A DNA stretch of 64,000 nucleotides from Phycicoccus sonneratiae. GTDB lineage: Bacteria; Actinomycetota; Actinomycetes; Actinomycetales; Dermatophilaceae. The DNA lies in assembly GCF_016887965.1 (NCBI RefSeq), contig NZ_JAFDVD010000012.1, positions 1 to 64,000 of the forward strand, in the 5' to 3' direction. Under the pieces are notes generated by a model that was not told where the DNA came from, did not search any database, and saw only the letters and a list, made by a program, of their open reading frames with translations. The translations under genes and the position numbers were made by a program. This document shows, piece by piece, positions 1-64,000 of the stretch; position 1 is the first letter of the stretch; each line of letters begins with the position of its first letter.

Positions 1-29
1 CCGGCCGGGCCACTGCACGGTAGCCGAGC

Positions 30-1880
30 TCAGCCCTGGATGACGACGCTTTCGCCGTTCGCGGTGAGCTCCCAGTCCTGCGAGAAGAAGCTCGGCGGGT
101 CGATCTGGCCCTTGGCGGTGACCCAGTCGATGAGCAGCTGGCGGATCTCGACCTGGCGGTTGTAGACCACCGGCGCGGTCTTGACGCCGGGGAAGTTGCC
201 GCCACCGCTCTGCCGGTAGTTGTTGATCGCGATGACGAACTGGTCGCCGTCCGCGACGGGGGCGCCGTCGTAGGCGAGCCCGACGATCCGCGAGCCCGGG
301 TCCTGCGCGATGTCGATCGCGTAGGTGAGCGGGGCGTCGAGGCCGCCCATGATGTCGTAGTTGTAGTCCGGGGTGCCGTTCGGGGCGGTGTCGGTGACGG
401 CGTTGGTCACCTGGTCCGGAGTGAAGGGGCCGGCGTTCGGCACCGTCTTGAAGTAGCGCGCGGACCACTCGAGGTAGGCCTTGACCTCGGCCCCGGTCAT
501 CGTGATGCCGAGCAGCGTGTTGTCGAAGATGTAGAGCCCGGCGACGTCGCGCACGGTGACGTCACCCGCGGGGATGGCCGCGTCCTTGTTGAACGGCGCG
601 GCGATCGAGAGCACCGGGAGGTCGGCCTGCGGCGTCCCGACGAGCGCGTCCTTGACCGCCTGGCCCTGCACGAGGTTGATGAAGTCCATGGCCGCGGTGT
701 CCTCGTAGCGCGAGGTGGCCGCGGACATCGCCGCGGTGCTCGCGCCGATGACCGAGTTGACGTAGGTGAGGACCTTCTCGTGGGCCGGGCGGACGAGGGC
801 CGCGATGCGCGCGTCCTCGGGCACGGTGTTGGCGTTGAGCAGCGAGGCCTGCGACCCCGTCACCCGCCAGCGCCCGCGGACCAGCTCGAGGTCGAGGTCC
901 ATGACGCTGACGCGCATGCCCCAGTAGAGGGGCTCGGAGAGCAGGACGTCGCGGCCGGTGACCGTGTTCTTGACGAGCTGCTGCGCGACCTCGAGGTGGG
1001 CGTGGCCGACGAGGATCGCGTCGATGTCCGGCACCTCCTGGGCGAGCTGGGTGCTCGCGTTCTCGGGGAACGGCAGCGCGTCGCCGTAGCTCGACCCGGG
1101 CACCGGGCCGGAGTGGCACGAGACGACGACGACGTCGGCACCCTCGCGCTTCATCCGCGGCACCATGACCTTGGCCTGCTCGACGATGCCGGGGAACTTC
1201 ACCTTGCCCTCGACGTTGGCGGCGTCCCAGATCGCGACGCCCGGCGTGACGAGCCCGAGGATGCCGACGGTCACCGGCTTCTGCCCCCGGACCTTGATCC
1301 GCTTCATGACGTACGGGCGGAACACGGGACGTCCGGTGTTCCAGTCGACCGAGTTCGCCGAGAGCAGCGGGTGCCGGCACTGGCGCTCGAAGGCGCGCAG
1401 GGTGTCGAGCCCGTAGTTGTACTCGTGGTTGCCGAGGGCGGCCGCGTCGTAGCCGATGGCGTTCATCGCCACCGCCATCGGGTGCTTCGCGCCCTTCGTG
1501 ATCGGGTCGATCTTCGCGTAGTAGTACGCGAGCGGCGTGCCCTGGATCGTGTCGCCGGCATCGAGCGTGATGCAGCGGTCCGCACCGCGCTCCTCGCGCA
1601 CGGCCTTGATGAGGGTGGCGGCCTTGGCGACGCCGATCTGGTTGCCCTTGCTGTCGCTGTACGCGGTGTTGGCGAAGTAGTTCCAGTTGTAGACGTTGCC
1701 GTGCAGGTCGGTGGTGCCGAGCACCGTGACCCGGGTCCGGCAGCCGTGCGGGCCGTGGTGGCCGTGGCCGTGGCGGTCCTCGGCCGAGGCGGCAGGGGCG
1801 GAGAGGACCCCCGCCCCGCCGACGGCGGCGAGGGTGAGGAGCTGGCGGCGGGTGGCGGCGGAGAGCGTCGAGTCGGTCAC
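30..1880 (-). CDS. Exported 2',3'-cyclic-nucleotide 2'-phosphodiesterase/3'-nucleotidase family enzyme
   Basis: 616 aa, GTG start. The N terminus is a twin-arginine signal: RRQLLT at residues 11-16, a hydrophobic stretch, and a likely cleavage site after ASA at 31-33. A His/Gly-rich linker follows. The metallophosphatase domain shows the usual metal-ligand motifs in order: TTDLHGN (about 56-62), DAGD, GNHEYNYG, a His in SCHSG, and GHAHLE. The C-terminal 5'-nucleotidase domain ends with the NNYRQSGGGNFPG signature that I associate with CpdB-type enzymes rather than simple 5'-nucleotidases. Inferred role: salvage of extracellular 2',3'-cyclic nucleotides and 3'-nucleotides by a secreted enzyme that is folded before export. 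It is transcribed alone, downstream of the helicase gene. Substrate preference cannot be read from sequence. No clear Shine-Dalgarno precedes the GTG, so the exact start is the weakest point. Confidence 0.88.
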   Translation of the reverse strand: MTDSTLSAATRRQLLTLAAVGGAGVLSAPAASAEDRHGHGHHGPHGCRTRVTVLGTTDLHGNVYNWNYFANTAYSDSKGNQIGVAKAATLIKAVREERGADRCITLDAGDTIQGTPLAYYYAKIDPITKGAKHPMAVAMNAIGYDAAALGNHEYNYGLDTLRAFERQCRHPLLSANSVDWNTGRPVFRPYVMKRIKVRGQKPVTVGILGLVTPGVAIWDAANVEGKVKFPGIVEQAKVMVPRMKREGADVVVVSCHSGPVPGSSYGDALPFPENASTQLAQEVPDIDAILVGHAHLEVAQQLVKNTVTGRDVLLSEPLYWGMRVSVMDLDLELVRGRWRVTGSQASLLNANTVPEDARIAALVRPAHEKVLTYVNSVIGASTAAMSAATSRYEDTAAMDFINLVQGQAVKDALVGTPQADLPVLSIAAPFNKDAAIPAGDVTVRDVAGLYIFDNTLLGITMTGAEVKAYLEWSARYFKTVPNAGPFTPDQVTNAVTDTAPNGTPDYNYDIMGGLDAPLTYAIDIAQDPGSRIVGLAYDGAPVADGDQFVIAINNYRQSGGGNFPGVKTAPVVYNRQVEIRQLLIDWVTAKGQIDPPSFFSQDWELTANGESVVIQG

Positions 1881-1969
1881 GGACCGGGACCCTAGCCCGA
1901 GCCGCGCCGCCCCGCGCGTCGGGAGGACGGCCGGATGTCGACCTGCAGGTGAACGGCCTGAGAAGCCGC

Positions 1970-3736
1970 TCAGCGACGGCCGACGAACCAGCGGCGGATG
2001 CGCTCGATCCGTTCGGTCACCTGCTCGCTCGTCGCCGACGCGAGCTCGGGTCCGCCGCACGCGCGGCGCAGGTCCAGGTGGATGCTCGCGTGCGCCGCGC
2101 CGGTCTTGCTCGAGTACGCGGCGACGAGCTTGTTGAGCTCCTTGCGCTGCGCGGCGAGCGCGCGGTGCTGGGCGACCGGGCTCGGTCCGGCCGGTTCCGG
2201 GGAGCGGGTGCGACCGCCCTTGGCCTGCTTGGCCTGGCGCTCGTGGAGCAGCAGGGCGACCTGGTCGGGCTCGAGCAGCCCGGGCAGCCCGAGGTAGTCC
2301 TGCTCCTCCTCGGACCCGACCTCGGCGTGCAGCCCGAACTGCTTGGCGTCGAAGAGCACGTGGTCGAAGTGCGCGTCGGACTCCAGGGCCTCGAAGCGCG
2401 AGTCCTCGAGGTCGAGGGCCGACTCCGTGCGGTTGGCCGCCGCGATGAGGCCCTCCTCCTCGGCCCACAGCGACGCCTCGTCCTCGTCGCTGCTCGGGCG
2501 GTCGAGGGCGTGGTCGCGCTCCTCCTCCATCGTCGCGGCGAGCTGGAGGATGACCGGCACCGAGGGGAGGAACACCGAGGCCGTCTCGCCCCGGCGCCGG
2601 GCCCGGACGAACCGGCCGACCGCCTGGGCGAAGAAGAGCGGCGTCGAGGTCGAGGTCGCGTAGACGCCGACGGCCAGCCGGGGCACGTCGACGCCCTCGG
2701 ACACCATCCGCACCGCGACCATCCACCGGCTCGTCGACCCGGCGAACTCCTCGATGCGCGAGCTGGCCCCGGCGTCGTCGGAGAGGACGACGGTCGTCTC
2801 CTGCCCCGTCACGGCGGTGAGGATGCGGGCGTAGGCGCGCGCGGCCGTCTGGTTCGAGGCGATGACGAGACCGCCGGCGTCGGGCACGTGCCGGCGCACC
2901 TCGGACAGGCGCTTGTCGGCGGCGGCGAGCACCGAGGGGATCCACTCCCCCTTCGGGTCCAACGCCGTGCGCCACGCGTGGGCGGTCTGGTCCTTGGTCA
3001 GTGGCTCGCCGAGCCGGGCGGCCACCTCGTCGCCGGCCTTGGTGCGCCAGCGCATCGCCCCGCCGTAGGCGAGGAACAGCACCGGCCGCACGACGCCGTC
3101 GCGCAGGGCGGCGGCGTAGCCGTAGGTGTAGTCGGACGCCGAGCGGAGGATGCCGTCCTGGCCCATCTCGTAGCGCACGAAGGGGATCGGGCTGGTGTCG
3201 GAGCGGAACGGGGTACCGGTGAGGGACAGGCGCCGCACCGCCGGCGTGAACGCCTCGCGGATGCCGTCGCCCCAGGAGCGGGCGTCGCCGCCGTGGTGGA
3301 TCTCGTCGAGGATGACGAGGGTCGGCTCGTGCTCGGTGCGGCGGCGGTGCAGCCCCGGGTTGGCGGCGACCTGGGCGTAGGTGAGGGCGACGCCGTCGTA
3401 CTCGCTGGAGTGCACGCCCGCGGAGTTCGAGAACCCCGGGTTCAGCTGGATGCCGACCCGGCCGGCGGCGTCGGCCCACTGGGTCTTGAGGTGCTCGGTG
3501 GGGGCGACGACGGTGACCGCGCGCACCACCCCGCGGTCGAGGAGCTCGGTGGCGATCCGCAGGGCGTACGTCGTCTTGCCGGCGCCGGGGGTCGCGACGG
3601 CGAGGAAGTCCTTGCCCTCGCGCCCGAGGTAGGCCTCGAGCGCCTCCTCCTGCCAGGCCCGCAGCTTCGCCGCGGTACCCCACGCGGCCCGCTCGGGATA
3701 GGCGGGAGGGAGGTGGCCGGCGGCAGAGGTACTCAT
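1970..3736 (-). CDS. DEAD/DEAH-box (superfamily 2) helicase
   Basis: 588 aa from the ATG at 3736. An upstream in-frame GTG at 3772 would add a segment containing a rare TTA codon, so the ATG is preferred. Superfamily 2 motifs: Walker A ATPGAGKTT at about 48-56, motif II DEIHH, motif III SLTGTPFRSD, and motif VI QAVGRFVRARR. The layout resembles the XPB/RecG-like ResIII helicases common as single genes in actinobacteria, which are probably involved in DNA repair or nucleic-acid remodelling. No nuclease or other partner domain is visible. The C-terminal 150 residues are charged and helical, without a family I recognise. A strong terminator just upstream separates it from the protease gene. Confidence 0.85.
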   Translation of the reverse strand: MSTSAAGHLPPAYPERAAWGTAAKLRAWQEEALEAYLGREGKDFLAVATPGAGKTTYALRIATELLDRGVVRAVTVVAPTEHLKTQWADAAGRVGIQLNPGFSNSAGVHSSEYDGVALTYAQVAANPGLHRRRTEHEPTLVILDEIHHGGDARSWGDGIREAFTPAVRRLSLTGTPFRSDTSPIPFVRYEMGQDGILRSASDYTYGYAAALRDGVVRPVLFLAYGGAMRWRTKAGDEVAARLGEPLTKDQTAHAWRTALDPKGEWIPSVLAAADKRLSEVRRHVPDAGGLVIASNQTAARAYARILTAVTGQETTVVLSDDAGASSRIEEFAGSTSRWMVAVRMVSEGVDVPRLAVGVYATSTSTPLFFAQAVGRFVRARRRGETASVFLPSVPVILQLAATMEEERDHALDRPSSDEDEASLWAEEEGLIAAANRTESALDLEDSRFEALESDAHFDHVLFDAKQFGLHAEVGSEEEQDYLGLPGLLEPDQVALLLHERQAKQAKGGRTRSPEPAGPSPVAQHRALAAQRKELNKLVAAYSSKTGAAHASIHLDLRRACGGPELASATSEQVTERIERIRRWFVGRR

Positions 3737-3773
3737 GGGCGTCGGCCACGATAACCGGCGTCGCGGCGACACA

Positions 3774-3808
3774 CCGAAGGCCCCGACGGAACTCGTCGGG
3801 GCCTTCGG
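3774..3808 (-). terminator. Intrinsic terminator-like hairpin
   Basis: Perfect 15-bp inverted repeat (3774-3788 with 3794-3808) with a 5-nt loop. It lies 38 nt downstream of the M43 protease stop and upstream of the helicase start. A U-tract is not obvious, as is common in high-GC actinobacteria. Confidence 0.8.
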
Positions 3809-3846
3809 GATGTGCTAGCGGACAACGGAGTCCGCGCGCCCGGTGG

Positions 3847-4800
3847 TCAGGCTCGGTAGGTCGTCCAGAGGCTCTGGGCACGGGCGACCTGGCCGGCCGA
3901 GAACGTGTTCATGCACGAGTCGTCGGTGTAGTCCATGAAGTTCTTGATCGGGTCGGTGCCGGCGGCCGTGCAGGTGTCGCGGCCGGTCGGGCAGCCGTAC
4001 GCCGGCGAGGCCTCGGCCGGGGTGTCGTCGACGTAGTCGCCCTGCCCGCTGCAGCCACCCTGGAAGGTGTGGTAGAGCCCGAGCCAGTGGCCGATCTCGT
4101 GGGTCGCGGTGTCGCCCTGGTTGTACGGGGCGGCGCTGCCACCGGGCAGGCTCTCGTCGAGCATGACGACGCCGTCCATCGGGTCGACGGTCGACTTCGG
4201 GAAGGTGGCCCAGCCGAGCAGGCCGCCGCCGAGGCTCGCGGTGTAGAGGTTGAGGTCACCCTTGCCGCCGACGTGCAGCGCGTTCTTCATGTTGCGCTCG
4301 GCGGTCGTGCCGTCGGTGATGCCGTTGTACCAGGAGGCGTTGTTCGTGTAGTCGGTGCTGACCGTCTGGAAGGAGAAGCCGGTGCCCGCGTAGGCGCTGT
4401 TGAGGACCGAGATCTGCCCGGCGAGCTCGGAGGCGGTGAGGTTGCCGGCGCTGCCGTCGGTGATGACGTGCCAGTGGACGGGGATGACCGTGCTCGCGAA
4501 GGCGGCACTGGCCGGCTTCTTCGCGGCGCTGCGGTTGGCGGCCGAGACGCCCTTGGCGGCCATGTCCTTCTCGAAGCGGGCGTTGAGCGTCGCGGCCTCG
4601 GCAGCCGACATCTCGTGGGGGTCGAGACGGTTCGGGCCGCTCGCGTGGCGGCCACCGACGGCGTCGGAGTGCGTCCCGCACTGCGCCGTGGCGGCGGTGT
4701 CGGCCGACATCGGCCGGGCCTGGGAGGCGGAGGCGGGGAGGAGGGCACCGGCGACACCGAGGGTCAGTGCGGCCAGTGCGGTCAGGGAACGAGTGCGCAT
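3847..4800 (-). CDS. Secreted zinc metalloprotease, pappalysin-like (M43) family
   Basis: 317 aa. The Sec signal peptide has an Arg start, a hydrophobic core at about 6-24 and a likely cleavage after the Ala-rich segment near residue 28. A propeptide-like region follows to about residue 100. The catalytic domain carries the metzincin motif HEIGHWLGLYH at 234-244 and the Met-turn NFMDY at 287-291. Several Cys pairs surround these (GGC, YGC, DTC, SCM), fitting the disulfide pattern of M43B-type proteases. ATG start with a good purine-rich ribosome site (GGAAGGA) about 6 nt upstream. Probably an extracellular protease activated by removal of the pro-region. It is monocistronic: a terminator lies downstream and a 377-nt intergenic region upstream. 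Confidence 0.9.
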   Translation of the reverse strand: MRTRSLTALAALTLGVAGALLPASASQARPMSADTAATAQCGTHSDAVGGRHASGPNRLDPHEMSAAEAATLNARFEKDMAAKGVSAANRSAAKKPASAAFASTVIPVHWHVITDGSAGNLTASELAGQISVLNSAYAGTGFSFQTVSTDYTNNASWYNGITDGTTAERNMKNALHVGGKGDLNLYTASLGGGLLGWATFPKSTVDPMDGVVMLDESLPGGSAAPYNQGDTATHEIGHWLGLYHTFQGGCSGQGDYVDDTPAEASPAYGCPTGRDTCTAAGTDPIKNFMDYTDDSCMNTFSAGQVARAQSLWTTYRA

Positions 4801-5177
4801 GGGCGTCCTTCCGGGGGAATGGCCCCACCGGTCGGCGAGGGCACCCGGAGGACGTTAGGCGCGGGCCACGGGGTCGTGGGTCTGTCCGTCGTCAGGGTTG
4901 GGTAAGACCTCGCCCTCGCGCGATACGCCCCCGGTCCCAACATCGGGTCAGTGCGACGTAAGAAGTCCGCAAAGGTCCGCGGGACCACCCGTGGCGCTCC
5001 GGGTGGATCGACGCGTGCGGGGCCGTCCAGGTTCCCGATCGGGTCGAGGTGACAGGCGACCGCCATCGGGTCGGGTTTCACCTCGACCCGGGCGCAGGCC
5101 GCCTGGTTCGAGGTGACAGGCGACCACCATCGGGTCGGGTTTCACCTCGACCCGAGCGGAGGACGTAGCGCGGTCGC
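4801..5177. other. Intergenic region with promoter of the M43 protease and a tandem palindromic repeat
   Basis: 377 nt without a gene, between the protease start and the DUF3039 stop. The left part (4801-5040) should hold the protease promoter, but I cannot assign convincing -35/-10 boxes. The right part (5041-5153) is two near-identical palindromic repeat units, described separately. Confidence 0.7.
5041..5153. repeat. Two tandem 49-bp palindromic repeat units (period 64 bp)
   Basis: Unit 1 is 5041-5089 and unit 2 is 5105-5153. They match at 47 of 49 positions, differing at 5043/5107 and 5062/5126. In unit 1 the first 12 bases (GGGTCGAGGTGA) and the last 12 (5078-5089) are exact reverse complements, and unit 2 keeps 11 of the 12 pairs. 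A second inner dyad (CGACC and GGGTCG) sits inside each unit, so each could fold as a long hairpin or bind a dimeric protein. I see no further copy elsewhere in the window. Confidence 0.85.
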
Positions 5178-5486
5178 TCAGTCGCCGTCCTCCGGCGGCC
5201 GGAGACCGTCGTAGATCTCCTTGCACGTCGGGCAGACGGGGAAGCGGTCGGGGTTGCGCCCCGGGATCCAGACCTTGCCGCACAGGGCGGTGACGGGCTC
5301 GCCCGACAGCGCGCTCTCGAGGATCTTCTCCTTGCGCACGTAGTGGGCGAAGCGCTCGTGGTCGCCGGGCTCGGCGACCTCGGGGACGGTCTCGGTGCGC
5401 TCGAGGACGGCCGTCTGCGTCTGCGGGCCGCCGGGCTCGCCCTGCGGGGCGTTCGGGTCGCTGGGCGGCGGCATCGTCTCGCTCAT
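5178..5486 (-). CDS. DUF3039 family protein
   Basis: 102 aa. The acidic, Pro-rich N terminus (about 45 residues) leads into the conserved DUF3039 core: a HYVRKEKI segment, then ALCGKVW and CPTCK. The two Cys-containing elements look like a small zinc-binding site, but no metal binding has been shown that I can cite. Function unknown; the family is widespread in actinobacteria. It lies 30 nt downstream of the YqgE gene on the same strand and is probably co-transcribed with it. Confidence 0.85.
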   Translation of the reverse strand: MSETMPPPSDPNAPQGEPGGPQTQTAVLERTETVPEVAEPGDHERFAHYVRKEKILESALSGEPVTALCGKVWIPGRNPDRFPVCPTCKEIYDGLRPPEDGD

Positions 5487-5516
5487 CCCCCGAGGGTACG
5501 CCGCGCCGGCCGGACC

Positions 5517-6077
5517 TCAGTTGAGCGAGGGGTCCGGCGGGAACCAGGCCATCCACCGCAGCGGGTCGCGCTGGCGCCGCAGCACCTGCTGCCAGAGGTC
5601 GTGCGGGTGGTCGGTGAAGGCGTCGTGGCTCTCCCCCTCGACGACGAACCACGACCCGGTCGCGATCTCCTCCTCGAGCTGCCCCGGCGACCAGCCGGCG
5701 TAGCCCGCGAAGATCCGCAGCCCGGACAGCTCGGGGGCGACGAGCACCGGCGGGGTGTCGAGGTCGACGAGGGCGACACCGCCGAAGAGCCGGCGCACGC
5801 CCGTGGGGTCCGGCGGGTCGCCGGGGACCGCGACGAGCCCGAGCGCGGAGTCGAGCTGCACCGGCCCGCCCTGGAACATCGTCGCCGGGCGGCTGGCGTG
5901 CTCCTCCCAGCCCGGGAGGACGGCCTCGATGCCGGCCTCGATCGGCCGGTTGAGCACGAGCCCCTGCGCGCCGTCGTCGCCGTGGTGCAGCACGAGGACG
6001 ACGCTGCGCCGGAAGACGCCCTCCTCGATCTGCGGGGTCGCGACGAGGAGCTTCCCGGTGGTGTGGGACGCGCTCAC
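5517..6077 (-). CDS. YqgE/AlgH family protein
   Basis: 186 aa from the GTG at 6077, whose bases form a GTGA overlap with the stop of the DEAD-box helicase (6074-6077). A longer reading back to 6215 would run through the helicase's Gly/Arg tail and is not credible. Family landmarks: GKLLVATPQ at the N terminus, VVLVLHHGDDGAQGLVLNRP, FQGGPVQ and FAGYAGWSPGQLEEE. The family is structurally known but has no agreed biochemical role; some members are linked to transcriptional regulation. The four-base overlap implies translational coupling to the helicase. Confidence 0.92.
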   Translation of the reverse strand: MSASHTTGKLLVATPQIEEGVFRRSVVLVLHHGDDGAQGLVLNRPIEAGIEAVLPGWEEHASRPATMFQGGPVQLDSALGLVAVPGDPPDPTGVRRLFGGVALVDLDTPPVLVAPELSGLRIFAGYAGWSPGQLEEEIATGSWFVVEGESHDAFTDHPHDLWQQVLRRQRDPLRWMAWFPPDPSLN

Positions 6078-8146
6078 GCGCCCATTCTGCCTCCGCGACC
6101 GCCACCGCGGCCGGACCTCGGCGCACCTCCGCCACGCTGCGGCCGACCACCGCGCGGACCACCCGGACGACCGCCGCGGCGACCCCGGGGCTGGCCCTCG
6201 AGGATCGGGCGCCACACCTCGTCGGGCACCGGGACGCCGGACGGCGTGACACCACCGAGCGCGCTCATCACGGAGTCGCCCGGGGCGACCTTGGCCGTGA
6301 TGGCCTCGGCGCCGGCGTTCTCGATGATGCGGGTGACCATCTTGCGCTGGTGCGGCAGCGCGAGCATGACGACCGCGCCCTCCTCGCCCGCGCGGGCCGT
6401 GCGCCCGGCACGGTGGAGGTAGTCCTTGTGGTCGGTCGGCGGGTCGACCTGGATGACCATCCCGATGTCGTCGACGTGGATGCCGCGCGCGGCGACGTCG
6501 GTGGCGACGAGGACGGGCATCTTGCCGTCGCGGAACGCGCCGAGGACGCGGTTGCGGACGTTCTGCGACAGGCCGCCGTGCAGCGCCGCCGCGAGGACGC
6601 CCCGGCCGCGCAGCTCGCCGGCGATGCGCTCGGCGCCGAGCTGGGTCCGGGCGAAGACGACCGAGCGACCGGCGCGGCCGGCGAGCTCGGCGGTCAGGGC
6701 CTTCTTGTCCTGGGGGTCGATGAGGAGCACGTGGTGGCTCATCGTCGTGACCGCGGCCTGGGCGTCGTCGGTGGAGTGCGTCACCGGGTCGACGAGGTAG
6801 CGGTCGACGAGGGTGTCGACGCCGCGGTCGAGGGTCGCCGAGAACAGCAGGCGCTGCCCGCCGTCGGGCACGGCGTCGAGGATCGCGGTGACCTCGGGCA
6901 CGAAGCCCATGTCGGCCATGTGGTCGGCCTCGTCGAGGATGGCGACCTCGACCCCACCGAGGTCGACGGCCCCGCGGTCCATGAGGTCGACGAGCCGCCC
7001 CGGCGTCGCGACGAGCAGGTGCACGCCCCGCTGAAGGCTCTTGATCTGCGGCTCGTACGACAGGCCGCCGGCGACGAGCCGGTGGGTGATGCCGGTGACG
7101 TGGACGAACGGCTCGAGCGCGTCGCTGACCTGCATCGCGAGCTCACGCGTCGGGACGAGGACGAGCGCCTTCGGGCGCTTGGGCTCCGGCCGCCCACCCG
7201 CGGCGAGGCGGGCGATGGTCGGCAGGCCGAACGCGAGCGTCTTGCCCGAGCCGGTGCGGCCCCGGCCGAGGACGTCGCGACCGCCCATGGCGTCCGGGAT
7301 GGTCGCGGCCTGGATCGGGAAGGGGTCGGTGATGCCGTCGCGGGCCAGCCGCTCGACGATCCGCTCCGGCAGTCCGAGGGCGGCGAAGCCGTTGTCCTCG
7401 GTGACCTGCTTCGGACCGCCGGCCGCCGCCGAGCGGTAGGTGGTCCAGGTGTCGGCCTCGGCGCGCTCGGCCTCGGCGTCCTCGAAGGTGCGGGGGCGCT
7501 CGTCGCGCTCCCACGGGCGCTCGGCGTGCCGGCCCTCGTGGCGGTCGCGGCGCACGGGGTCGGCGACGCGCGGGGCGCGGTCGCGCACCGGGCGGTCACC
7601 GCGCTCGCGGCGGGGGCGGCCGTCGTGGGGACGGTGGACGTGGCGCTCGTCGCGCTCGCCGGAGACCCAGCGGCGCGGACGGTCCTCGCGCTGCTCGCGG
7701 GCGGGGCGGTCGTCGCGGTCGTCGCGACGCGGACGGTCGTCGCGGTCCTCGCGACGGAACCTCGGGCGGTCGTCGCGCTCGAACCGGGGCCGGTCGCCCC
7801 GGTCGTCCCGGCGCGGACGGTCGTCGCGGTCCGCGCGACGGAACCTCGGGCGGTCGTCGCGCTCGACGCGGGGACGGTCGCCGCGCTCGGGCCGCTCGGG
7901 CCGGCCCTCGCGACGCTCGGCGCGCGACGGCGTGCCGCCGCGGCGCGGGTCCTCGCGGTCCCAGCGGGGGGAGCGCTCGGAGCGCGGTCGCTTCGTGCGC
8001 TCCTCGCCGTCCCCGCCGCGGGCGGGCTTGGCGGCGGCGCCGGGGCGGCCGGCCTGGCCACGGTGCGGCTTCTTGGGACCCTTGCGGGCCTCCGCCTTCT
8101 GGGCAGCGGTCCAACGGGCCTTCGGCCCGGATGCCTTCTTGGGCAT
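6074..8146 (-). CDS. DEAD-box RNA helicase with long Arg/Asp-repeat N-terminal and RGG-like C-terminal tails
   Basis: 690 aa from the ATG at 8146, preceded by AGGTGA about 9 nt upstream. Residues 1-250 are low complexity, Lys-rich then Arg/Asp-rich. Residues about 97-148 repeat DDRPRF and DDRPRR units. The helicase core follows: FAALGL Q-motif region (about 254), Walker A GRTGSGKT (296-303), PTRELA, TPGRL, DEAD (405-408), SAT (436-438) and HRAGRTARAG. The C-terminal tail is Gly/Arg rich (RGGRPGG-type repeats). This fits an RhlE/CshA-like RNA helicase acting in ribosome assembly, RNA decay or cold adaptation. Such disordered tails commonly bind RNA and support condensates; that is inference here. 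Its 225-nt upstream gap could hold a long leader. Confidence 0.93.
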   Translation of the reverse strand: MPKKASGPKARWTAAQKAEARKGPKKPHRGQAGRPGAAAKPARGGDGEERTKRPRSERSPRWDREDPRRGGTPSRAERREGRPERPERGDRPRVERDDRPRFRRADRDDRPRRDDRGDRPRFERDDRPRFRREDRDDRPRRDDRDDRPAREQREDRPRRWVSGERDERHVHRPHDGRPRRERGDRPVRDRAPRVADPVRRDRHEGRHAERPWERDERPRTFEDAEAERAEADTWTTYRSAAAGGPKQVTEDNGFAALGLPERIVERLARDGITDPFPIQAATIPDAMGGRDVLGRGRTGSGKTLAFGLPTIARLAAGGRPEPKRPKALVLVPTRELAMQVSDALEPFVHVTGITHRLVAGGLSYEPQIKSLQRGVHLLVATPGRLVDLMDRGAVDLGGVEVAILDEADHMADMGFVPEVTAILDAVPDGGQRLLFSATLDRGVDTLVDRYLVDPVTHSTDDAQAAVTTMSHHVLLIDPQDKKALTAELAGRAGRSVVFARTQLGAERIAGELRGRGVLAAALHGGLSQNVRNRVLGAFRDGKMPVLVATDVAARGIHVDDIGMVIQVDPPTDHKDYLHRAGRTARAGEEGAVVMLALPHQRKMVTRIIENAGAEAITAKVAPGDSVMSALGGVTPSGVPVPDEVWRPILEGQPRGRRGGRPGGPRGGRPQRGGGAPRSGRGGGRGGRMGA
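7703..7858 (-). repeat. In-gene repeat tract encoding Arg/Asp repeats
   Basis: Imperfect direct repeats of about 27-60 bp inside the helicase gene encode alternating DDRPRF and DDRPRR blocks (residues about 97-148). Copies differ mainly by conservative base changes, which is consistent with past unit duplication and makes length variation between strains likely. Confidence 0.75.
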
Positions 8147-8371
8147 GGGGGTGTTCACCTGTGCTTCGTCGTGGGGAGGACGTTCGGACAGACACGTCGT
8201 CGGCCGGTGGCGAAACAGCGAGTACAACGAGTCTCCGGACCAGCAGTGGTCCTGGGCGGCCGGTTCGACCCGGGGGTGTCACCGGCGGCACCGGGTGGGA
8301 GTGGGGGGTGGTCGCGGGGTGCGACCCGGTGGACGCGGCCAGGCGTCCGCCACCTCGGTGGAGGGACGAGT
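8147..8371. other. Intergenic leader/spacer upstream of the DEAD-box helicase
   Basis: 225 nt between the VanZ-like stop and the helicase start. It holds the helicase ribosome site and a small 6-bp hairpin (8237-8242 with 8247-8252). I see no convincing promoter boxes. The length would allow a long 5' leader, but no known riboswitch or thermosensor is recognisable. Confidence 0.5.
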
Positions 8372-8758
8372 CTACCAGCGCGCGGAGGTCGTCCCGGACG
8401 CCCGCCGGGCGACGCGGGGTCCGACGACCCGCGCGAGGAGCACCCCGAGGCCCACCCCGACGAGGTCGGCGACCGCATCGAGCGGGTCCCCGCTGCGCAC
8501 CGGCAGCAGCGTCGCTTGGACCACCTCGCTGAGCACGGCGTGGGCCGCCAGGACCCCGACCACCCAGCGCGCCGGCAGCCCGGCGAGCAGCCCGAGGAGT
8601 GCCGGCAGGAGGAAGACCGTGAGGTGGACGACCTTGTCGGCCTGCGGGAACGGCAGCGGCCCGGGGTCGCGCGGCAGGTACAGGACGACGAGCTGGAGGA
8701 CGACCGCGAGCACCAGTCCCGCGCGCAGCAGCCGCCGGGCGGCCGGACGGTCGCTCAC
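8372..8758 (-). CDS. VanZ-like membrane protein
   Basis: 128 aa, GTG start overlapping the malic enzyme stop by four bases (GTGA, 8755-8758), so probably translationally coupled. Four hydrophobic segments are visible (about 11-29, 45-62, 65-80, 95-113). The VanZ-type signatures are a KVVHLTVFLLPALL stretch after the first loop and a GDPLDAVADLVGVGLG segment near the end. VanZ-like proteins are small membrane proteins named after a glycopeptide-resistance accessory gene; most chromosomal members have no known role. There is no resistance gene nearby, so a resistance function should not be assumed. Confidence 0.82.
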   Translation of the reverse strand: MSDRPAARRLLRAGLVLAVVLQLVVLYLPRDPGPLPFPQADKVVHLTVFLLPALLGLLAGLPARWVVGVLAAHAVLSEVVQATLLPVRSGDPLDAVADLVGVGLGVLLARVVGPRVARRASGTTSARW

Positions 8759-10185
8759 GCGTCGGCGTCGCCGGCCTCGGCGGCGGGGTCCGCGGCCACG
8801 GCCCGTCGCACGGCGTCGGCGACGACGTGGGTGACGTCCGGGTGGAAGACGCTCGGGATGATGTACGTCGCGTTGAGCTCGTCCTCGGTGACGACACCGG
8901 CGAGGGCGTCGGCGGCGGCGAGCAGGACGTCCATCGTCACGTGCTTGCTCGCGGCGTCGATGAGGCCGCGGAAGACGCCCGGGAAGACGAGCACGTTGTT
9001 GATCTGGTTCGCGAAGTCCGAGCGCCCGGTGGCGACGACGGCCGCGTGCCGGGCGGCGAGCTCGGGGTCGATCTCGGGCACCGGGTTGGCCATCGCGAAG
9101 ACGACCGAGTCCGGGGCCATCGACGCGACGGCCTTCTCGGAGAGGATGTTCGGCGCCGAGACGCCGAGGAACACGTCGGCACCCCGGACGGCATCGGCCA
9201 GTGTGCCACTGATGCCGTCGGGGTTGGTGTTCGCCGCGATCCAGGCGTGGTTCGGGTGGTCGCCGGAGAGGACGTCGGCCCGCTCGCGGTGGACGACGCC
9301 GTCGACGTCGGTGACGACGACGTGCCGCGCGCCGGCGTGCAGCATCAGCTTGAGGATGGCGGTGCCGGCGGCGCCCGCACCACTCATGACGAGGCGGACG
9401 TCCTCGAGCCGCTTGCCGACGACCCGCAGCGCGTTGCGCAGCGCGGCGAGCGCGACGATGGCCGTGCCGTGCTGGTCGTCGTGGAAGACCGGGATGTCGA
9501 GCTCCTCGCGCAGCCGGGCCTCGACCTCGAAGCAGCGCGGCGCGGAGATGTCCTCGAGGTTGATGCCGGCGAAGCCCGGGGCGATCGCCTTGACCGTGCT
9601 GATGATCCCCTCGACGTCGGTGGTGTCGAGGCAGATCGGAAAGGCGTCGATGTCGGCGAACCGCTTGAAGAGCGCCGCCTTGCCCTCCATGACCGGCAGC
9701 GCGGCGAGCGGGCCGATGTCGCCGAGCCCCAGCACGGCCGTGCCGTCCGTGACGACCGCGACGGTGTTGCGCTTGATGGTCAGCCGGCGGGCGTCCTCGG
9801 GGTTGTCGGCGATCGCCATGCAGACCCGGGCGACGCCGGGCGTGTAGATGAGCGAGAGGTCGTCGCGGGTGCGGATCGGCACCTTCGACTCGACGGTCAG
9901 CTTCCCGCCGAGGTGCATGAGGAAGGTGCGGTCGGAGACCTTGCCGATCTCGACGCCCTCGACCGTGCGCATCACGGCGACGATCTCGTCGGCGTGGCCG
10001 GGGTCACGGGTGAGCATCGTCATGTCGACGCGCATCCGCGCGTGGCCCGAGCCCGTGACGTCGAGGCCCGTGACGACGCCGCCGGCCTTCTCGATGAGGC
10101 TCGTCATCTCGCTGACCGCGGTGGGCCGGGCCGGCAGGACGAGACGGACGGTGACGCTGTTGGCGATCGAGGGCGCAGCGGGCAT
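8755..10185 (-). CDS. NAD-type malic enzyme with N-terminal ACT domain
   Basis: 476 aa. It decarboxylates malate oxidatively to pyruvate. Residues about 9-85 form an ACT-like regulatory domain (TVRLVLPARP start). The malic N domain shows SLIYTPGVA, KRNTVAVVTDGTAVLGLGD and MEGKAALFKRF. Metal/substrate residues lie in FHDDQHGTA. The NAD-binding domain has GAGAAGTA and later FAMANPVPEI and RSDFANQINNV. The short single-domain architecture with ACT matches the actinobacterial/Gram-positive class, not the MaeB-phosphotransacetylase fusion. Neighbouring ppdK and pyc act on the same pyruvate/C4 node, so coordinated anaplerosis is plausible. The start ATG at 10185 leaves an 83-nt divergent promoter region with the SIMPL gene. 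Confidence 0.94.
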   Translation of the reverse strand: MPAAPSIANSVTVRLVLPARPTAVSEMTSLIEKAGGVVTGLDVTGSGHARMRVDMTMLTRDPGHADEIVAVMRTVEGVEIGKVSDRTFLMHLGGKLTVESKVPIRTRDDLSLIYTPGVARVCMAIADNPEDARRLTIKRNTVAVVTDGTAVLGLGDIGPLAALPVMEGKAALFKRFADIDAFPICLDTTDVEGIISTVKAIAPGFAGINLEDISAPRCFEVEARLREELDIPVFHDDQHGTAIVALAALRNALRVVGKRLEDVRLVMSGAGAAGTAILKLMLHAGARHVVVTDVDGVVHRERADVLSGDHPNHAWIAANTNPDGISGTLADAVRGADVFLGVSAPNILSEKAVASMAPDSVVFAMANPVPEIDPELAARHAAVVATGRSDFANQINNVLVFPGVFRGLIDAASKHVTMDVLLAAADALAGVVTEDELNATYIIPSVFHPDVTHVVADAVRRAVAADPAAEAGDADA

Positions 10186-10268
10186 GGGGTCGATGAGACC
10201 ACGTACCGGCAGGTAGCCCGAATCCGGTCCGTGGTGGGGCGGCCCGTCCGCGCCCTACAGTGACCCGC

Positions 10269-10895
10269 ATGTCGGACCACGTGGAAGTCATCGGCACCGG
10301 GACCGCGAGCGCCTCCCCCGACGTCGTCGTCGTCGACGTGCGGGTCTCGGTCGAGGCGGCCGACGTCGCCGCCGCCCTCTCGGGCCTCGCCGCCCGGCTC
10401 GACGCCACGCTGACGGCCGCCGCCGACCACGGGGTGCACGAGCACGACCGCCGCACCACCGGGATGGGCGTCTCGCCCCGCTGGGACCGCGAGGGCCAGG
10501 GCATCACCGGCTACACGGCCCACCAGGCGCTCCGGCTGCGCGTGCGCGACCGTGAGCGGGTCGGCGACGTCATCTCCGCGCTGGCCGGCGCGGCCGGCGA
10601 TGCGCTCGGGGTCGACAACGTCTCGCTCGAGGTGGCCGACCCCTCGCCCCTGCTCGTCCGGGCCCGGGCCGCGGCCTTCGCCGACGCCAGCACGCGCGCC
10701 CGCCAGTACGCCGACCTCGCGGGGCGCCACCTCGGACCGGTGCTCGAGCTCACCGAGGTCCCGGCCGGCGGCGGCCCGGTCCCGATGCCCAAGGCCCGCT
10801 TCGCCGCGATGGACGCCGGCGGCGTGCCGGTCGAGGGCGGGGAGTCCTCGATCACCGCGACCGTCGTCGTCCGCTTCGCGCTGGGTCCGGCGTGA
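10269..10895 (+). CDS. SIMPL domain (DUF541) protein
   Basis: 208 aa. The whole length matches the SIMPL fold: GTGTASASPDVVVVDVRVSVEA at the start, a Tyr/Thr pair in GITGYTAHQALRLRVRD, and a C-terminal VVVRFALG strand. It has no signal peptide, unlike periplasmic members, so this is probably a cytoplasmic version. The ATG at 10269 is chosen; an in-frame GTG at 10260 would add three residues. The stop overlaps the next gene by GTGA. Function is unknown for the family beyond loose links to stress and signalling. Confidence 0.85.
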   Translation: MSDHVEVIGTGTASASPDVVVVDVRVSVEAADVAAALSGLAARLDATLTAAADHGVHEHDRRTTGMGVSPRWDREGQGITGYTAHQALRLRVRDRERVGDVISALAGAAGDALGVDNVSLEVADPSPLLVRARAAAFADASTRARQYADLAGRHLGPVLELTEVPAGGGPVPMPKARFAAMDAGGVPVEGGESSITATVVVRFALGPA

Positions 10896-11506
10896 GCTGG
10901 CTCGACGCGCTCGGCTGGTTCGGCTCGGCCCTGCTCGTCTTCTCCCTGCTCCAGGCGCGGATCCTGCGCCTGCGCGTCCTCAACACCGTCGCCTGCGCCA
11001 TCCTCACCGTCTTCAACGCCCTGCTCGCGGTGTGGCCGATGGTCGCGATGAACATCGTCCTCGCCGCCATCAACCTCTGGTTCATCGCCCGGATGCTCCG
11101 CGAACGCGGCGACGAGCGGGCGTACGCCGTGCTCGCCGTCCGGGAGGACGACTCCTACCTCGGGCACTTCCTCGCGGTGCACGGTGCGGACATCGAGCGC
11201 TTCTTCCCCGGCTTCGCCGGCGCGCCGGCCGACGGGCGGTCCACCTACCTCGTGCAGCACGGCGACGAGACGGCCGGGGTCATCGCGGTGCGCGACGCGG
11301 GTGACGGGACGGCCCAGGTCGAGCTCGACTACGTGACACCGCGGTTCCGCGACTTCGCCCCCGGCGAGTTCGTCTTCCGGCGCTCGGGGCTGTTCCGTGA
11401 GCGCGGATTCACCCGGGTGCTCACGGCGCCCGGGATGGTCGCGCCGTACTACGACCGGCTCGGCTTCGCGCGGGACGGCGACCGGTACCGCCTCGAGCTC
11501 GCCTGA
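10892..11506 (+). CDS. YgjV-like membrane protein with C-terminal GNAT-like domain
   Basis: 204 aa, GTG start in a GTGA overlap with the SIMPL gene. Residues 1-72 contain two to three hydrophobic helices resembling the YgjV/sugar-transporter-like small membrane module (DALGWFGSALLVFSLLQ and NIVLAAINLWFIARML). Residues about 80-204 read like an acyltransferase (GNAT) fold: a Gly-rich central part and a C-terminal APYYDRLGFARDG signature typical of the last GNAT strands. Inferred role: a membrane-anchored acetyltransferase of unknown substrate. Coupling to the SIMPL gene suggests a shared pathway. Confidence 0.72.
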   Translation: MSWLDALGWFGSALLVFSLLQARILRLRVLNTVACAILTVFNALLAVWPMVAMNIVLAAINLWFIARMLRERGDERAYAVLAVREDDSYLGHFLAVHGADIERFFPGFAGAPADGRSTYLVQHGDETAGVIAVRDAGDGTAQVELDYVTPRFRDFAPGEFVFRRSGLFRERGFTRVLTAPGMVAPYYDRLGFARDGDRYRLELA

Positions 11507-11544
11507 GACGCTCGCCACCCTTCGTCGGCAGATACCCCCTCGGG

Positions 11545-11574
11545 TACTACGCTCTTGTACTACACAGCGTAGTA
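11545..11574. promoter_or_regulatory. Putative operator/promoter of ppdK (perfect dyad with three half-sites)
   Basis: A perfect 9-bp inverted repeat, TACTACGCT (11545-11553) and AGCGTAGTA (11566-11574), with a third half-site TACTAC (11558-11563). The latter forms its own 6-bp dyad with GTAGTA (11569-11574). TAGTAT at 11570-11575 could be a -10 hexamer, so a bound repressor would block it. It lies 33 nt upstream of the ppdK GTG. Confidence 0.65.
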
Positions 11575-11607
11575 TGAGCGCACCGACAGCCCGAGGAGGC
11601 GAGCACC

Positions 11608-14280
<2,673 letters not shown>

Positions 14281-14294
14281 CCCGCCGGACGACG

Positions 14295-14329
14295 CACGGC
14301 CCGGCCCCCACGAGGGGGGCCGGGCCGTG
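14295..14329 (+). terminator. Strong hairpin terminator between ppdK and ssrA
   Basis: Perfect 15-bp stem (14295-14309 with 14315-14329) and a 5-nt loop. It starts 15 nt after the ppdK stop and ends 28 nt beyond the 3' end of ssrA, so it can serve both convergent genes. Confidence 0.88.
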
Positions 14330-14356
14330 GCTCGGTGGCGTGGGAGTGCACCGCGA

Positions 14357-14724
14357 TGGTGGAGGTGGCGGGAATCGAACCCGCGTCCACTGACCGCAGC
14401 CCAGGGCTTCTCCGGGTGCAGTGCGCTGAGGAGTTTCTCGGCCCCGGGGCTCGCGCGCACACGTTCCCCGACAGGCCCAGCCGAGGAGGAGTCCCGCGTC
14501 GCCTCTCGGCACGACGACGCAGCAAGATCTCTGGCTGACGCTGGTTACTGAGCCGAGATCGAGCTCAGGCCAACGGACTTCGGGCTCGCTCAGGCGGCGA
14601 GGGCGAAGTCGGTGCGCTTGGAATCGGCACCTGTTGTTTTGCACGGAGCGTTGTACGAGATGACCGTGCGTCCTCGACCCGCTTCCCACTGGACATCCGA
14701 CCAATGTCGAAACCGATCACCCCC
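14357..14724 (-). ncRNA. ssrA: tmRNA (transfer-messenger RNA)
   Basis: 368 nt. The 3' end (low coordinate) encodes CCA and a T-arm with GGGTTCGATTCC. The 5' end GGGGGTG can pair with CACCTCC next to the CCA to form the 7-bp acceptor stem. The conserved 5' segment GATCGGTTTCGACA is present. The tag reading frame is at 14593-14628 and encodes ADSKRTDFALAA followed by TGA, a typical actinobacterial degradation tag ending in ALAA. Trans-translation with SmpB rescues stalled ribosomes. smpB is in this window but 7.5 kb away, with several transcription units between. Confidence 0.96.
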
Positions 14725-14730
14725 CTGAGG

Positions 14731-14759
14731 GGGTCACTCCCACGCTGTCGAGTTGTCAA
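14731..14759 (-). promoter_or_regulatory. Probable ssrA promoter
   Basis: A perfect -35 TTGACA (complement of 14754-14759) lies 17 bp from a poor -10 candidate TGACCC (complement of 14731-14736). This places a start about 7 nt downstream, at the mature tmRNA 5' end (14724). The spacing fits well; the -10 sequence does not. Confidence 0.5.
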
Positions 14760-14842
14760 CCGGGCCGACCGTGTCGTCCCGGACCGCCAGTATGCCGTCC
14801 AACGCGCGCCCGGCCCAACCCCATTCCCCTCGGGGACGGTGG

Positions 14843-15454
14843 TCAGGCGCCGGACGCCTGCGCCGGGGACGAGGCGCCGTCGGTGCCCGTGGAGGCCTGG
14901 CCCTCGGGAGCCGACCCACCGGCGGGCGACGAGGCCCCACCGCCGTCGGTGCCGGAGGTGGAGCCGCCGGTCGAGCCACCCGTGCCGCCGTCCGGCGTGG
15001 GGGTCGGCGTCGGGGTGGGGTCGGGGGCGGGCGTGCGCGACGGCCTCGGGGCCGGGAGCGGCACCGACGGGGCGGACGTCCCCGAGGTGCCGGACGGGCC
15101 GGTGGGTGGGGCACCGACCGGTGCGTCGTCGGCCGGGGTCGGCGCGGGCGCGGTGGGCCCCGTCGTGGTCGGCCCGGGCGACGGCACGAGCAGCTCGGAG
15201 GCGCGCGGGGTGGCCGTGGGCGCGACCGGTGTGGGCGTGGGGCCCTCGCTCGGGCGGGCCATCGGCTCGTCGGCGGAGCCGCCGCGCGGGTGGACGAACG
15301 ACGGGTCGTTCGGCGAGATGTGGAGGGTGCTCAGGCCGCCCGGCTGGAGGGCCACGACCCCGCCGACGGTGAGGACGCCGACGCACGCCACGGCAGCCAC
15401 CTGGAGCGCCTTGGCGCGCTGTGAGGTGGCACGTCCCCTGCGATGACCGTGCAC
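14843..15454 (-). CDS. Membrane-anchored Pro/Thr/Ser-rich hypothetical protein
   Basis: 203 aa. A basic N terminus is followed by one transmembrane segment (about 17-37, ALQVAAVACVGVLTVGGVVAL). The rest is an extracellular low-complexity tail rich in Pro, Thr, Ser and Gly, with runs of PTPTPTPT and GGSTGGST type. No enzymatic domain is visible. It probably spans or decorates the cell wall. The start GTG at 15454 has GGAGGA immediately abutting it, which is too close for an ideal ribosome site, so an internal start is possible. It diverges from pyc. The bias toward Pro/Thr codons also opens long frames on the other strand, but only this frame has a signal-anchor. Confidence 0.65.
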   Translation of the reverse strand: MHGHRRGRATSQRAKALQVAAVACVGVLTVGGVVALQPGGLSTLHISPNDPSFVHPRGGSADEPMARPSEGPTPTPVAPTATPRASELLVPSPGPTTTGPTAPAPTPADDAPVGAPPTGPSGTSGTSAPSVPLPAPRPSRTPAPDPTPTPTPTPDGGTGGSTGGSTSGTDGGGASSPAGGSAPEGQASTGTDGASSPAQASGA

Positions 15455-15629
15455 TCCTCCACCCTAGGTGACCGTTCCCGCAGGTGGAACGTCCGAACGG
15501 ACGATGTGGAGGGCACGCTCCGGGAGGCTCGGCGGGTCGCACCGGGTCGCGTGGACGGGACCGCCGCAGGCCGCCGCCCCGTCACTAGGGTTGGGCCCGT
15601 CGCTGCGCCGCCGACCCGGAGGTCCGTCC

Positions 15630-18600
15630 GTGTTCCAGAAGATCCTCGTCGCCAACCGCGGGGAGATCGCCGTCCGGGCGTTCCGCGCCGCCACCGAGCT
15701 GGGCGCCAAGACGGTCGCCGTCTTCCCGCACGAGGACCGCACCTCCGAGCACCGGCTCAAGGCCGACGAGTCCTACGAGATCGGCGAGGAGGGACACCCG
15801 GTCCGCGCCTACCTCGACCACGAGAACATCGTGCGCGTCGCCGTCGAGTGCGGCGCCGACGCCGTCTACCCCGGGTACGGCTTCCTCTCCGAGAACCCGG
15901 ACCTCGCCGAGGCCTGCGAGGCCGCAGGGATCACCTTCATCGGCCCGCCCGCCTCGGCCCTGCACCTCGCCGGCAACAAGGCGCGGGCCATCGCCGCGGC
16001 CCGCGAGGCCGGCCTGCCGACCCTGCGCGGCGCCGAGCCGACCACCGACCTCGACGCCCTCGCGGCGGCCGCCGACGACATCGGCTTCCCGGTCTTCGTC
16101 AAGGCGGTCTCCGGCGGCGGCGGACGCGGGATGCGCCGGGTCGACGACCCCTCCACCCTGCGCGACTCGCTGGAGTCGGCCCAGCGCGAGGCCGACGCGG
16201 CCTTCGGCGACCCCACCCTCTACCTCGAGCAGGCCGTCGTCCGCCCCCGGCACATCGAGGTCCAGGTGCTCGCCGACGGCACCGGCACGGTGCTGCACCT
16301 CTTCGAGCGCGACTGCTCGGTGCAGCGGCGGCACCAGAAGGTCGTCGAGATCGCGCCGGCACCCAACCTCGACCCCGAGCTGCGGGCCCGCATCTGCGCC
16401 GACGCGGTCCGGTTCGCCGAGGCCATCGGCTACAAGAACGCGGGCACCGTCGAGTTCCTCCTCGGCGAGGACGGCCGCTACGTCTTCATCGAGATGAACC
16501 CGCGGATCCAGGTCGAGCACACCGTCACCGAGGAGGTCACCGACGTCGACCTCGTCGTCGCGCAGATGCGCATCGCGAGCGGCGAGACCTTCGAGGACCT
16601 CGGGCTGCGCCAGGAGGACATCCGCACCCGTGGCGCCGCGCTCCAGTGCCGCATCACGACCGAGGACCCCGCCAACGGCTTCCGCCCGGACGCCGGGCAG
16701 ATCACCGTCTACCGCTCGGCCGGCGGCGGCGGGGTGCGCCTCGACGGCGGCACCGTCTTCGTCGGCGCGCAGGTCAGCCCGCACTTCGACTCGATGCTCG
16801 TCAAGCTCACCTGCCGCGGCAGCGACTTCGGCGTCGCGGTGCGACGGGCCCGACGGGCGTTGGCGGAGTTCCGGATCCGCGGCGTCTCGACGAACATCCC
16901 GTTCCTCGAGGCGGTGCTCGCCGACCCGGTGTTCCAGCGCGGCGAGGCGACGACGAGCTTCATCGACGAGCGCCCCGAGCTGCTCGAGGCGCGGATGGGC
17001 GGCGACCGCGGCACCAAGCTGCTCCAGTACCTCGCCGACGTCACGGTCAACCAGCCGCACGGCGCGGCGACGACCCACCTCAAGCCACGCACCAAGCTGC
17101 CGGCCCTCGACCGCGAGGCGCCGCTGCCGCCGGGCACCCGCGACCTCCTGCAGCGGGTCGGCCCGGCCGAGTTCGCCCGCCGGCTGCGCGAGCGCACCGA
17201 CGTGCCGGTCACCGACACGACCTTCCGCGACGCCCACCAGAGCCTGCTGGCCACCCGGATGCGCACCCGCGACCTCCTGCACGTCGCCGGCCACGTCTCG
17301 CGCACGACCCCGCAGCTGCTGTCGGTGGAGGCCTGGGGCGGGGCGACGTACGACGTCGCGCTGCGCTTCCTCCACGAGGACCCGTGGGAGCGGCTGGCCC
17401 TGCTGCGCGAGGCGATGCCCAACGTCCCGCTGCAGATGCTCCTGCGCGGGCGCAACACCGTCGGCTACACGCCCTACCCGACGAAGGTCACCGACGCGTT
17501 CGTCCACGAGGCGGCCCGCACCGGCCTCGACATCTTCCGGATCTTCGACTCGCTCAACGACGTCTCGCAGATGCGCCCCGCCGTCGACGCCGTCCTCGAC
17601 ACCGGCACGGCGGTCGCCGAGGTCTGCCTCTGCTACACCGGCAACCTCATGGACCCGGGTGAGAAGCTGTACACCCTCGACTACTACCTGCGCCTCGCCG
17701 AGGAGATCGTCGGCACCGGCGCGCACGTCCTCGCCATCAAGGACATGGCCGGGCTGCTGCGCGCGCCGGCAGCCCGTCGCCTCGTCACGGCGCTGCGCGA
17801 GAACTTCGACCTGCCGGTGCACCTGCACACCCACGACACCGCCGGCGGGCAGGTCGGCACGCTGCTCGCGGCCATCGACGCCGGGGTCGACGCCGTCGAC
17901 GCCGCGACCGCGACGATGTCGGGCACGACGAGCCAGCCGAGCCTGTCGGCCCTCGTCGCCGCCACCGACGGCACCGAGCGCGAGACCGGCCTCGACATCG
18001 ACGCCGTCTTCGCCCTCGAGCCGTACTGGGAGGCGGTGCGCCGGCTCTACCGGCCGTTCGAGTCCGGGCTCGCCTCCCCCACCGGGCGCGTGTACTTCCA
18101 CGAGATCCCCGGCGGCCAGCTCTCGAACCTGCGCCAGCAGGCCATCGCCCTCGGCCTCGGCGACCGCTTCGAGGACGTCGAGGACATGTACGCCGCAGCC
18201 GACCGCATCCTCGGCCACCTCGTCAAGGTCACCCCGAGCAGCAAGGTCGTCGGCGACCTCGCCCTCGCGCTCGTCGGCGCCGGGGCCGACCCGGCGGACT
18301 TCGAGGAGAACCCGACCCGCTACGACATCCCGGACTCGGTCATCGGCTTCCTCGGCGGCGAGCTCGGCGACCCGCCCGGTGGGTGGCCCGAGCCGTTCCG
18401 CACCAAGGCGCTGCAGGGACGCACCGCGAAGCCGCGCGTCACCGAGCTCACGCCCGAGCAGGAGGAGGCGCTCGTCACCGACACCCGGCGGACCCTCAAC
18501 CAGCTGCTCTTCCCCGGCCCGACGAGGGAGTTCGAGGAGACCCGCGAGCTCTACGGCGACCTCTCGGTCCTCGGCACGATCGAGTTCCTCCACGGGCTCG

Positions 18601-19013
18601 AGCACGGCGTCGAGTACGAGGCCGAGATCGAGGCCGGCAAGCGGCTCCTGCTCGGCATCAGCTCGGTCGGCGAGGCCGACCGCCAGGGCATGCGGACGGT
18701 CATGTGCACCCTCAACGGGCAGTTCCGCCCGGTCCAGGTGCGCGACCGGTCGGTCGAGGCCGAGACCAAGGCCGCCGAGAAGGCCGACCCCGGCACGCCG
18801 GGCCACGTCGCCGCGCCGTTCGCCGGCGTCGTCACGCCGACCGTCGCCGAGGGCGACACCGTCGAGCCCGGCGGGGTCGTCGCGACCATCGAGGCGATGA
18901 AGATGGAGGCCAACATCACCTCGCCGACGGGCGGCCGGGTCGAGCGGCTGGCCATCGCCGGGCACCAGCAGGTCGAGGGTGGTGACCTCGTCCTGGTCGT
19001 GTCACCCGGCTGA
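15630..19013 (+). CDS. pyc: Pyruvate carboxylase
   Basis: 1127 aa, GTG start with GGAGGT at 15618-15623, spaced 6 nt. It carboxylates pyruvate to oxaloacetate using biotin and ATP. The biotin carboxylase domain (1 to about 450) starts FQKILVANRGEIAVRAFRA and shows the Gly-rich ATP loop SGGGGRGM and EMNPRIQVEHTVTE. The carboxyltransferase domain (about 530-800) has TDTTFRDAHQSLLATR, KDMAGLLRAP and a metal-binding HLHTHDTAGG. The biotin-carrier domain ends the protein with EAMKMEAN, biotinyl Lys about 1091. Full family length. It partners metabolically with PpdK and malic enzyme. Its stop lies 12 nt inside the convergent DinB-like gene. Confidence 0.98.
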   Translation: MFQKILVANRGEIAVRAFRAATELGAKTVAVFPHEDRTSEHRLKADESYEIGEEGHPVRAYLDHENIVRVAVECGADAVYPGYGFLSENPDLAEACEAAGITFIGPPASALHLAGNKARAIAAAREAGLPTLRGAEPTTDLDALAAAADDIGFPVFVKAVSGGGGRGMRRVDDPSTLRDSLESAQREADAAFGDPTLYLEQAVVRPRHIEVQVLADGTGTVLHLFERDCSVQRRHQKVVEIAPAPNLDPELRARICADAVRFAEAIGYKNAGTVEFLLGEDGRYVFIEMNPRIQVEHTVTEEVTDVDLVVAQMRIASGETFEDLGLRQEDIRTRGAALQCRITTEDPANGFRPDAGQITVYRSAGGGGVRLDGGTVFVGAQVSPHFDSMLVKLTCRGSDFGVAVRRARRALAEFRIRGVSTNIPFLEAVLADPVFQRGEATTSFIDERPELLEARMGGDRGTKLLQYLADVTVNQPHGAATTHLKPRTKLPALDREAPLPPGTRDLLQRVGPAEFARRLRERTDVPVTDTTFRDAHQSLLATRMRTRDLLHVAGHVSRTTPQLLSVEAWGGATYDVALRFLHEDPWERLALLREAMPNVPLQMLLRGRNTVGYTPYPTKVTDAFVHEAARTGLDIFRIFDSLNDVSQMRPAVDAVLDTGTAVAEVCLCYTGNLMDPGEKLYTLDYYLRLAEEIVGTGAHVLAIKDMAGLLRAPAARRLVTALRENFDLPVHLHTHDTAGGQVGTLLAAIDAGVDAVDAATATMSGTTSQPSLSALVAATDGTERETGLDIDAVFALEPYWEAVRRLYRPFESGLASPTGRVYFHEIPGGQLSNLRQQAIALGLGDRFEDVEDMYAAADRILGHLVKVTPSSKVVGDLALALVGAGADPADFEENPTRYDIPDSVIGFLGGELGDPPGGWPEPFRTKALQGRTAKPRVTELTPEQEEALVTDTRRTLNQLLFPGPTREFEETRELYGDLSVLGTIEFLHGLEHGVEYEAEIEAGKRLLLGISSVGEADRQGMRTVMCTLNGQFRPVQVRDRSVEAETKAAEKADPGTPGHVAAPFAGVVTPTVAEGDTVEPGGVVATIEAMKMEANITSPTGGRVERLAIAGHQQVEGGDLVLVVSPG

Positions 19014-19790
19014 GCCGGACTCCCCCGCACGAGCGTCGAGGACGTCGAGGTCACGCAGGGCGTAGCGCAGGTGCTCCCACTCCTCCTCGAGGACGGTGTG
19101 CAGGCAGGACCGCACCGTCTCCGAGTACTCCGGCGCCCACGGGTTGGCGCGGGTCGCGTCGAGCTCGTCCGCGCTCGCCGCACCGAGGAGGTCGCGCACG
19201 AGGGCCGTCCGGTCCGCCCGGGCGGCGAGCACCTCGGACCACGGCGGCGTGCCCGGGGCGAATACCGACGGGTCGTGGCCGTCGGCGGCGTACTCGGCGT
19301 TCGGCATCCCCAGCGGGTGCCAGGGTCGCTCGACCCCGAGCACGGCGCCCCGCACCCACGTGTCGGTGGCCATGACGAGGTGCCGCACCGTCTGGGCGAA
19401 GGACCACTCTCCGTCGACGGAGGCATCGAGCGTGCCCTCGGGCATCGTCTCGGCCCGGGCCACCGCGCCGGCCCAGGCCTCCTCGACCGCGGCCCAGGCG
19501 GCGCGCAGGCCGTCAGGGTCCTCGGCCCGACGCAGGGCGCGCCCGGGCAGGCGCCGGTCGAGCTCGGCGTCGACGAAGCCGGTGACGTCGATGCCGTTGA
19601 CGAGAAGGGTGCTCTCGCCGTCGAGAAGCCAGGGGGCGTCGATCTCCGCGCCGGCCACGTCGACCGCCCGCAGGACGGCGCGCGAGAGGTCGCAGCGCAC
19701 GAAGCGCGCGCCGCGCAGGTCCCGGTCGACGAAGAGCGCGGACCGCTCGGCCCGCTCGGGGGAGGCGTCGGACGACTCGCTGGAGGTCAC
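19002..19790 (-). CDS. DinB-superfamily protein with N-terminal pentapeptide-like segment
   Basis: 262 aa. Residues about 19-50 (DRDLRGARFVRCDLSRAVL and on) read as pentapeptide-repeat units, A(D/N)Lxx type. The remainder is the four-helix DinB_2 bundle typical of putative metal-dependent hydrolases/thiol transferases, with DGEWSFAQTVRHLVMATDTW and a C-terminal EEEWEHLRYALRDL. His residues in these two helices are the expected metal ligands. Function is unknown; members include mycothiol- and bacillithiol-dependent transferases. It is convergent with pyc, overlapping by 12 nt. Confidence 0.82.
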   Translation of the reverse strand: MTSSESSDASPERAERSALFVDRDLRGARFVRCDLSRAVLRAVDVAGAEIDAPWLLDGESTLLVNGIDVTGFVDAELDRRLPGRALRRAEDPDGLRAAWAAVEEAWAGAVARAETMPEGTLDASVDGEWSFAQTVRHLVMATDTWVRGAVLGVERPWHPLGMPNAEYAADGHDPSVFAPGTPPWSEVLAARADRTALVRDLLGAASADELDATRANPWAPEYSETVRSCLHTVLEEEWEHLRYALRDLDVLDARAGESGSAG

Positions 19791-19882
19791 GGCGGGAGCA
19801 TCCCACGGAGGTGCGCGGATCGACTGGCCACAGGCCGCGCGGGGTGGTCAACGATGGGCCCCGACCTGCGACGTTCAAGGTT

Positions 19883-19898
19883 CGTCGAAAGTTCGACG
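19883..19898. promoter_or_regulatory. Palindrome upstream of the CsbD-like gene
   Basis: Perfect 7-bp inverted repeat CGTCGAA-AG-TTCGACG in the 210-nt gap between the DinB-like start and the CsbD-like start. It could be an operator for either divergent gene. No regulator is encoded nearby. Confidence 0.45.
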
Positions 19899-20000
19899 TC
19901 ACGAAAGCCCCGGGCCGGCGACGGCCTGCATACGGTGGAGGAGTCAGCATCGTGGGGCACCGGACCGGTGCCACCGCGTCACCGGTGAAGGGAGAGCGCC

Positions 20001-20174
20001 ATGGGACTCGGCGACAAGATCGAGAACATGAAGGACGACATCGTCGGCAAGGGCAAGGAGGCCACGGGCAAGGCGACCGACGACGAGCGCCTCGAGGCCG
20101 AGGGCCGCGCCGACCAGTCGAAGGCCGACCTCAAGCAGGCCGGCGAGAACGTCAAGGACGCCTTCAAGCACTGA
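20001..20174 (+). CDS. CsbD-like small stress protein
   Basis: 57 aa, too short for many gene callers. ATG preceded by GGGAGAG about 5 nt upstream. The sequence is highly charged and Lys/Glu/Asp rich, with the CsbD pattern: KIENMKDDIVGKGKEATGK, then DERLEAEGRADQSK and a C-terminal GENVKDAFK. CsbD-like proteins are abundant general-stress proteins of unknown mechanism, under sigma-B in Bacillus. A strong terminator follows immediately, so the gene is monocistronic. Confidence 0.93.
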   Translation: MGLGDKIENMKDDIVGKGKEATGKATDDERLEAEGRADQSKADLKQAGENVKDAFKH

Positions 20175-20203
20175 GCCACGACTCCCGGGTCCTCCGGGGA
20201 ACC

Positions 20204-20238
20204 ACGACGGGCCGCCCCCACCGGGGGCGGCCCGTCGT
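20204..20238. terminator. Bidirectional terminator between csbD-like and DUF2207 genes
   Basis: Perfect 16-bp stem (20204-20219 with 20223-20238) with a 3-nt loop. It is 29 nt after the CsbD-like stop and 6 nt beyond the convergent DUF2207 stop. Confidence 0.9.
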
Positions 20239-20244
20239 CGTGCA

Positions 20245-22212
20245 TCACCAGCTGCCGCCGGAGGACCCGCCGCCACCTCCGCCGGAGAAGCCGCCCCCGC
20301 CGCTGAAGCCCGAGGAGCCCGACGAGCCGGGCGTCGACACGAACGTCCCCGCGGCCACCGTGGAGAACGAGTCCATGCTCGAGGCGACGTCGTGGAACCC
20401 GCCGTCACCCCACGACCCGGCGTACCAGAGCGGGGGCGAGACGACGTGGCCGGCGGCGGTGGCGGCCGCCGCGACCTGCTCGAAGACCGCGGCCCAGCGG
20501 TCGGCCAGCCCGAAGACGATGGCGTAGGGCAGGAACCGGCTGAAGAGGTCCTGCGCCTCCTCCCACCGGATCTGGTTCGCCTCGGCCGTCGCGAGGTAGC
20601 GCTCGAAGCCGCGCGACTGGGCGAGGACGGCCGAGCCCTCCGCGGTGCGCGAGGCCATCCGCTTCCCGAGCGAGCGGGTGATCACGCCGGCGACGCCGAG
20701 GCCCCCGCCGAGCACGAAGACCGGGCTCACCGGGAAGCCCGAGTCGGCGAAGAGCCCGGAGGCCGGTCCGGCGAGGAAGAAGACGGTGATGGCCCCGAGC
20801 CCGACGAGCACGTTGCCGAGGCTGACCCATCCCGAGCGCTGCGACTCGGGGCTGCGCCGGAACCACCGGCGCTCGACGACCTCCTCGTACATGAGCCGCT
20901 GCACGGCGTCGAGGGTCGGCTTGAACCGGTTCTTCAGCGACGACAGCTCGGTGCGGTCGGACCCGGCGAACAGCGCGTCGAGGAGGAGCTGCTCGTACGG
21001 GGCCAACGGGGCCGAGCCGGCCGGCGGGGCCGTGCGCGTCAGCACCCAGTCGTCGCTGCGCAGGGCGCGGTCCTCCTTGGCCAGGGTGAGGTGGCCGCGG
21101 ACCGCGAGGTCGATGATCGTCGCCGTGACGTCGGTGAGCCCGGCGTCCTCGTCGATGATCGTGCCGACCAGTCCCGGCTGGACGCCCGGCGGGGGCGTGA
21201 ACTGCACGGCGACGGTCGGGGCGGGGCCTCCGTAGGTGACGGCGGCCTCCTGCCCGAGACCCGGCGAGAGCCCCGGCGTCAGGCCGGCGTACTGCTCGTC
21301 GCGCCCCCGCGTCCACACGAGCAGGCCCATGAGCGACCCGGCCGCCAGGGGTGCGAGCACCCCGGCGCCGATGGTCAGCGCACCGACCGTGCGCGACACC
21401 CCGGGGCTCACCGCGCTGCCGTCGCTGCTCTCGACGTCGCCCTCGCGCAGGTCGGGCGTGAGGTCCTCGAAGGCGTCGCGGGGGAAGGACGCGACGACCG
21501 AGGCACCCTCCTCGGCCCCGAGGTCCGGGACGTCGTACGTGGCCGTCTCGCCGGGGGTCGCCGGGCAGGCGTCCGTCGACCCGTAGGGCCCGGAGAAGCA
21601 GGCCGCCTTGGTGACGGCCGCCGGACCGCTCACCTCGGCGCGGACGTCCCTCTGCGGGAACCCGTTCGCCGTGCTGACGACGTCGTAGTAGACCTCGGCG
21701 GTGCCGTCGCCGATGTCGTTGACGAGGTGGGCGAGGCGGTAGCGCACGACGTAGCGAGCGGTGCCGCGGACCGTCTCGGACGGGCTGCCGATGCGGATGC
21801 GACGGTCGGCACCGTAGTCCTCGACGGTGATGTCGGTGGGCGCGCCCGACGGCGAGGACACCTCGATGCCGGACAGCTCGTAGTACCGGTACTGCGTGTC
21901 ACTGTCCCGGTAACCGGCCCGGACGCGGACCAGCCGGTAGATGCCGTGGCGGTCCTCCCCGTCCGGGAAGCGCCACGTGATCTCCTCGGTGACGAGGACC
22001 GACCCGTCGGGCTGGGCCTCGATGCTCGTGTGCAGGCGGTCGGCCTGCTCCTCCGCGACGAGGGCGGCGGGCACCGCCCCGCCCCACGCCCCGACCCGCG
22101 GGACGGTGTCCGTGGCGCCGGAGGGCAGGGCCCACGCCGGCAGCACCGTGCCGACGGCGAGCAGCAGGGTGAGGACCGTGACGGCGGCCCCCCGCCGCCC
22201 CCGGGTGCCCAC
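20245..22212 (-). CDS. DUF2207 domain membrane protein
   Basis: 655 aa from the GTG at 22212, just after the smpB stop; longer readings would overlap smpB. A signal sequence with a basic start (GTRGRRGAA) and hydrophobic core precedes the DUF2207 extracellular beta-rich domain (about 45-260, with EDRHGIYRLVRVRAGYRDS). A transmembrane helix (about 275-300), a cytoplasmic region and two more helices follow (about 470-525). The C terminus is a Gly/Ser tail (GGGGFSGGGGGGSSGG), typical of this family. Function unknown; a predicted membrane protein. Proximity to smpB (4 nt) suggests co-transcription. Confidence 0.87.
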   Translation of the reverse strand: MGTRGRRGAAVTVLTLLLAVGTVLPAWALPSGATDTVPRVGAWGGAVPAALVAEEQADRLHTSIEAQPDGSVLVTEEITWRFPDGEDRHGIYRLVRVRAGYRDSDTQYRYYELSGIEVSSPSGAPTDITVEDYGADRRIRIGSPSETVRGTARYVVRYRLAHLVNDIGDGTAEVYYDVVSTANGFPQRDVRAEVSGPAAVTKAACFSGPYGSTDACPATPGETATYDVPDLGAEEGASVVASFPRDAFEDLTPDLREGDVESSDGSAVSPGVSRTVGALTIGAGVLAPLAAGSLMGLLVWTRGRDEQYAGLTPGLSPGLGQEAAVTYGGPAPTVAVQFTPPPGVQPGLVGTIIDEDAGLTDVTATIIDLAVRGHLTLAKEDRALRSDDWVLTRTAPPAGSAPLAPYEQLLLDALFAGSDRTELSSLKNRFKPTLDAVQRLMYEEVVERRWFRRSPESQRSGWVSLGNVLVGLGAITVFFLAGPASGLFADSGFPVSPVFVLGGGLGVAGVITRSLGKRMASRTAEGSAVLAQSRGFERYLATAEANQIRWEEAQDLFSRFLPYAIVFGLADRWAAVFEQVAAAATAAGHVVSPPLWYAGSWGDGGFHDVASSMDSFSTVAAGTFVSTPGSSGSSGFSGGGGFSGGGGGGSSGGSW

Positions 22213-22216
22213 CGGG

Positions 22217-22708
22217 TCAGTCCTCGCCGCGACGACGTGCGGCGATCGCGCGGTCGGCCTCGCGGCGGTCCTGGCGCTCACGCAGGGCCTGCCGCTTGTC
22301 GTAGGCCTTCTTGCCCCGGACGACGGCGATCTCGACCTTGGCCCGGCCGTCGAGGAAGTACAGGCTCAGCGGCACGACGGAGTACCCGGTCTCGCGGGTG
22401 GCCTGGGCGATCTTGTCGAGCTCGCGACGGTGCAGGAGCAGCTTGCGGCGGCGGCGCGGCGTGTGGTTGGTCCAGGTGCCGTTGACGTACTCGGGGATGT
22501 GCACGCCCTCGAGCCAGAGCTCCTCGTCGCGGTCGAAGCCGGCCCAGCCGTCGACGAGGGAGGCCCGGCCCATCCGCAGCGCCTTGACCTCGGTGCCCAT
22601 GAGGACCATGCCGGCCTCGTAGGTGTCCTCGACGAGGTAGTCGTGGCGGGCCTTGCGGTTGCTCGCCACGAGCTTCTTCCCCGGGTTCCGCCCGTTGTCC
22701 TTCGCCAC
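22217..22708 (-). CDS. smpB: SsrA-binding protein SmpB
   Basis: 163 aa, GTG start. It binds tmRNA and positions it in the empty A site of stalled ribosomes. Family landmarks: [62 protein letters not shown] and the C-terminal basic helix [23 protein letters not shown]. Full length, so probably functional with the ssrA gene at 14357-14724. It sits in the conserved prfB-ftsE-ftsX-peptidase-smpB order. Confidence 0.97.
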
Positions 22709-22765
22709 GACAGGGAGGCTACCGTCCGGTCCCGCGGGGCGCGCCGGGGATTCCCGGCCGCCGGC

Positions 22766-24097
22766 TCAGGACAGGGTGTTGAGCCACTTCCGCGGGTTGG
22801 CGAAGTTGCCGTTCTCGAGGGTCTCGAAGTGCAGGTGGCAGCCCGTGGAGGTGCCGGTCGTCCCGCTGTAGGCGATGAGCTGCCCGCGGCTGACGTGCCC
22901 ACCACCGACGACGATGCGCGAGAGGTGGTTGTACGTGCTCGCCAGCCCGACCCCGCGCTCGAGGCCGTGGTCGATGACGACGCGGTTGCCGTAGCCGCCG
23001 CCCCAGCCGGCCGAGATCACCGTGCCGCCGGCCGCCGCGTAGACGGGCGTGCCGCAGTTGACGGCGTAGTCGCGCCCGGAGTGCAGCTTCCAGTAGTGGT
23101 AGATGGGGTGGAAGCGCATGCCGTACTCGGAGCTGACCCAACCGCTGCGGACCGGGCGGCTCAGCACGCCCGAGCCGGTCGAGCTGCCCCCACCGCCACC
23201 GCCCCCGCCGCCGTTCTTCGGGTGCTTCTTGGCCTCGGCGGCGGCCTTGGCGCGGGCCGCGGCGGCGCGCGCGGCGAGGATCTTGCGCAGCCGGGCGGCC
23301 TCGGCCTGCATCGAGGCCAGCTGCTTCTTGTCGGCGGCGAGCTGGTCCTCGTAGCCCTTGGCGGCCTTGGTCTGGGTGGCCGCGAGCGCCTCGAGGTCGG
23401 CCTGGGCCTTCGTCGCGGCCTGCCGGGCGGCCTGGGCGCGGGCGAGCGCCGCGGCGGCCGCCTTCTGCTTGCGGTCGGAGTCGACCCGCAGCGCCGAGAG
23501 GTGGTCCTCGAGCGCGGTGAGCCCGGCCTGCTCGGTCGAGAGCCGCTCCATCGTGCGGTTCTGGACGTCGAGGACGGTGTCGACCATCGCGAGCCGGTCG
23601 GCGAAGTCCTGCGGCTCGGTGCTCGAGAGGGCGACGTCGAGCTGGCCGAAACCCTGCTGCTGGTAGATCTGCGCGGCGAACTGGGCGAGCCGCTTGCGGC
23701 CGGTCGCGACCTCCTTGGTCGCCTTCGCGAGGTCACCCTGGGCCTTGGTCTCGTTGGCCTTGGCCACCTCGAGCTGCTGGGTGGCCTCGGCCTCGGCCTG
23801 GTCGGCCGCGACGGCGGCGGCCCGCGCCTTCTCGAGGGCGTCGCGCGCGGCGGGCAGCTTGTCCTGGGTGTCCTTGAGGCTGGAGTACGCCTTGCTCAGG
23901 GCCGCGCTCGTGTCGTCGAGGTGGTCCTTGAGCGCGTCGATCTTGCGGTCGACCGAGCGCTTCTGGTCCCCCGGGTCGGGGGCCGCCGGGGCCGAGGGGG
24001 CCGCGACCGTGACGGTGACGACGGCGCAGACCAGGGCCGCGAGTGCTCCCATCGCGCGACGGGGGGCGGAGGCGCGCGCGTGGTCAGGTCGTCCCAT
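22766..24097 (-). CDS. Coiled-coil M23 (LytM) peptidoglycan hydrolase downstream of FtsEX
   Basis: 443 aa from the ATG at 24097; other ATGs at 24106 and a GTG at 24115 are possible. Signal peptide (MGALAALVCAVVTVTVAA) then about 220 residues of Lys/Asp/Ala-rich coiled coil (SVDRKIDALKDHLDD and on), a Gly-rich linker, and a C-terminal LytM domain. The zinc-site motifs are intact: HSGRD and GCHLHFETL. The layout (coiled coil plus LytM, next to ftsEX) is like EnvC and PcsB, which FtsEX controls. Unlike E. coli EnvC, the catalytic residues here are present, so this may be a hydrolase directly gated by FtsX. The 126-nt spacer after ftsX may give it its own promoter. Confidence 0.9.
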   Translation of the reverse strand: MGRPDHARASAPRRAMGALAALVCAVVTVTVAAPSAPAAPDPGDQKRSVDRKIDALKDHLDDTSAALSKAYSSLKDTQDKLPAARDALEKARAAAVAADQAEAEATQQLEVAKANETKAQGDLAKATKEVATGRKRLAQFAAQIYQQQGFGQLDVALSSTEPQDFADRLAMVDTVLDVQNRTMERLSTEQAGLTALEDHLSALRVDSDRKQKAAAAALARAQAARQAATKAQADLEALAATQTKAAKGYEDQLAADKKQLASMQAEAARLRKILAARAAAARAKAAAEAKKHPKNGGGGGGGGGSSTGSGVLSRPVRSGWVSSEYGMRFHPIYHYWKLHSGRDYAVNCGTPVYAAAGGTVISAGWGGGYGNRVVIDHGLERGVGLASTYNHLSRIVVGGGHVSRGQLIAYSGTTGTSTGCHLHFETLENGNFANPRKWLNTLS

Positions 24098-24223
24098 GAT
24101 CACCATTGGTAACACGATTCACACGAGTCTGACCAGTCGACGGGCGGAAAAGCAGCCACACGGGTGACACCCCGCATCAGAAGTCTCTCAGGGCCACAGG
24201 GCCCCGCGCAGCCGTCCCGCGGG

Positions 24224-25129
24224 TCAGACGCGCAGGTAGCGGCGCAGCGTGACCAGGCTCGTGCCGACGGCGATGAGGACCACGCCGCCGAGCATCCAGG
24301 GCGCGAGCAGCCAGACGTCGGAGACGCCGATGAACGCCTGCGACAGCGCGATCTGGCTCGCCCCCTCGGTGAAGACGTACTTCGTCAGGCCGACGAGCAG
24401 GCCGACGGCCAGGGCCACGCCGGTGGCGGACACGATGACCATCTCGGAGACGAACGGCATGCGGATCGTCCAGTTCGACGCCCCGACGAGCCGCATGATG
24501 CCGATCTCGCGGCGCCGGATGAACGCCGCCTGCCGGATCGTCGTGGCCATGAGCAGCGCGGCGCAGGAGGCCATGAGCGCGGCGAGGAAGACCGCGAAGA
24601 CGGTGATCCAGTTGATGATCGTGAAGAACTTCGAGAGGACCTTCTCCTGGTCCTGCACCGTGGCCACGCCCGGGGCGTCCTCGAACTGGCTCGTGACGAC
24701 GGCGTACTTCGTCGGGTCGTTCAGCTGCACGCGCAGGCTCTGCGGGATGTCACCGACCTGGACGTTGCCGGCGATCGGGCTGTTGCGGAACTGCTCCTTG
24801 AACCGGTCGTAGGCCTCCTGCTCGGACTCGTAGAAGACCTGCTTGACCTCGGGGAGCGCCTCGAGCTGGGACTGCAGCGCCGACTTCTCGGCGTCGGTGA
24901 CGGCCTTGTTCTCGCAGTTCGGCTGCAGCGAGTCGGCGGTGCACAGGTAGATCGAGACCTGGATGCGGTCGTACCAGTAGCCCTTCATCGTGTCGGCCTG
25001 GCGCTGCGCGAGCAGGCCGAGGCCGAGGAGGAAGATCGAGACCATCGTCACGAGGACGACGGAGACGGCCATCGAGACGTTGCGCCGGAGGCCGGAGCCG
25101 ACCTCGGAGGCGAGGAAGCGGGTCTGCAC
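24224..25129 (-). CDS. ftsX: Cell-division ABC transporter permease FtsX
   Basis: 301 aa, GTG start 3 nt after the ftsE stop. Four transmembrane helices: one at about 22-43, and three in the last 140 residues (about 175-195, 228-250, 275-295). The large extracellular loop (about 45-170, with CTADSLQPNCENK) is the part that contacts hydrolases in other species. The C-terminal MacB/FtsX signature RRREIGIMRLVGASNW is present. It forms the FtsEX complex that couples ATP hydrolysis to septal peptidoglycan cleavage; the M23 gene downstream is the likely partner. Confidence 0.96.
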   Translation of the reverse strand: MQTRFLASEVGSGLRRNVSMAVSVVLVTMVSIFLLGLGLLAQRQADTMKGYWYDRIQVSIYLCTADSLQPNCENKAVTDAEKSALQSQLEALPEVKQVFYESEQEAYDRFKEQFRNSPIAGNVQVGDIPQSLRVQLNDPTKYAVVTSQFEDAPGVATVQDQEKVLSKFFTIINWITVFAVFLAALMASCAALLMATTIRQAAFIRRREIGIMRLVGASNWTIRMPFVSEMVIVSATGVALAVGLLVGLTKYVFTEGASQIALSQAFIGVSDVWLLAPWMLGGVVLIAVGTSLVTLRRYLRV

Positions 25130-25132
25130 GGC

Positions 25133-25834
<702 letters not shown>

Positions 25835-26109
25835 GCGGTGGGGATGGCCTCACGGCTCGGGAGCAGGGACCGGCGGCGATGCGCGGCAGCATCGAGGATA
25901 GGTCGGTCCGCCGAGAATCCTCGTGAGCGCCCGGCCGTCGGCGTTTCCGCCCGGCACCCTCCGAACGACCAGGGCAGCTGCAGGACGGACGGCGCCCTTC
26001 CGCGGGACGATCTGGAACAACCCACGTATCACCGAGCGGGACGACGCCTCCTCCCCGCGTGGCCCCTGCCCACCCTGACGCGGGCCCCGTACCGATGACG
26101 AGGACACCC

Positions 26110-27507
26110 ATGGCCGCATCCGAAACACCCCCGAGCTTCGTCTTCACCGAACCCTCCAGGGCCGTCCGGCTCACAGCGCTGGCGGCGAGCGCGATCACCA
26201 CGCTCTTCCTCCGACCGGTGACCCGCCTCGCGTGGAGCGCCGCCGCGATCGTCGTCGTCACCCTCGCGGTGACCGTGCCGCTGCGCGCGGAGCGGCGCTG
26301 GTGGGTCCAGGTCCTGGTCGTCGTCGTGAGCGTGGTCGCCCTCGGCGCCCTGCGCGCGCTCATCGCCAACGTGGCCCGTCGGCCTCGGAGCCGCCGCCTG
26401 CTGGACGGCCCTCCCGCCTTCGAGCACCTCGACGTGATGCCGAGGCGTCTGCTCGTCTTCCTGCTGCGGTGCGCGGACGGCCTCCGGCTCGAGTTCGACC
26501 CGGTCGGGCGCGAGCTCTTGGGAGTGCAGGCTGCCGCCGCCGAGAAGGTCATGAGCGAGACCCTGCGACGCCAGTACGAGCAGCGACACGGGCGGGACGA
26601 CTGGCCTCGCGCGTGGGCCGAGATCTCGTCGACCTCGCTCGGGCGCGCAACCCTCCTGGACGCCGTGCGATCCGGCCTGGCCGGTCTCATCACGTTGAAC
26701 ATGCGCTTCGTCGGCGACCTGCTCGCCGCGATGCTCAGCATCTTCGTCGCCGCCGTGGCCTGGGCCGGTGCGTCGGCAGCCCGTACCGGTGATCCCCTGG
26801 TGCCCCTCCAGGTCACCCTCGTCGCCGGCCTCGTCGTGTCCGGCCTGGCGTTCCTCCTGTGGACCGTCGGACTGAGGCAGGTCGTCCTCCTCGATCCGGA
26901 CGACGTCGCCGGCCTCGAGCTCCCGAGCGAGATCCCGATGATGACGGACGAGGCCCGGCGCGCTCGGGAGGACGCGCATCGCATGCTGCGTGAGACCGAG
27001 GAGTACGAGGCGATCAGGTCCAACACCGGGCGGACCTTCCTGCCGAAGGTCGACATCGGCGCCTCCTACGTGCGCGCTGTGCGCGACCACACCCTGCGCC
27101 AGTGCCTGGCGGCGACGGCCGAGGCCGCGATGACCCTCGCGGTCCTGCTCGCGGCACAGTTCGCTATCGGCCGCGTCGTCTCCTCGTGGCCCGCTGACGA
27201 CCATGCGGCGTGGACCCAGCGGTTCGTCGTGGGCGTCGCCCTCCTTCCCGTCGCCCTCTGCCTGGCGACGGCCTTCGGGTTCTGGATCTTCACGCAGTTC
27301 GACCGCGTCGTCGCGGTCGTCGTCGGGGCGACCCTGACCGCCGTCGTGCCCGCGGTGCTGGCCTACGCGCTCGGCCAGGGCTCCCCGCTCTCCGTCGGGG
27401 GCACGGCGATGCTGAGCGCTGCCGTCGGGAGCCTGCCGTTGGCCGTCGCCGAGCTCGTCAAGTGGCAGCCGACCACGAGGACGCCTCGGGAGGCTTCCAC
27501 CGCCTGA
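26110..27507 (+). CDS. Polytopic membrane protein of unknown function (between ftsE and prfB)
   Basis: 465 aa. The ATG at 26110 is chosen because GAGGA lies 6 nt upstream; an ATG at 26095 would add five residues. About eight hydrophobic segments: two near the start (about 20-80), two around 195-250, and four in the last 160 residues. Between them lies a soluble region with a charged helical section (DEARRAREDAHRMLRETEEY). I recognise no family. It is on the opposite strand to its neighbours and interrupts the usual prfB-ftsE adjacency, which suggests insertion. It lacks flanking repeats or integrase genes. Confidence 0.7.
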   Translation: MAASETPPSFVFTEPSRAVRLTALAASAITTLFLRPVTRLAWSAAAIVVVTLAVTVPLRAERRWWVQVLVVVVSVVALGALRALIANVARRPRSRRLLDGPPAFEHLDVMPRRLLVFLLRCADGLRLEFDPVGRELLGVQAAAAEKVMSETLRRQYEQRHGRDDWPRAWAEISSTSLGRATLLDAVRSGLAGLITLNMRFVGDLLAAMLSIFVAAVAWAGASAARTGDPLVPLQVTLVAGLVVSGLAFLLWTVGLRQVVLLDPDDVAGLELPSEIPMMTDEARRAREDAHRMLRETEEYEAIRSNTGRTFLPKVDIGASYVRAVRDHTLRQCLAATAEAAMTLAVLLAAQFAIGRVVSSWPADDHAAWTQRFVVGVALLPVALCLATAFGFWIFTQFDRVVAVVVGATLTAVVPAVLAYALGQGSPLSVGGTAMLSAAVGSLPLAVAELVKWQPTTRTPREASTA

Positions 27508-27538
27508 CGGCTCGCTTGGCCGACGTCCGCGAACAGGG

Positions 27539-28045
27539 TCAGGGGGTGCGCAGGACCGGCAGCTCGTCCTCGGTGACCCCGAGGACGGTGCGGAAGGTGT
27601 CGGCCACGGCCTCGGCGGCGCGCCGGGCGTCGGCCTCGGGCAGGTAGGGGTGCTCGGGGACGTCGTCGGGCCAGAACCGGACGAAGTCGTCGCCGTCGCC
27701 GGCGCTCGGGGCGTGCCAGCCGGCGGCGAGGACGGCGTCGGTCTCCTCGGCCGTCCACGGGAACGGTCCGCCGAGCCGCTCGGAGCCGACCCAGTGCCCG
27801 CGCAGGTGCTCCTCGACGCGCACGAGGCGCACCGAGGGGACGGTGGGCCGCTTCCGTCCGCCGAGGACCCGGCTGAGCCGGCCGGCGCCCGGCGGGCGGG
27901 CGTTGCGCGCGAACCGGCGCGGGGCGGCGACGACGAGCGCGCCGTCGTCGGGCAGCGCACGCACGGCGGTGGCGAGGGCGTCGGTCCAGGCGGCCCAGGT
28001 GGCCGGGGTGGGGCCGGCGGGCGCGGCGGCGGGGTCGGTGCTCAT
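27539..28045 (-). CDS. TY-Chap-like N-terminal domain protein, function unknown
   Basis: 168 aa from the ATG at 28045. The central region (HLRGHWVGSERLGGPFPWTAEE, then LAAGWHAPSAGDGDDFVRFWP) resembles the N-terminal module of TY-Chap/YbjN-type actinobacterial proteins; that match is from memory and is tentative. No membrane segment. It begins 17 nt after the prfB stop on the same strand and is probably in the prfB transcript. It is convergent with the membrane-protein gene, 31 nt apart. Confidence 0.62.
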   Translation of the reverse strand: MSTDPAAAPAGPTPATWAAWTDALATAVRALPDDGALVVAAPRRFARNARPPGAGRLSRVLGGRKRPTVPSVRLVRVEEHLRGHWVGSERLGGPFPWTAEETDAVLAAGWHAPSAGDGDDFVRFWPDDVPEHPYLPEADARRAAEAVADTFRTVLGVTEDELPVLRTP

Positions 28046-28062
28046 CGGGCGGGGGTGGGGCC

Positions 28063-29181
28063 TCAGCCCGCGGCGTCGGCCTTCTCCTGGGCCTTGCGCC
28101 ACCGGATGCCGGCCTCGATGAAGCCGTCGATGTCGCCGTCGAAGACGCCGGAGGTGTTGCCGACCTCGTGCTCGGTGCGCAGGTCCTTGACCATCTGGTA
28201 CGGGTGGAGGACGTAGGAGCGCATCTGGTCGCCCCAGCTGGCCTTGATGTCGCCGGCGAGCTCCTTGCGCTCGGCGGCCTCCTCGGCCTTCTTGATGAGC
28301 AGGAGGCGCGACTGCATGACGCGCAGCGCGGCGGCGCGGTTCTGGATCTGGCTCTTCTCGTTCTGCATCGAGACGACCGTGCCGGTGGGGATGTGCGTCA
28401 TCCGGACCGCGGAGTCGGTGGTGTTGACCGACTGCCCACCGGGACCGCTGGAGCGGAAGACGTCGATCTTCAGCTCGTTCTCGGGGATGTCGATCGAGTC
28501 GGTGCCCTCGATGAGCGGTACGACCTCGACGGCCGCAAAGCTCGTCTGGCGGCGGCCCTGGTTGTCGAAGGGGCTGATCCGGACGAGCCGGTGGGTGCCG
28601 CCCTCGACCGAGAGGTTGCCGTAGGCGTAGGGCACGTCGACCTCGAAGGTCGCGGACTTCAGGCCCGCCTCCTCGGCGTAGCTCGTGTCCATGACCTTCG
28701 TCGGGTAGCCGTGGCGCTCGGCCCAGCGCAGGTACATCCGCAGGAGCATCTCGGCGAAGTCGGCGGCGTCGACGCCCCCCGCGCCGGAGCGGATGGTGAC
28801 GACGGCGGCGCGCTCGTCGTACTCGCCGGAGAGCAGGGTGCGGACCTCGAGCTCGCCGACCGCCTTGCGCACCTTGACGAGCTCGCGCTCGGCCTCGGCG
28901 AGGGTGTCGGCGTCGTTCTCCTCCTGACCCATCTCGACGAGGACCTCGAGGTCGTCGATGCGCGCGTCCATGCCGGTGACGCGGTCGAACTCGGCCTTGG
29001 CGCGGGAGAGCCCGGAGGTCACCTGCTGGGCGCGCTCCTGGTCGTCCCAGAGGGCGGGGTCGGCGGCCTGCTGCTCGAGCTCGCCGATCTGCTGCTCGAG
29101 GGCGGCGAGGTCGGTGACCTCCCGGACCGACGCCATGGTGTTGCGCAGGTCCTTGATCTCCTGGGTGAAGTCGGTGGCCAC
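28063..29181 (-). CDS. prfB: Peptide chain release factor 2
   Basis: 372 aa, GTG start. It recognises UGA and UAA stop codons and triggers peptide release. Motifs: the anticodon-like SPF tripeptide at about 203-205 in [10 protein letters not shown], and GGQ at about 248-250 in [14 protein letters not shown]. The frame is continuous: the programmed +1 frameshift with an internal UGA found in prfB of many bacteria is absent, as is usual in actinobacteria. The gene diverges from the PKD-protein gene across 111 nt. Confidence 0.97.
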
Positions 29182-29292
29182 GAGGGGCAAGCCTACGCGA
29201 GCAGGGGCGGGGCCTCGTCGCCCGCCGGTGCGTATCACCGCCCTGCGCGGCGCCTCCTCCTCGGCAGCATCCCCTGAGCGAGAGGCCGCGCC

Positions 29293-31569
29293 ATGGTCAG
29301 CCTGTACGTGCGCACCCACTGGACCGACCAGCCGCCACCCGGTCTGCCGCAGCTGTCCCCACCCCCCGCCTGGACCGGCGGGTACCCGGGGCCCGTCCCG
29401 CTGCAGCCCTTCGACCCCACGCCCGCGGGCGGCACCGCCCCGCCACCGTGGACCGGTTCCGGGCCGGTGTCGACGAAGGAGGAGTACGCCGTCTGGTTCC
29501 CCGTCGTCGCCGAGAGCGACCTCGACGCCTCGGGATGGGTCGCGGGACCGGGCTGGGCCGGGTCGCCACCGCCGTACTGGGAGTCGGCGTCCGGCGCGCC
29601 GGCGAGCACGGCCGACCGGGGGTACGGCCCGACGGCGACGGGCTTCCGGGTGAACCGCCTCCGGCTCTGGGTACGCGGGGGCGCTGCCGGTTCGGCGACC
29701 GCGTTCACCTTCACCGTCCTCGACCCGACGGGCGCGGTGCTCGGCACGGTCACCTCGACGGCCGGCTGGACCGCGTGGATCCCGGTGCCCGCCGGGCTCG
29801 CCGACGGTCGGGGCATCTGGACGGTGCGGGTCAACCGCTCCCCCGGGGCGTCCGTGCCGGCACCGAGCCTCTACCCGGACGCGGCCTCGCCGGCCAACGC
29901 GGTGCGCGAGACGTTCGTCTCGCCGTACAACAGCCCGTTCGAGGGCATCCTCGGCGTCGAGCTCGACGGGGTCGAGATCACGACGACGCCGGCGCCGACC
30001 CCTTCGATGACGACGGTCATCGGCGCGTGCGACGCGGCCGGCCGGCGGCCGGTGACCCTCGAGGTCGACTTCGCCCCGCCGCTGCCGACCGGGTGGTCGT
30101 ACTCGGTGAGCTGGGCGACGGCCCTGGCACCCCCGCCGCCGGCGCCCTCGACGGGGACGGTGACGGGTGCGCCGCTGCCCTCGGTGTCGACGGTCGTCAC
30201 CTACCCGCAGGGGACGTTCTACCCGTCGGCGACGGTCGTGCTCACCTCACCGGCCGGGACCTCGACGACGACACCGCTCTACGTCCCCTCCCTCGTCGTG
30301 CCCACCTGTCCCACCGACCAGCCGTGCCCCGACGTGGTCGTCACGGCGAGCCGCAGCGGGCTGTGCGTCGACCCGGCCGGGACGACCGGCCCGGTGACCT
30401 TCACCGCCGAGGTGAGGGCGGGCACGCCCCCGGCGCCGGTGCCGTGGACGGGGCCGTTCACGTGGACGGTGCGCGACTCGGCAGGCCTCGTGGTGCCGCT
30501 CGCGCCGCCGGTCAGCACCGGCAGCACCCTGACCACGTCCTTCACCCGGGCCGACCGCTACGTCGTCACCGCGACCATCGTGCGCGACCCCGCGTGCGAG
30601 CCGCCCATCCTCGCCGGGGCGGTCGTCGTCGACGTCGCGACGTGCGGCTGCCCGACGATCCTCGGCGGGCTGACGGCCACCCGGGTCGACGGGTGCTCGT
30701 TCGACTTCTCCGCCACGGTCGTGGCCACCGGCGTGCCGGGCCTGACCTACTCGTGGGACTTCGGCGACGGCACGACGTCGGCCGCCGCGCCGCCGCTGCG
30801 GCACACCTACGCCTCGGGCAACGGCCCGCGGACGGTGACGCTCACCGTCACCGGCACGGACGGCTGCAGCACCTCGGCGAGCACCACCGTCACCCTCGAC
30901 TGCGGCGGCGGGGGCGGCTGCCCCGAGCTCGCCTCCGGGGTCTCGGCCACCGCCACCGCCGCCGACCCGTGCACCTTCGACCTCGCCGTGTCGGTGAGCG
31001 GCGGCACGGCCGCGAGCCGGGTGACGTGGGACCTGCCGGGCAGCCCGACCGGCCCGACGGCCCGGGTGACGGTGCCGGCCGGGACCTCCCGGGTCGTCAC
31101 GGCGACACTGTCCTCGCCGGGGTGCCCCGACCGCACGGCCTCCACGACGGTGTCGTGCGCTGCTCCGCCGGTCGTCGTCACCCCGCCCGTGACGATCTCG
31201 TGCGCCGCACTCCTGCTCGTCGCGCTCGCGCTGATGCTCATCGGCACGGTGCTGGCGATCATCGGTGCCTGCGCGAGCAACGTCTACGTGATCGTGGCCG
31301 GCGCGATCGTCGTCGCGGTCGGGCTGGTGCTCTTCGTCATCTGGGCATTGGTCTGCGCGGGACGCACCGCCTGCTCGCTGATGCGCGTGGTCCAGTGCGT
31401 CCTGTTCGTGCTCGTCAGTACCGTCTTCCCGGTGCTCGTGCTGCTGCTCGCGATCTTCGGGGGGATCCCCTGCGGCCTCGGTGCGGCGGCCAGCTGGGGC
31501 TACTGGGGCGCGATCCTCGCCTGGCTCTCGTTCATCATGCGGCGCGTGGGCTGCGCCCCGACGTGCTGA
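29293..31569 (+). CDS. Large PKD-domain cell-surface protein with C-terminal membrane helices
   Basis: 758 aa, ATG at 29293 with GAGAGG upstream. The first 630 residues are Pro/Thr/Ser/Gly rich and beta-strand rich. One clear PKD domain is centred at about 485-540 ([10 protein letters not shown] and [15 protein letters not shown]). Many Cys residues are paired ([16 protein letters not shown]). No N-terminal signal peptide is visible. The last 120 residues contain three to four hydrophobic helices (from about 637), ending CAPTC. The topology therefore resembles a tail-anchored or late-inserted protein, which is odd for a PKD adhesin. Function unknown; surface or scaffold role inferred. The next gene overlaps its end by 7 nt. 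Confidence 0.78.
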
Positions 31570-32051
31570 CCGGCACGGCGCGGGCCGTCGCGCTCGACGT
31601 CCTCGTGCTCCTCGCGGGTGCCGTGTGGCTCTGGGCCGGGCTGGCCAAGCTGCGGACCCCGTTCTCGCGCACCGACGTCGACGACCTGGTCCCCGGGCTC
31701 GGCCGGTTCCACCCGGTCCTGCGGTGGGCGGTGCCGCTCCTCGAGGTGGCGGTCGGGGCGGCGCTGGTGCTGGGCGTGGCGACGCGTGCGGCCGGTGTCG
31801 TGGGCGTGATCCTCGCCGGGACCTTCGCGGCGCTGCACGTCGGCGCGATGCTGCGTGCCGGCCTGGCCGACGCGCCGCTGCGGGCCGGGTGCGGGTGCCT
31901 CGGGGGCTCGCGGGCCGCGGTGGCCGCCCCCGCGGGCGGCTCGCTCGACACCGCGACGGTCGGGGTGCGCGGGTGGGTGCTGGCCAGGGCGGCGGTCCTC
32001 GCCATGGTGACGTGGACCGCCGTCCTGCCCTGCGCCCTCTGCGCGTCCTAG
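31563..32051 (+). CDS. MauE/DoxX-like membrane protein
   Basis: 162 aa from a GTG at 31563 that overlaps the PKD-protein stop by 7 nt. Four hydrophobic helices: about 8-24, 48-66, 70-90 and 135-155. The MauE-type pattern is visible: WLWAGLAKLRTPF after helix 1, PLLEVAVGAALVLG, and a CGCLGG Cys pair after helix 3. MauE proteins are linked to disulfide formation in methylamine dehydrogenase maturation; DoxX relatives act in redox. The Cys-rich partner gene upstream makes a disulfide-related role plausible, but this is inference. Its TAG stop shares CTAG (32048-32051) with the convergent gntP stop. Confidence 0.75.
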   Translation: MLTGTARAVALDVLVLLAGAVWLWAGLAKLRTPFSRTDVDDLVPGLGRFHPVLRWAVPLLEVAVGAALVLGVATRAAGVVGVILAGTFAALHVGAMLRAGLADAPLRAGCGCLGGSRAAVAAPAGGSLDTATVGVRGWVLARAAVLAMVTWTAVLPCALCAS

Positions 32052-33481
32052 ACGACGAGCCCGACGAGCAGCACGACGACGAGGCCGGTCACCGAGAGCA
32101 GCGTCTCCATCGCCGACCACGACTTGATGGTCTGGCCGACCGAGAGGCCGAAGTACTCCTTGACCAGCCAGAAGCCGGCGTCGTTGACGTGGCTGAAGAA
32201 CACCGACCCGGCGCCGATCGCGAGGACGAGCAGCGAGACCTCGGCGGCCGGCATCCCGGCGGCGAGCGGGGCGAGGATGCCCGACGCGGTGACGGTGGCG
32301 ACGGTGGCCGACCCGGTCGCGAGGCGGATGAGGACCGCGACGACCCAGGCGAGGAGCAGCACCGAGATGCCGCTCGTGCGCACCCAGTCGGCGACGAGCT
32401 CGCCGATGCCGGTGTCGACGAGGGTCTGCTTGAAGCCACCGCCGGCGGCGACGATGAGGAGGATGCCGGCGATCGGCGGCAGCGAGGCCTCGAGGCTCTT
32501 GCTCATCTCCTTCATCCCCATGCCGGCGCCGCGGCCGAGGGTGGCCATCCCGACGAGCACGGCGATGAGCAGGGCGATGATCGGCGTACCGATGAAGTCG
32601 AGGACGGTGCGCACGGCGGTGTCCTCGGCGGCGAAGATGTCGGCGAGCGCCTTGCCCATCATCAGCACGACGGGGGTGAGGACGGCGAAGAGCGTGGTGC
32701 CGAAGGACGGTCGGCGGGACCGGGTCTCGCGCCCTTCGTCGTCGCCGCCGTCGGAACCGTCGGTGCCGTCCGCGTCGAACAGGTGCGGGGCGGGGACGTC
32801 GACCCAGCGGCCGGCGACGCGGGCGAAGAGCGGGCCGGCGACGGCGATGGTCGGCAGCGCGACGAGCACGCCGAGCCCGAGGGTGATGCCGAGGTTGGCC
32901 TTGAGCGCGTCGATGGCCACGAGCGGGCCGGGGTGCGGCGGCACGAGGCCGTGCATCGCCGAGAGGCCGGCGAGGGCGGGGATGCCGACCTTGACGATGG
33001 AGATCTGGGCGCGGCGGGCGACGAGGAAGATCACCGGCATCAGGAGGACGAGCCCGATCTCGAAGAACATCGGGAGGCCGATGAGCGCGCCGACCCCGGC
33101 CATCGCCCACGGCAGGGTGCGGGGCGAGGAGCGGCCGATGAGGGTGTCGACGATCTCGTCGGCGCCCCCGGAGTCGGCGAGCAGCTTGCCGAACATCGCG
33201 CCGAGGGCGATGAGGGTGCCGACCCCGGCGGCCGTCGACCCGAAGCCCTTGGTGAACGACTCGACGACGGCGGACATCTGCACGCCGGCGACCGCGCCGA
33301 CGGTGAGCGAGCCGAGGGTCAGGCCGAGGAACGGATGGATCTTGAACTTCGTGATGAGCAGGACGATGACGGCGATGCCGAGCAGCGCGGCCGGGATCAG
33401 GCGGCCGGCCGGGATGGCCGCCGCGGCCTCGTCGGCGGCCCCGAGGGCCGGGAACAGCAGGCTGGTGAGGTCGGTGGTCAT
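32048..33481 (-). CDS. gntP: Gluconate:H+ symporter, GntP family
   Basis: 477 aa from the ATG at 33481, in an ATGA overlap with the gntK stop; longer in-frame readings run through gntK and are not real. About 12-14 hydrophobic segments. GntP signatures: ALGAMFGKLLADSGGADEIVDTLI, GVGALIGLPMFFEIGLVLL, HGLVPPHPGPLVAID, and GSVFFSHVNDAGFW near the end. A His/Asp/Gly-rich insertion of about 25 residues sits mid-protein (GTDGSDGGDDEGRE). It imports gluconate, which GntK phosphorylates. Confidence 0.93.
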   Translation of the reverse strand: MTTDLTSLLFPALGAADEAAAAIPAGRLIPAALLGIAVIVLLITKFKIHPFLGLTLGSLTVGAVAGVQMSAVVESFTKGFGSTAAGVGTLIALGAMFGKLLADSGGADEIVDTLIGRSSPRTLPWAMAGVGALIGLPMFFEIGLVLLMPVIFLVARRAQISIVKVGIPALAGLSAMHGLVPPHPGPLVAIDALKANLGITLGLGVLVALPTIAVAGPLFARVAGRWVDVPAPHLFDADGTDGSDGGDDEGRETRSRRPSFGTTLFAVLTPVVLMMGKALADIFAAEDTAVRTVLDFIGTPIIALLIAVLVGMATLGRGAGMGMKEMSKSLEASLPPIAGILLIVAAGGGFKQTLVDTGIGELVADWVRTSGISVLLLAWVVAVLIRLATGSATVATVTASGILAPLAAGMPAAEVSLLVLAIGAGSVFFSHVNDAGFWLVKEYFGLSVGQTIKSWSAMETLLSVTGLVVVLLVGLVV

Positions 33482-34005
33482 CGGAGGGTTCCGTCCTTCG
33501 GGGCGAGGGTGTGCAGGGACTGCTCGACGAGGTCGTCGACCGGGGCGCTGACGTCGAGGACGGCGCCGGTCTCGTCGGGCTCGAGCGGCTCGAGGGTGGC
33601 GAACTGGCTGTCGACGAGCGCGGCCGGCATGAAGTGGCCGGGGCGCCCGGCGACCCGGGCGGCGATGACGTCGCGGTCGCCGTGCAGGTGGAGGAAGAAC
33701 GCGTGGGTGGCGTGCTCGCGCAGCACGTCGCGGTAGCTGCGGCGCAGGGCCGAGCAGGAGACGACTCCCCCGCCCGCGGTGTGGGTGTCGAGCCAGCCGG
33801 CGATGGTCCGCAGCCAGGGCTCGCGGTCCTCGTCGGTCAGCGGCACGCCGGCGGCCATCTTCGTGACGTTCTCGGGCGGGTGGAAGTCGTCGGCGTCGGC
33901 GAAGGGGACCCGGAGCCGCTGGGCGAGTGCAGCACCCACGGTGGTCTTGCCGGATCCGGACACCCCCATGACGACGACGAGGGGCGGGTGGGCGGTGGTG
34001 GTCAT
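33478..34005 (-). CDS. gntK: Gluconokinase
   Basis: 175 aa. It phosphorylates gluconate to 6-phosphogluconate. P-loop GVSGSGKTT at about 14-22; DADDFHPPENVTKMAAG, LTDEDREPWL and SCSALRRSYRD are the GntK signatures. Normal length. It precedes gntP and is translationally coupled to it. The operon start is 154 nt from the divergent GntR-family regulator, with an operator-like dyad between. Confidence 0.95.
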   Translation of the reverse strand: MTTTAHPPLVVVMGVSGSGKTTVGAALAQRLRVPFADADDFHPPENVTKMAAGVPLTDEDREPWLRTIAGWLDTHTAGGGVVSCSALRRSYRDVLREHATHAFFLHLHGDRDVIAARVAGRPGHFMPAALVDSQFATLEPLEPDETGAVLDVSAPVDDLVEQSLHTLAPKDGTLR

Positions 34006-34070
34006 GCTGCACGACTCCTGTGTCGGCGGGCCCTCTCCTGCGAAGGCGGTCGTCGAACAGGATGGAGCAT

Positions 34071-34083
34071 TAAGTCTGACTTA
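34071..34083. promoter_or_regulatory. Putative operator between gntK and the GntR-family regulator
   Basis: Perfect 6-bp dyad around one central base: TAAGTC-T-GACTTA, in the 154-nt divergent intergenic region. Size and symmetry fit a FadR/GntR-type dimer. It is the only AT-rich patch here, so it may also overlap promoter elements. Confidence 0.65.
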
Positions 34084-34159
34084 TCAAGAGGTGGACGAAA
34101 GAAACTCCGAGTCAATGCTGGGGCTGCCGTGATACGTCGGCGTCTGGCACGCTGGGCGC

Positions 34160-34900
34160 ATGGCACCCTCCGAGGCCCCCGCCGCCGGGCGCGGCGCGTC
34201 CTCCCCCGGCCTGCACGGCGACGTCCTCGAGGCGCTCGGGGCCGAGATCATCTCGGGGGCGGCACCGGTCGGGTCGGTGCTGCGCATCGACCGGCTCGAC
34301 GAGCGGTTCGGGGTCTCGCGCTCGGTCGTCCGCGAGGCCGTGCGCGTCCTGTCGTCGATGGGGCTGGTCGAGACCCGCCGCCGGGTGGGGGTGCTCGTCC
34401 GCCCCCGCACCGAGTGGAACGTCTTCGACCCGCGGGTCATCCGCTGGCGTCTCGACGGGCCCGGCCGGGAGGAGCAGCTGCTCTCCCTCGGCGAGCTGCG
34501 GCGCGGGTTCGAGCCGGTGGCCGCGGGACTGGCCGCCGAGCGCGCCACCCCGGAGCAGTGCGCGCGGATGGCGGCCGCCGTCATGGAGATGCAGGTGCAG
34601 GCCCGGGCGCAGGACCTCGACGCCTACCTCGCGGCCGACCAGGTCTTCCACGCGACGATGCTCGAGGCGTCCGGCAACGAGATGCTCGCGGCGCTCGCCG
34701 GGGTCGTCGGTGAGGTGCTCGCCGGGCGCACCCACCACGACCTCATGCCGGCGCGGCCGAACCCCGTGGCGATCCGGCTGCACTCCGACGTCGCGCAGGC
34801 CATCGGGGCCGGCGACGCGGTGGCCGCCACCGCCGCGATGACGGGGATCATCGACGAGGCGAGCGCCGCGGTGCGCTCGGCCGCCGCCGACGACGCCTGA
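34160..34900 (+). CDS. GntR-family transcriptional regulator (FadR/FCD subfamily)
   Basis: 246 aa, ATG. N-terminal winged helix (about 20-88) with RLDERFGVSRSVVREAVRVLSSMGLVETRRRVGVLV. The C-terminal FCD ligand domain (about 105-240) shows LRRGFEPVAAGLAAER, DQVFHATMLEASGN and a His in RLHSDVAQAI; such His/Asp residues often bind a metal and an organic acid. It is divergent from gntK-gntP and likely represses them, with gluconate or 6-phosphogluconate as the probable effector (inference). Confidence 0.93.
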   Translation: MAPSEAPAAGRGASSPGLHGDVLEALGAEIISGAAPVGSVLRIDRLDERFGVSRSVVREAVRVLSSMGLVETRRRVGVLVRPRTEWNVFDPRVIRWRLDGPGREEQLLSLGELRRGFEPVAAGLAAERATPEQCARMAAAVMEMQVQARAQDLDAYLAADQVFHATMLEASGNEMLAALAGVVGEVLAGRTHHDLMPARPNPVAIRLHSDVAQAIGAGDAVAATAAMTGIIDEASAAVRSAAADDA

Positions 34901-35095
34901 CCCGGCGCCCTCCGGTGCGTGCGCAGGCCCGCGGAGAAGAAATCTGCACTCGGTGTATCAGGGGCTCCCTCGTGCGCTCTTGACCTGTGACGGCCCGGAA
35001 CCGGGTCGGTCGGCACGAGGGTGGCCTCTGGCGGGGTTCATGTGCCGACGCGGTCCGACGGGGCAGGCGCGCAGGGGCGCCGGCGTCCGGGACGG
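34901..35095. other. Spacer after the GntR-family gene, no gene supported
   Basis: About 195 nt between the convergent regulator gene and the terminator at 35096. A short CCCGG-AA-CCGGG hairpin lies near 34995-35006. A long open frame exists on the plus strand but looks like the antisense image of the repeat gene. I see no other feature. Confidence 0.5.
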
Positions 35096-35128
35096 TGGGG
35101 CGATCGGGAGCAGGGCCCGATCGCCCCA
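35096..35128 (-). terminator. Terminator of the Tad pilus operon
   Basis: Perfect 13-bp stem (35096-35108 with 35116-35128), 7-nt loop. It starts 16 nt beyond the stop of the Ser-x-x repeat gene, marking the 3' end of the minus-strand Tad operon. It supports that gene being real. Confidence 0.85.
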
Positions 35129-35143
35129 CAACCGCGTCCGGGG

Positions 35144-35524
35144 TCAGTCGAGCGGGAGCAGCCGCGGACGAGCACGCGAGCTGCGGTGGGCGAGAACGGA
35201 TCTCCGGCTCTGCGCGGACAGGAGGCTGGCGTCGCTCTGGTGGCTGAGGGCGGAGAGCCGGCTCATGTTCGAGAACGCCGACAGCAGGCTCATCGAGGAC
35301 CCGATGCTGAAGGCGGAGGCGAACGAGCCGATGCTGCCGATGCTCAACGCCGACCCGATGCTCCCGATCGAGAGCACTGACCCGCGCGAGCCGATGCACA
35401 GGAAGCTGTCGGTGGAGGCGATGCACCACCGGCCGCGCAGGGATTCCGGGACGCTGCTCACGTCCTCGACGCTACGCGCGGAGCCGGCCGCGGGGAAGGG
35501 TGCCGGACGCCTGCTCCCGCTCAC
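35144..35524 (-). CDS. Ser-x-x tripeptide-repeat protein at the end of the Tad operon
   Basis: 126 aa, GTG start in a GTGA overlap with the upstream TadG-like gene. From residue 37 to 109 every third residue is Ser (24 of 25 positions; position 43 is Cys), with small or hydrophobic residues between: SIGSIGSALSIGS and so on. An Arg-rich tail follows. There is no signal peptide. Strict period-3 repeats suggest a regular fibrous or beta-solenoid-like fold; that is speculation. I recall similar SIGS-type hypothetical proteins in other actinobacteria but know no function. The antisense strand is also open with a similar period, so the coding strand is inferred from coupling and the downstream terminator. 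Confidence 0.68.
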   Translation of the reverse strand: MSGSRRPAPFPAAGSARSVEDVSSVPESLRGRWCIASTDSFLCIGSRGSVLSIGSIGSALSIGSIGSFASAFSIGSSMSLLSAFSNMSRLSALSHQSDASLLSAQSRRSVLAHRSSRARPRLLPLD

Positions 35525-36000
35525 GGGACGACGAGGTCCGAGCGGGCCCGCGACGTGACGTGGATGGTGATGCTCACGCCGAGCTCGCGCAGCGCGCCCC
35601 CGACCATCGGCAGCTCGGCCTCGCCGGTGAGGTCGACGACCGCCGTGCGTCCGTCGGGGGTTCCGGTGCCGGCGCCGAGCCGCCAGCCGACGACGCCGGT
35701 GGGTCGCTCGCGGCCGCCCACGTACGCCGCGGCGCGCTCGCGGACCGAGGTGTTGCTCAGCGGGACCGACTCCCCCACCCCCTGCCGGTAGGCGGCGTCG
35801 TCGAGGCCGTTCGCGGCCGAGAGCGCGGCCGCGTCGGCGACGTCGAGGAGCCGCATCCTGGCGAGGTGGGCCGACGTCACCGCGACGGTGCCGGCGATGA
35901 GCAGCATCGCGACGACCGCGAGGCCGAGGACGTAGACGGTGATCGTGCCCTCCTCGTCTCGGCGGCCACCGACCGGCGCCGGCACCGGGCGCCCGCTCAC
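35521..36000 (-). CDS. TadG/Rv3655c-like helix-anchored pilus-locus protein
   Basis: 159 aa, GTG start overlapping the next gene by GTGA. Residues about 17-40 (EEGTITVYVLGLAVVAMLLIAG) form the single N-terminal hydrophobic helix typical of TadE/TadG pseudopilins. The downstream VADAAALSAANGLDDA is the usual TadG-like continuation. The rest is a small beta-rich periplasmic domain. It lies in the Tad operon and is presumably a minor pilin or assembly factor. Confidence 0.82.
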   Translation of the reverse strand: MSGRPVPAPVGGRRDEEGTITVYVLGLAVVAMLLIAGTVAVTSAHLARMRLLDVADAAALSAANGLDDAAYRQGVGESVPLSNTSVRERAAAYVGGRERPTGVVGWRLGAGTGTPDGRTAVVDLTGEAELPMVGGALRELGVSITIHVTSRARSDLVVP

Positions 36001-36461
36001 GGAAACCCCCGGAACCGGTCGACGGTGGACACGTGGTCGGCCGAGACGGGCACGCTCAGGGGGACGACCTCGCGGACGAAGGCGGGGACGAGCGGGAGCG
36101 GCACGCGGACCGTCGCGGTGGTCCGGACCCGGCCGTCGGGCCGCAGGCAGGGGGTCCCGTCGCAGGCCAGCTCGAGGCGCCCGACACCCTCGAACCGCTG
36201 GTCGGCGAAGGCGAGGTCGGCCGCCGCCCGCGCCCGGGCCGCGGCGTCCTCGCCCGAGTCGGCCGTCACGTACGCGCGACCGGCCTCCCGGGCGGCCTGG
36301 CTCACCGCGTAGGCACCGGCCTGCACGCGGCCGAGCATGAGGACGAGGTAGACGAGCGGGATGAGCAGGAGCACGGCGAGGGTGACGAACTCGACGACGG
36401 CGCTGCCCCGCTCGTCGTGCCTGACGTCGCGCCGCGGCCCACGCGGCACGGTCCCGCTCAC
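35997..36461 (-). CDS. TadE-like pilus assembly protein
   Basis: 154 aa from the GTG at 36461 (GTGA overlap with the upstream TadE gene). RHDERGSAVVEFVTLAVLLLIPLVYLVLML is the TadE hallmark: a Gly before a Glu-containing hydrophobic helix at about residues 19-45. SQAAREAGRAYVTAD follows, as in TadE/TadF. Two Cys (ACDGTPC) may form a disulfide in the exported domain. Confidence 0.87.
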   Translation of the reverse strand: MSGTVPRGPRRDVRHDERGSAVVEFVTLAVLLLIPLVYLVLMLGRVQAGAYAVSQAAREAGRAYVTADSGEDAAARARAAADLAFADQRFEGVGRLELACDGTPCLRPDGRVRTTATVRVPLPLVPAFVREVVPLSVPVSADHVSTVDRFRGFP

Positions 36462-36844
36462 TGGTCCTCCGCGAAGGCCCGGCCCACGACGTCGATCGAC
36501 CCCTCGGGACCCAGCAGCCCGAGGACGGGGACGGGTGCCACGACCCGGACCTCCACCACCCGCACGCCGTCGACGACGGCCGGACGCGACGTCACCGCAC
36601 GGGCGTACCGGGGCGACAGGGACGCACTGATGAGCTCCTGGGTCCGCGCGACGGCCTGCCCGGGCACCGCGTCGGCCCGCGCCCCGGCCCGTGCCCCCTC
36701 GGACGCGCACGAGATCAGCGTGTTGCGGGCGTGCAGGGCCAGACCGAGCTGGAAGACGGCCAGCACGATGGCGAGCACGAGGACGGAGACCATCGCGAAG
36801 TCGGCGACGGCTGCGCCCTGCTCCCCGCGTCGGGCGCCGGGCAC
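36458..36844 (-). CDS. TadE family pseudopilin
   Basis: 128 aa, GTG start. GEQGAAVADFAMVSVLVLAIVLAVFQLG forms the N-terminal hydrophobic helix with the G-Ax...DF arrangement of TadE. ISCASEGARAGARA follows. It overlaps the next TadE-like gene by GTGA and lies 8 nt downstream of the pilin gene. A minor pilin processed by a prepilin peptidase is the usual role; no peptidase gene is in this window. Confidence 0.86.
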   Translation of the reverse strand: MPGARRGEQGAAVADFAMVSVLVLAIVLAVFQLGLALHARNTLISCASEGARAGARADAVPGQAVARTQELISASLSPRYARAVTSRPAVVDGVRVVEVRVVAPVPVLGLLGPEGSIDVVGRAFAEDQ

Positions 36845-36852
36845 GACGCGCC

Positions 36853-37071
36853 TCAGCCGGTGACCGAGCTCAGGGCGCTCTTGAACATCGAGACGAGCTG
36901 GTCGCGCGCGACCGCCCAGAGCACCGTGACGAGCCCGGCGGTCATCAGGGTGATGAGCACCCAGCCCGGCACGTCACCGCGTTCGTCCCGGGCGGCGAGC
37001 CTGCGCTCGGCGCGACCCATCTGGTGGAACACCGCGACGTGCACCCGGGCGGCGGCTCTCGTGGGGGTCAT
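36853..37071 (-). CDS. Flp-type major pilin candidate
   Basis: 72 aa, ATG. A basic leader of about 30 residues (RAERRLAARDERGD) precedes a hydrophobic helix PGWVLITLMTAGLVTVLWAVA. This looks like an actinobacterial Flp-like prepilin, though the classic G/Glu5 cleavage context is not perfect. It lies between tadC and the tadE genes, where the major pilin gene is expected. It is the only candidate for the Flp subunit in the window. Confidence 0.75.
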   Translation of the reverse strand: MTPTRAAARVHVAVFHQMGRAERRLAARDERGDVPGWVLITLMTAGLVTVLWAVARDQLVSMFKSALSSVTG

Positions 37072-37096
37072 GGTCGGTCCTTTCTCGGGGCTCGGG

Positions 37097-38026
37097 TCAG
37101 AGCGTGAAACGGAAGAAGCTGAAGCCGGGGTAGACGGCGAAGAGCACCGTCACGGGCAGGATGAGGAAGACGACCGGGACCATCATCGCGATCTCCTTCT
37201 TGCCCCCCGCCTCGAGCAGGGCCCGGCGTCCCTCCTCCCGGACGTCCTGGGCCTGGGCGCGCAGCACCTCGGCGAGGGGGGTGCCGCGCTGGACCGCGAC
37301 CACGACCCCGTCGACGAAGCGACGTAGGCTCGGCAGGCCGGTGCGGTCGGCGAGGCCCTGGAGCGCGGTCGGCAGGTTGGCGCCGGCCCGGGCGTCGGCC
37401 AGGCACCGCCGCAGCTCGTCGGCGAGCTCACCGTGCGACAGGCGGCAGACCCGCTCGAGGGCACCGACGGCCCCCTCGCCCGCACCGACGGCCAACGCCA
37501 GCAGCTCGGCGACGGTGGGGAACTCCGCGAGCATCCGACGTTCCCGACGGACGGCCCGAGCCGTGAGGAGGTAGTCGGCGCCGGTGATGCCGAGCCCCAG
37601 CCCGATGACGGTGAGGAGCACGACGGGGGCCACCGACCCGTCGCGGAGCAGGGCCAGCACGGTGCCGACGACGCCGCCGAGCACCGCGGCGGCGATACCC
37701 CAGAGGACCTGCTCGGCCCGGAACCGGTCGACGTCCGGCGCGAGGCCGGCACGGAGCTGCCGGCTGCGCACCGAGGCCGACCCGCCGAGGACCCTTTCGA
37801 CACCCTGGCCGAGCTCGCGGACGAGGGGCGCGGCCACCGTGAGCAGCACCCCGCGCGACCGCGAGTCGTCGAGCAGCCGCGACGGCCGCGGCGTGTCGCG
37901 GAGGTACGGCAGGACGCGCTCGGCCAACCCGTGACGGCGGTTGCGCGGCAACCCGGTCCAGACGAGCAGCAGGCCGACGCCCGCGACGAGGCCGAGCAGC
38001 GCGCCGTCGCGCACCAGCCCGGTCAC
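37097..38026 (-). CDS. tadC: Tad secretion system membrane protein TadC (T2SS F domain)
   Basis: 309 aa from the GTG at 38026 (GTGA overlap with tadB). Longer in-frame readings into tadB/tadA are artefacts. The type II secretion F domain spans about 160-290 with EFPTVAELLALAVGAGEGAVGALERV, and hydrophobic helices lie at about 8-25, 115-155 and 275-300. With TadB it forms the inner-membrane platform for Flp pilus assembly. Confidence 0.92.
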   Translation of the reverse strand: MTGLVRDGALLGLVAGVGLLLVWTGLPRNRRHGLAERVLPYLRDTPRPSRLLDDSRSRGVLLTVAAPLVRELGQGVERVLGGSASVRSRQLRAGLAPDVDRFRAEQVLWGIAAAVLGGVVGTVLALLRDGSVAPVVLLTVIGLGLGITGADYLLTARAVRRERRMLAEFPTVAELLALAVGAGEGAVGALERVCRLSHGELADELRRCLADARAGANLPTALQGLADRTGLPSLRRFVDGVVVAVQRGTPLAEVLRAQAQDVREEGRRALLEAGGKKEIAMMVPVVFLILPVTVLFAVYPGFSFFRFTL

Positions 38027-38892
38027 CGCAGCACCCGCTGGTCCTCGGGCAGGCGCCCGATGCGCACCATGAGCGCGTACGCGATGCCCGTGACGACGGC
38101 TCCCGCGAGCAGGACCCCAGCCCCAACGCCCGTCGAGTAGGCCCGGACCGACTCGGGGTTGGTCGAGAGCATCGCGAGGACGAACCACGGGGCGGCGACC
38201 GCGAGGCGGGCCGCGTTGACCGTCCACGACTGGCGGGTCTCGAGCTCGGCCCGGGTGCGCGCGTCCTCGCGCAGGAAGCCGGACAGGGTGCGCAGGAGCC
38301 GCCCGAGGTCGCTGCCGCCGACCTCGCGGGCGATGCGCAGGCTCTCGACGAGCCGGTCGCCCACGGGGTCGGCCAGCCGGTCCTTCAGGCGGTCGAGACA
38401 GTCCGAGAACCGGCCGGTGAGGCGGTAGTCGTCGGCGAAGAGGCGGAACGGTTCGCGCAGCTCCTCGGGACCCCGCGACCCGAGCTGGGCGAGCGCCTCG
38501 GGCAGGGCCATGCCGGCGCGCACTCCGGAGGTGATGTTGTCGACGGCCTCCGGCCAGAGGTCGCGCAGCAGGGCGCGTCGGCGGCGGGCCCGGCGCCGGA
38601 CCACGGCCACCGGGAGGGCGCCCGCGATGGCGGCGAAGCACACGGCGATCGGGAGGACCCCGACCGTCAGCTGCACGATGACGAGGACGAACCCGGCGGC
38701 GATGAGGCACGCGCCGACGAGGCCGCGCACGCTGAGCCCCGAGAATCCGGCCTGCACGACCTCGTCGTGGAGGCTGCCGAGCAGCCCGGAGCGACGGGCG
38801 CGGCGGCGGTCGCCGGGCGCCGGCACCCAGCAGCTCCACCAGACGAGGAACACCCCGACCCCGAAGGTCAGCCCCAGCAGCAGCCCGCTCAC
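38023..38892 (-). CDS. tadB: Tad secretion system membrane protein TadB (T2SS F domain)
   Basis: 289 aa, GTG start in a GTGA overlap with tadA. The T2SS F domain (about 105-235) has LLRDLWPEAVDNITSGVRAGMALPEALAQL; helices lie at 1-20, 58-98 and 230-275. It is the partner of TadC, driven by the TadA ATPase. Confidence 0.93.
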   Translation of the reverse strand: MSGLLLGLTFGVGVFLVWWSCWVPAPGDRRRARRSGLLGSLHDEVVQAGFSGLSVRGLVGACLIAAGFVLVIVQLTVGVLPIAVCFAAIAGALPVAVVRRRARRRRALLRDLWPEAVDNITSGVRAGMALPEALAQLGSRGPEELREPFRLFADDYRLTGRFSDCLDRLKDRLADPVGDRLVESLRIAREVGGSDLGRLLRTLSGFLREDARTRAELETRQSWTVNAARLAVAAPWFVLAMLSTNPESVRAYSTGVGAGVLLAGAVVTGIAYALMVRIGRLPEDQRVLR

Positions 38893-40118
38893 GAGGCACC
38901 CCGCGCGAGGAGCGCCGCGACGTCGTACCCGGCCCGCTCGTAGCGGTCGGCGTGGGGCGGGAACCCGTCGGCGCGCACGAGCTCGCCTCCGCGCCGCACG
39001 AAGAGGTCGGCGATCTCGACGACGTCCTCCTCGGCCCGCCCGGGCACCGCCGCGATCTCGCGCACCGTCCGCCGTCCGTCCCGCTCGAGGGCGGCGTGGA
39101 CGACGAGGTCGATCGACGACGCGACGGTCGGGACGACGAACCGTGCCGAGACGTTCTCACCGGCGAGCAGCGGGAGGGTGCACATCTTCGTCACCGCCTC
39201 GCGCGCGCTGTTGGCGTGGATGGTGCACATCCCCGGGAGGCCGGAGTTGAGCGCGATGAGGAGGTCGAGGCTCTCGGCCTGGCGCACCTCGCCGACGATG
39301 ATGCGCGAGGGGCGCATCCGCAGAGCCTCCTTGACGAGCCGGCGCAGCGGGATCTCCCCGGTGCCCTCGAGGGAGGGCTGCCGGCACTGCATGGCGGCGA
39401 CGTCGCGGTGCGGAATGCGCAGCTCGAAGACCTCCTCGCAGGTGACGACTCGCTCGCGCGCGGGGACCGCCGCGGCGAGGCAGTTGAGGAGCGTCGTCTT
39501 GCCGGCCTGGGTGCCTCCGGCGACGAGGATGTTGAGGCCGGCGGCGACCGAGGCCTCGAGGAAGCGGGCGGCCTGGGGCGTGATGGTGCCGAGGCGCACG
39601 AGGTCGTCCATCGAGTCGGCCTTGACGACGAACTTGCGGATGTTGACGAACCAGTGCTCGCGTGTGATGTCGGGGATGACGACGTGCAGCCGACTGCCGT
39701 CGGGGAGAACGGCGTCGACGAAGGGTGAGCTGAGGTCGACCCGACGACCGGAGGACTTGAGCATCCGCTCGACGAGGTCGCGCACCTGCTCGTGGTCGAG
39801 GAGTGTGGTCGTCAGCTCGGCGACGCCGTCACGGGCCACGAAGACCCGGGACGGCTCGTTGACCCAGATCTCCTCGACGTGGGGGTCGTCGAAGTACTGC
39901 TGGAGCGGCCCGTACCCGACGACGCTGTCCCACACCGCTTTCGACGCGACGTCGAGGTCGGGGAGCACCGGCATCCCGCCATGCATCGAGCGCTCGTCGT
40001 AGTCGCTGACGGCCTCGCGGACCAGGCGCCGGACGGCGCCCTCGTCGCGCACGGGGTCGAGCCCCGAGCGACGGATGAGCTCGCGGACCTCCCCCTCGAG
40101 CGTGCGGACGGCATCCAC
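38889..40118 (-). CDS. tadA: Tad pilus assembly ATPase TadA/CpaF
   Basis: 409 aa from the GTG at 40118, preceded by AAGGGGG about 10 nt upstream. An alternative upstream start to 40217 lacks family support. Secretion-ATPase motifs: Walker A AGGTQAGKTTL (about 190-200), EEVFELRIP Asp-box region, GEVRQAESLDLL Walker B, and the His-box GMCTIHANSA. It powers pilin polymerisation. It is the first gene of the seven-gene Tad operon; the divergent EssC-like gene starts 149 nt away. Confidence 0.95.
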   Translation of the reverse strand: MDAVRTLEGEVRELIRRSGLDPVRDEGAVRRLVREAVSDYDERSMHGGMPVLPDLDVASKAVWDSVVGYGPLQQYFDDPHVEEIWVNEPSRVFVARDGVAELTTTLLDHEQVRDLVERMLKSSGRRVDLSSPFVDAVLPDGSRLHVVIPDITREHWFVNIRKFVVKADSMDDLVRLGTITPQAARFLEASVAAGLNILVAGGTQAGKTTLLNCLAAAVPARERVVTCEEVFELRIPHRDVAAMQCRQPSLEGTGEIPLRRLVKEALRMRPSRIIVGEVRQAESLDLLIALNSGLPGMCTIHANSAREAVTKMCTLPLLAGENVSARFVVPTVASSIDLVVHAALERDGRRTVREIAAVPGRAEEDVVEIADLFVRRGGELVRADGFPPHADRYERAGYDVAALLARGAS

Positions 40119-40267
40119 GCGGCGACCCCCTTTCCCGTGGGCCGCCCCTGCGCGGCCCGGTGTGCCCGGGACAAGACAACCCCACCGGAGCGCCCGCGCG
40201 CACCCCGAACGTGACACCTGTGGATAACTCGGCGGGAGTGACGGACGGGCCGCCTACGGTCACCCGC
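40119..40267. promoter_or_regulatory. Divergent promoter region of the Tad operon and the EssC-like gene
   Basis: 149 nt between the tadA start and the EssC-like ATG. It must contain at least the Tad operon promoter, but no boxes can be assigned with confidence. A shared divergent region would allow coordinated control of both. Confidence 0.5.
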
Positions 40268-43200
40268 ATGCAGATCCGCCTGACGCTCCACGTGCCGAGG
40301 CGCCGGCCGCGCCCGGTCGAGCTCGTCGTGCGCTGGCGCCGTCCGGAGACCGTGGCCACGCTGCGGGAGGCGCTGGCCGACCATCTCGGCGAGCCGGTGG
40401 AGGCCCTCGTCGTCGACGGTCACGCCCTGCCCGACGACCACCCCGTCGGCGTCCCTCCGCTGCTCGACGGCGCGTCCGCCGCCGTGGCCGGGCCCGAGGT
40501 GGCCCGTGGACGGGGCGCTGGGCCGGCCGGCCCGGGCACCGTTCTGGAGGTCGTCTCGGTCGGCGGCCCGGACGCCGGTCGGGCCCTTCCCCTCACGCCG
40601 CCCGGGGTGGTCGTCGGCCGGTCCCCTGCTGCCGGACTCCGCCTCGACGACCCCTCGCTCAGCCGGTCGCACTGCCGCCTCGACGTCGGCCCGGACGGGG
40701 TCAGGGTCGTCGACCTCGGCTCGACCAACGGCGTCGAGGTCGACGGGGCGCGCGTCGCGGGGGCCGCCCTCGTCGACACCACCTCCCGGATGGTCATCGG
40801 CGCGACCGCCCTGCGCCTGCTTCGGACCGGGCCGCCCGGCGCGCCCGTGCGCCACCCGGGGGACGGCACGGTCGTCGTCTCCCCGGCGCCCGCGGCCTCA
40901 GCCGCGCCGCCGGTCACCGAGCTGGTGGCGCCCCGGGCCCCCGAGCCCCCGACGCGCGCCCGCGTGCCGTGGGTCGCCGCGCTCGCGCCCGTGCCGGTCG
41001 TGGCGGTGCTGGCCGTCTTCCTCGGACCGCAGGTGCTCGCGTTCGCGGTCCTCGGCCCCGTGGTCCTGCTCGCCACCGGTCTCGGCGACCGGTGGGGGTC
41101 CGGGCGACGGCACCGCCGGGCGGTGGCCGAGCACGCCGACGCCCTGGCCGAGCACGAGGCGCACGTGGAGGCCGCGCTCGCTGCGGAGCTCCGATGGCGC
41201 CACCTGCGCCACCCCGACCCGCACGAGGTGGGGAGCCGGGCGACACGGCGCGGGTCGGGGCTCTGGTCCGGTGGCGAGCGCACCGTCCGGCTCGGGCTCG
41301 GCGACGTCGCGGCGTCCTGTCGCGTGGTCGACGACCGCGGCGTGACGGCTCCCCGGCTGGTTCGCGGCGCACCCGTGGTCGTCGACCTCGCCGAGGCCGG
41401 GGGCCTGGGCCTCGTCGGACCCGAGAGCGGAACGAGGCGGCTGCTCGCCGCGCTCGTCGGCCAGCTCGTCGTCCGCAACCCGCCGTCCCGCCTCGTCGTC
41501 GACGTCGTCGGCGGGGGCGCCGAGTGGACGTGGCTCGACCTGCTGCCGCACCGCTCGACGTCGGAGGACGACGAGCGTGTCGTCCTCGTCGTCCCGGACG
41601 TCGAGGCGCCGGGGGTCACCGCCCGCGTCGCCGCGGTGCACGCCGCCGGTGGAGTGGTGCTCGCAGCGGCCACCGTCACGGCCCGGCTGCCGGAGGCGTG
41701 CGGAGCGCACGTCGAGCTCGTCGGTGGCGGACGGATCCGCTTGTCCGGCAACGGTGCCGACGACACGGCGGTCGCCGACGGCGTCGGGCCGGCATGGGCC
41801 GACCGGCTGGCACGCGCCCTCGCCCCCCTGCGCGAACAGGGCACGTCCGATGCGGACCTCCCCCGGGAGCTCGGTCTCGCCGACGTGCTGGGCGACGCGG
41901 CCCTCACCGTCGACGGGGTGGGCCGGCGCTGGGCCGCGGCGGAGCGCCCGACCGCGGTCGTGGGCGCCACCGCCACGGGTGCCTTCCGCCTCGACCTCGC
42001 CACCGACGGTCCCCACGTGCTCGTCGGGGGCACGACGGGCTCCGGGAAGTCCGAGTTCCTCCGCACGCTCGTCACGGGTCTGGCCCTCGACTCCCCGCCC
42101 GAGGACCTCACCCTGCTCCTCGTCGACTTCAAGGGCGGTGCGGCGTTCGGGCCGTGCGCCCGCCTGCCGCACGTCGTCGGGCTCGTCACCGACCTCGACG
42201 ACTACCTCGTCCGCCGGGTGCTCACGTCGCTCGAGGCCGAACTCCGTCGCCGCGAGGAGATGCTCGCGGCGCACGGCTGCGCCGACCTCGACGACCACCG
42301 GAGGTCGGCCGACTCCGGCGACCGGATCCCCCGGCTCGTCGTCGTCGTCGACGAGCTGCGCGCCCTCGTCGACGGGCACCCGGAGGTGGCTGGCGCCCTG
42401 GCCCGGCTCGCGGCGCAGGGCCGCAGCCTCGGGATGCACCTCGTCCTCGCCACCCAGCGCCCGGCGGGGACGGTGACAGCCGAGGTGCAGGCCAACGTCA
42501 ACCTCCGGCTCGCCTTCCGGGTCCGCGACCGCGCCGACTCCCACCACATCGTCGAGGACGACTCCGCCGCGCTGCTACCCGTCGACCGGCCCGGCAGGGG
42601 CGTGTCCCGGGGCGGCGACGGCACCTCGACGGCCTTCCAGGCTGCCCTCGTCGCACCGGCCGCCCCCGACGGCCCGTCCCTCGAGGTGGTCGCGGCCGAA
42701 CCCGGGCGGCTGCGTGCCGGCTCGACCGGAGACCGGAGCGCCGAGCTGGCGGCCGTCGTCGACGTGGTGCGGGAGGCACACGCCGCCACCGGGGCGGCCC
42801 CACCTCGGCGGCCGTGGCTCCCCCCACTGCCTTCCGTCATCCCGGCCGCCGACCTGCCTGCGGGCACCCTGGCCCTCGTCGACGAACCCGAGGCCCAGCG
42901 CCACACGCCGTGGGCCTGGGACCCCGGGGTGCCGCTCTGGCGCGTGGTCGGCCGGCCCCGCTCCGGGCGGTCGACCGCGCTGCGTGCCCTCGTCCACGCC
43001 GCAGCCGCCCGCGAGGCGCCCGACCGGCTCCACGTGCACGTCCTCACCACCGACGTCACGGCCTGGCCGCGCGCCCTGCCGCACCTCGGGACGGTGGCCG
43101 GGGTGGGTGACGCGCGGGCCGTCGGCGCACTGCTCGACCACCTGGCCGCGCCGGTCGGCCCCGGCTCCCCGCGACGCCTGCTCGTCGTCGACGGATGGGA

Positions 43201-44274
43201 CCAGCTCGTCGACGCCGAGGACCGCGGACCGCGCTGCCCCCCTCCGAGCGGGTCATGCGGCTCGTGCGCGACGGCGGCGAACGCGGCACCTCGTGCGCCG
43301 TCGCGGGTGGGCGCGACCTGCTGCGCCCGCGCTGGTCCGGCCTCGGCGGGGAGGTGCTGCTCCTCGGGCCGGGCGACCCGCTCGACCTCGCCCTTCTCGG
43401 CACCCACGCCCCCGGTCCGGGGCCCACGGCCGGCCCGGGTCGCGGGCTCCGGGTGCGCGACGGGCGGGAGGTGCAGGTCGTCGACCCCGGCTCGGCACCC
43501 GCGTCCCCCGCGCCGCTCGGCGAGGTCGCCCCCTGGACCTACCGACCCCTGCCCGCCCGCGTCGGCCGCCGGGACCTCGGCACCGACCCGGCAAGGGGCT
43601 GGCTCTTGGGCGCCCTCGCCCCCGACAGCACCCCGTGGACGTGGCGACCAGAGGCACACGGCCGGCGACTCCTCGTCCTCGGACCGACCGGCTCCGGCCG
43701 CAGCACCGCCCTCGCGACGCTCGCGCGCTCCGTGGCCGAGGGCGGGCGCCCCGTCGTCCTCGTCGGTGCCCACGGCCCGGCCGGAGGCACCGGCCGGTCC
43801 GGGGTGGAGCAGCTCGGGCCGGACGACGCCGACCGGCTCGTCGCGCTGCGGACGGCGCACCCCGACCTCGTGGTCCTCGTCGACGACGCCGACCGGCTCG
43901 ACGACGCCCCGGTCCGGCCGGTCCTCGAGGAGGTCCTCGACCTCCTCGTCCGTGACGGCGGGGCAGCGGTCGTCGCGGCGAGCGCCACCGCGCTCGGCTC
44001 ACGGTTCCGTGGCCTCGACGTCACCGTCGCCCGCTACGGCGCCGGCGTCCTCCTGCGGCCCCGAGCGGACGACCTGGCGCTGCTCGGCCTCCCCCGCGCC
44101 GACCTCGCCGCGTCACCCGACGACCCGCCGGGACGGGGGCTGCTCGTGCTCGACGGACGGGCGGCGCCCTTGCAGGTGGTCGTCGACGACCCGTCGGGCG
44201 CGGGCGTCGAACCGGCGGGTGGGCCGGAGGTCATTCCGGGTCGTCGAACTCCACGTCCGGAACCCGCGCGATGA
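40268..44274 (+). CDS. FHA-FtsK/EssC-like multi-ATPase with an apparent -1 frameshift
   Basis: Reads as 1335 aa if one base is restored. ATG at 40268. Domains: a ubiquitin-like-sized N-terminal region (1-80); an FHA domain (about 100-170, VVVGRS, LSRSHCRL, DLGSTNG); two membrane helices (about 233-272); a first FtsK/SpoIIIE ATPase with intact Walker A GGTTGSGKSE (about 587-596) and VVVVDELRAL Walker B; a second P-loop GRPRSGRST (about 895) and a third GPTGSGRST (43681-43707), both lacking the P-loop Lys. FHA plus membrane helices plus tandem FtsK ATPases is the EssC/EccC plan of type VII secretion. Within about 43210-43245 the coding frame moves by -1: the upstream frame continues as nonsense, while the homologous sequence resumes in the other frame. 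A C6 run at 43237-43242 is the likely site. Confidence 0.85.
43237..43243 (+). other. C6T slippery run at the frame change of the EssC-like gene
   Basis: In the upstream frame the bases read tgC CCC CCT, matching the X-XXY-YYZ heptamer for -1 slippage (C CCC CCT). The frame before it encodes LLVVDGWDQLVDAED; the frame after it encodes PSERVMRLVRDGGERG. This may be a deletion, a sequencing error at a homopolymer, or programmed slippage. Confidence 0.6.
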
Positions 44275-44644
44275 GCGCCGCGCCGAGGGTGGCCAGGGCG
44301 AGGACGAGCACGAGCCAGCCGAGCCCGGTCCTCTCCGCCTGGAGCAGGCTGATGCCCACCGGCACGAGGAGCAGGTCCCAGACGATGGTCGGCGTCCGGG
44401 GCCAGCGGCGCTCGCCGAGCCACCCCCGGGCCAGCAGGCCGAGGCCCACCGCGCCGAGCGCGATGACCGCCGCCGACATCACGACCCGGGTCGCGTCGCT
44501 GCCCTCCCCGACGGCCAGCTCGTAGACGTAGAAGACGGCGAACCCGAGCAGCGCGAGGGCCTGGACGGCGCAGAGGACGGCGGCCGCCCGTCGGGGGCCG
44601 GCGGCCGGCGCGGGAGCGGCGTCGAAAGGCGGGAGCGGAACCAC
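44231..44644 (-). CDS. Small four-helix membrane protein
   Basis: 137 aa, GTG start. Hydrophobic helices at about 20-42, 52-70, 84-99 and 106-126, with a short acidic C terminus (VPDVEFDDPE). No family recognised. It converges with the EssC-like gene and overlaps its 3' end by 44 nt. Role unknown. The overlap and position make it a candidate accessory to the secretion ATPase, but convergent genes are often unrelated. Confidence 0.7.
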   Translation of the reverse strand: MVPLPPFDAAPAPAAGPRRAAAVLCAVQALALLGFAVFYVYELAVGEGSDATRVVMSAAVIALGAVGLGLLARGWLGERRWPRTPTIVWDLLLVPVGISLLQAERTGLGWLVLVLALATLGAALIARVPDVEFDDPE

Positions 44645-44939
44645 CGTCGCAGCGTAGGCGAGCGATACGATCGCGCGTCGCGTGGTCCTCCCCCCACCCC
44701 CGGGAACACGCGACCCCCGTCCACCCGTTGAGCCGGAGTGATCACCGACACCCGGAACGACGGGGGGTATCCCCTAGCCGCGATTGGGTAGGTCACGGTA
44801 GAGTAACGCCACGGACGTCTGTGCGTAACACGTCCGCCACAGGGGTGCAACGGCGCGCCCGTGCACCGCCAGACCCCACCCCTCCGGTCATCCGGTGCCC
44901 ACGACTTCCCGACGTACCCCACACCAAGGAGCCCCATCC
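44645..44939 (+). promoter_or_regulatory. Long upstream region of the whiB1-type gene with inverted repeats
   Basis: 295 nt. Inverted repeats: GTCGCGTG (44677-44684) with CACGCGAC (44707-44714), and CGGACGT (44812-44818) with ACGTCCG (44830-44836). TAGAGT at 44799-44804 is a possible -10; no matching -35 at correct spacing. whiB1 orthologues have long regulated leaders, so these may be regulator sites or leader hairpins. Confidence 0.55.
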
Positions 44940-45188
44940 ATGGACTGGCGCGACCGCGCTGCCTGCCTCGACGAGGACCCCGAGCTGTTCTTCCCGATCG
45001 GGAACACCGGCCCGGCGATCGCTCAGATCGAGGAGGCCAAGGCCGTCTGCCGTCGGTGCGAGGTCCTCGACACCTGCCTCAAGTGGGCCATCGAGTCCGG
45101 CCAGGACGCCGGCGTCTGGGGCGGCATGTCCGAGGACGAGCGCCGCGCCCTCAAGCGCCGTAACGCCCGCGCCCGCCGCGCCGGCTGA
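44940..45188 (+). CDS. whiB1: WhiB-family Fe-S transcription factor, WhiB1/WblE type
   Basis: 82 aa, ATG with AAGGAG about 8 nt upstream. Four Cys for the 4Fe-4S cluster: C9, then C37, C40 and C46 (AVCRRCEVLDTC). The GVWGGMSEDERRALKRRNARARR turn and basic tail match WhiB1 closely. WhiB1 is an essential, NO-sensitive regulator that binds the housekeeping sigma factor in mycobacteria. It is monocistronic and converges with the histidine kinase gene 15 nt away. Confidence 0.95.
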   Translation: MDWRDRAACLDEDPELFFPIGNTGPAIAQIEEAKAVCRRCEVLDTCLKWAIESGQDAGVWGGMSEDERRALKRRNARARRAG

Positions 45189-45203
45189 CCGCTCCCCCGC
45201 TCC

Positions 45204-46685
45204 TCAGCGCGGCCCCACCGGCCGCAGCGTCGCGACGAACTCCACCCTCGTCCCCGAGGGCTCGTTCGGCTCCCACCGGATCCGTCCGCGCAGGTCCTGC
45301 ACGAACGAGGTGACGATCCGCGTCCCGAGCCCGGCCATCCCCGGCCGGAACCCCGCCGGCAGCCCGGCACCGTCGTCGGTCACCGTCACCCGCAGCTCGT
45401 CCCCGGCGTCGGCCGGCCGCCGCTCCACCCCCACGGTGATCGTGCCGTCGCGGTCGGCGAGGCCGTGCTCGACGGCGTTCTGCACGAGCTCGGAGATGAT
45501 CATCGCCAGCGCCGTCGCGTCCTCGGCCCGCACCCGCCCGAACGAGCCCTCGAACCGCGAGTCGACGTGGTGCTCGCGGGTGGCCACCTCGACGACCGCC
45601 CGCAACCCGCGGAGGGCGATCTCGTCGAAGCTCACCGTCTCGTCGAACCCGGTGCTCAGGGTCTCGTGGACGAGGGCGATCGTCGCCACCCGCCGCACCG
45701 CCTCCTCGAGCGCCGCCTTCGCGTGCTCCTCCGGCGCCCGCCGCGACTGCAGCCGCAGCAGCGCCGCCACCGTCTGGAGGTTGTTCTTCACCCGGTGGTG
45801 GATCTCGCGGATCGTCGCGTCCTTGGTGAGCAGCTCCTGCTCGCGCCGCCGCAGCTCGGAGACGTCGCGCAGGAGGATCATCGCCCCGGTCCGCACGCCG
45901 GCGATGGTCAGCGGGATGGCCCGCATCGTCACCGTCGCGTTCGCCGTCTCGACCTCGGTGCGCCACGACGCCCGGCCCATGACGACGACGGCGAGCGACT
46001 CGTCCACCGCCCGGCCGCTCTCGGTCGCCAGGTCGGCGACGACCTTCGCGAGGGTCTCCCCCACGACGTCGCCGACGTGCCCGAGCCGGTGCACCGCCGA
46101 GACCGCGTTCGGGCTCGCGTAGCGCACCACCCCGTCGCCGTCGAGGTGGATGACGCCGTCCCCGACCCGCGGCGCGCCGCGGCGCATCCCGGTCGGCGCC
46201 GACGGTGACGGGAACTCCCCCGTCGCGACCATCCGCAGGATCGAGTCGGCGAGGTCGCGGTAGGTCAGCTCGAGCCGGCTCGGGGTGCGACCGCCCGTGA
46301 GGTTCGTGTGCCGCGTGAGGACCGCGACGACCCGGTCGCCGCAGACCACGGGCACGGCGTCCTCGCGGATCGACATGTCCTCGCGCACCGTCGGCACCGG
46401 GGCGGCGACCATCCGGCGCTGCTTGGCCGCGTTGTCGAGCATCGCCGCCCGCGAGCGGGTCGAGGAGCGCCCGACGATGTCGTCGTAGAAGACCATCGGC
46501 CCGGTGTTCGGGCGGACGTGGGCCACGGCCCGCCAGCCGTCCATCCCGCCGCGCACCCACAGCACGAGGTCGGCGAAGGACAGGTCGGCGACGAGCTGCC
46601 AGTCGCCGACGAGCAGGTGCAGCCACTCGGACTCGGCCGGCTCGAGGTCGGTCGTCGTCCGCAGCATCTCGGCCAGCGTGCTCAC
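45204..46685 (-). CDS. pdtaS: PdtaS-type cytosolic sensor histidine kinase
   Basis: 493 aa, GTG start. N-terminal GAF-like domain (about 1-145, EWLHLLVGDWQLVADLSFAD), PAS domain (about 175-285), HisKA_2 dimerisation helix with the phospho-acceptor His in REIHHRVKNNLQTVAALL (about 300), and HATPase (SELVQNAVEHG, DDGAGLP, GLGTRIV). No membrane helix. This matches PdtaS, which phosphorylates the antiterminator PdtaR; pdtaR itself is not in the window. It begins 26 nt after the glutamate dehydrogenase stop and could be transcribed with it. Confidence 0.93.
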   Translation of the reverse strand: MSTLAEMLRTTTDLEPAESEWLHLLVGDWQLVADLSFADLVLWVRGGMDGWRAVAHVRPNTGPMVFYDDIVGRSSTRSRAAMLDNAAKQRRMVAAPVPTVREDMSIREDAVPVVCGDRVVAVLTRHTNLTGGRTPSRLELTYRDLADSILRMVATGEFPSPSAPTGMRRGAPRVGDGVIHLDGDGVVRYASPNAVSAVHRLGHVGDVVGETLAKVVADLATESGRAVDESLAVVVMGRASWRTEVETANATVTMRAIPLTIAGVRTGAMILLRDVSELRRREQELLTKDATIREIHHRVKNNLQTVAALLRLQSRRAPEEHAKAALEEAVRRVATIALVHETLSTGFDETVSFDEIALRGLRAVVEVATREHHVDSRFEGSFGRVRAEDATALAMIISELVQNAVEHGLADRDGTITVGVERRPADAGDELRVTVTDDGAGLPAGFRPGMAGLGTRIVTSFVQDLRGRIRWEPNEPSGTRVEFVATLRPVGPR

Positions 46686-46711
46686 GCGGCCGAGCCTAGG
46701 TCACCGGCCGG

Positions 46712-49700
46712 TCAGCTCGACGAGCCCACCCGGATGACGGAGCGCAGCGTGCGCAGGGCCACCGAGAGCGCCGCGATGTTCGGGGCGTCGAGCCGCTTGA
46801 AGCCCGAGAGCGCCGAGGCCGCCCGCTCGACCGACTCCGCGTTGGCCTGCCGCCACGCCGTGTACTGCGCCGCGGGGTCGCCGGCGTCGGCGCCGGTGCC
46901 CGCGCTCGTCTCGATGACCGAGCGGGTCAGCGCCTCGAGCACGGCGTACAGGTCGTCGCGCAGCGCGCCGCGGGCCAGGGCGTCCCACTGGTCCTCGCGC
47001 GGCAGGCGGGTGACCTTGCCGAGCATCGTGTCGATGCCGAAGCGCTCGGAGACGAGGTAGTACAGCGGCGCGACGTCGGTGGGCTCGCGCCCGGTGTCGG
47101 TGGCGATGTCGACGATGTCGAGCAGCGAGTACTGGTCGAGCAGCGAGGCGGCGTGCTGGGCGAGGTCGGCCGGCACCCCCGCCTTCTCGAGCTCGCCGGC
47201 CCGCCGGTCGAGGCGCGAGCGCTCCTCGCCGCGCAGCAGGTCGGGCACGGTCGGCGCGAGCTCGCGGACGACGCCGGCGAACCGCTCGATCTCGGCGCCG
47301 ATGTCGAGCGTGGCCGGGCGCGCGGTGAGGAACCAGCGCACGGCCCGGTCGAGGAGCCGGCGGAACTCGAGGTAGAGCGCGGTCTGGGCGGCGGTGGGCA
47401 CGACGTTGTCGAGCTCCTCGACGCGCCGGACGAAGTCGGCGAGCCCGAAGACCTCGCGGCAGACGACGAAGGCACGGGTGACCTGCTCGGGCGCCGCGCC
47501 GGCCTCCTCCTGGGACCGGTAGGCGAAGGTGATGCCGCCGCGGTTGACCATCGAGTTGACGACCGAGTTCGTGACGATCTCGCGGCGCAGCGGGTGCTCC
47601 TCGAGCTCGCCCGCGTACCGCTCGCGGATCGGCGGCGGGAAGTACTCGGCGAGGGTCGTCGCGAACCACGGGTCGTCGGGGATGGCGCTGGCGAGGATGT
47701 CCTCCTTGAGCGCGAGCTTGGCGTACGCGACGAGCACCGAGAACTCCGGGCTCTTCAGCCCGAGACCGTTCTGGGCGCGCTTCTCGAGCTCGGCGTCGGT
47801 GGGGAGGAACTCGAGCGCCCGGTCGAGCAGGCCGCGGTCCTCGAGCCAGTGCATGAAGCGCTCGTGGACGGTGACCATCGCGTGCTCCTGGGCACGCGCG
47901 TTGCCGAGCAGGACGTTCTGCTCGTAGTTGTCGCGCAGCACGTGGTCGGCGACGTCGTCGGTCATCGAGGCGAGCAGCTCGTTGCGCTCCTCGAGGGTCA
48001 GGGCGCCGTCGCGCACGACCTCGCCGAGGAGGATCTTGATGTTCACCTCGTGGTCGGAGGTGTCGACGCCGGCCGAGTTGTCGATGGCGTCGGTGTTGAC
48101 GCGCACGCCGTGGAAGGCGGCCTCGATGCGACCCAGCTGCGAGAGACCGAGGTTGCCGCCCTCGCCGACGACCTTGACCCGCAGCTCGTGGCCGTCGACA
48201 CGGATGCCGTCGTTGGCGCGGTCGCCGATGGACAGGTGGTCCTCGGTGGAGGCCTTGACGTAGGTGCCGATGCCGCCGTTCCACAGCAGGTCGACCGGCG
48301 CGAGGAGGATGGCGTGGATGAGCTCGGCGGGCGTCATCGTCGTGACGGACGCCGGCAGGCCGAGCGCCTCGCGCATCTGCGGCGTCACGGCGATCGACTT
48401 CAGCGAGCGCGGGAACACGCCCCCGCCCTCGGAGATCAGCGAGCGGTCGTAGTCGTCCCACGAGGAGCGCGGCAGGTCGAAGAGCCGGCGGCGCTCGGCG
48501 AACGACTGTGCCGCAAGGGGGTTCGGGTCGACGAAGACGTGCCGGTGGTCGAACGCCGCGACGAGCCGGATGCGCTCGGAGAGCAGCATCCCGTTGCCGA
48601 AGACGTCGCCGCTCATGTCGCCGACGCCGACGACGGTGAACTCCTCGGACTGGGTGTCGACGCCCATCTCGCGGAAGTGCCGCTTGACCGACTCCCAGGC
48701 GCCGCGGGCGGTGATGCCCATCGCCTTGTGGTCGTAGCCGGCCGAGCCGCCGGAGGCGAAGGCGTCGTCGAGCCAGAAGCCGTACGACTGCGCGACACCG
48801 TTGGCGATGTCGGAGAAGGTCGCCGTGCCCTTGTCGGCGGCGACGACGAGGTACGGGTCGTCGCCGTCGTGCCGCACGAGGTGCTCGGGCGGGACGATGG
48901 TGCCGGAGACGCGGTTGTCGGTGAGGTCGAGCAGGCCGGAGATGAACATCCGGTACGCCGCCTTGCCCTCCTCCATCCACGCCTCGCGGTCGGCGGCGGG
49001 GTCGGGCAGCTGCTTGGCGTAGAAGCCGCCCTTGGAGCCGGTGGGCACGATGACGGCGTTCTTGACCATCTGTGCCTTGACGAGGCCGAGGACCTCGGTG
49101 CGGAAGTCCTCGCGCCGGTCGCTCCAGCGCAGGCCGCCGCGGGCCACCGGGCCGAAGCGCAGGTGCACGCCCTCGACGCGCGGGCTGTAGACCCAGATCT
49201 CGAACTGCGGTCTGGGAGCGGGCAGGTCGGGCACCTTGCGCGGGTCGAGCTTGAGCGAGACGTACGCGTGGTGCTCGGCGCCGTCACGACCCGGCTGGTA
49301 GAAGTTCGTCCGCAGCCCCGCCCGGATGACGCCGAGGAAGGCCCGGATGATGCGGTCGTGGTCGAGGCTCGACACGTCGTCGAGGGCGTCGAGGACGCGC
49401 TGCGCGGCCTCCTCCTCGGCGGTGGCCCGACCGTCGCGGCCGGCCTCGTCCTCCTGCCAGACCGTGGGGTCGAAGCGCGTCTCCCACACGTCGACGAGGT
49501 CGCGGGCGATGGCCGGGTGCGCCACGAGGGCGTCCTCGAGGTAGTCCTGCGAGTACGTGGCCCGGGTCTGGCGCAGGTACTTCGCCACGGTGCGCAGGAT
49601 GACGACCTGGCGCCAGGTGAGGTGCGCCCCGAGGACGAGCTTGTTGAAGCCGTCGGACTCGGCCCGGCCGTCCCAGACCGCGGCGACCGCGCCCTCGAAG

Positions 49701-51625
49701 AGGTCGCGCAGCTGCTCGTGCGGGCAGGCGTCCCAGATGGCGCTGTCGGTGACCCGCAGCCCGAAGTCGTAGACGTGGAGGTCGGCGCCGTCGGCGCGCT
49801 CGACCGCGAACGGCTGCTCGTCGACGACCTCGACGCCCATGTGCGTGAAGATCGGGAGGATGTCGGTGAGCGACAACGGGTCGACGCGGAAGAGCTTGAA
49901 GCGGCGGATGTCGTCGGGGGCGTCGAGCGGCCGGTAGAGGGCGACGCTCGTGCCCTGGTCCGGGCCGAGCCGGTCGAGGTGGCTGATGTCGGCCATGCCC
50001 TGCACGACCGAGAACGACTCCTCGTACGCCGTGGGGAACGCGCGGCCGAAGCGGTCCATCAGGCGGTCGCCGGCCTCCTCGCCCTGGGCCTGGTCGAGGG
50101 CGTCGCCGAGCCGGTCGGACCACGTGCGGCTGGTCTCGACGAGGCGCTGCTCGAGAGCGTCTCGCTCGGCGCGGTCGAGGGTGCGCACACGCTTGCCCTT
50201 GGCGACCCGGACGACGAACTGCAGTCGGGCGAGGGCCGACTCGCTGACCCGGGCCGCGAACTCTACCTCCTCGCCGCCGAAGGTGTCCTTGAGGATGTCG
50301 GCCATCCGGGTGCGCACGGCCGTGTTGTAGCGGTCGCGCGGGATGAAGACGAGGCACGAGGCGTAGCGCCCGAAGTCGTCCTCGCGGATGAAGAGCTTCG
50401 TGCGCCGGCGCTCCTGGAGCTGGGTGATGGCCAGCGCGGTCTCGTAGAGCTGGTCGACGCTCGCCTGGAACAGCTCGTCGCGAGGGTAGGCCTCGAGGAC
50501 ACCGAGCAGGTCCTTGCCGGTGTGGCTGTCGGGGGCCAGCCCGGAGCGCTCGAGGACGGCCTCGACCTTCTCGGCGACGAGCGGGACGCGGGTGACCGAC
50601 TCGGTGTACGCGGTGGAGGCGTAGAGCCCGAGGAAGCGCCGCTCGCCGACGACCGCGCCCGACGCGTCGTGGGTCTTGACGCCGACGTAGTCGAGGTGGG
50701 CCACCCGGTGCACCGTGGACTTCGAGTTGGCCTTCGTGAGCACGAGCAGGTCGGGGGCGTGCGCGATGGCCGACGCCTCGTCGGTGAGCACCTCGGGCGG
50801 CGCGCCGAGCGGCGGGTCGGCCCGCAGCAGGCCGAGGCCGGTGCCGGTGACGGGCGAGATGACCTCGCCCTCGGGGGTGCGGTCGAGCGTGTACTCGCGG
50901 TAGCCGAGGAAGGTGAAGTGGTTGTCGGCCATCCACCGCAGGAAGCGGGTGGTCAGCGCGACCTCGTCCGGGGAGGCGTCGGGCGGTGCGCTGCCCTCGA
51001 GCTCGGCAGCGAGCACGAGGCAGCGGCTGCGCATCTTCGGCCAGTCCTCGACCGACTGGCGCACGTCCTCGAGCACCGATCGCACGGTGCGCTCGAGCTC
51101 GGCGCGGCGCTCCTCGTCGCCCTCGCGGTCGACGGAGAGGAGCATCCACGACTCGGCGAGCTCGCCGACGGCGCCGCTGCGGAACGACTTCGTGATGTCG
51201 CGGTTCTCGACCGACTGCAGCTCACCGACGGCGTCGCGGACGACGACGAGCTGCGGGTGGATGATCAGGTGGATGTCGATGCCGGCCTGGACGAGGGCGC
51301 CGGTGACGGAGTCGACGAGGAAGGGCATGTCGTCGGTGACGACCTGGATGATCGTGCGCGGGTTGGACCAGCCGTCGGTCTCGGTGGAGGGGTTGTAGAC
51401 CCGGACGTTGGCGGTGCCCGGGGGTCGGGTGCGCGCGAGGACGAGGTGGCTGTGCGCGACGCCCGCGAAGGTCTCGGCGTCGCGGGAGGTCAGCTCGTCG
51501 AGGGGGGTGTGCCGGTAGTACCGCTCGACGAACTCCCGCCCCCACCCGTCCGGCGCGAGCTCCTCGTACGCTGCCGCGATCGGGGCGAGGACGTCCTCGC
51601 GGGAGGTGGCCGGGGCGGTCGACAT
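46712..51625 (-). CDS. gdh: NAD-specific glutamate dehydrogenase, large (180-kDa) class
   Basis: 1637 aa, ATG. It oxidatively deaminates glutamate to 2-oxoglutarate. The N-terminal ACT-like regulatory modules (about 50-500, e.g. TRPPGTANVRVYNP, FLVDSVTGAL) and a long linker precede the catalytic core (about 800-1250). The core motifs include LRWSDRREDFRTEVLGLVKAQMVKNA, TGSKGGF, GVGDMSGDVFGNGML and WNGGIGTY. A helical C-terminal domain follows. Length matches the actinobacterial/proteobacterial class. In mycobacteria this enzyme is controlled by GarA, an FHA protein; none is encoded here apart from the FHA of the EssC-like protein. pruA, 4 kb away, supplies glutamate from proline. Confidence 0.97.
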   Translation of the reverse strand: MSTAPATSREDVLAPIAAAYEELAPDGWGREFVERYYRHTPLDELTSRDAETFAGVAHSHLVLARTRPPGTANVRVYNPSTETDGWSNPRTIIQVVTDDMPFLVDSVTGALVQAGIDIHLIIHPQLVVVRDAVGELQSVENRDITKSFRSGAVGELAESWMLLSVDREGDEERRAELERTVRSVLEDVRQSVEDWPKMRSRCLVLAAELEGSAPPDASPDEVALTTRFLRWMADNHFTFLGYREYTLDRTPEGEVISPVTGTGLGLLRADPPLGAPPEVLTDEASAIAHAPDLLVLTKANSKSTVHRVAHLDYVGVKTHDASGAVVGERRFLGLYASTAYTESVTRVPLVAEKVEAVLERSGLAPDSHTGKDLLGVLEAYPRDELFQASVDQLYETALAITQLQERRRTKLFIREDDFGRYASCLVFIPRDRYNTAVRTRMADILKDTFGGEEVEFAARVSESALARLQFVVRVAKGKRVRTLDRAERDALEQRLVETSRTWSDRLGDALDQAQGEEAGDRLMDRFGRAFPTAYEESFSVVQGMADISHLDRLGPDQGTSVALYRPLDAPDDIRRFKLFRVDPLSLTDILPIFTHMGVEVVDEQPFAVERADGADLHVYDFGLRVTDSAIWDACPHEQLRDLFEGAVAAVWDGRAESDGFNKLVLGAHLTWRQVVILRTVAKYLRQTRATYSQDYLEDALVAHPAIARDLVDVWETRFDPTVWQEDEAGRDGRATAEEEAAQRVLDALDDVSSLDHDRIIRAFLGVIRAGLRTNFYQPGRDGAEHHAYVSLKLDPRKVPDLPAPRPQFEIWVYSPRVEGVHLRFGPVARGGLRWSDRREDFRTEVLGLVKAQMVKNAVIVPTGSKGGFYAKQLPDPAADREAWMEEGKAAYRMFISGLLDLTDNRVSGTIVPPEHLVRHDGDDPYLVVAADKGTATFSDIANGVAQSYGFWLDDAFASGGSAGYDHKAMGITARGAWESVKRHFREMGVDTQSEEFTVVGVGDMSGDVFGNGMLLSERIRLVAAFDHRHVFVDPNPLAAQSFAERRRLFDLPRSSWDDYDRSLISEGGGVFPRSLKSIAVTPQMREALGLPASVTTMTPAELIHAILLAPVDLLWNGGIGTYVKASTEDHLSIGDRANDGIRVDGHELRVKVVGEGGNLGLSQLGRIEAAFHGVRVNTDAIDNSAGVDTSDHEVNIKILLGEVVRDGALTLEERNELLASMTDDVADHVLRDNYEQNVLLGNARAQEHAMVTVHERFMHWLEDRGLLDRALEFLPTDAELEKRAQNGLGLKSPEFSVLVAYAKLALKEDILASAIPDDPWFATTLAEYFPPPIRERYAGELEEHPLRREIVTNSVVNSMVNRGGITFAYRSQEEAGAAPEQVTRAFVVCREVFGLADFVRRVEELDNVVPTAAQTALYLEFRRLLDRAVRWFLTARPATLDIGAEIERFAGVVRELAPTVPDLLRGEERSRLDRRAGELEKAGVPADLAQHAASLLDQYSLLDIVDIATDTGREPTDVAPLYYLVSERFGIDTMLGKVTRLPREDQWDALARGALRDDLYAVLEALTRSVIETSAGTGADAGDPAAQYTAWRQANAESVERAASALSGFKRLDAPNIAALSVALRTLRSVIRVGSSS

Positions 51626-51770
51626 GGTGCGGTCGCACTCCTTCGTCGGGGGTCGCCGCGGTGGCGGCGGGCCACGTCCTCGTGGCCTCGACCGAGCCTA
51701 TCGACCCGGGCCGCCCCGGTGGTCCGCGGGGACACCGCCGGGTGTCTCGTCCACGGGACGGTGGCGCCGG

Positions 51771-53192
51771 TCAGCGCGCGACGACGTCGAGCGTGGTCAG
51801 CGTGGGGTCGGCGGCGTAGGCGATGCGGCTGCCGGCGGCCCGGGCGGCCTCGAGTGCGTCGAGCGCCTCGGTCGTGACCAGCTCGCCGGGCGCGAGCACG
51901 GGGATGCCGGGCGGGTAGGGCGCCACGAGCTCGGCGGCGACCCGGCCGACCGCCGCGCGCAGCGCCACCCGCTCGCGGTCGGCGAAGAAGGCGTCGCGCG
52001 GTGAGCGGGCGGTGACCGGGTCGACCGACCACACCCCGGACGGGGAGGTCGGCCGGGGGCTCCCCCGGTGGCGGGCCAGCGACCGCTCGAGAGCCGTCGC
52101 CAGGGCGTCGAGCCCCTCGGGGGTGTCGGCGAGCGTGACCATCGCGACGAGGGTGTCGCGGTCGGCCATCTCGAGCGGCATCCCGGCCGCGACGAGGTCG
52201 GCCTCGACCCGCGTGCCGTCGGCCCCGGTGCCCGGGAGCACGAGCACCAGGCGGGTGGGGTCGACCCCCGGGCCGTCGAGGACGACCAGCCCCTCGACGC
52301 GGGCCAGCCGCCGCCGGACCGCGGCGACCGCGTCGACCACCCCACCGAGCAGGGCCGCGCCGTCGCGCTCGAGGAGGGCGCGGGCGGCGTCGGTGCTCGC
52401 GAGGATGGCGCCGGCCGGGCTCGTCGTCGCGGTGGCCTCGACCGCGGCGTCGAGGCGGGCGGGGTCGATGCGGCCCGAGCGCGCGAGCACGAGCGCCGCC
52501 TGCGACACCGCCGGGAGGGCCTTGTGCGCGCTCGTGACGAGGGCGTCGGCACCGGCGGCGAGGGCGTGCGGCGGCAGGTCCGGGTGCCAGCCGAGGTGGG
52601 CGCCCCAGGCGGCGTCGACGACGAGCGGGACGTCGTGGGCGTGGGCGACCTCGGCGAGCCCGGCGACGTCGCCGACGGTGCCGACGTAGGACGGGTCGCC
52701 GACGAGGACGGCGACGGCGTCCGGGGCGCGGCCGAGGGCCTCCTCGACGTCGGCCGGCGCGACGCCCGTCGGCAGGCCGTGGGCGGGGTCGACGCGGGGG
52801 CGGACCCAGACCGGCTCGAGTCCGGCGAGGACGAGCCCGAGCAGCATCGACCGGTGCAGCGTGCGCGCGACGACGACCCGCTGCCCCGGCCGCCCGACGG
52901 CGAGCGCGAGGGCCTGGTTGCCGTGCGTCGAGCCCCCGACCGAGAAGCGGCAGAGGTCGACGCCCCAGGCCCGCGCCGCCCGGGCCTCGGCGTCGGCCAG
53001 CACGCCGCGCGAGAGCTGCATCGTGTCGAGCCCGGCGTAGAGCGGCACGTCGCCGGCCACGACGTCGCCGACGAGGTCGAGCCGGCGCTTGTGGCCGGGG
53101 ATGGTGAAGGGCGAGGGATCCTGCTCCTGGAAGCGCAGCCAGGCATCGAGCAGCGGTGCGTCGGACCGCAACCCGCGCGGGTCAGTGGCCAC
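51771..53192 (-). CDS. PLP-dependent Orn/Lys/Arg decarboxylase family protein
   Basis: 473 aa from the GTG at 53192 (11-nt overlap with the M20 gene). Fold-type I signatures: FTIPGHKRRLDLV near residue 25, RFSVGGSTHGNQAL, VVDAAWGAHLG and the PLP-lysine motif VTSAHKALPA. It ends with the shorter C-terminal domain, without the wing domain of the large inducible enterobacterial decarboxylases. Likely decarboxylates Arg, Lys or Orn to a polyamine precursor. It is coupled to an M20 amidohydrolase, so the pair may process an acylated amino acid and then decarboxylate it (inference). Confidence 0.88.
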   Translation of the reverse strand: MATDPRGLRSDAPLLDAWLRFQEQDPSPFTIPGHKRRLDLVGDVVAGDVPLYAGLDTMQLSRGVLADAEARAARAWGVDLCRFSVGGSTHGNQALALAVGRPGQRVVVARTLHRSMLLGLVLAGLEPVWVRPRVDPAHGLPTGVAPADVEEALGRAPDAVAVLVGDPSYVGTVGDVAGLAEVAHAHDVPLVVDAAWGAHLGWHPDLPPHALAAGADALVTSAHKALPAVSQAALVLARSGRIDPARLDAAVEATATTSPAGAILASTDAARALLERDGAALLGGVVDAVAAVRRRLARVEGLVVLDGPGVDPTRLVLVLPGTGADGTRVEADLVAAGMPLEMADRDTLVAMVTLADTPEGLDALATALERSLARHRGSPRPTSPSGVWSVDPVTARSPRDAFFADRERVALRAAVGRVAAELVAPYPPGIPVLAPGELVTTEALDALEAARAAGSRIAYAADPTLTTLDVVAR

Positions 53193-54354
53193 AGCCGACC
53201 GTCCAGCTCTCGACGGCGGCGACGACCGCCGTGGTGAACGCGCGCAGCTGGCGCAGGTCGAGCCACTCGTCGGCCGCGTGCAGCCCACCGCCCCCGGGCC
53301 CGCAGACGACCGTCGGCACCCCCGCCTCCTGCCAGAGCGGCGCCTCCACCCAGTAGGGCGCGTCGAGGGGGTCGGCCGGCGACGCGTCGCCGAGGGCGGC
53401 GTCGAGCGCGTCGGCGAGGTCGGCGGCCGGCCCGGAGCCGTCGAGACGCCACGGGGCGCGGGCCACGACCGGTCGCGCGGTCGCCGTGACGGACGGGTCG
53501 TCGGCACGGAGCCGGTCCAGCAGGACCTGCACCTCGGCGAGCGCGCCGGCGGGGTCCTCCCCCGGGACGGTCCGCCGCTCGACGACCGCCTCCGCGTGCT
53601 GCGCGAGGACGAACGGCGACTCGCCGCCCCGGACGACCGTGACCATGAGCGACCCGCCGGACGGGACCAGCGCGCGGTCGCGGTCCTCGACGGCCGCGAG
53701 CAGCCGACCGAGGTGGGCGACGGCGTTGACCCCCTCCGCGGGCTGCGACGAGTGCGCCGCCCGGCCGGTGAACCGCACCTCGACGAGCGCGTAGCCCCGC
53801 AGCGAGGTGGTGCGGGCCAGGCCGGTCGGCTCGGCGAGGAGCGCGACGTCGGGGTGCAGGTCGAGCCCGGGCAGCGCGGCGAGGACGGTCTCGGTGCCGA
53901 GGCTCGCGTCCTCCTCGTCGGCGACGAGCGCGAGGACGACCCGGCCGGGTGCACCCCGGCGGGCCAGCTCCTCAGCGGCGACGACGAGCCCGGCGACGCC
54001 ACCCTTCATGTCGGCGGCGCCGCGGCCGGTCATCCGGTGCCCGTCGACGCGCGGGACGAACGGGTCGTCCATCCCGGCGACCCCGACCGTGTCGACGTGG
54101 CCGGTGAGCACGACCGTCGGGCCGGGCGGGCCCGCCGGGCCGACGGCCAGGAGGCTCGGGCGGTCGGGGTGCCCCGCGGGGTGGTGGACGGTGGTCTCGA
54201 ACCCCGACGCCGCGAGCCGCGAGCGCAGGTGCTGGACGACGCCGGCCTCCCCCGCGGCGCCCGGCACGAGGCCGGGGTTGACCGAGTCGAGGGCGACGAG
54301 CGCGGCGGTGAGCTGCTCCGCCTCGGCGCCGAGGTCGATCGCTCCGGGGGCCAC
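53182..54354 (-). CDS. M20 family metallopeptidase (ArgE/DapE/CPG2-like)
   Basis: 390 aa, GTG start. Metal-ligand motifs in order: TGHVDTV (His, Asp), GRGAADMKGG (Asp), ADEEDASLG (catalytic Glu pair), LAEPT (Glu) and GGGGLHAADEW (His). The central dimerisation domain has TGRAAHSSQP. Typical of acetylornithine deacetylase, succinyl-DAP desuccinylase or carboxypeptidase G2; the substrate cannot be fixed. The gene is upstream of the decarboxylase and overlaps it, which favours an amino-acid-related substrate. Confidence 0.88.
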   Translation of the reverse strand: MAPGAIDLGAEAEQLTAALVALDSVNPGLVPGAAGEAGVVQHLRSRLAASGFETTVHHPAGHPDRPSLLAVGPAGPPGPTVVLTGHVDTVGVAGMDDPFVPRVDGHRMTGRGAADMKGGVAGLVVAAEELARRGAPGRVVLALVADEEDASLGTETVLAALPGLDLHPDVALLAEPTGLARTTSLRGYALVEVRFTGRAAHSSQPAEGVNAVAHLGRLLAAVEDRDRALVPSGGSLMVTVVRGGESPFVLAQHAEAVVERRTVPGEDPAGALAEVQVLLDRLRADDPSVTATARPVVARAPWRLDGSGPAADLADALDAALGDASPADPLDAPYWVEAPLWQEAGVPTVVCGPGGGGLHAADEWLDLRQLRAFTTAVVAAVESWTVGCGH

Positions 54355-54422
54355 GGCGCCGACGCTACTGGGCCTGTGGGCAACCCGGCAGGCGGGCGCG
54401 CCATCCGGGCTACGGTGGCCGG

Positions 54423-54728
54423 GTGCCTCCCGGCCCCGACCCGCTGCGCGCCCGCGCCGCCACGAGCCGCCTCGACGCCCTGCGCGACACGCTCGCCGCG
54501 GCGGAGGACGACGTGCTCGCCAGCCTCGTCGTCACCGGCGAGCCCCGCCCGCAGCGGGTGCTCGACGACTGGCTCGACCAGGTCGTCGACACCCTGCGGG
54601 CCCTCGGGGAGGCCGCCGACGAGGTGGCCGCCGCGCTCGCCCCCTTCGCCGGCACGCCGGGGTCGTCGGGCGAGGACCTCGGGTCCACCGGCGGCGCCGC
54701 TCCCGTCGAGCGCGAGGTCCGGCCGTGA
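54423..54728 (+). CDS. Small helical hypothetical protein
   Basis: 101 aa, GTG start. Mostly amphipathic helix, Ala/Asp/Arg-rich (RLDALRDTLAAAEDD, DDWLDQVVDTLRALGEAADEV), with a Gly/Ser/Pro-rich C terminus. No recognised family and no signal. It overlaps the next gene by GTGA and is presumably co-expressed. Length and helix content suit a WXG100-type partner, but no WxG is present. Confidence 0.62.
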   Translation: MPPGPDPLRARAATSRLDALRDTLAAAEDDVLASLVVTGEPRPQRVLDDWLDQVVDTLRALGEAADEVAAALAPFAGTPGSSGEDLGSTGGAAPVEREVRP

Positions 54729-55246
54729 CCACCGTCCCCGGCGACCCCGCCTCGCTCTCGGCCTGCGCGGCGACGACCGCCGCGGTCGGGCGCCGGCTCG
54801 ACGCCCTCGCGCAGGCCCTCGGGCCCGAGGTCGCCGCGCTCGGCGAGGGCTGGCCGGGGCGCGCCTCCGTCGCCACCCGGCGGCGGGGCGGCGGGCTCGC
54901 CGACGCCGGAGCGGCCACCGCCGACGAGCTGGTCCGGGTCGCGGGCGTCCTCCAGGACCAGGCGAGCGACCTCGCCGACCTGCTCGCCCGGGCGCGGGCG
55001 GTCGAGGAACGCGCCGAGGCGGCCGGGCTGGTGGTGCGCGACGAGCGCGTCGTGCCCGCGTACGGGGTGCGGGGCGAGGCCGACGCCGCTGCCCAGCGGG
55101 CGCTCACCGAGCGGGCCACCGGGCTCCAGGCCGAGCTCGACCTCGTCCTCGCCCAGCACCGGCGCCGGCGCGACTTCGTCCTCGGCGTGCTGCGCGAGTC
55201 GACCGACCGGCTGGCCGCGCTCTCCCACGGCCTGCGCCACGGGTGA
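54725..55246 (+). CDS. WXG-like (ESX/T7SS-type) helical protein
   Basis: 173 aa, GTG start. PGDPASLSACAATTAAVGRRLDAL, a WPG turn in GEGWPGRASVATRRR, and a second long helix (TADELVRVAGVLQDQASDL) give the helix-WxG-helix pattern of WXG100/PPE-like proteins. A third helical part extends to residue 173 (ERATGLQAELDLVLAQHRRRRDFVLGVLRES). Probably a T7SS-associated substrate or partner; evidence is pattern only. The EssC-like ATPase lies 10 kb upstream in this window. Confidence 0.6.
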   Translation: MTTVPGDPASLSACAATTAAVGRRLDALAQALGPEVAALGEGWPGRASVATRRRGGGLADAGAATADELVRVAGVLQDQASDLADLLARARAVEERAEAAGLVVRDERVVPAYGVRGEADAAAQRALTERATGLQAELDLVLAQHRRRRDFVLGVLRESTDRLAALSHGLRHG

Positions 55247-55290
55247 GAGGATCGCCCGGACCGGAACCCCCCGCGGAGAGGACGACCCGA

Positions 55291-55785
55291 GTGCGACTCA
55301 CGAGGCGCGAGCAGCTGCCGGCCGGCCCGGAGGAGGTCTACGCGGTGCTCACGGACCCGGCCTTCCAGGAGGCCAAGTGCGCGGCGACGACCGACGGCGG
55401 GGCGTACTCCGCCGACGTGACGCCGACCGCGACGGGCCATCGGGTCCACACCTCCCGCGAGCTGCCCGCCGACGGCCTGCCCGACGTCGCCCGCTCCTTC
55501 GTCGGGGCGACCCTCACCGTCGTCGAGGACTACGAGTGGGGCGCTGCGGGTCCCGACGGGACGCGCGAGGCCGCGGTCGACCTCCACGTCAAGGGCGCCC
55601 CGCTGACCCTCAAGGGGGTGCTGCGCCTCGAGCCGGATGGATCGGGGTCGGTCGAGGTGCTCGACGCCGAGCTCAAGGCCAACGTCCCGTTCGTCGGCGG
55701 GAAGATCGAGAAGGCCGCGGCCGAGCCCATCGGGGCCGCCATCGGCGTCGAGGTCGAGCTGCTCCGCGAGCGCCTCGGCGGCTGA
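55291..55785 (+). CDS. DUF2505 family protein
   Basis: 164 aa, GTG start with GAGAGGA upstream. A START/SRPBCC-like small-ligand-binding fold: MRLTRREQLPAGPEEVYAVLTDP, RVHTSRELPADGLPDVARSF, and the C-terminal helix KIEKAAAEPIGAAIGVEVELLRE. Actinobacterial DUF2505 proteins are conserved but uncharacterised; a lipid or polyketide ligand is possible. It converges with pruA, 10 nt apart. Confidence 0.9.
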   Translation: MRLTRREQLPAGPEEVYAVLTDPAFQEAKCAATTDGGAYSADVTPTATGHRVHTSRELPADGLPDVARSFVGATLTVVEDYEWGAAGPDGTREAAVDLHVKGAPLTLKGVLRLEPDGSGSVEVLDAELKANVPFVGGKIEKAAAEPIGAAIGVEVELLRERLGG

Positions 55786-55795
55786 CCCGTCCTCC

Positions 55796-57424
<1,629 letters not shown>

Positions 57425-57473
57425 GGGGTGGGCACCTCGCTCGGGTCACGACGACGGATTCCCGCCCACTCTC

Positions 57474-57495
57474 GCGTCCGGCGCTCCCCGGACGC
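57474..57495 (-). terminator. Terminator after the DUF6912 gene
   Basis: 8-bp stem GCGTCCGG (57474-57481) with CCGGACGC (57488-57495), 6-nt loop. It lies 26 nt beyond the DUF6912 stop and ahead of pruA. It closes the cpaB-cpaE-WS/DGAT-DUF6912 unit. Confidence 0.65.
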
Positions 57496-57521
57496 AACTC
57501 GCGCAGGTCGCCGCGGTGGCC

Positions 57522-57944
57522 TCAGCCGGTGACGAGCGCGCGGACGGCCCCGAGCTCGGTGACGTCGTACCAGAGCAGGTCGGCGGTGCCCGTGCCGCCG
57601 GGCTCCTCGTCGACGTGGAACGACACGACGCGGTTGCCGGCCACCGGCGCACCCACCTCGACCCGCGAGGGCACGTCGGGACGCTCCGGCACCGACACGA
57701 CCGCCGCGTCGACGTCGGCGGCCGCGACGACCCGACGGGACCCCGCCGCCCGGAGCGAGGCCTCCTCGGTGGCGGCGACCCACGCGTGGTGCTCGAGCTC
57801 CTCCTCGTCGGTGGTCAGCCCCGGCCGGCCGAGCGCGGGGGTGACGCCGTGCGCGGCGAGCGGTGCCGGGCCGAGCCCCCGGCCGGCCGCGAGCGCGTCG
57901 AGGTCGTCCGTCGTGAGCGGGAGGTAGACGCGGGTCAGCGGCAT
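57522..57944 (-). CDS. DUF6912 family protein
   Basis: 140 aa, ATG. MPLTRVYLPLTTDDLDALAAGRGLGP and EEELEHHAWVAATEEASLR, then VVAAADVD and LLWYDVTEL, are the DUF6912 pattern as I recall it. Conserved in actinobacteria, function unknown. It is 22 nt after the WS/DGAT stop, same strand. Confidence 0.82.
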   Translation of the reverse strand: MPLTRVYLPLTTDDLDALAAGRGLGPAPLAAHGVTPALGRPGLTTDEEELEHHAWVAATEEASLRAAGSRRVVAAADVDAAVVSVPERPDVPSRVEVGAPVAGNRVVSFHVDEEPGGTGTADLLWYDVTELGAVRALVTG

Positions 57945-57966
57945 CGGCGCATCCTTCGGTCGGTTC

Positions 57967-59412
57967 TCACGGGCGGCGTCCCCGGGGTCTCGGGGCGTCG
58001 AGGAGCTCCTGGAGCGCGTCGACGAGCCCGCGGCCGAGGACGTCGGCGTCGGGCATCGCGTCGCGGTCGGCGTAGAGCCCGTAGTAGACGCCGCCGTCGT
58101 AGGAGGTGAGGCCGATGGACAGCGCCTGCCCGGCGCCGAGCGGGGTGACCGGGTAGGTGGAGACCATCTGCGCGCCGTCGGCGAACAGCGGTGTCTGGGG
58201 CCCCGGCACGTTGGTGATGACGACGTTGTGCAGCCGCCGCGACACCATCCCGCCGAGCCGGGCGCCGAGCGCGTGCAGCGTCGGCGGGGCGAAGCCGCCG
58301 ACTCCGGCGAGTGCCTCGGCGGACACCGCGCGGCGTCCGCCCCCCTCGGTCTGCTGGCGCATCGAGAAGGCGATCTGGTGCAGGCGCATCGACGGCTTCG
58401 GTTCTCCGACAGGCAGGTCGACGAAGCAGGCCGTGACCTCGGGGCCCGGAGGGGCGTCCTCGCCGACGTCGACCGAGCGCACCGAGACGGGCACGAGGGC
58501 GCGGACGGTGGTGCCGGGGTACACGGGCTCGCCGCGGGTGAGCAGCCACGAGCGGAACGCGCCGGCGACCGTGGCGAGCACGACGTCGTTGATCGTCACC
58601 TCGTCGGCGAACGAGCCCTGCCCGAGCCGCGAGCGGACCGAGCGGTAGTCGTCGAGGTCGGTGCCGACCATGACGTAGCGCCGCGCCCGCCCGACCGAGG
58701 CGTTGAGCGGGGACTCCGGTGCCGGACGGGTGGAGACCCGGGCCAGGGTCGAGAGCACGTCGCCGGCGACCGAGGCGACCTTCGAGGCGGTGCGGGTGAC
58801 GTCGTCGACCCCGGAGCGCACGGTGTCGACGAGCTGGCTCGGCGTGCGCACGACGTCGGCGAGGGCCCCGACGAGCAGCTCGGCGGAGGTCGGCTCGGGC
58901 TTCGGGCGCCAGGTGGCGAGGACGCCGTCGGCTCCCCCGGGGTTGCCGTCGACGAGCACCCCGCCGATGTCGACGCCGTGCACGCCGTCGACGAGGCTGT
59001 GGTGGCTCTTGGTGATGATCGCGAACCGGTCCTCGGCGAGGCCCTCGACGAGGTAGAGCTCCCAGAGCGGGCGGGAGCGGTCGAGGGGGCGCGGCTGGAT
59101 GCGCGCGACGAGCTCCTCGAGCTGCTCGTCCGAGCCCGGCCGCGGCAGCGCGCTGCGCCGCACGTGGTAGCCGATGTCGAAGGACTGGTCGTCGACCCAG
59201 ACCGGGTTGCCGAGCCCGCCGGGCACGGTCTTGATCCGCTGCCGGTAGCGCGGGACGTAGGCGATCCGCTCGCTGATGAGGTCGACGAGCCGCGCGTAGT
59301 CGAAGCCGCCGTCCGGCACGTCGAAGACCATGACCGAGCCGACGTGCATCGGCGTCGTCGCGTCCTCGAGGCGGAGGAAGGACGTGTCGAGGGCGCTCAA
59401 CCGGTCGGTCAC
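57967..59412 (-). CDS. Wax ester synthase/diacylglycerol acyltransferase (WS/DGAT) family protein
   Basis: 481 aa, GTG start. It starts DRLSALDTSFLRLEDATTPMHVGS, the usual WS/DGAT opening. The catalytic HHxxxDG is present as SHHSLVDGVHG (about 138). The C-terminal domain shows NVPGPQTPLFADGA. The family makes triacylglycerols or wax esters from acyl-CoA; related proteins act on other acceptors. It is 12 nt after the cpaE-like gene and so part of that transcript. Confidence 0.93.
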   Translation of the reverse strand: MTDRLSALDTSFLRLEDATTPMHVGSVMVFDVPDGGFDYARLVDLISERIAYVPRYRQRIKTVPGGLGNPVWVDDQSFDIGYHVRRSALPRPGSDEQLEELVARIQPRPLDRSRPLWELYLVEGLAEDRFAIITKSHHSLVDGVHGVDIGGVLVDGNPGGADGVLATWRPKPEPTSAELLVGALADVVRTPSQLVDTVRSGVDDVTRTASKVASVAGDVLSTLARVSTRPAPESPLNASVGRARRYVMVGTDLDDYRSVRSRLGQGSFADEVTINDVVLATVAGAFRSWLLTRGEPVYPGTTVRALVPVSVRSVDVGEDAPPGPEVTACFVDLPVGEPKPSMRLHQIAFSMRQQTEGGGRRAVSAEALAGVGGFAPPTLHALGARLGGMVSRRLHNVVITNVPGPQTPLFADGAQMVSTYPVTPLGAGQALSIGLTSYDGGVYYGLYADRDAMPDADVLGRGLVDALQELLDAPRPRGRRP

Positions 59413-59424
59413 GGGTCCATCGTG

Positions 59425-60705
59425 TCAGACCCGCACCCGCCGCCGACGGCCGTGGCGGTCGGCCGCGGAGGTGTCGGCGCACCGCTCGTCGAGCTCGGCG
59501 GCGACCGCGCCGAGCGCCGTGACGAGCGGTGAGCGGGGGCGCACCTCGGTGAGCGCCCGACCGGTGAGGACCGCCTCGTCGCAGTCGTCCGGCGCCCAGG
59601 GCAGCATCCGCACCTCCTCGAGCCCGGCGAACCGCCCGAGGACCTCGCGGATGGTGCGCTCGGGGCGCGGGCCGGCCGCCGAGGCGCGCACCTTGTTGAC
59701 GAGGACGAGCGGGCGCGGGCACGGCAGGACCGCGACGTCCTGGACCCCGCGGACGAGGCGCTGGAGCCCGACGGGGTCGGCGGCGCCGACGACGACGAGC
59801 CGGTCCGCGGCCTCGAGCGCGGCGAGGGTGGCGGCGTTGCGCCGCGGCGCCGCGGTGTCGTAGCTGAGCTCCTCGTCGTCCTCGAGCGCGAACCCGGTGT
59901 CGACGACGACGTGGTCGACGACGCCGCGGGCCAGGCGCAGGACGTCCTCGACCGCAGCCGCGCGCAGCTCGGGCCAGCGGTCGGCGCGCGGCAGCCCGGT
60001 GAGGACGCGCAGGCCGGGCAGCGCCTCGGGCGCGAGCCGGGCCAGGCCGGGGACGTCGAGGCTCCCCTGCTCGGAGGCCCGGGCGGCCGCCGCGACGCCG
60101 GGTGCCTCGTCGACGAGCCCGAGCAGCTGGGCGACCGACGCGCCCCAGGTGTCGAGGTCGACGAGCAGGGTGCGCACCCCCGAGCCGGCCAGCCGGGCCG
60201 CGAGCGTGACGGCGACCGTGGTGCGGCCCGGCGCACCGGTGGGACCCCAGACGACGGTGACGGGGGTCGGGACGCGCGGGTCCGGGGGCGGCAGCGGCTC
60301 GTGGTCAACGGGGCCGGCGGTGCCGGCGGTGCCGGCGACCGGGCGCGAGGTCGTGGCGTCGGCGAGGGCGACGAGCGCCGCGGCGACGACGTCGGCGCCG
60401 TCCCCGGGGTGCAGCAGCGTCGCCACCCCGAGCTGGCGCAGCCGGCGCTCCCCCTCCTCGTCGTCGGGCGCGGCGAGCCCCGCGACCCGCACGCCGTGGC
60501 CGGCGAGGTGGCGCAGCGCGTCGCGGTCGAGGCCGCGCAGGTCGGGCGAGACGACGGCCACGCGGGCGACCCCGGCCGCCCCGGTGGAGAGGAGCTCGGC
60601 GAGGTCGGCGCACCGCCGGACGAGCTCGATGCCGGACGCGGCGCCGAGGACCTCGACGAACGCCGCCTCGTGGCGGTGGGTGAGCGCGGTGAGGACGGTG
60701 GTCAC
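59425..60705 (-). CDS. CpaE-like P-loop ATPase (Tad pilus localisation)
   Basis: 426 aa, GTG start in a GTGA overlap with the SAF gene. N-terminal receiver-like pseudo-domain (about 1-120), then a ParA/MinD-like domain (about 148-400) with VDLDTWGASVAQLL and VVVDTGFAL. The deviant Walker A is degenerate: WGPTGAPGRTTVA, with Arg replacing the catalytic Lys and no leading KGG. ATP hydrolysis may be weakened. CpaE-type proteins position Tad machinery; this gene lies 20 kb from tadABC. Confidence 0.88.
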   Translation of the reverse strand: MTTVLTALTHRHEAAFVEVLGAASGIELVRRCADLAELLSTGAAGVARVAVVSPDLRGLDRDALRHLAGHGVRVAGLAAPDDEEGERRLRQLGVATLLHPGDGADVVAAALVALADATTSRPVAGTAGTAGPVDHEPLPPPDPRVPTPVTVVWGPTGAPGRTTVAVTLAARLAGSGVRTLLVDLDTWGASVAQLLGLVDEAPGVAAAARASEQGSLDVPGLARLAPEALPGLRVLTGLPRADRWPELRAAAVEDVLRLARGVVDHVVVDTGFALEDDEELSYDTAAPRRNAATLAALEAADRLVVVGAADPVGLQRLVRGVQDVAVLPCPRPLVLVNKVRASAAGPRPERTIREVLGRFAGLEEVRMLPWAPDDCDEAVLTGRALTEVRPRSPLVTALGAVAAELDERCADTSAADRHGRRRRVRV

Positions 60706-61361
60706 GAGCCGCCGCCCGGGACGGGGACGAGGGTGATGCGTGCCCCGACGTCGACGTCGGCAACGAGGCCGCGGACCGCGTCGCGCGGCACCATGACCCG
60801 CACGGCCCGGGTCTGCTCGGCCCCGGCGAGCACCGAGTCCTCCTCGGCGACGGCGACGACCGCCGCCCGCTCGAGCACGCGCTCGGGGCCCTGCAGCCTG
60901 ACCACCCCCACCGTGGTGCCCTCGACGGGGCGGTTGACGTAGACGTCGACGAGCGCGCCGCGCCGCAGCGAGGCCGCGGAGGTGGCGTCGACCTGGAGCG
61001 CGACCTGCTGGCGGTCGACCGTCGCGGCGGTGCCGACGCTCGAGCGCGGCACGAGCTCGCCGGCCCGCAGGTCGCGCAGCGCGTAGGCGTCGGCGGGCAG
61101 CGGGGCGTCGGCCGGGAGGTAGGCCGCCGTGCCGTCACCGAGCTGGACGCGGACGACGGTGACGTCGTCGGCGGTGAGGGGCTGCCCGGGCGCGACCGCC
61201 CCCGCGGCCGCGTAGACCGGCACGCGGCGGTCGGCGCGGGCCACGACGAGGGCGCCGAGGACGGTGGAGACGACGACGAGGAGCACCCCGACGAGCAGCC
61301 GCGAGTCGCGCCAGGACGGGGCCCGCAGCCGGGAAGCGGTGGGTGTCGGGAGCTCGCTCAT
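60702..61361 (-). CDS. SAF-domain CpaB/RcpC-like pilus protein
   Basis: 219 aa, ATG. One N-terminal transmembrane helix (about 22-42, LLVGVLLVVVSTVLGALVV) and an SAF domain (about 48-110, APGQPLTADDVTVVRV and RDLRAGELVPRSSV). In Tad systems CpaB/RcpC sits at the cell envelope. It precedes the cpaE-like gene and is translationally coupled to it. Its 5' end faces the divergent HTH gene (101 nt). Confidence 0.87.
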   Translation of the reverse strand: MSELPTPTASRLRAPSWRDSRLLVGVLLVVVSTVLGALVVARADRRVPVYAAAGAVAPGQPLTADDVTVVRVQLGDGTAAYLPADAPLPADAYALRDLRAGELVPRSSVGTAATVDRQQVALQVDATSAASLRRGALVDVYVNRPVEGTTVGVVRLQGPERVLERAAVVAVAEEDSVLAGAEQTRAVRVMVPRDAVRGLVADVDVGARITLVPVPGGGS

Positions 61362-61462
61362 GGCCGCGATCCTGCCCGACCGCGCGGACCCCCGCCCGCC
61401 GAATCCGTGAGCCTGTGGATGACGCCTGCCGGACCCCCTGCCGTGGGTGGCACACTGTGCGC

Positions 61463-61711
61463 GTGCCGCGACGCTTCATCCCGCTCACCGAGGTCTCCGA
61501 GATCCTCGACGTGTCCGCCGCGCAGGCCTACGCGCTCGTCCGCAGCGGCGACCTGCCGGCCATCAAGGTCGGGGGCCGGGGGCAGTGGCGGGTCGAGACG
61601 AGCGAGCTCGAGAGCTACATCCAGCGGATGTACGCCGAGACCCGCGAGCTCGTCTCCACGCGCACCGACACCGAGGACCCCGCGGCCGGCGACGACACCG
61701 CGCCCGCCTGA
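61463..61711 (+). CDS. Excisionase-type (MerR-like) helix-turn-helix protein
   Basis: 82 aa, GTG start. Residues 1-58 form an HTH_17 excisionase/MerR-like winged helix: FIPLTEVSEILDVSAAQAYALVRSGDLPAIKVGGRGQWRVETSELESYIQRMY. An acidic tail follows. Homologues of this kind are common as single small genes in actinobacteria; here no integrase or prophage is nearby, so it is more likely a chromosomal regulator than an excisionase. Divergent from cpaB/cpaE, which it might regulate. Confidence 0.9.
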   Translation: MPRRFIPLTEVSEILDVSAAQAYALVRSGDLPAIKVGGRGQWRVETSELESYIQRMYAETRELVSTRTDTEDPAAGDDTAPA

Positions 61712-61735
61712 GCCGGCGCCCGGCGTCGGGCCGGC

Positions 61736-62278
61736 TCAGCGCCGCGACTCCACCGCCCGCAGCGCGCCGAACGGCACGGTGAGCAGCCGGCGCACGTTCT
61801 CGCGCCGGCGCGGCTCGCCCTCGGGGTGCTCGGCGAGGACGAGGTGGTCGGCCCCGACGACGTCGACCGTGCCGACGATCGGCGGCCCGGCGGCGAGGTC
61901 GAGGGCCACCGTCGCCCGGTCCCGCGCGAGGGCCCGCAGCGCGTAGCCGAGTCCGAAGCGACGCGCCGACCGGGCCGGGTCGCCGTGCGCGGTGAGCCCC
62001 TCGACCGTGACGACGCCGGCGCGGGGGACGAGCACCTCCCGCAGCCCACCGGCCACGAGGAGCCACTCGTCCCCGACGTCGGTGAGGGTGCCGGTGACGA
62101 CGCGGCCGCCCGTCAGCGCCACCGCGACCGGCGAGCCGACGCCGCCGGCCAGCCGCGCGGTGAGGTCGACGAGCGCGCGCTCCCTCCGGGTCCGCTCGGC
62201 GACCTCGCTGTCGAGCTCGCGGCGCTCCTCGGCGGCCAGCTGGCCCTCGAGGTCCGCGAACAACCCCTCCCACCTCAT
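61736..62278 (-). CDS. Hypothetical protein with Sm-like strand pattern
   Basis: 180 aa, ATG at 62278. N-terminal charged helix (ADLEGQLAAEERRELDSEVAERTRRER), then beta-rich repeats: VALTGGRVVTGTLTDVGDEWLLVAGG and PPIVGTVDVVGADHLVLAEH. These paired segments resemble Sm/Lsm-type strands, but I cannot assign a family. It is convergent with the HTH gene (24 nt) and divergent from the LysM gene (60 nt). Confidence 0.7.
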   Translation of the reverse strand: MRWEGLFADLEGQLAAEERRELDSEVAERTRRERALVDLTARLAGGVGSPVAVALTGGRVVTGTLTDVGDEWLLVAGGLREVLVPRAGVVTVEGLTAHGDPARSARRFGLGYALRALARDRATVALDLAAGPPIVGTVDVVGADHLVLAEHPEGEPRRRENVRRLLTVPFGALRAVESRR

Positions 62279-62338
62279 GGATGCACAGGGTACGCACGAC
62301 CCTTGCCGGTGTCGGACCGACCGTCTAGTGTCCTCGTC

Positions 62339-63121
62339 ATGCAAACCGCACCAAACAGCACCAAACGCATGTTTCTGCGATTCATCGTCTCCCTCGCCAC
62401 GCTCGTGGCGGCGGGCGGGTGCGCCGCGGGTCTCTCCGTCGTGCTCGGGTCGACGCTCGCGGCGGCGCTGCGCGGGGCGCCGGTCGAGGCCGCCGACGTG
62501 CTGCTCGCCCTCGTGGCGGCGCTCGGCCTCCTCGGGCTGGCGTGGCTGGCGCTCGGGGTCCTCCTCGAGGCCCTCGCGCGGGTGCCGGGCGTGGTGGGCC
62601 GGTTCGCGCGCCGCGCCTCGGCCGCGCTCTCGCCGTTCGTCGTCCGCCGGGTCGCAGCCGTCGTGCTCGGGGTCGGCGTCGGCGCCACCGGGGTCGGCGC
62701 CGGGGGTGCGGTCGCCGCACCCGCCCGGGCCGTCGGTACGGTCGTCGCCGGGGCGCTCGCGCCGTCGGCCGGCCCGCCCGTGGTGCTCGCGGCGGCCGAC
62801 CCCCTCCCCGACCCGGGGTGGCGGGTCGAGCCCGACCCCGGGTGGACGCCGCGGGCGCCCGCCGTGCGGCCTCAGCCGGACGTCTCGGTCGTCAGCGGAC
62901 GCGGCCCGGCGGCCCGCGACGCCGACGGCGTGGTCGTCGTGCACCGCGGCGACACCCTGTGGTCGGTCGCCGCCCGGCACCTCGGCCCTGGCGCGTCCGA
63001 CGCGGAGATCGCCGAGCAGTGGCCGCTCTGGTACGCCGCCAACCGCGACGTCGTCGGTCCCGACCCCGACCTGCTCCTGCCCGGTCAGGTGCTCCGGGCC
63101 CCGTCGGCGGTCGTGTCGTGA
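62339..63121 (+). CDS. Membrane-anchored LysM protein
   Basis: 260 aa, ATG. Basic start (NSTKRMFLRF) and two hydrophobic helices (about 12-33 and 47-67), then a third (about 100-125). The C-terminal LysM domain (about 197-255) has VHRGDTLWSVAARHLG and LLLPGQVLRAP and binds peptidoglycan. It overlaps the Rv3235-like gene by GTGA. The locus order LysM-Rv3235-secA is common in actinobacteria. Confidence 0.88.
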   Translation: MQTAPNSTKRMFLRFIVSLATLVAAGGCAAGLSVVLGSTLAAALRGAPVEAADVLLALVAALGLLGLAWLALGVLLEALARVPGVVGRFARRASAALSPFVVRRVAAVVLGVGVGATGVGAGGAVAAPARAVGTVVAGALAPSAGPPVVLAAADPLPDPGWRVEPDPGWTPRAPAVRPQPDVSVVSGRGPAARDADGVVVVHRGDTLWSVAARHLGPGASDAEIAEQWPLWYAANRDVVGPDPDLLLPGQVLRAPSAVVS

Positions 63122-63657
63122 GCCGGGCGCCGCTGCACGTCGCGCCACCGGTGCGTCCCCTGCCCCCCGCCCTGCCGCTCCACGAGGCGGTCCGCCGGGC
63201 CCGGGCCGCCGACCCCGCGGCGCGGCGGGTGCCGGGCTACGTCCAGGACGCCCTCGCCGTCGACTTCTCGTGCGCCTCCGACGACCAGGTCTTCGGGCCG
63301 CAGCGCACCACCCGCTCGGACCTGCCCGACCCGGTCGAGTGGGCGGCGCGGATGGCGCACGCCCTCCTCGAGGTGATGACCGGCGCCCGGCCCGCGCCCC
63401 AGGTCGTCCGGTGGACCACCCCCGAGGTCTACGCGGTCGTCGCCCGCCGCGGCGCCCTCGTCGCCCGCCGCGCCGCCGACGGACGCTCCGGCCGGCGGCA
63501 CCGGCTCACCGTGCGCCGGGTTCGGGTCTGCGAGCCGGTCGACGGGGTCGCCGAGGCCGCGGTCGTCGTCCAGGACGGCCCGCGGGTGCGCGCCGTGGCG
63601 CTGCGGCTCGTCGGCCAGGACGGCAAGTGGCGGGTCAGCGCCCTCCAGGTCGGCTGA
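63118..63657 (+). CDS. Rv3235-family protein
   Basis: 179 aa, GTG start (GTGA overlap). Pro-rich start, then a conserved beta-rich core: WAARMAHALLEVMTGARPAPQVVRWTTPEVYAVVARR and the C-terminal VQDGPRVRAVALRLVGQDGKWRVSALQVG. The family is conserved next to secA in actinobacteria, without a defined function; a nuclear-transport-factor-like fold is sometimes suggested. A strong terminator follows. Confidence 0.88.
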   Translation: MSRAPLHVAPPVRPLPPALPLHEAVRRARAADPAARRVPGYVQDALAVDFSCASDDQVFGPQRTTRSDLPDPVEWAARMAHALLEVMTGARPAPQVVRWTTPEVYAVVARRGALVARRAADGRSGRRHRLTVRRVRVCEPVDGVAEAAVVVQDGPRVRAVALRLVGQDGKWRVSALQVG

Positions 63658-63662
63658 GCCGC

Positions 63663-63713
63663 GCACGACCGCGGGCCGCACCCTCGCGTGGAGGGTGCGG
63701 CCCGCGGTCGTGC
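63663..63713. terminator. Very strong bidirectional terminator before secA
   Basis: Perfect 23-bp stem (63663-63685 with 63691-63713), 5-nt loop. It begins 6 nt after the Rv3235-like stop and lies 15 nt beyond the convergent secA stop. Longest stem in the window. Confidence 0.93.
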
Positions 63714-63727
63714 TGCCGGGAGCGCCG

Positions 63728-64000
63728 TCAGCGCCGGCCGTGGCACATCTTGAACTTCTTGCCCGACCCGCAGGGGCAGGGCGCGTTCTTCGGGGTGCCC
63801 GAGAGCTGCTCGTCGGTGAGCGTCGTGCCCGCGCCCCCGCGCTCGTCGCGGACCTCGACCTCGCCGGTCTCGGTCGGCGCCGAGTAGTGCAGGGCGCCGG
63901 TGCGCGGACGGCCGACCCCGACCCCCGACACCTCGACGTGCGGGTGCCCGTCGGCCTCCTCGGCTCCCGCCTCCGGCTCGGTCTCGACGACGACGTCGCC
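63728..64000 (-). CDS. secA: Preprotein translocase subunit SecA, C-terminal end (cut by window edge)
   Basis: Only the last 90 residues are in the window. The open frame runs past base 64000. An acidic linker leads to the SEC-C zinc motif [16 protein letters not shown] at the C terminus, with Cys-Cys-Cys-His. This binds SecB and lipids in other bacteria. The gene is upstream of, and convergent with, the Rv3235-like gene, the standard actinobacterial arrangement. A non-SecA SEC-C protein is possible but less likely given the neighbours. Confidence 0.85.

Follow-up and report, generated by a model that had tools for sequence, protein, structure and literature searches.

Architecture of the serine-ladder locus

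The window, the whole 64,000-nt stretch of Phycicoccus sonneratiae DNA that was analysed, holds on its minus strand a short reading frame in which serine occupies almost every third position over 25 triplets. The most likely coding sequence spans positions 35144–35461 (minus strand), with a GTG start, a TGA stop at 35144–35146 and a predicted product of 105 residues (P0002); the assignment is based on a start conserved in relatives together with an upstream −10 element, on homologues, and on purifying selection in the frame. The ladder itself lies at 35198–35416 (minus strand) and corresponds to residues 16–88 of P0002, 25 S-x-x triplets comprising 24 serines and Cys22. A preliminary description had read the gene as a longer frame, 35144–35524, and translation of that frame confirms the pattern reported there, with serine at 24 of 25 third positions in residues 37–109 and Cys43 as the exception. 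The upstream part of the longer frame, residues 1–21 (35462–35524, minus strand), is probably untranslated, and would consist of the spacer after the stop codon of a TadG-like gene plus a promoter.

Serine makes up 30 of the 105 residues of the window product. The product has a ladder score of 22, whereas no score above 11 came up when the protein was shuffled 20,000 times, and in this shuffle test the ladder is not a product of chance. The 9-bp period described for the DNA is present but weak: Tandem Repeats Finder, which gave 127 rows over the whole window, places two overlapping rows here, with scores of 36 and 31. The DNA period being weak, the pattern lives in the protein. A young or recent DNA repeat was rejected, the tandem scores being only weak.

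Just upstream of the ladder gene lies the TadG-like gene (Pfam Tad; 35521–36000, minus strand), a neighbour rather than part of the system, and the surrounding genes of the window match Pfam Tad, TadE, T2SSF (twice) and T2SSE. Downstream, a GntR/FCD-type regulator (34160–34900, plus strand) converges on the ladder gene, and between the two lies a GC-rich hairpin (35095–35129, neither strand assigned) with arms at 35095–35108 and 35116–35129 and z = −4.6. This hairpin had been described as 13 bp long and 16 nt past the stop; it exists, but its stem is 14 bp long and it lies 14 nt beyond the stop codon. A T tract is lacking, and terminator prediction did not report it.

Some other features of the window and genome are recorded in passing. 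A large protein with a PKD domain and hydrophobic C-terminal segments is encoded at 29293–31569 (plus strand). An FHA-FtsK/SpoIIIE reading frame at 40160–44731 shifts frame at 43231–43246 (plus strand) when compared with its relatives L017 and L018, running in frame 2 up to about 43231 and in frame 1 from 43246, the shift being due either to an error in the sequence or to a genuine break. The start listed for this reading frame overlaps the T2SSE (tadA-like) gene in head-to-head orientation. Elsewhere in the same genome, a second TadG-like stretch (G000:C22:196350-196646, L185) is 80% identical and carries an internal TGA.

Selection identifies the coding strand

The antisense frame is also open in the window (ORF 34953–35558, plus strand), as the preliminary description had pointed out in asking which strand is used. 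Homologues in the same frame exist in large numbers, as found by profile and pattern searches, and selection on them answers the question in favour of the minus strand. A first alignment contained seven homologues, namely the window, four more members of its genus, L007 and L010. All seven have serine in 18 of 18 ladder columns across residues 37–91, the Cys column 43 left aside, and in columns 94–103 T, G, C or A appears in single sequences. At 14 of the 24 serine columns both TCN and AGY codons occur, and a switch from one to the other needs two changes. Both serine codon families, with at least three members each, are found in 15 of 25 ladder columns of a larger, 58-row alignment (A5). Across eight homologue pairs of the seven-sequence set, the serine frame has the lowest pN/pS every time (0.26–0.84). 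In A5 its median pN/pS is 0.57, the lowest of the six frames in 364 of 373 pairs (pairs that are not independent). The A5 rows were chosen such that the serine frame is free of stops, and that absence is a selection effect.

That the plus strand codes and the serine ladder is its shadow would fit an antisense frame that, besides being open in the window, is stop-free in the cores of 53 of 58 members (the other five carry stops) and has pN/pS below 1 in 221 of 372 pairs. Its median pN/pS is 0.94, however, against 0.57 for the serine frame, and it is lowest in a single pair of 373, so that synonymous sites do not favour it; moreover, the TCN/AGY swaps retain serine while altering the antisense residues. 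We regard such an artefact as having a negligible chance of being right, and these patterns of substitution show that the minus strand codes for the serine ladder.

Start codon and probable promoter

In the window the hexamer TAGCGT (35469–35474, minus strand), a probable −10 element of a leaderless transcript, lies 7 nt before the GTG at 35461. It occurs with the same 7-nt spacing in five of five copies from the window's GTDB genus (window included), and in all five it precedes an ATG or GTG aligned with GTG 35461. Among relatives, whose start was taken as the nearest ATG upstream of the ladder or else GTG, 61 of 80 have [TC]ANNNT at a distance of 6 or 7 nt upstream of that start. The same holds for 134 of 886 neighbour starts, which were called by a crude home-made gene caller and so make a noisy control; the strict form TANNNT precedes 20 of 80 relatives' starts and 73 of 886 neighbour starts. 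Over all ATG and GTG triplets in the loci, the corresponding counts are 1319 (relaxed) and 201 (strict) of 56,325. A TANNNT motif about 12 bp before the start is described as marking leaderless genes in actinobacteria (PMC3160421), and −10 elements of TANNNT type are described at mapped transcription starts in Mycobacterium tuberculosis (PMC3898074). The window gene has a candidate −10 of TANNNT type at about 12 bp before its start codon. This conserved −10 signature makes it probable that the ladder gene has its own leaderless promoter and starts at 35461.

The sequence upstream of this start agrees. Residues 1–21 of the longer frame are little conserved among relatives and have no counterpart in L007 and L010; compared with L003, 8 of 15 residues agree in a hand-aligned stretch, partly through an RSV encoded by the promoter hexamer. 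In the closest relative (L003/L054) a stop interrupts the frame between TadG and ladder, and no start codon occurs there before the ATG aligned with GTG 35461. The gene therefore most likely starts at GTG 35461 and not at 35524, and the true coding part of the frame is most likely 35144–35461 (105 residues) rather than 35144–35524. The coupling to the TadG-like gene by a GTGA overlap, which had been proposed earlier, uses a start that the relatives do not share, and the overlap is probably a chance product of the long open frame. A probable leaderless start makes the start codon of the ladder gene easy to misplace, as happened here. In Terrabacter-type loci (L056, L058, L059, L061 and L064), a longer conserved stretch precedes the ladder (CGGCATACG ... 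GGGTACGCGTGCCTAGGCT), in which another promoter or a regulatory site may lie.

A widespread actinobacterial family

With an E limit of 1e-5, a nine-member profile matches 27 of 396 genomes of the phylum. This number includes false low-complexity matches; three (L037 of G055, L042 and L048) are false by sequence, being pure VGS repeats. A 58-member profile matches 58 of 296 genomes of the class at E up to 1e-8, a number that includes the false G055 and the weak G614, G666 and G682; 55 of the 58 have one match each. When contigs from 84,980 species were scanned by pattern, at least 505 stretches were confirmed. The best 80 of these all bear actinobacterial names, among them Phycicoccus, Terrabacter, Janibacter, Nocardioides, Kribbella, Streptomyces, Blastococcus, Frankia, Cellulomonas, Nakamurella and others, and include metagenome-assembled genomes of Acidimicrobiia, Nanopelagicales and Solirubrobacterales. 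In more distant genomes of the phylum, SILSIGSAG-type nonapeptide arrays were seen (L038, L041, L043, L044, L046 and L049); these may be an outer branch of the ladder family or independent repeats.

A phage or plasmid gene was considered as well and rejected: 91 stretches in viral contigs matched a pattern and none was confirmed, plasmids gave no confirmed match with one Streptomyces member as query, and phages gave none with the window's product as query.

The claim of a real repeat protein of unknown function held up in searches of protein collections, which returned no convincing relative. Pfam gave single weak matches alone for 58 members (best E 0.0058), NCBIfam no convincing match among the members scanned, PHROG a best E of 0.074 for the 3 of 81 members scanned, and a profile search of the PDB weak matches, GS linkers among them, with an E of 0.0055 at best. 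Five family peptides searched as strings in 5.39 million open papers matched a single, unrelated physics paper, and among the literature matches listed, titles and abstract openings contained nothing on the family. The serine-ladder family is widespread in actinobacteria.

Anatomy of the ladder

The regularity seen in the window is a property of the family. Of the 1987 ladder positions counted in 81 members, 1969 are serine. Alignment A5 holds 58 of these 81 (the 23 excluded are mostly near-duplicate Streptomyces sequences, and also L091 and L094, whose starts are unclear), and in it serine fills 90% of third positions over 25 triplets and 99% in the first 13. The residues between the serines are also ordered: their identity peaks at lags of 9 (0.41) and 18 (0.31), against 0.13–0.18 at lags of 3, 6, 12 and 15, and the non-serine positions repeat with a period of 9, not 3, forming a nonapeptide super-repeat. 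The triplet table of the 58 members begins with a cap, S-x-[DN]. Nonapeptides of the form S-[VF]-L, S-I-G, S-x-G make up the first block and those of the form S-x-L, S-[HAW]-[QR], S-x-x the second, with a phase slip, judged by eye, around triplets 11–16. R, H, Q and D make the second half of the ladder the more polar one. Leucine at triplets 2 and 5 and glycine at triplets 6 and 7 are found in 58 of 58 rows of A5; the two search patterns of the pattern scan partly force the invariance of triplets 2–7, and the serine conservation beyond them is unaffected.

Internal changes of ladder length in A5 consist of three 9-residue insertions, in three rows, and nothing else. A simple scoring rule puts ladder length at 17 to 30 triplets, a spread that comes from decay at the end of the second half. 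After the ladder, a C-terminal, membrane-like hydrophobic 17-mer (self-set cut-off: mean hydropathy of 1.5 over 17 residues) is found in 45 of 81 members. It is absent from the other 36, which include the Phycicoccus and Terrabacter copies and the window itself, so that membrane anchoring cannot be the core function. No signal peptide was apparent by eye.

The Tad pilus neighbourhood

The preliminary description had proposed that the ladder gene is the last gene of the Tad pilus operon and encodes a fibre or pilus accessory protein. In the Phycicoccus genus the ladder gene does neighbour the genes of the minor pilus proteins TadE and TadG, and it directly follows tadG in six genomes, window included. 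Gene content and synteny speak against a Tad component. TadG is present in 12 of 12 genomes of the genus, whereas the ladder gene was found in five and not in the other seven. Over the family, 3 of 83 loci, each of them from Phycicoccus, have tad/flp matches in their fetched flanks, and the other 80 have none; the window's proteins served as tblastn queries (E up to 1e-5), a search from which a very diverged tad gene could escape, and the flanks reached 7–8 kb, or less where a contig ends sooner. In these flanks, the recurrence beside tad genes that the earlier reading led one to look for is confined to Phycicoccus. The ladder protein itself has no Pfam TadE or Tad match at E up to 1 and no N-terminal membrane domain of TadE/TadG type, and its gene has a leaderless promoter signature of its own. 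Membership of the pilus operon is, on this evidence, very improbable; the position behind tad genes in Phycicoccus is tentatively seen as a local accident of gene order, a view that we hold jointly with the rod explanation below and no more firmly.

At the other loci the nearest neighbours are mixed, with 190 Pfam families over 149 neighbours scanned out of 155, the neighbour genes being predicted by the crude home-made caller. The commonest Pfam families are a thioester domain and a phospholipase C C-terminal domain, each matching eight members; in L084, scanned singly, both are on one protein, possibly a surface protein. In eight Streptomyces loci (L079, L080, L084, L102, L119, L130, L132 and L133) the ladder lies just behind a conserved gene on the same strand, which in L084 is the gene of this two-domain protein. 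When the nearest neighbours of the family loci were compared, no neighbour gene was conserved beyond close clades.

Comparison with known repeat proteins

RTX proteins have a nine-residue repeat with glycine, of motif GGxGxDxUx, and the ladder family shares with these beta-roll proteins the nine-residue repeat and its glycine. Unlike them, the ladder lacks the GGxGxDxUx motif and has no aspartate at a fixed place of each repeat, Asp being common just in the opening triplet (72%) and triplet 21 (36%), and none of 58 members matches an RTX family of Pfam at E up to 0.1. The period of three invites comparison with the polyproline-II helix, described as completing one turn per three residues and, in bundles, as having glycine at every third place (PMC8409303). 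Glycine-rich polyproline-II bundles such as those of the snow flea antifreeze protein and the Obg domain resemble the ladder in placing a small residue at every third position, but the ladder has serine where the bundles have glycine. The PDB search returned no sequence relation between the two.

A proposed serine-faced rod and its rivals

The account that we put forward, tentatively and at less than even confidence, is a serine-faced scaffold rod, often membrane-anchored, encoded by a small stand-alone gene that is transcribed from a leaderless promoter of its own; the topology and role of the rod we infer from sequence. The product would be a folded repeat protein, either a rigid rod or a compact bundle, in which each turn takes three residues (or each coil nine). 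Serine hydroxyls would line one face, and the V/I and L/G positions of the other two faces would pack against neighbouring strands or molecules. The proposed site of the protein is the inner face of the cell membrane, where it would give structure or serve as a scaffold. In Streptomyces, Nocardioides and others the C-terminal helix would anchor it; the Phycicoccus and Terrabacter copies, which lack this segment, would be held by basic tails or be free. A strict period of three, kept up for 25 turns, matches a three-residue-per-turn chain of polyproline-II type or a nine-per-coil solenoid, and the nine-residue indels, fixed non-serine positions and capping motifs favour a fold over a loose linker. 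We also count for the rod the serine regularity, the lag-9 peak, the pN/pS values, the codon swaps, the −10 signature and the hydrophobic segment in 45 of 81 members. Against it count the PDB matches, all weak, the serine- and glycine-rich sequence that is typical of disordered linkers too, the variation in ladder length, the lack of the membrane segment in 36 of 81 members, the strict TANNNT at just 20 of 80 starts, and the part of the search patterns in the invariance of triplets 2–7. With no neighbour conserved beyond close clades, nothing external points to a scaffold role.

Nearly as likely as the serine-faced rod is a loose, modified tether: a disordered serine-rich substrate, phosphorylated by PknB-type kinases, glycosylated or acylated, that would serve as a membrane-tethered platform with no folded rod. 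The serine-rich composition, the more polar second half of the ladder and the membrane-like segment of 45 members are as expected of such a tether; disordered linkers, though, vary in length and sequence, whereas the non-serine positions of the ladder are fixed (partly selected by the search patterns) and its internal length changes come in steps of nine residues. A peptide modified by a radical-SAM enzyme, as in the His-Xaa-Ser (Hxs) or TVGG (Tvg) systems, is improbable. HxsA4 (NCBIfam NF038313), by its name a triplet repeat with serine at every third residue as in the ladder, is the best NCBIfam match of the window protein, below threshold at 17–18 bits against a cut-off of 55, and 33 of 58 members match it weakly at E up to 0.01 (best 1.3e-4); a short TVGG repeat is described as a known maturase substrate (PMC9062424). 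The ladder, however, has no His-Xaa-Ser array, and the window's genome has no HxsB over the cut-off, its one partial match of 23 bits standing against a cut-off of 370 in a search whose controls gave sub-cut-off matches in 14 of 14 genomes. A called gene of more than 200 residues with the radical-SAM-like motif CxxxCxxC lies in the fetched flanks of just 3 of 80 loci (crude caller). TigB/TIGSVS is another maturase system, for which the literature matches listed contained nothing relevant.

A regulatory leader peptide that senses charged seryl-tRNA would fit a product that is serine-rich, short and probably leaderless. A leader needs a downstream gene, yet in 40 of the 75 loci that could be scored the following gene runs on the opposite strand, and the nearest neighbours are of mixed kinds; the conserved non-serine positions and the use of both serine codon families also speak against it, and we consider it most improbable.

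The serine-faced rod has a more specific form, which we hold to be doubtful: a three-residue-per-turn rod, built of nine-residue modules and with serine in place of glycine at every third position, that would self-assemble into a serine-faced filament or raft under the membrane. Translated from a leaderless mRNA, the ladder protein would perhaps be favoured in non-growing cells.

Significance of the serine ladder

Roughly one in five of the class genomes sampled (58 of 296, including a few false matches) encodes a short protein with near-invariant serine at a period of three, and a family so common has, among the members scanned, no convincing match in Pfam or NCBIfam. One structure would explain such strong regularity, and it would show whether serine can replace glycine at every third residue in a three-residue-per-turn fold.
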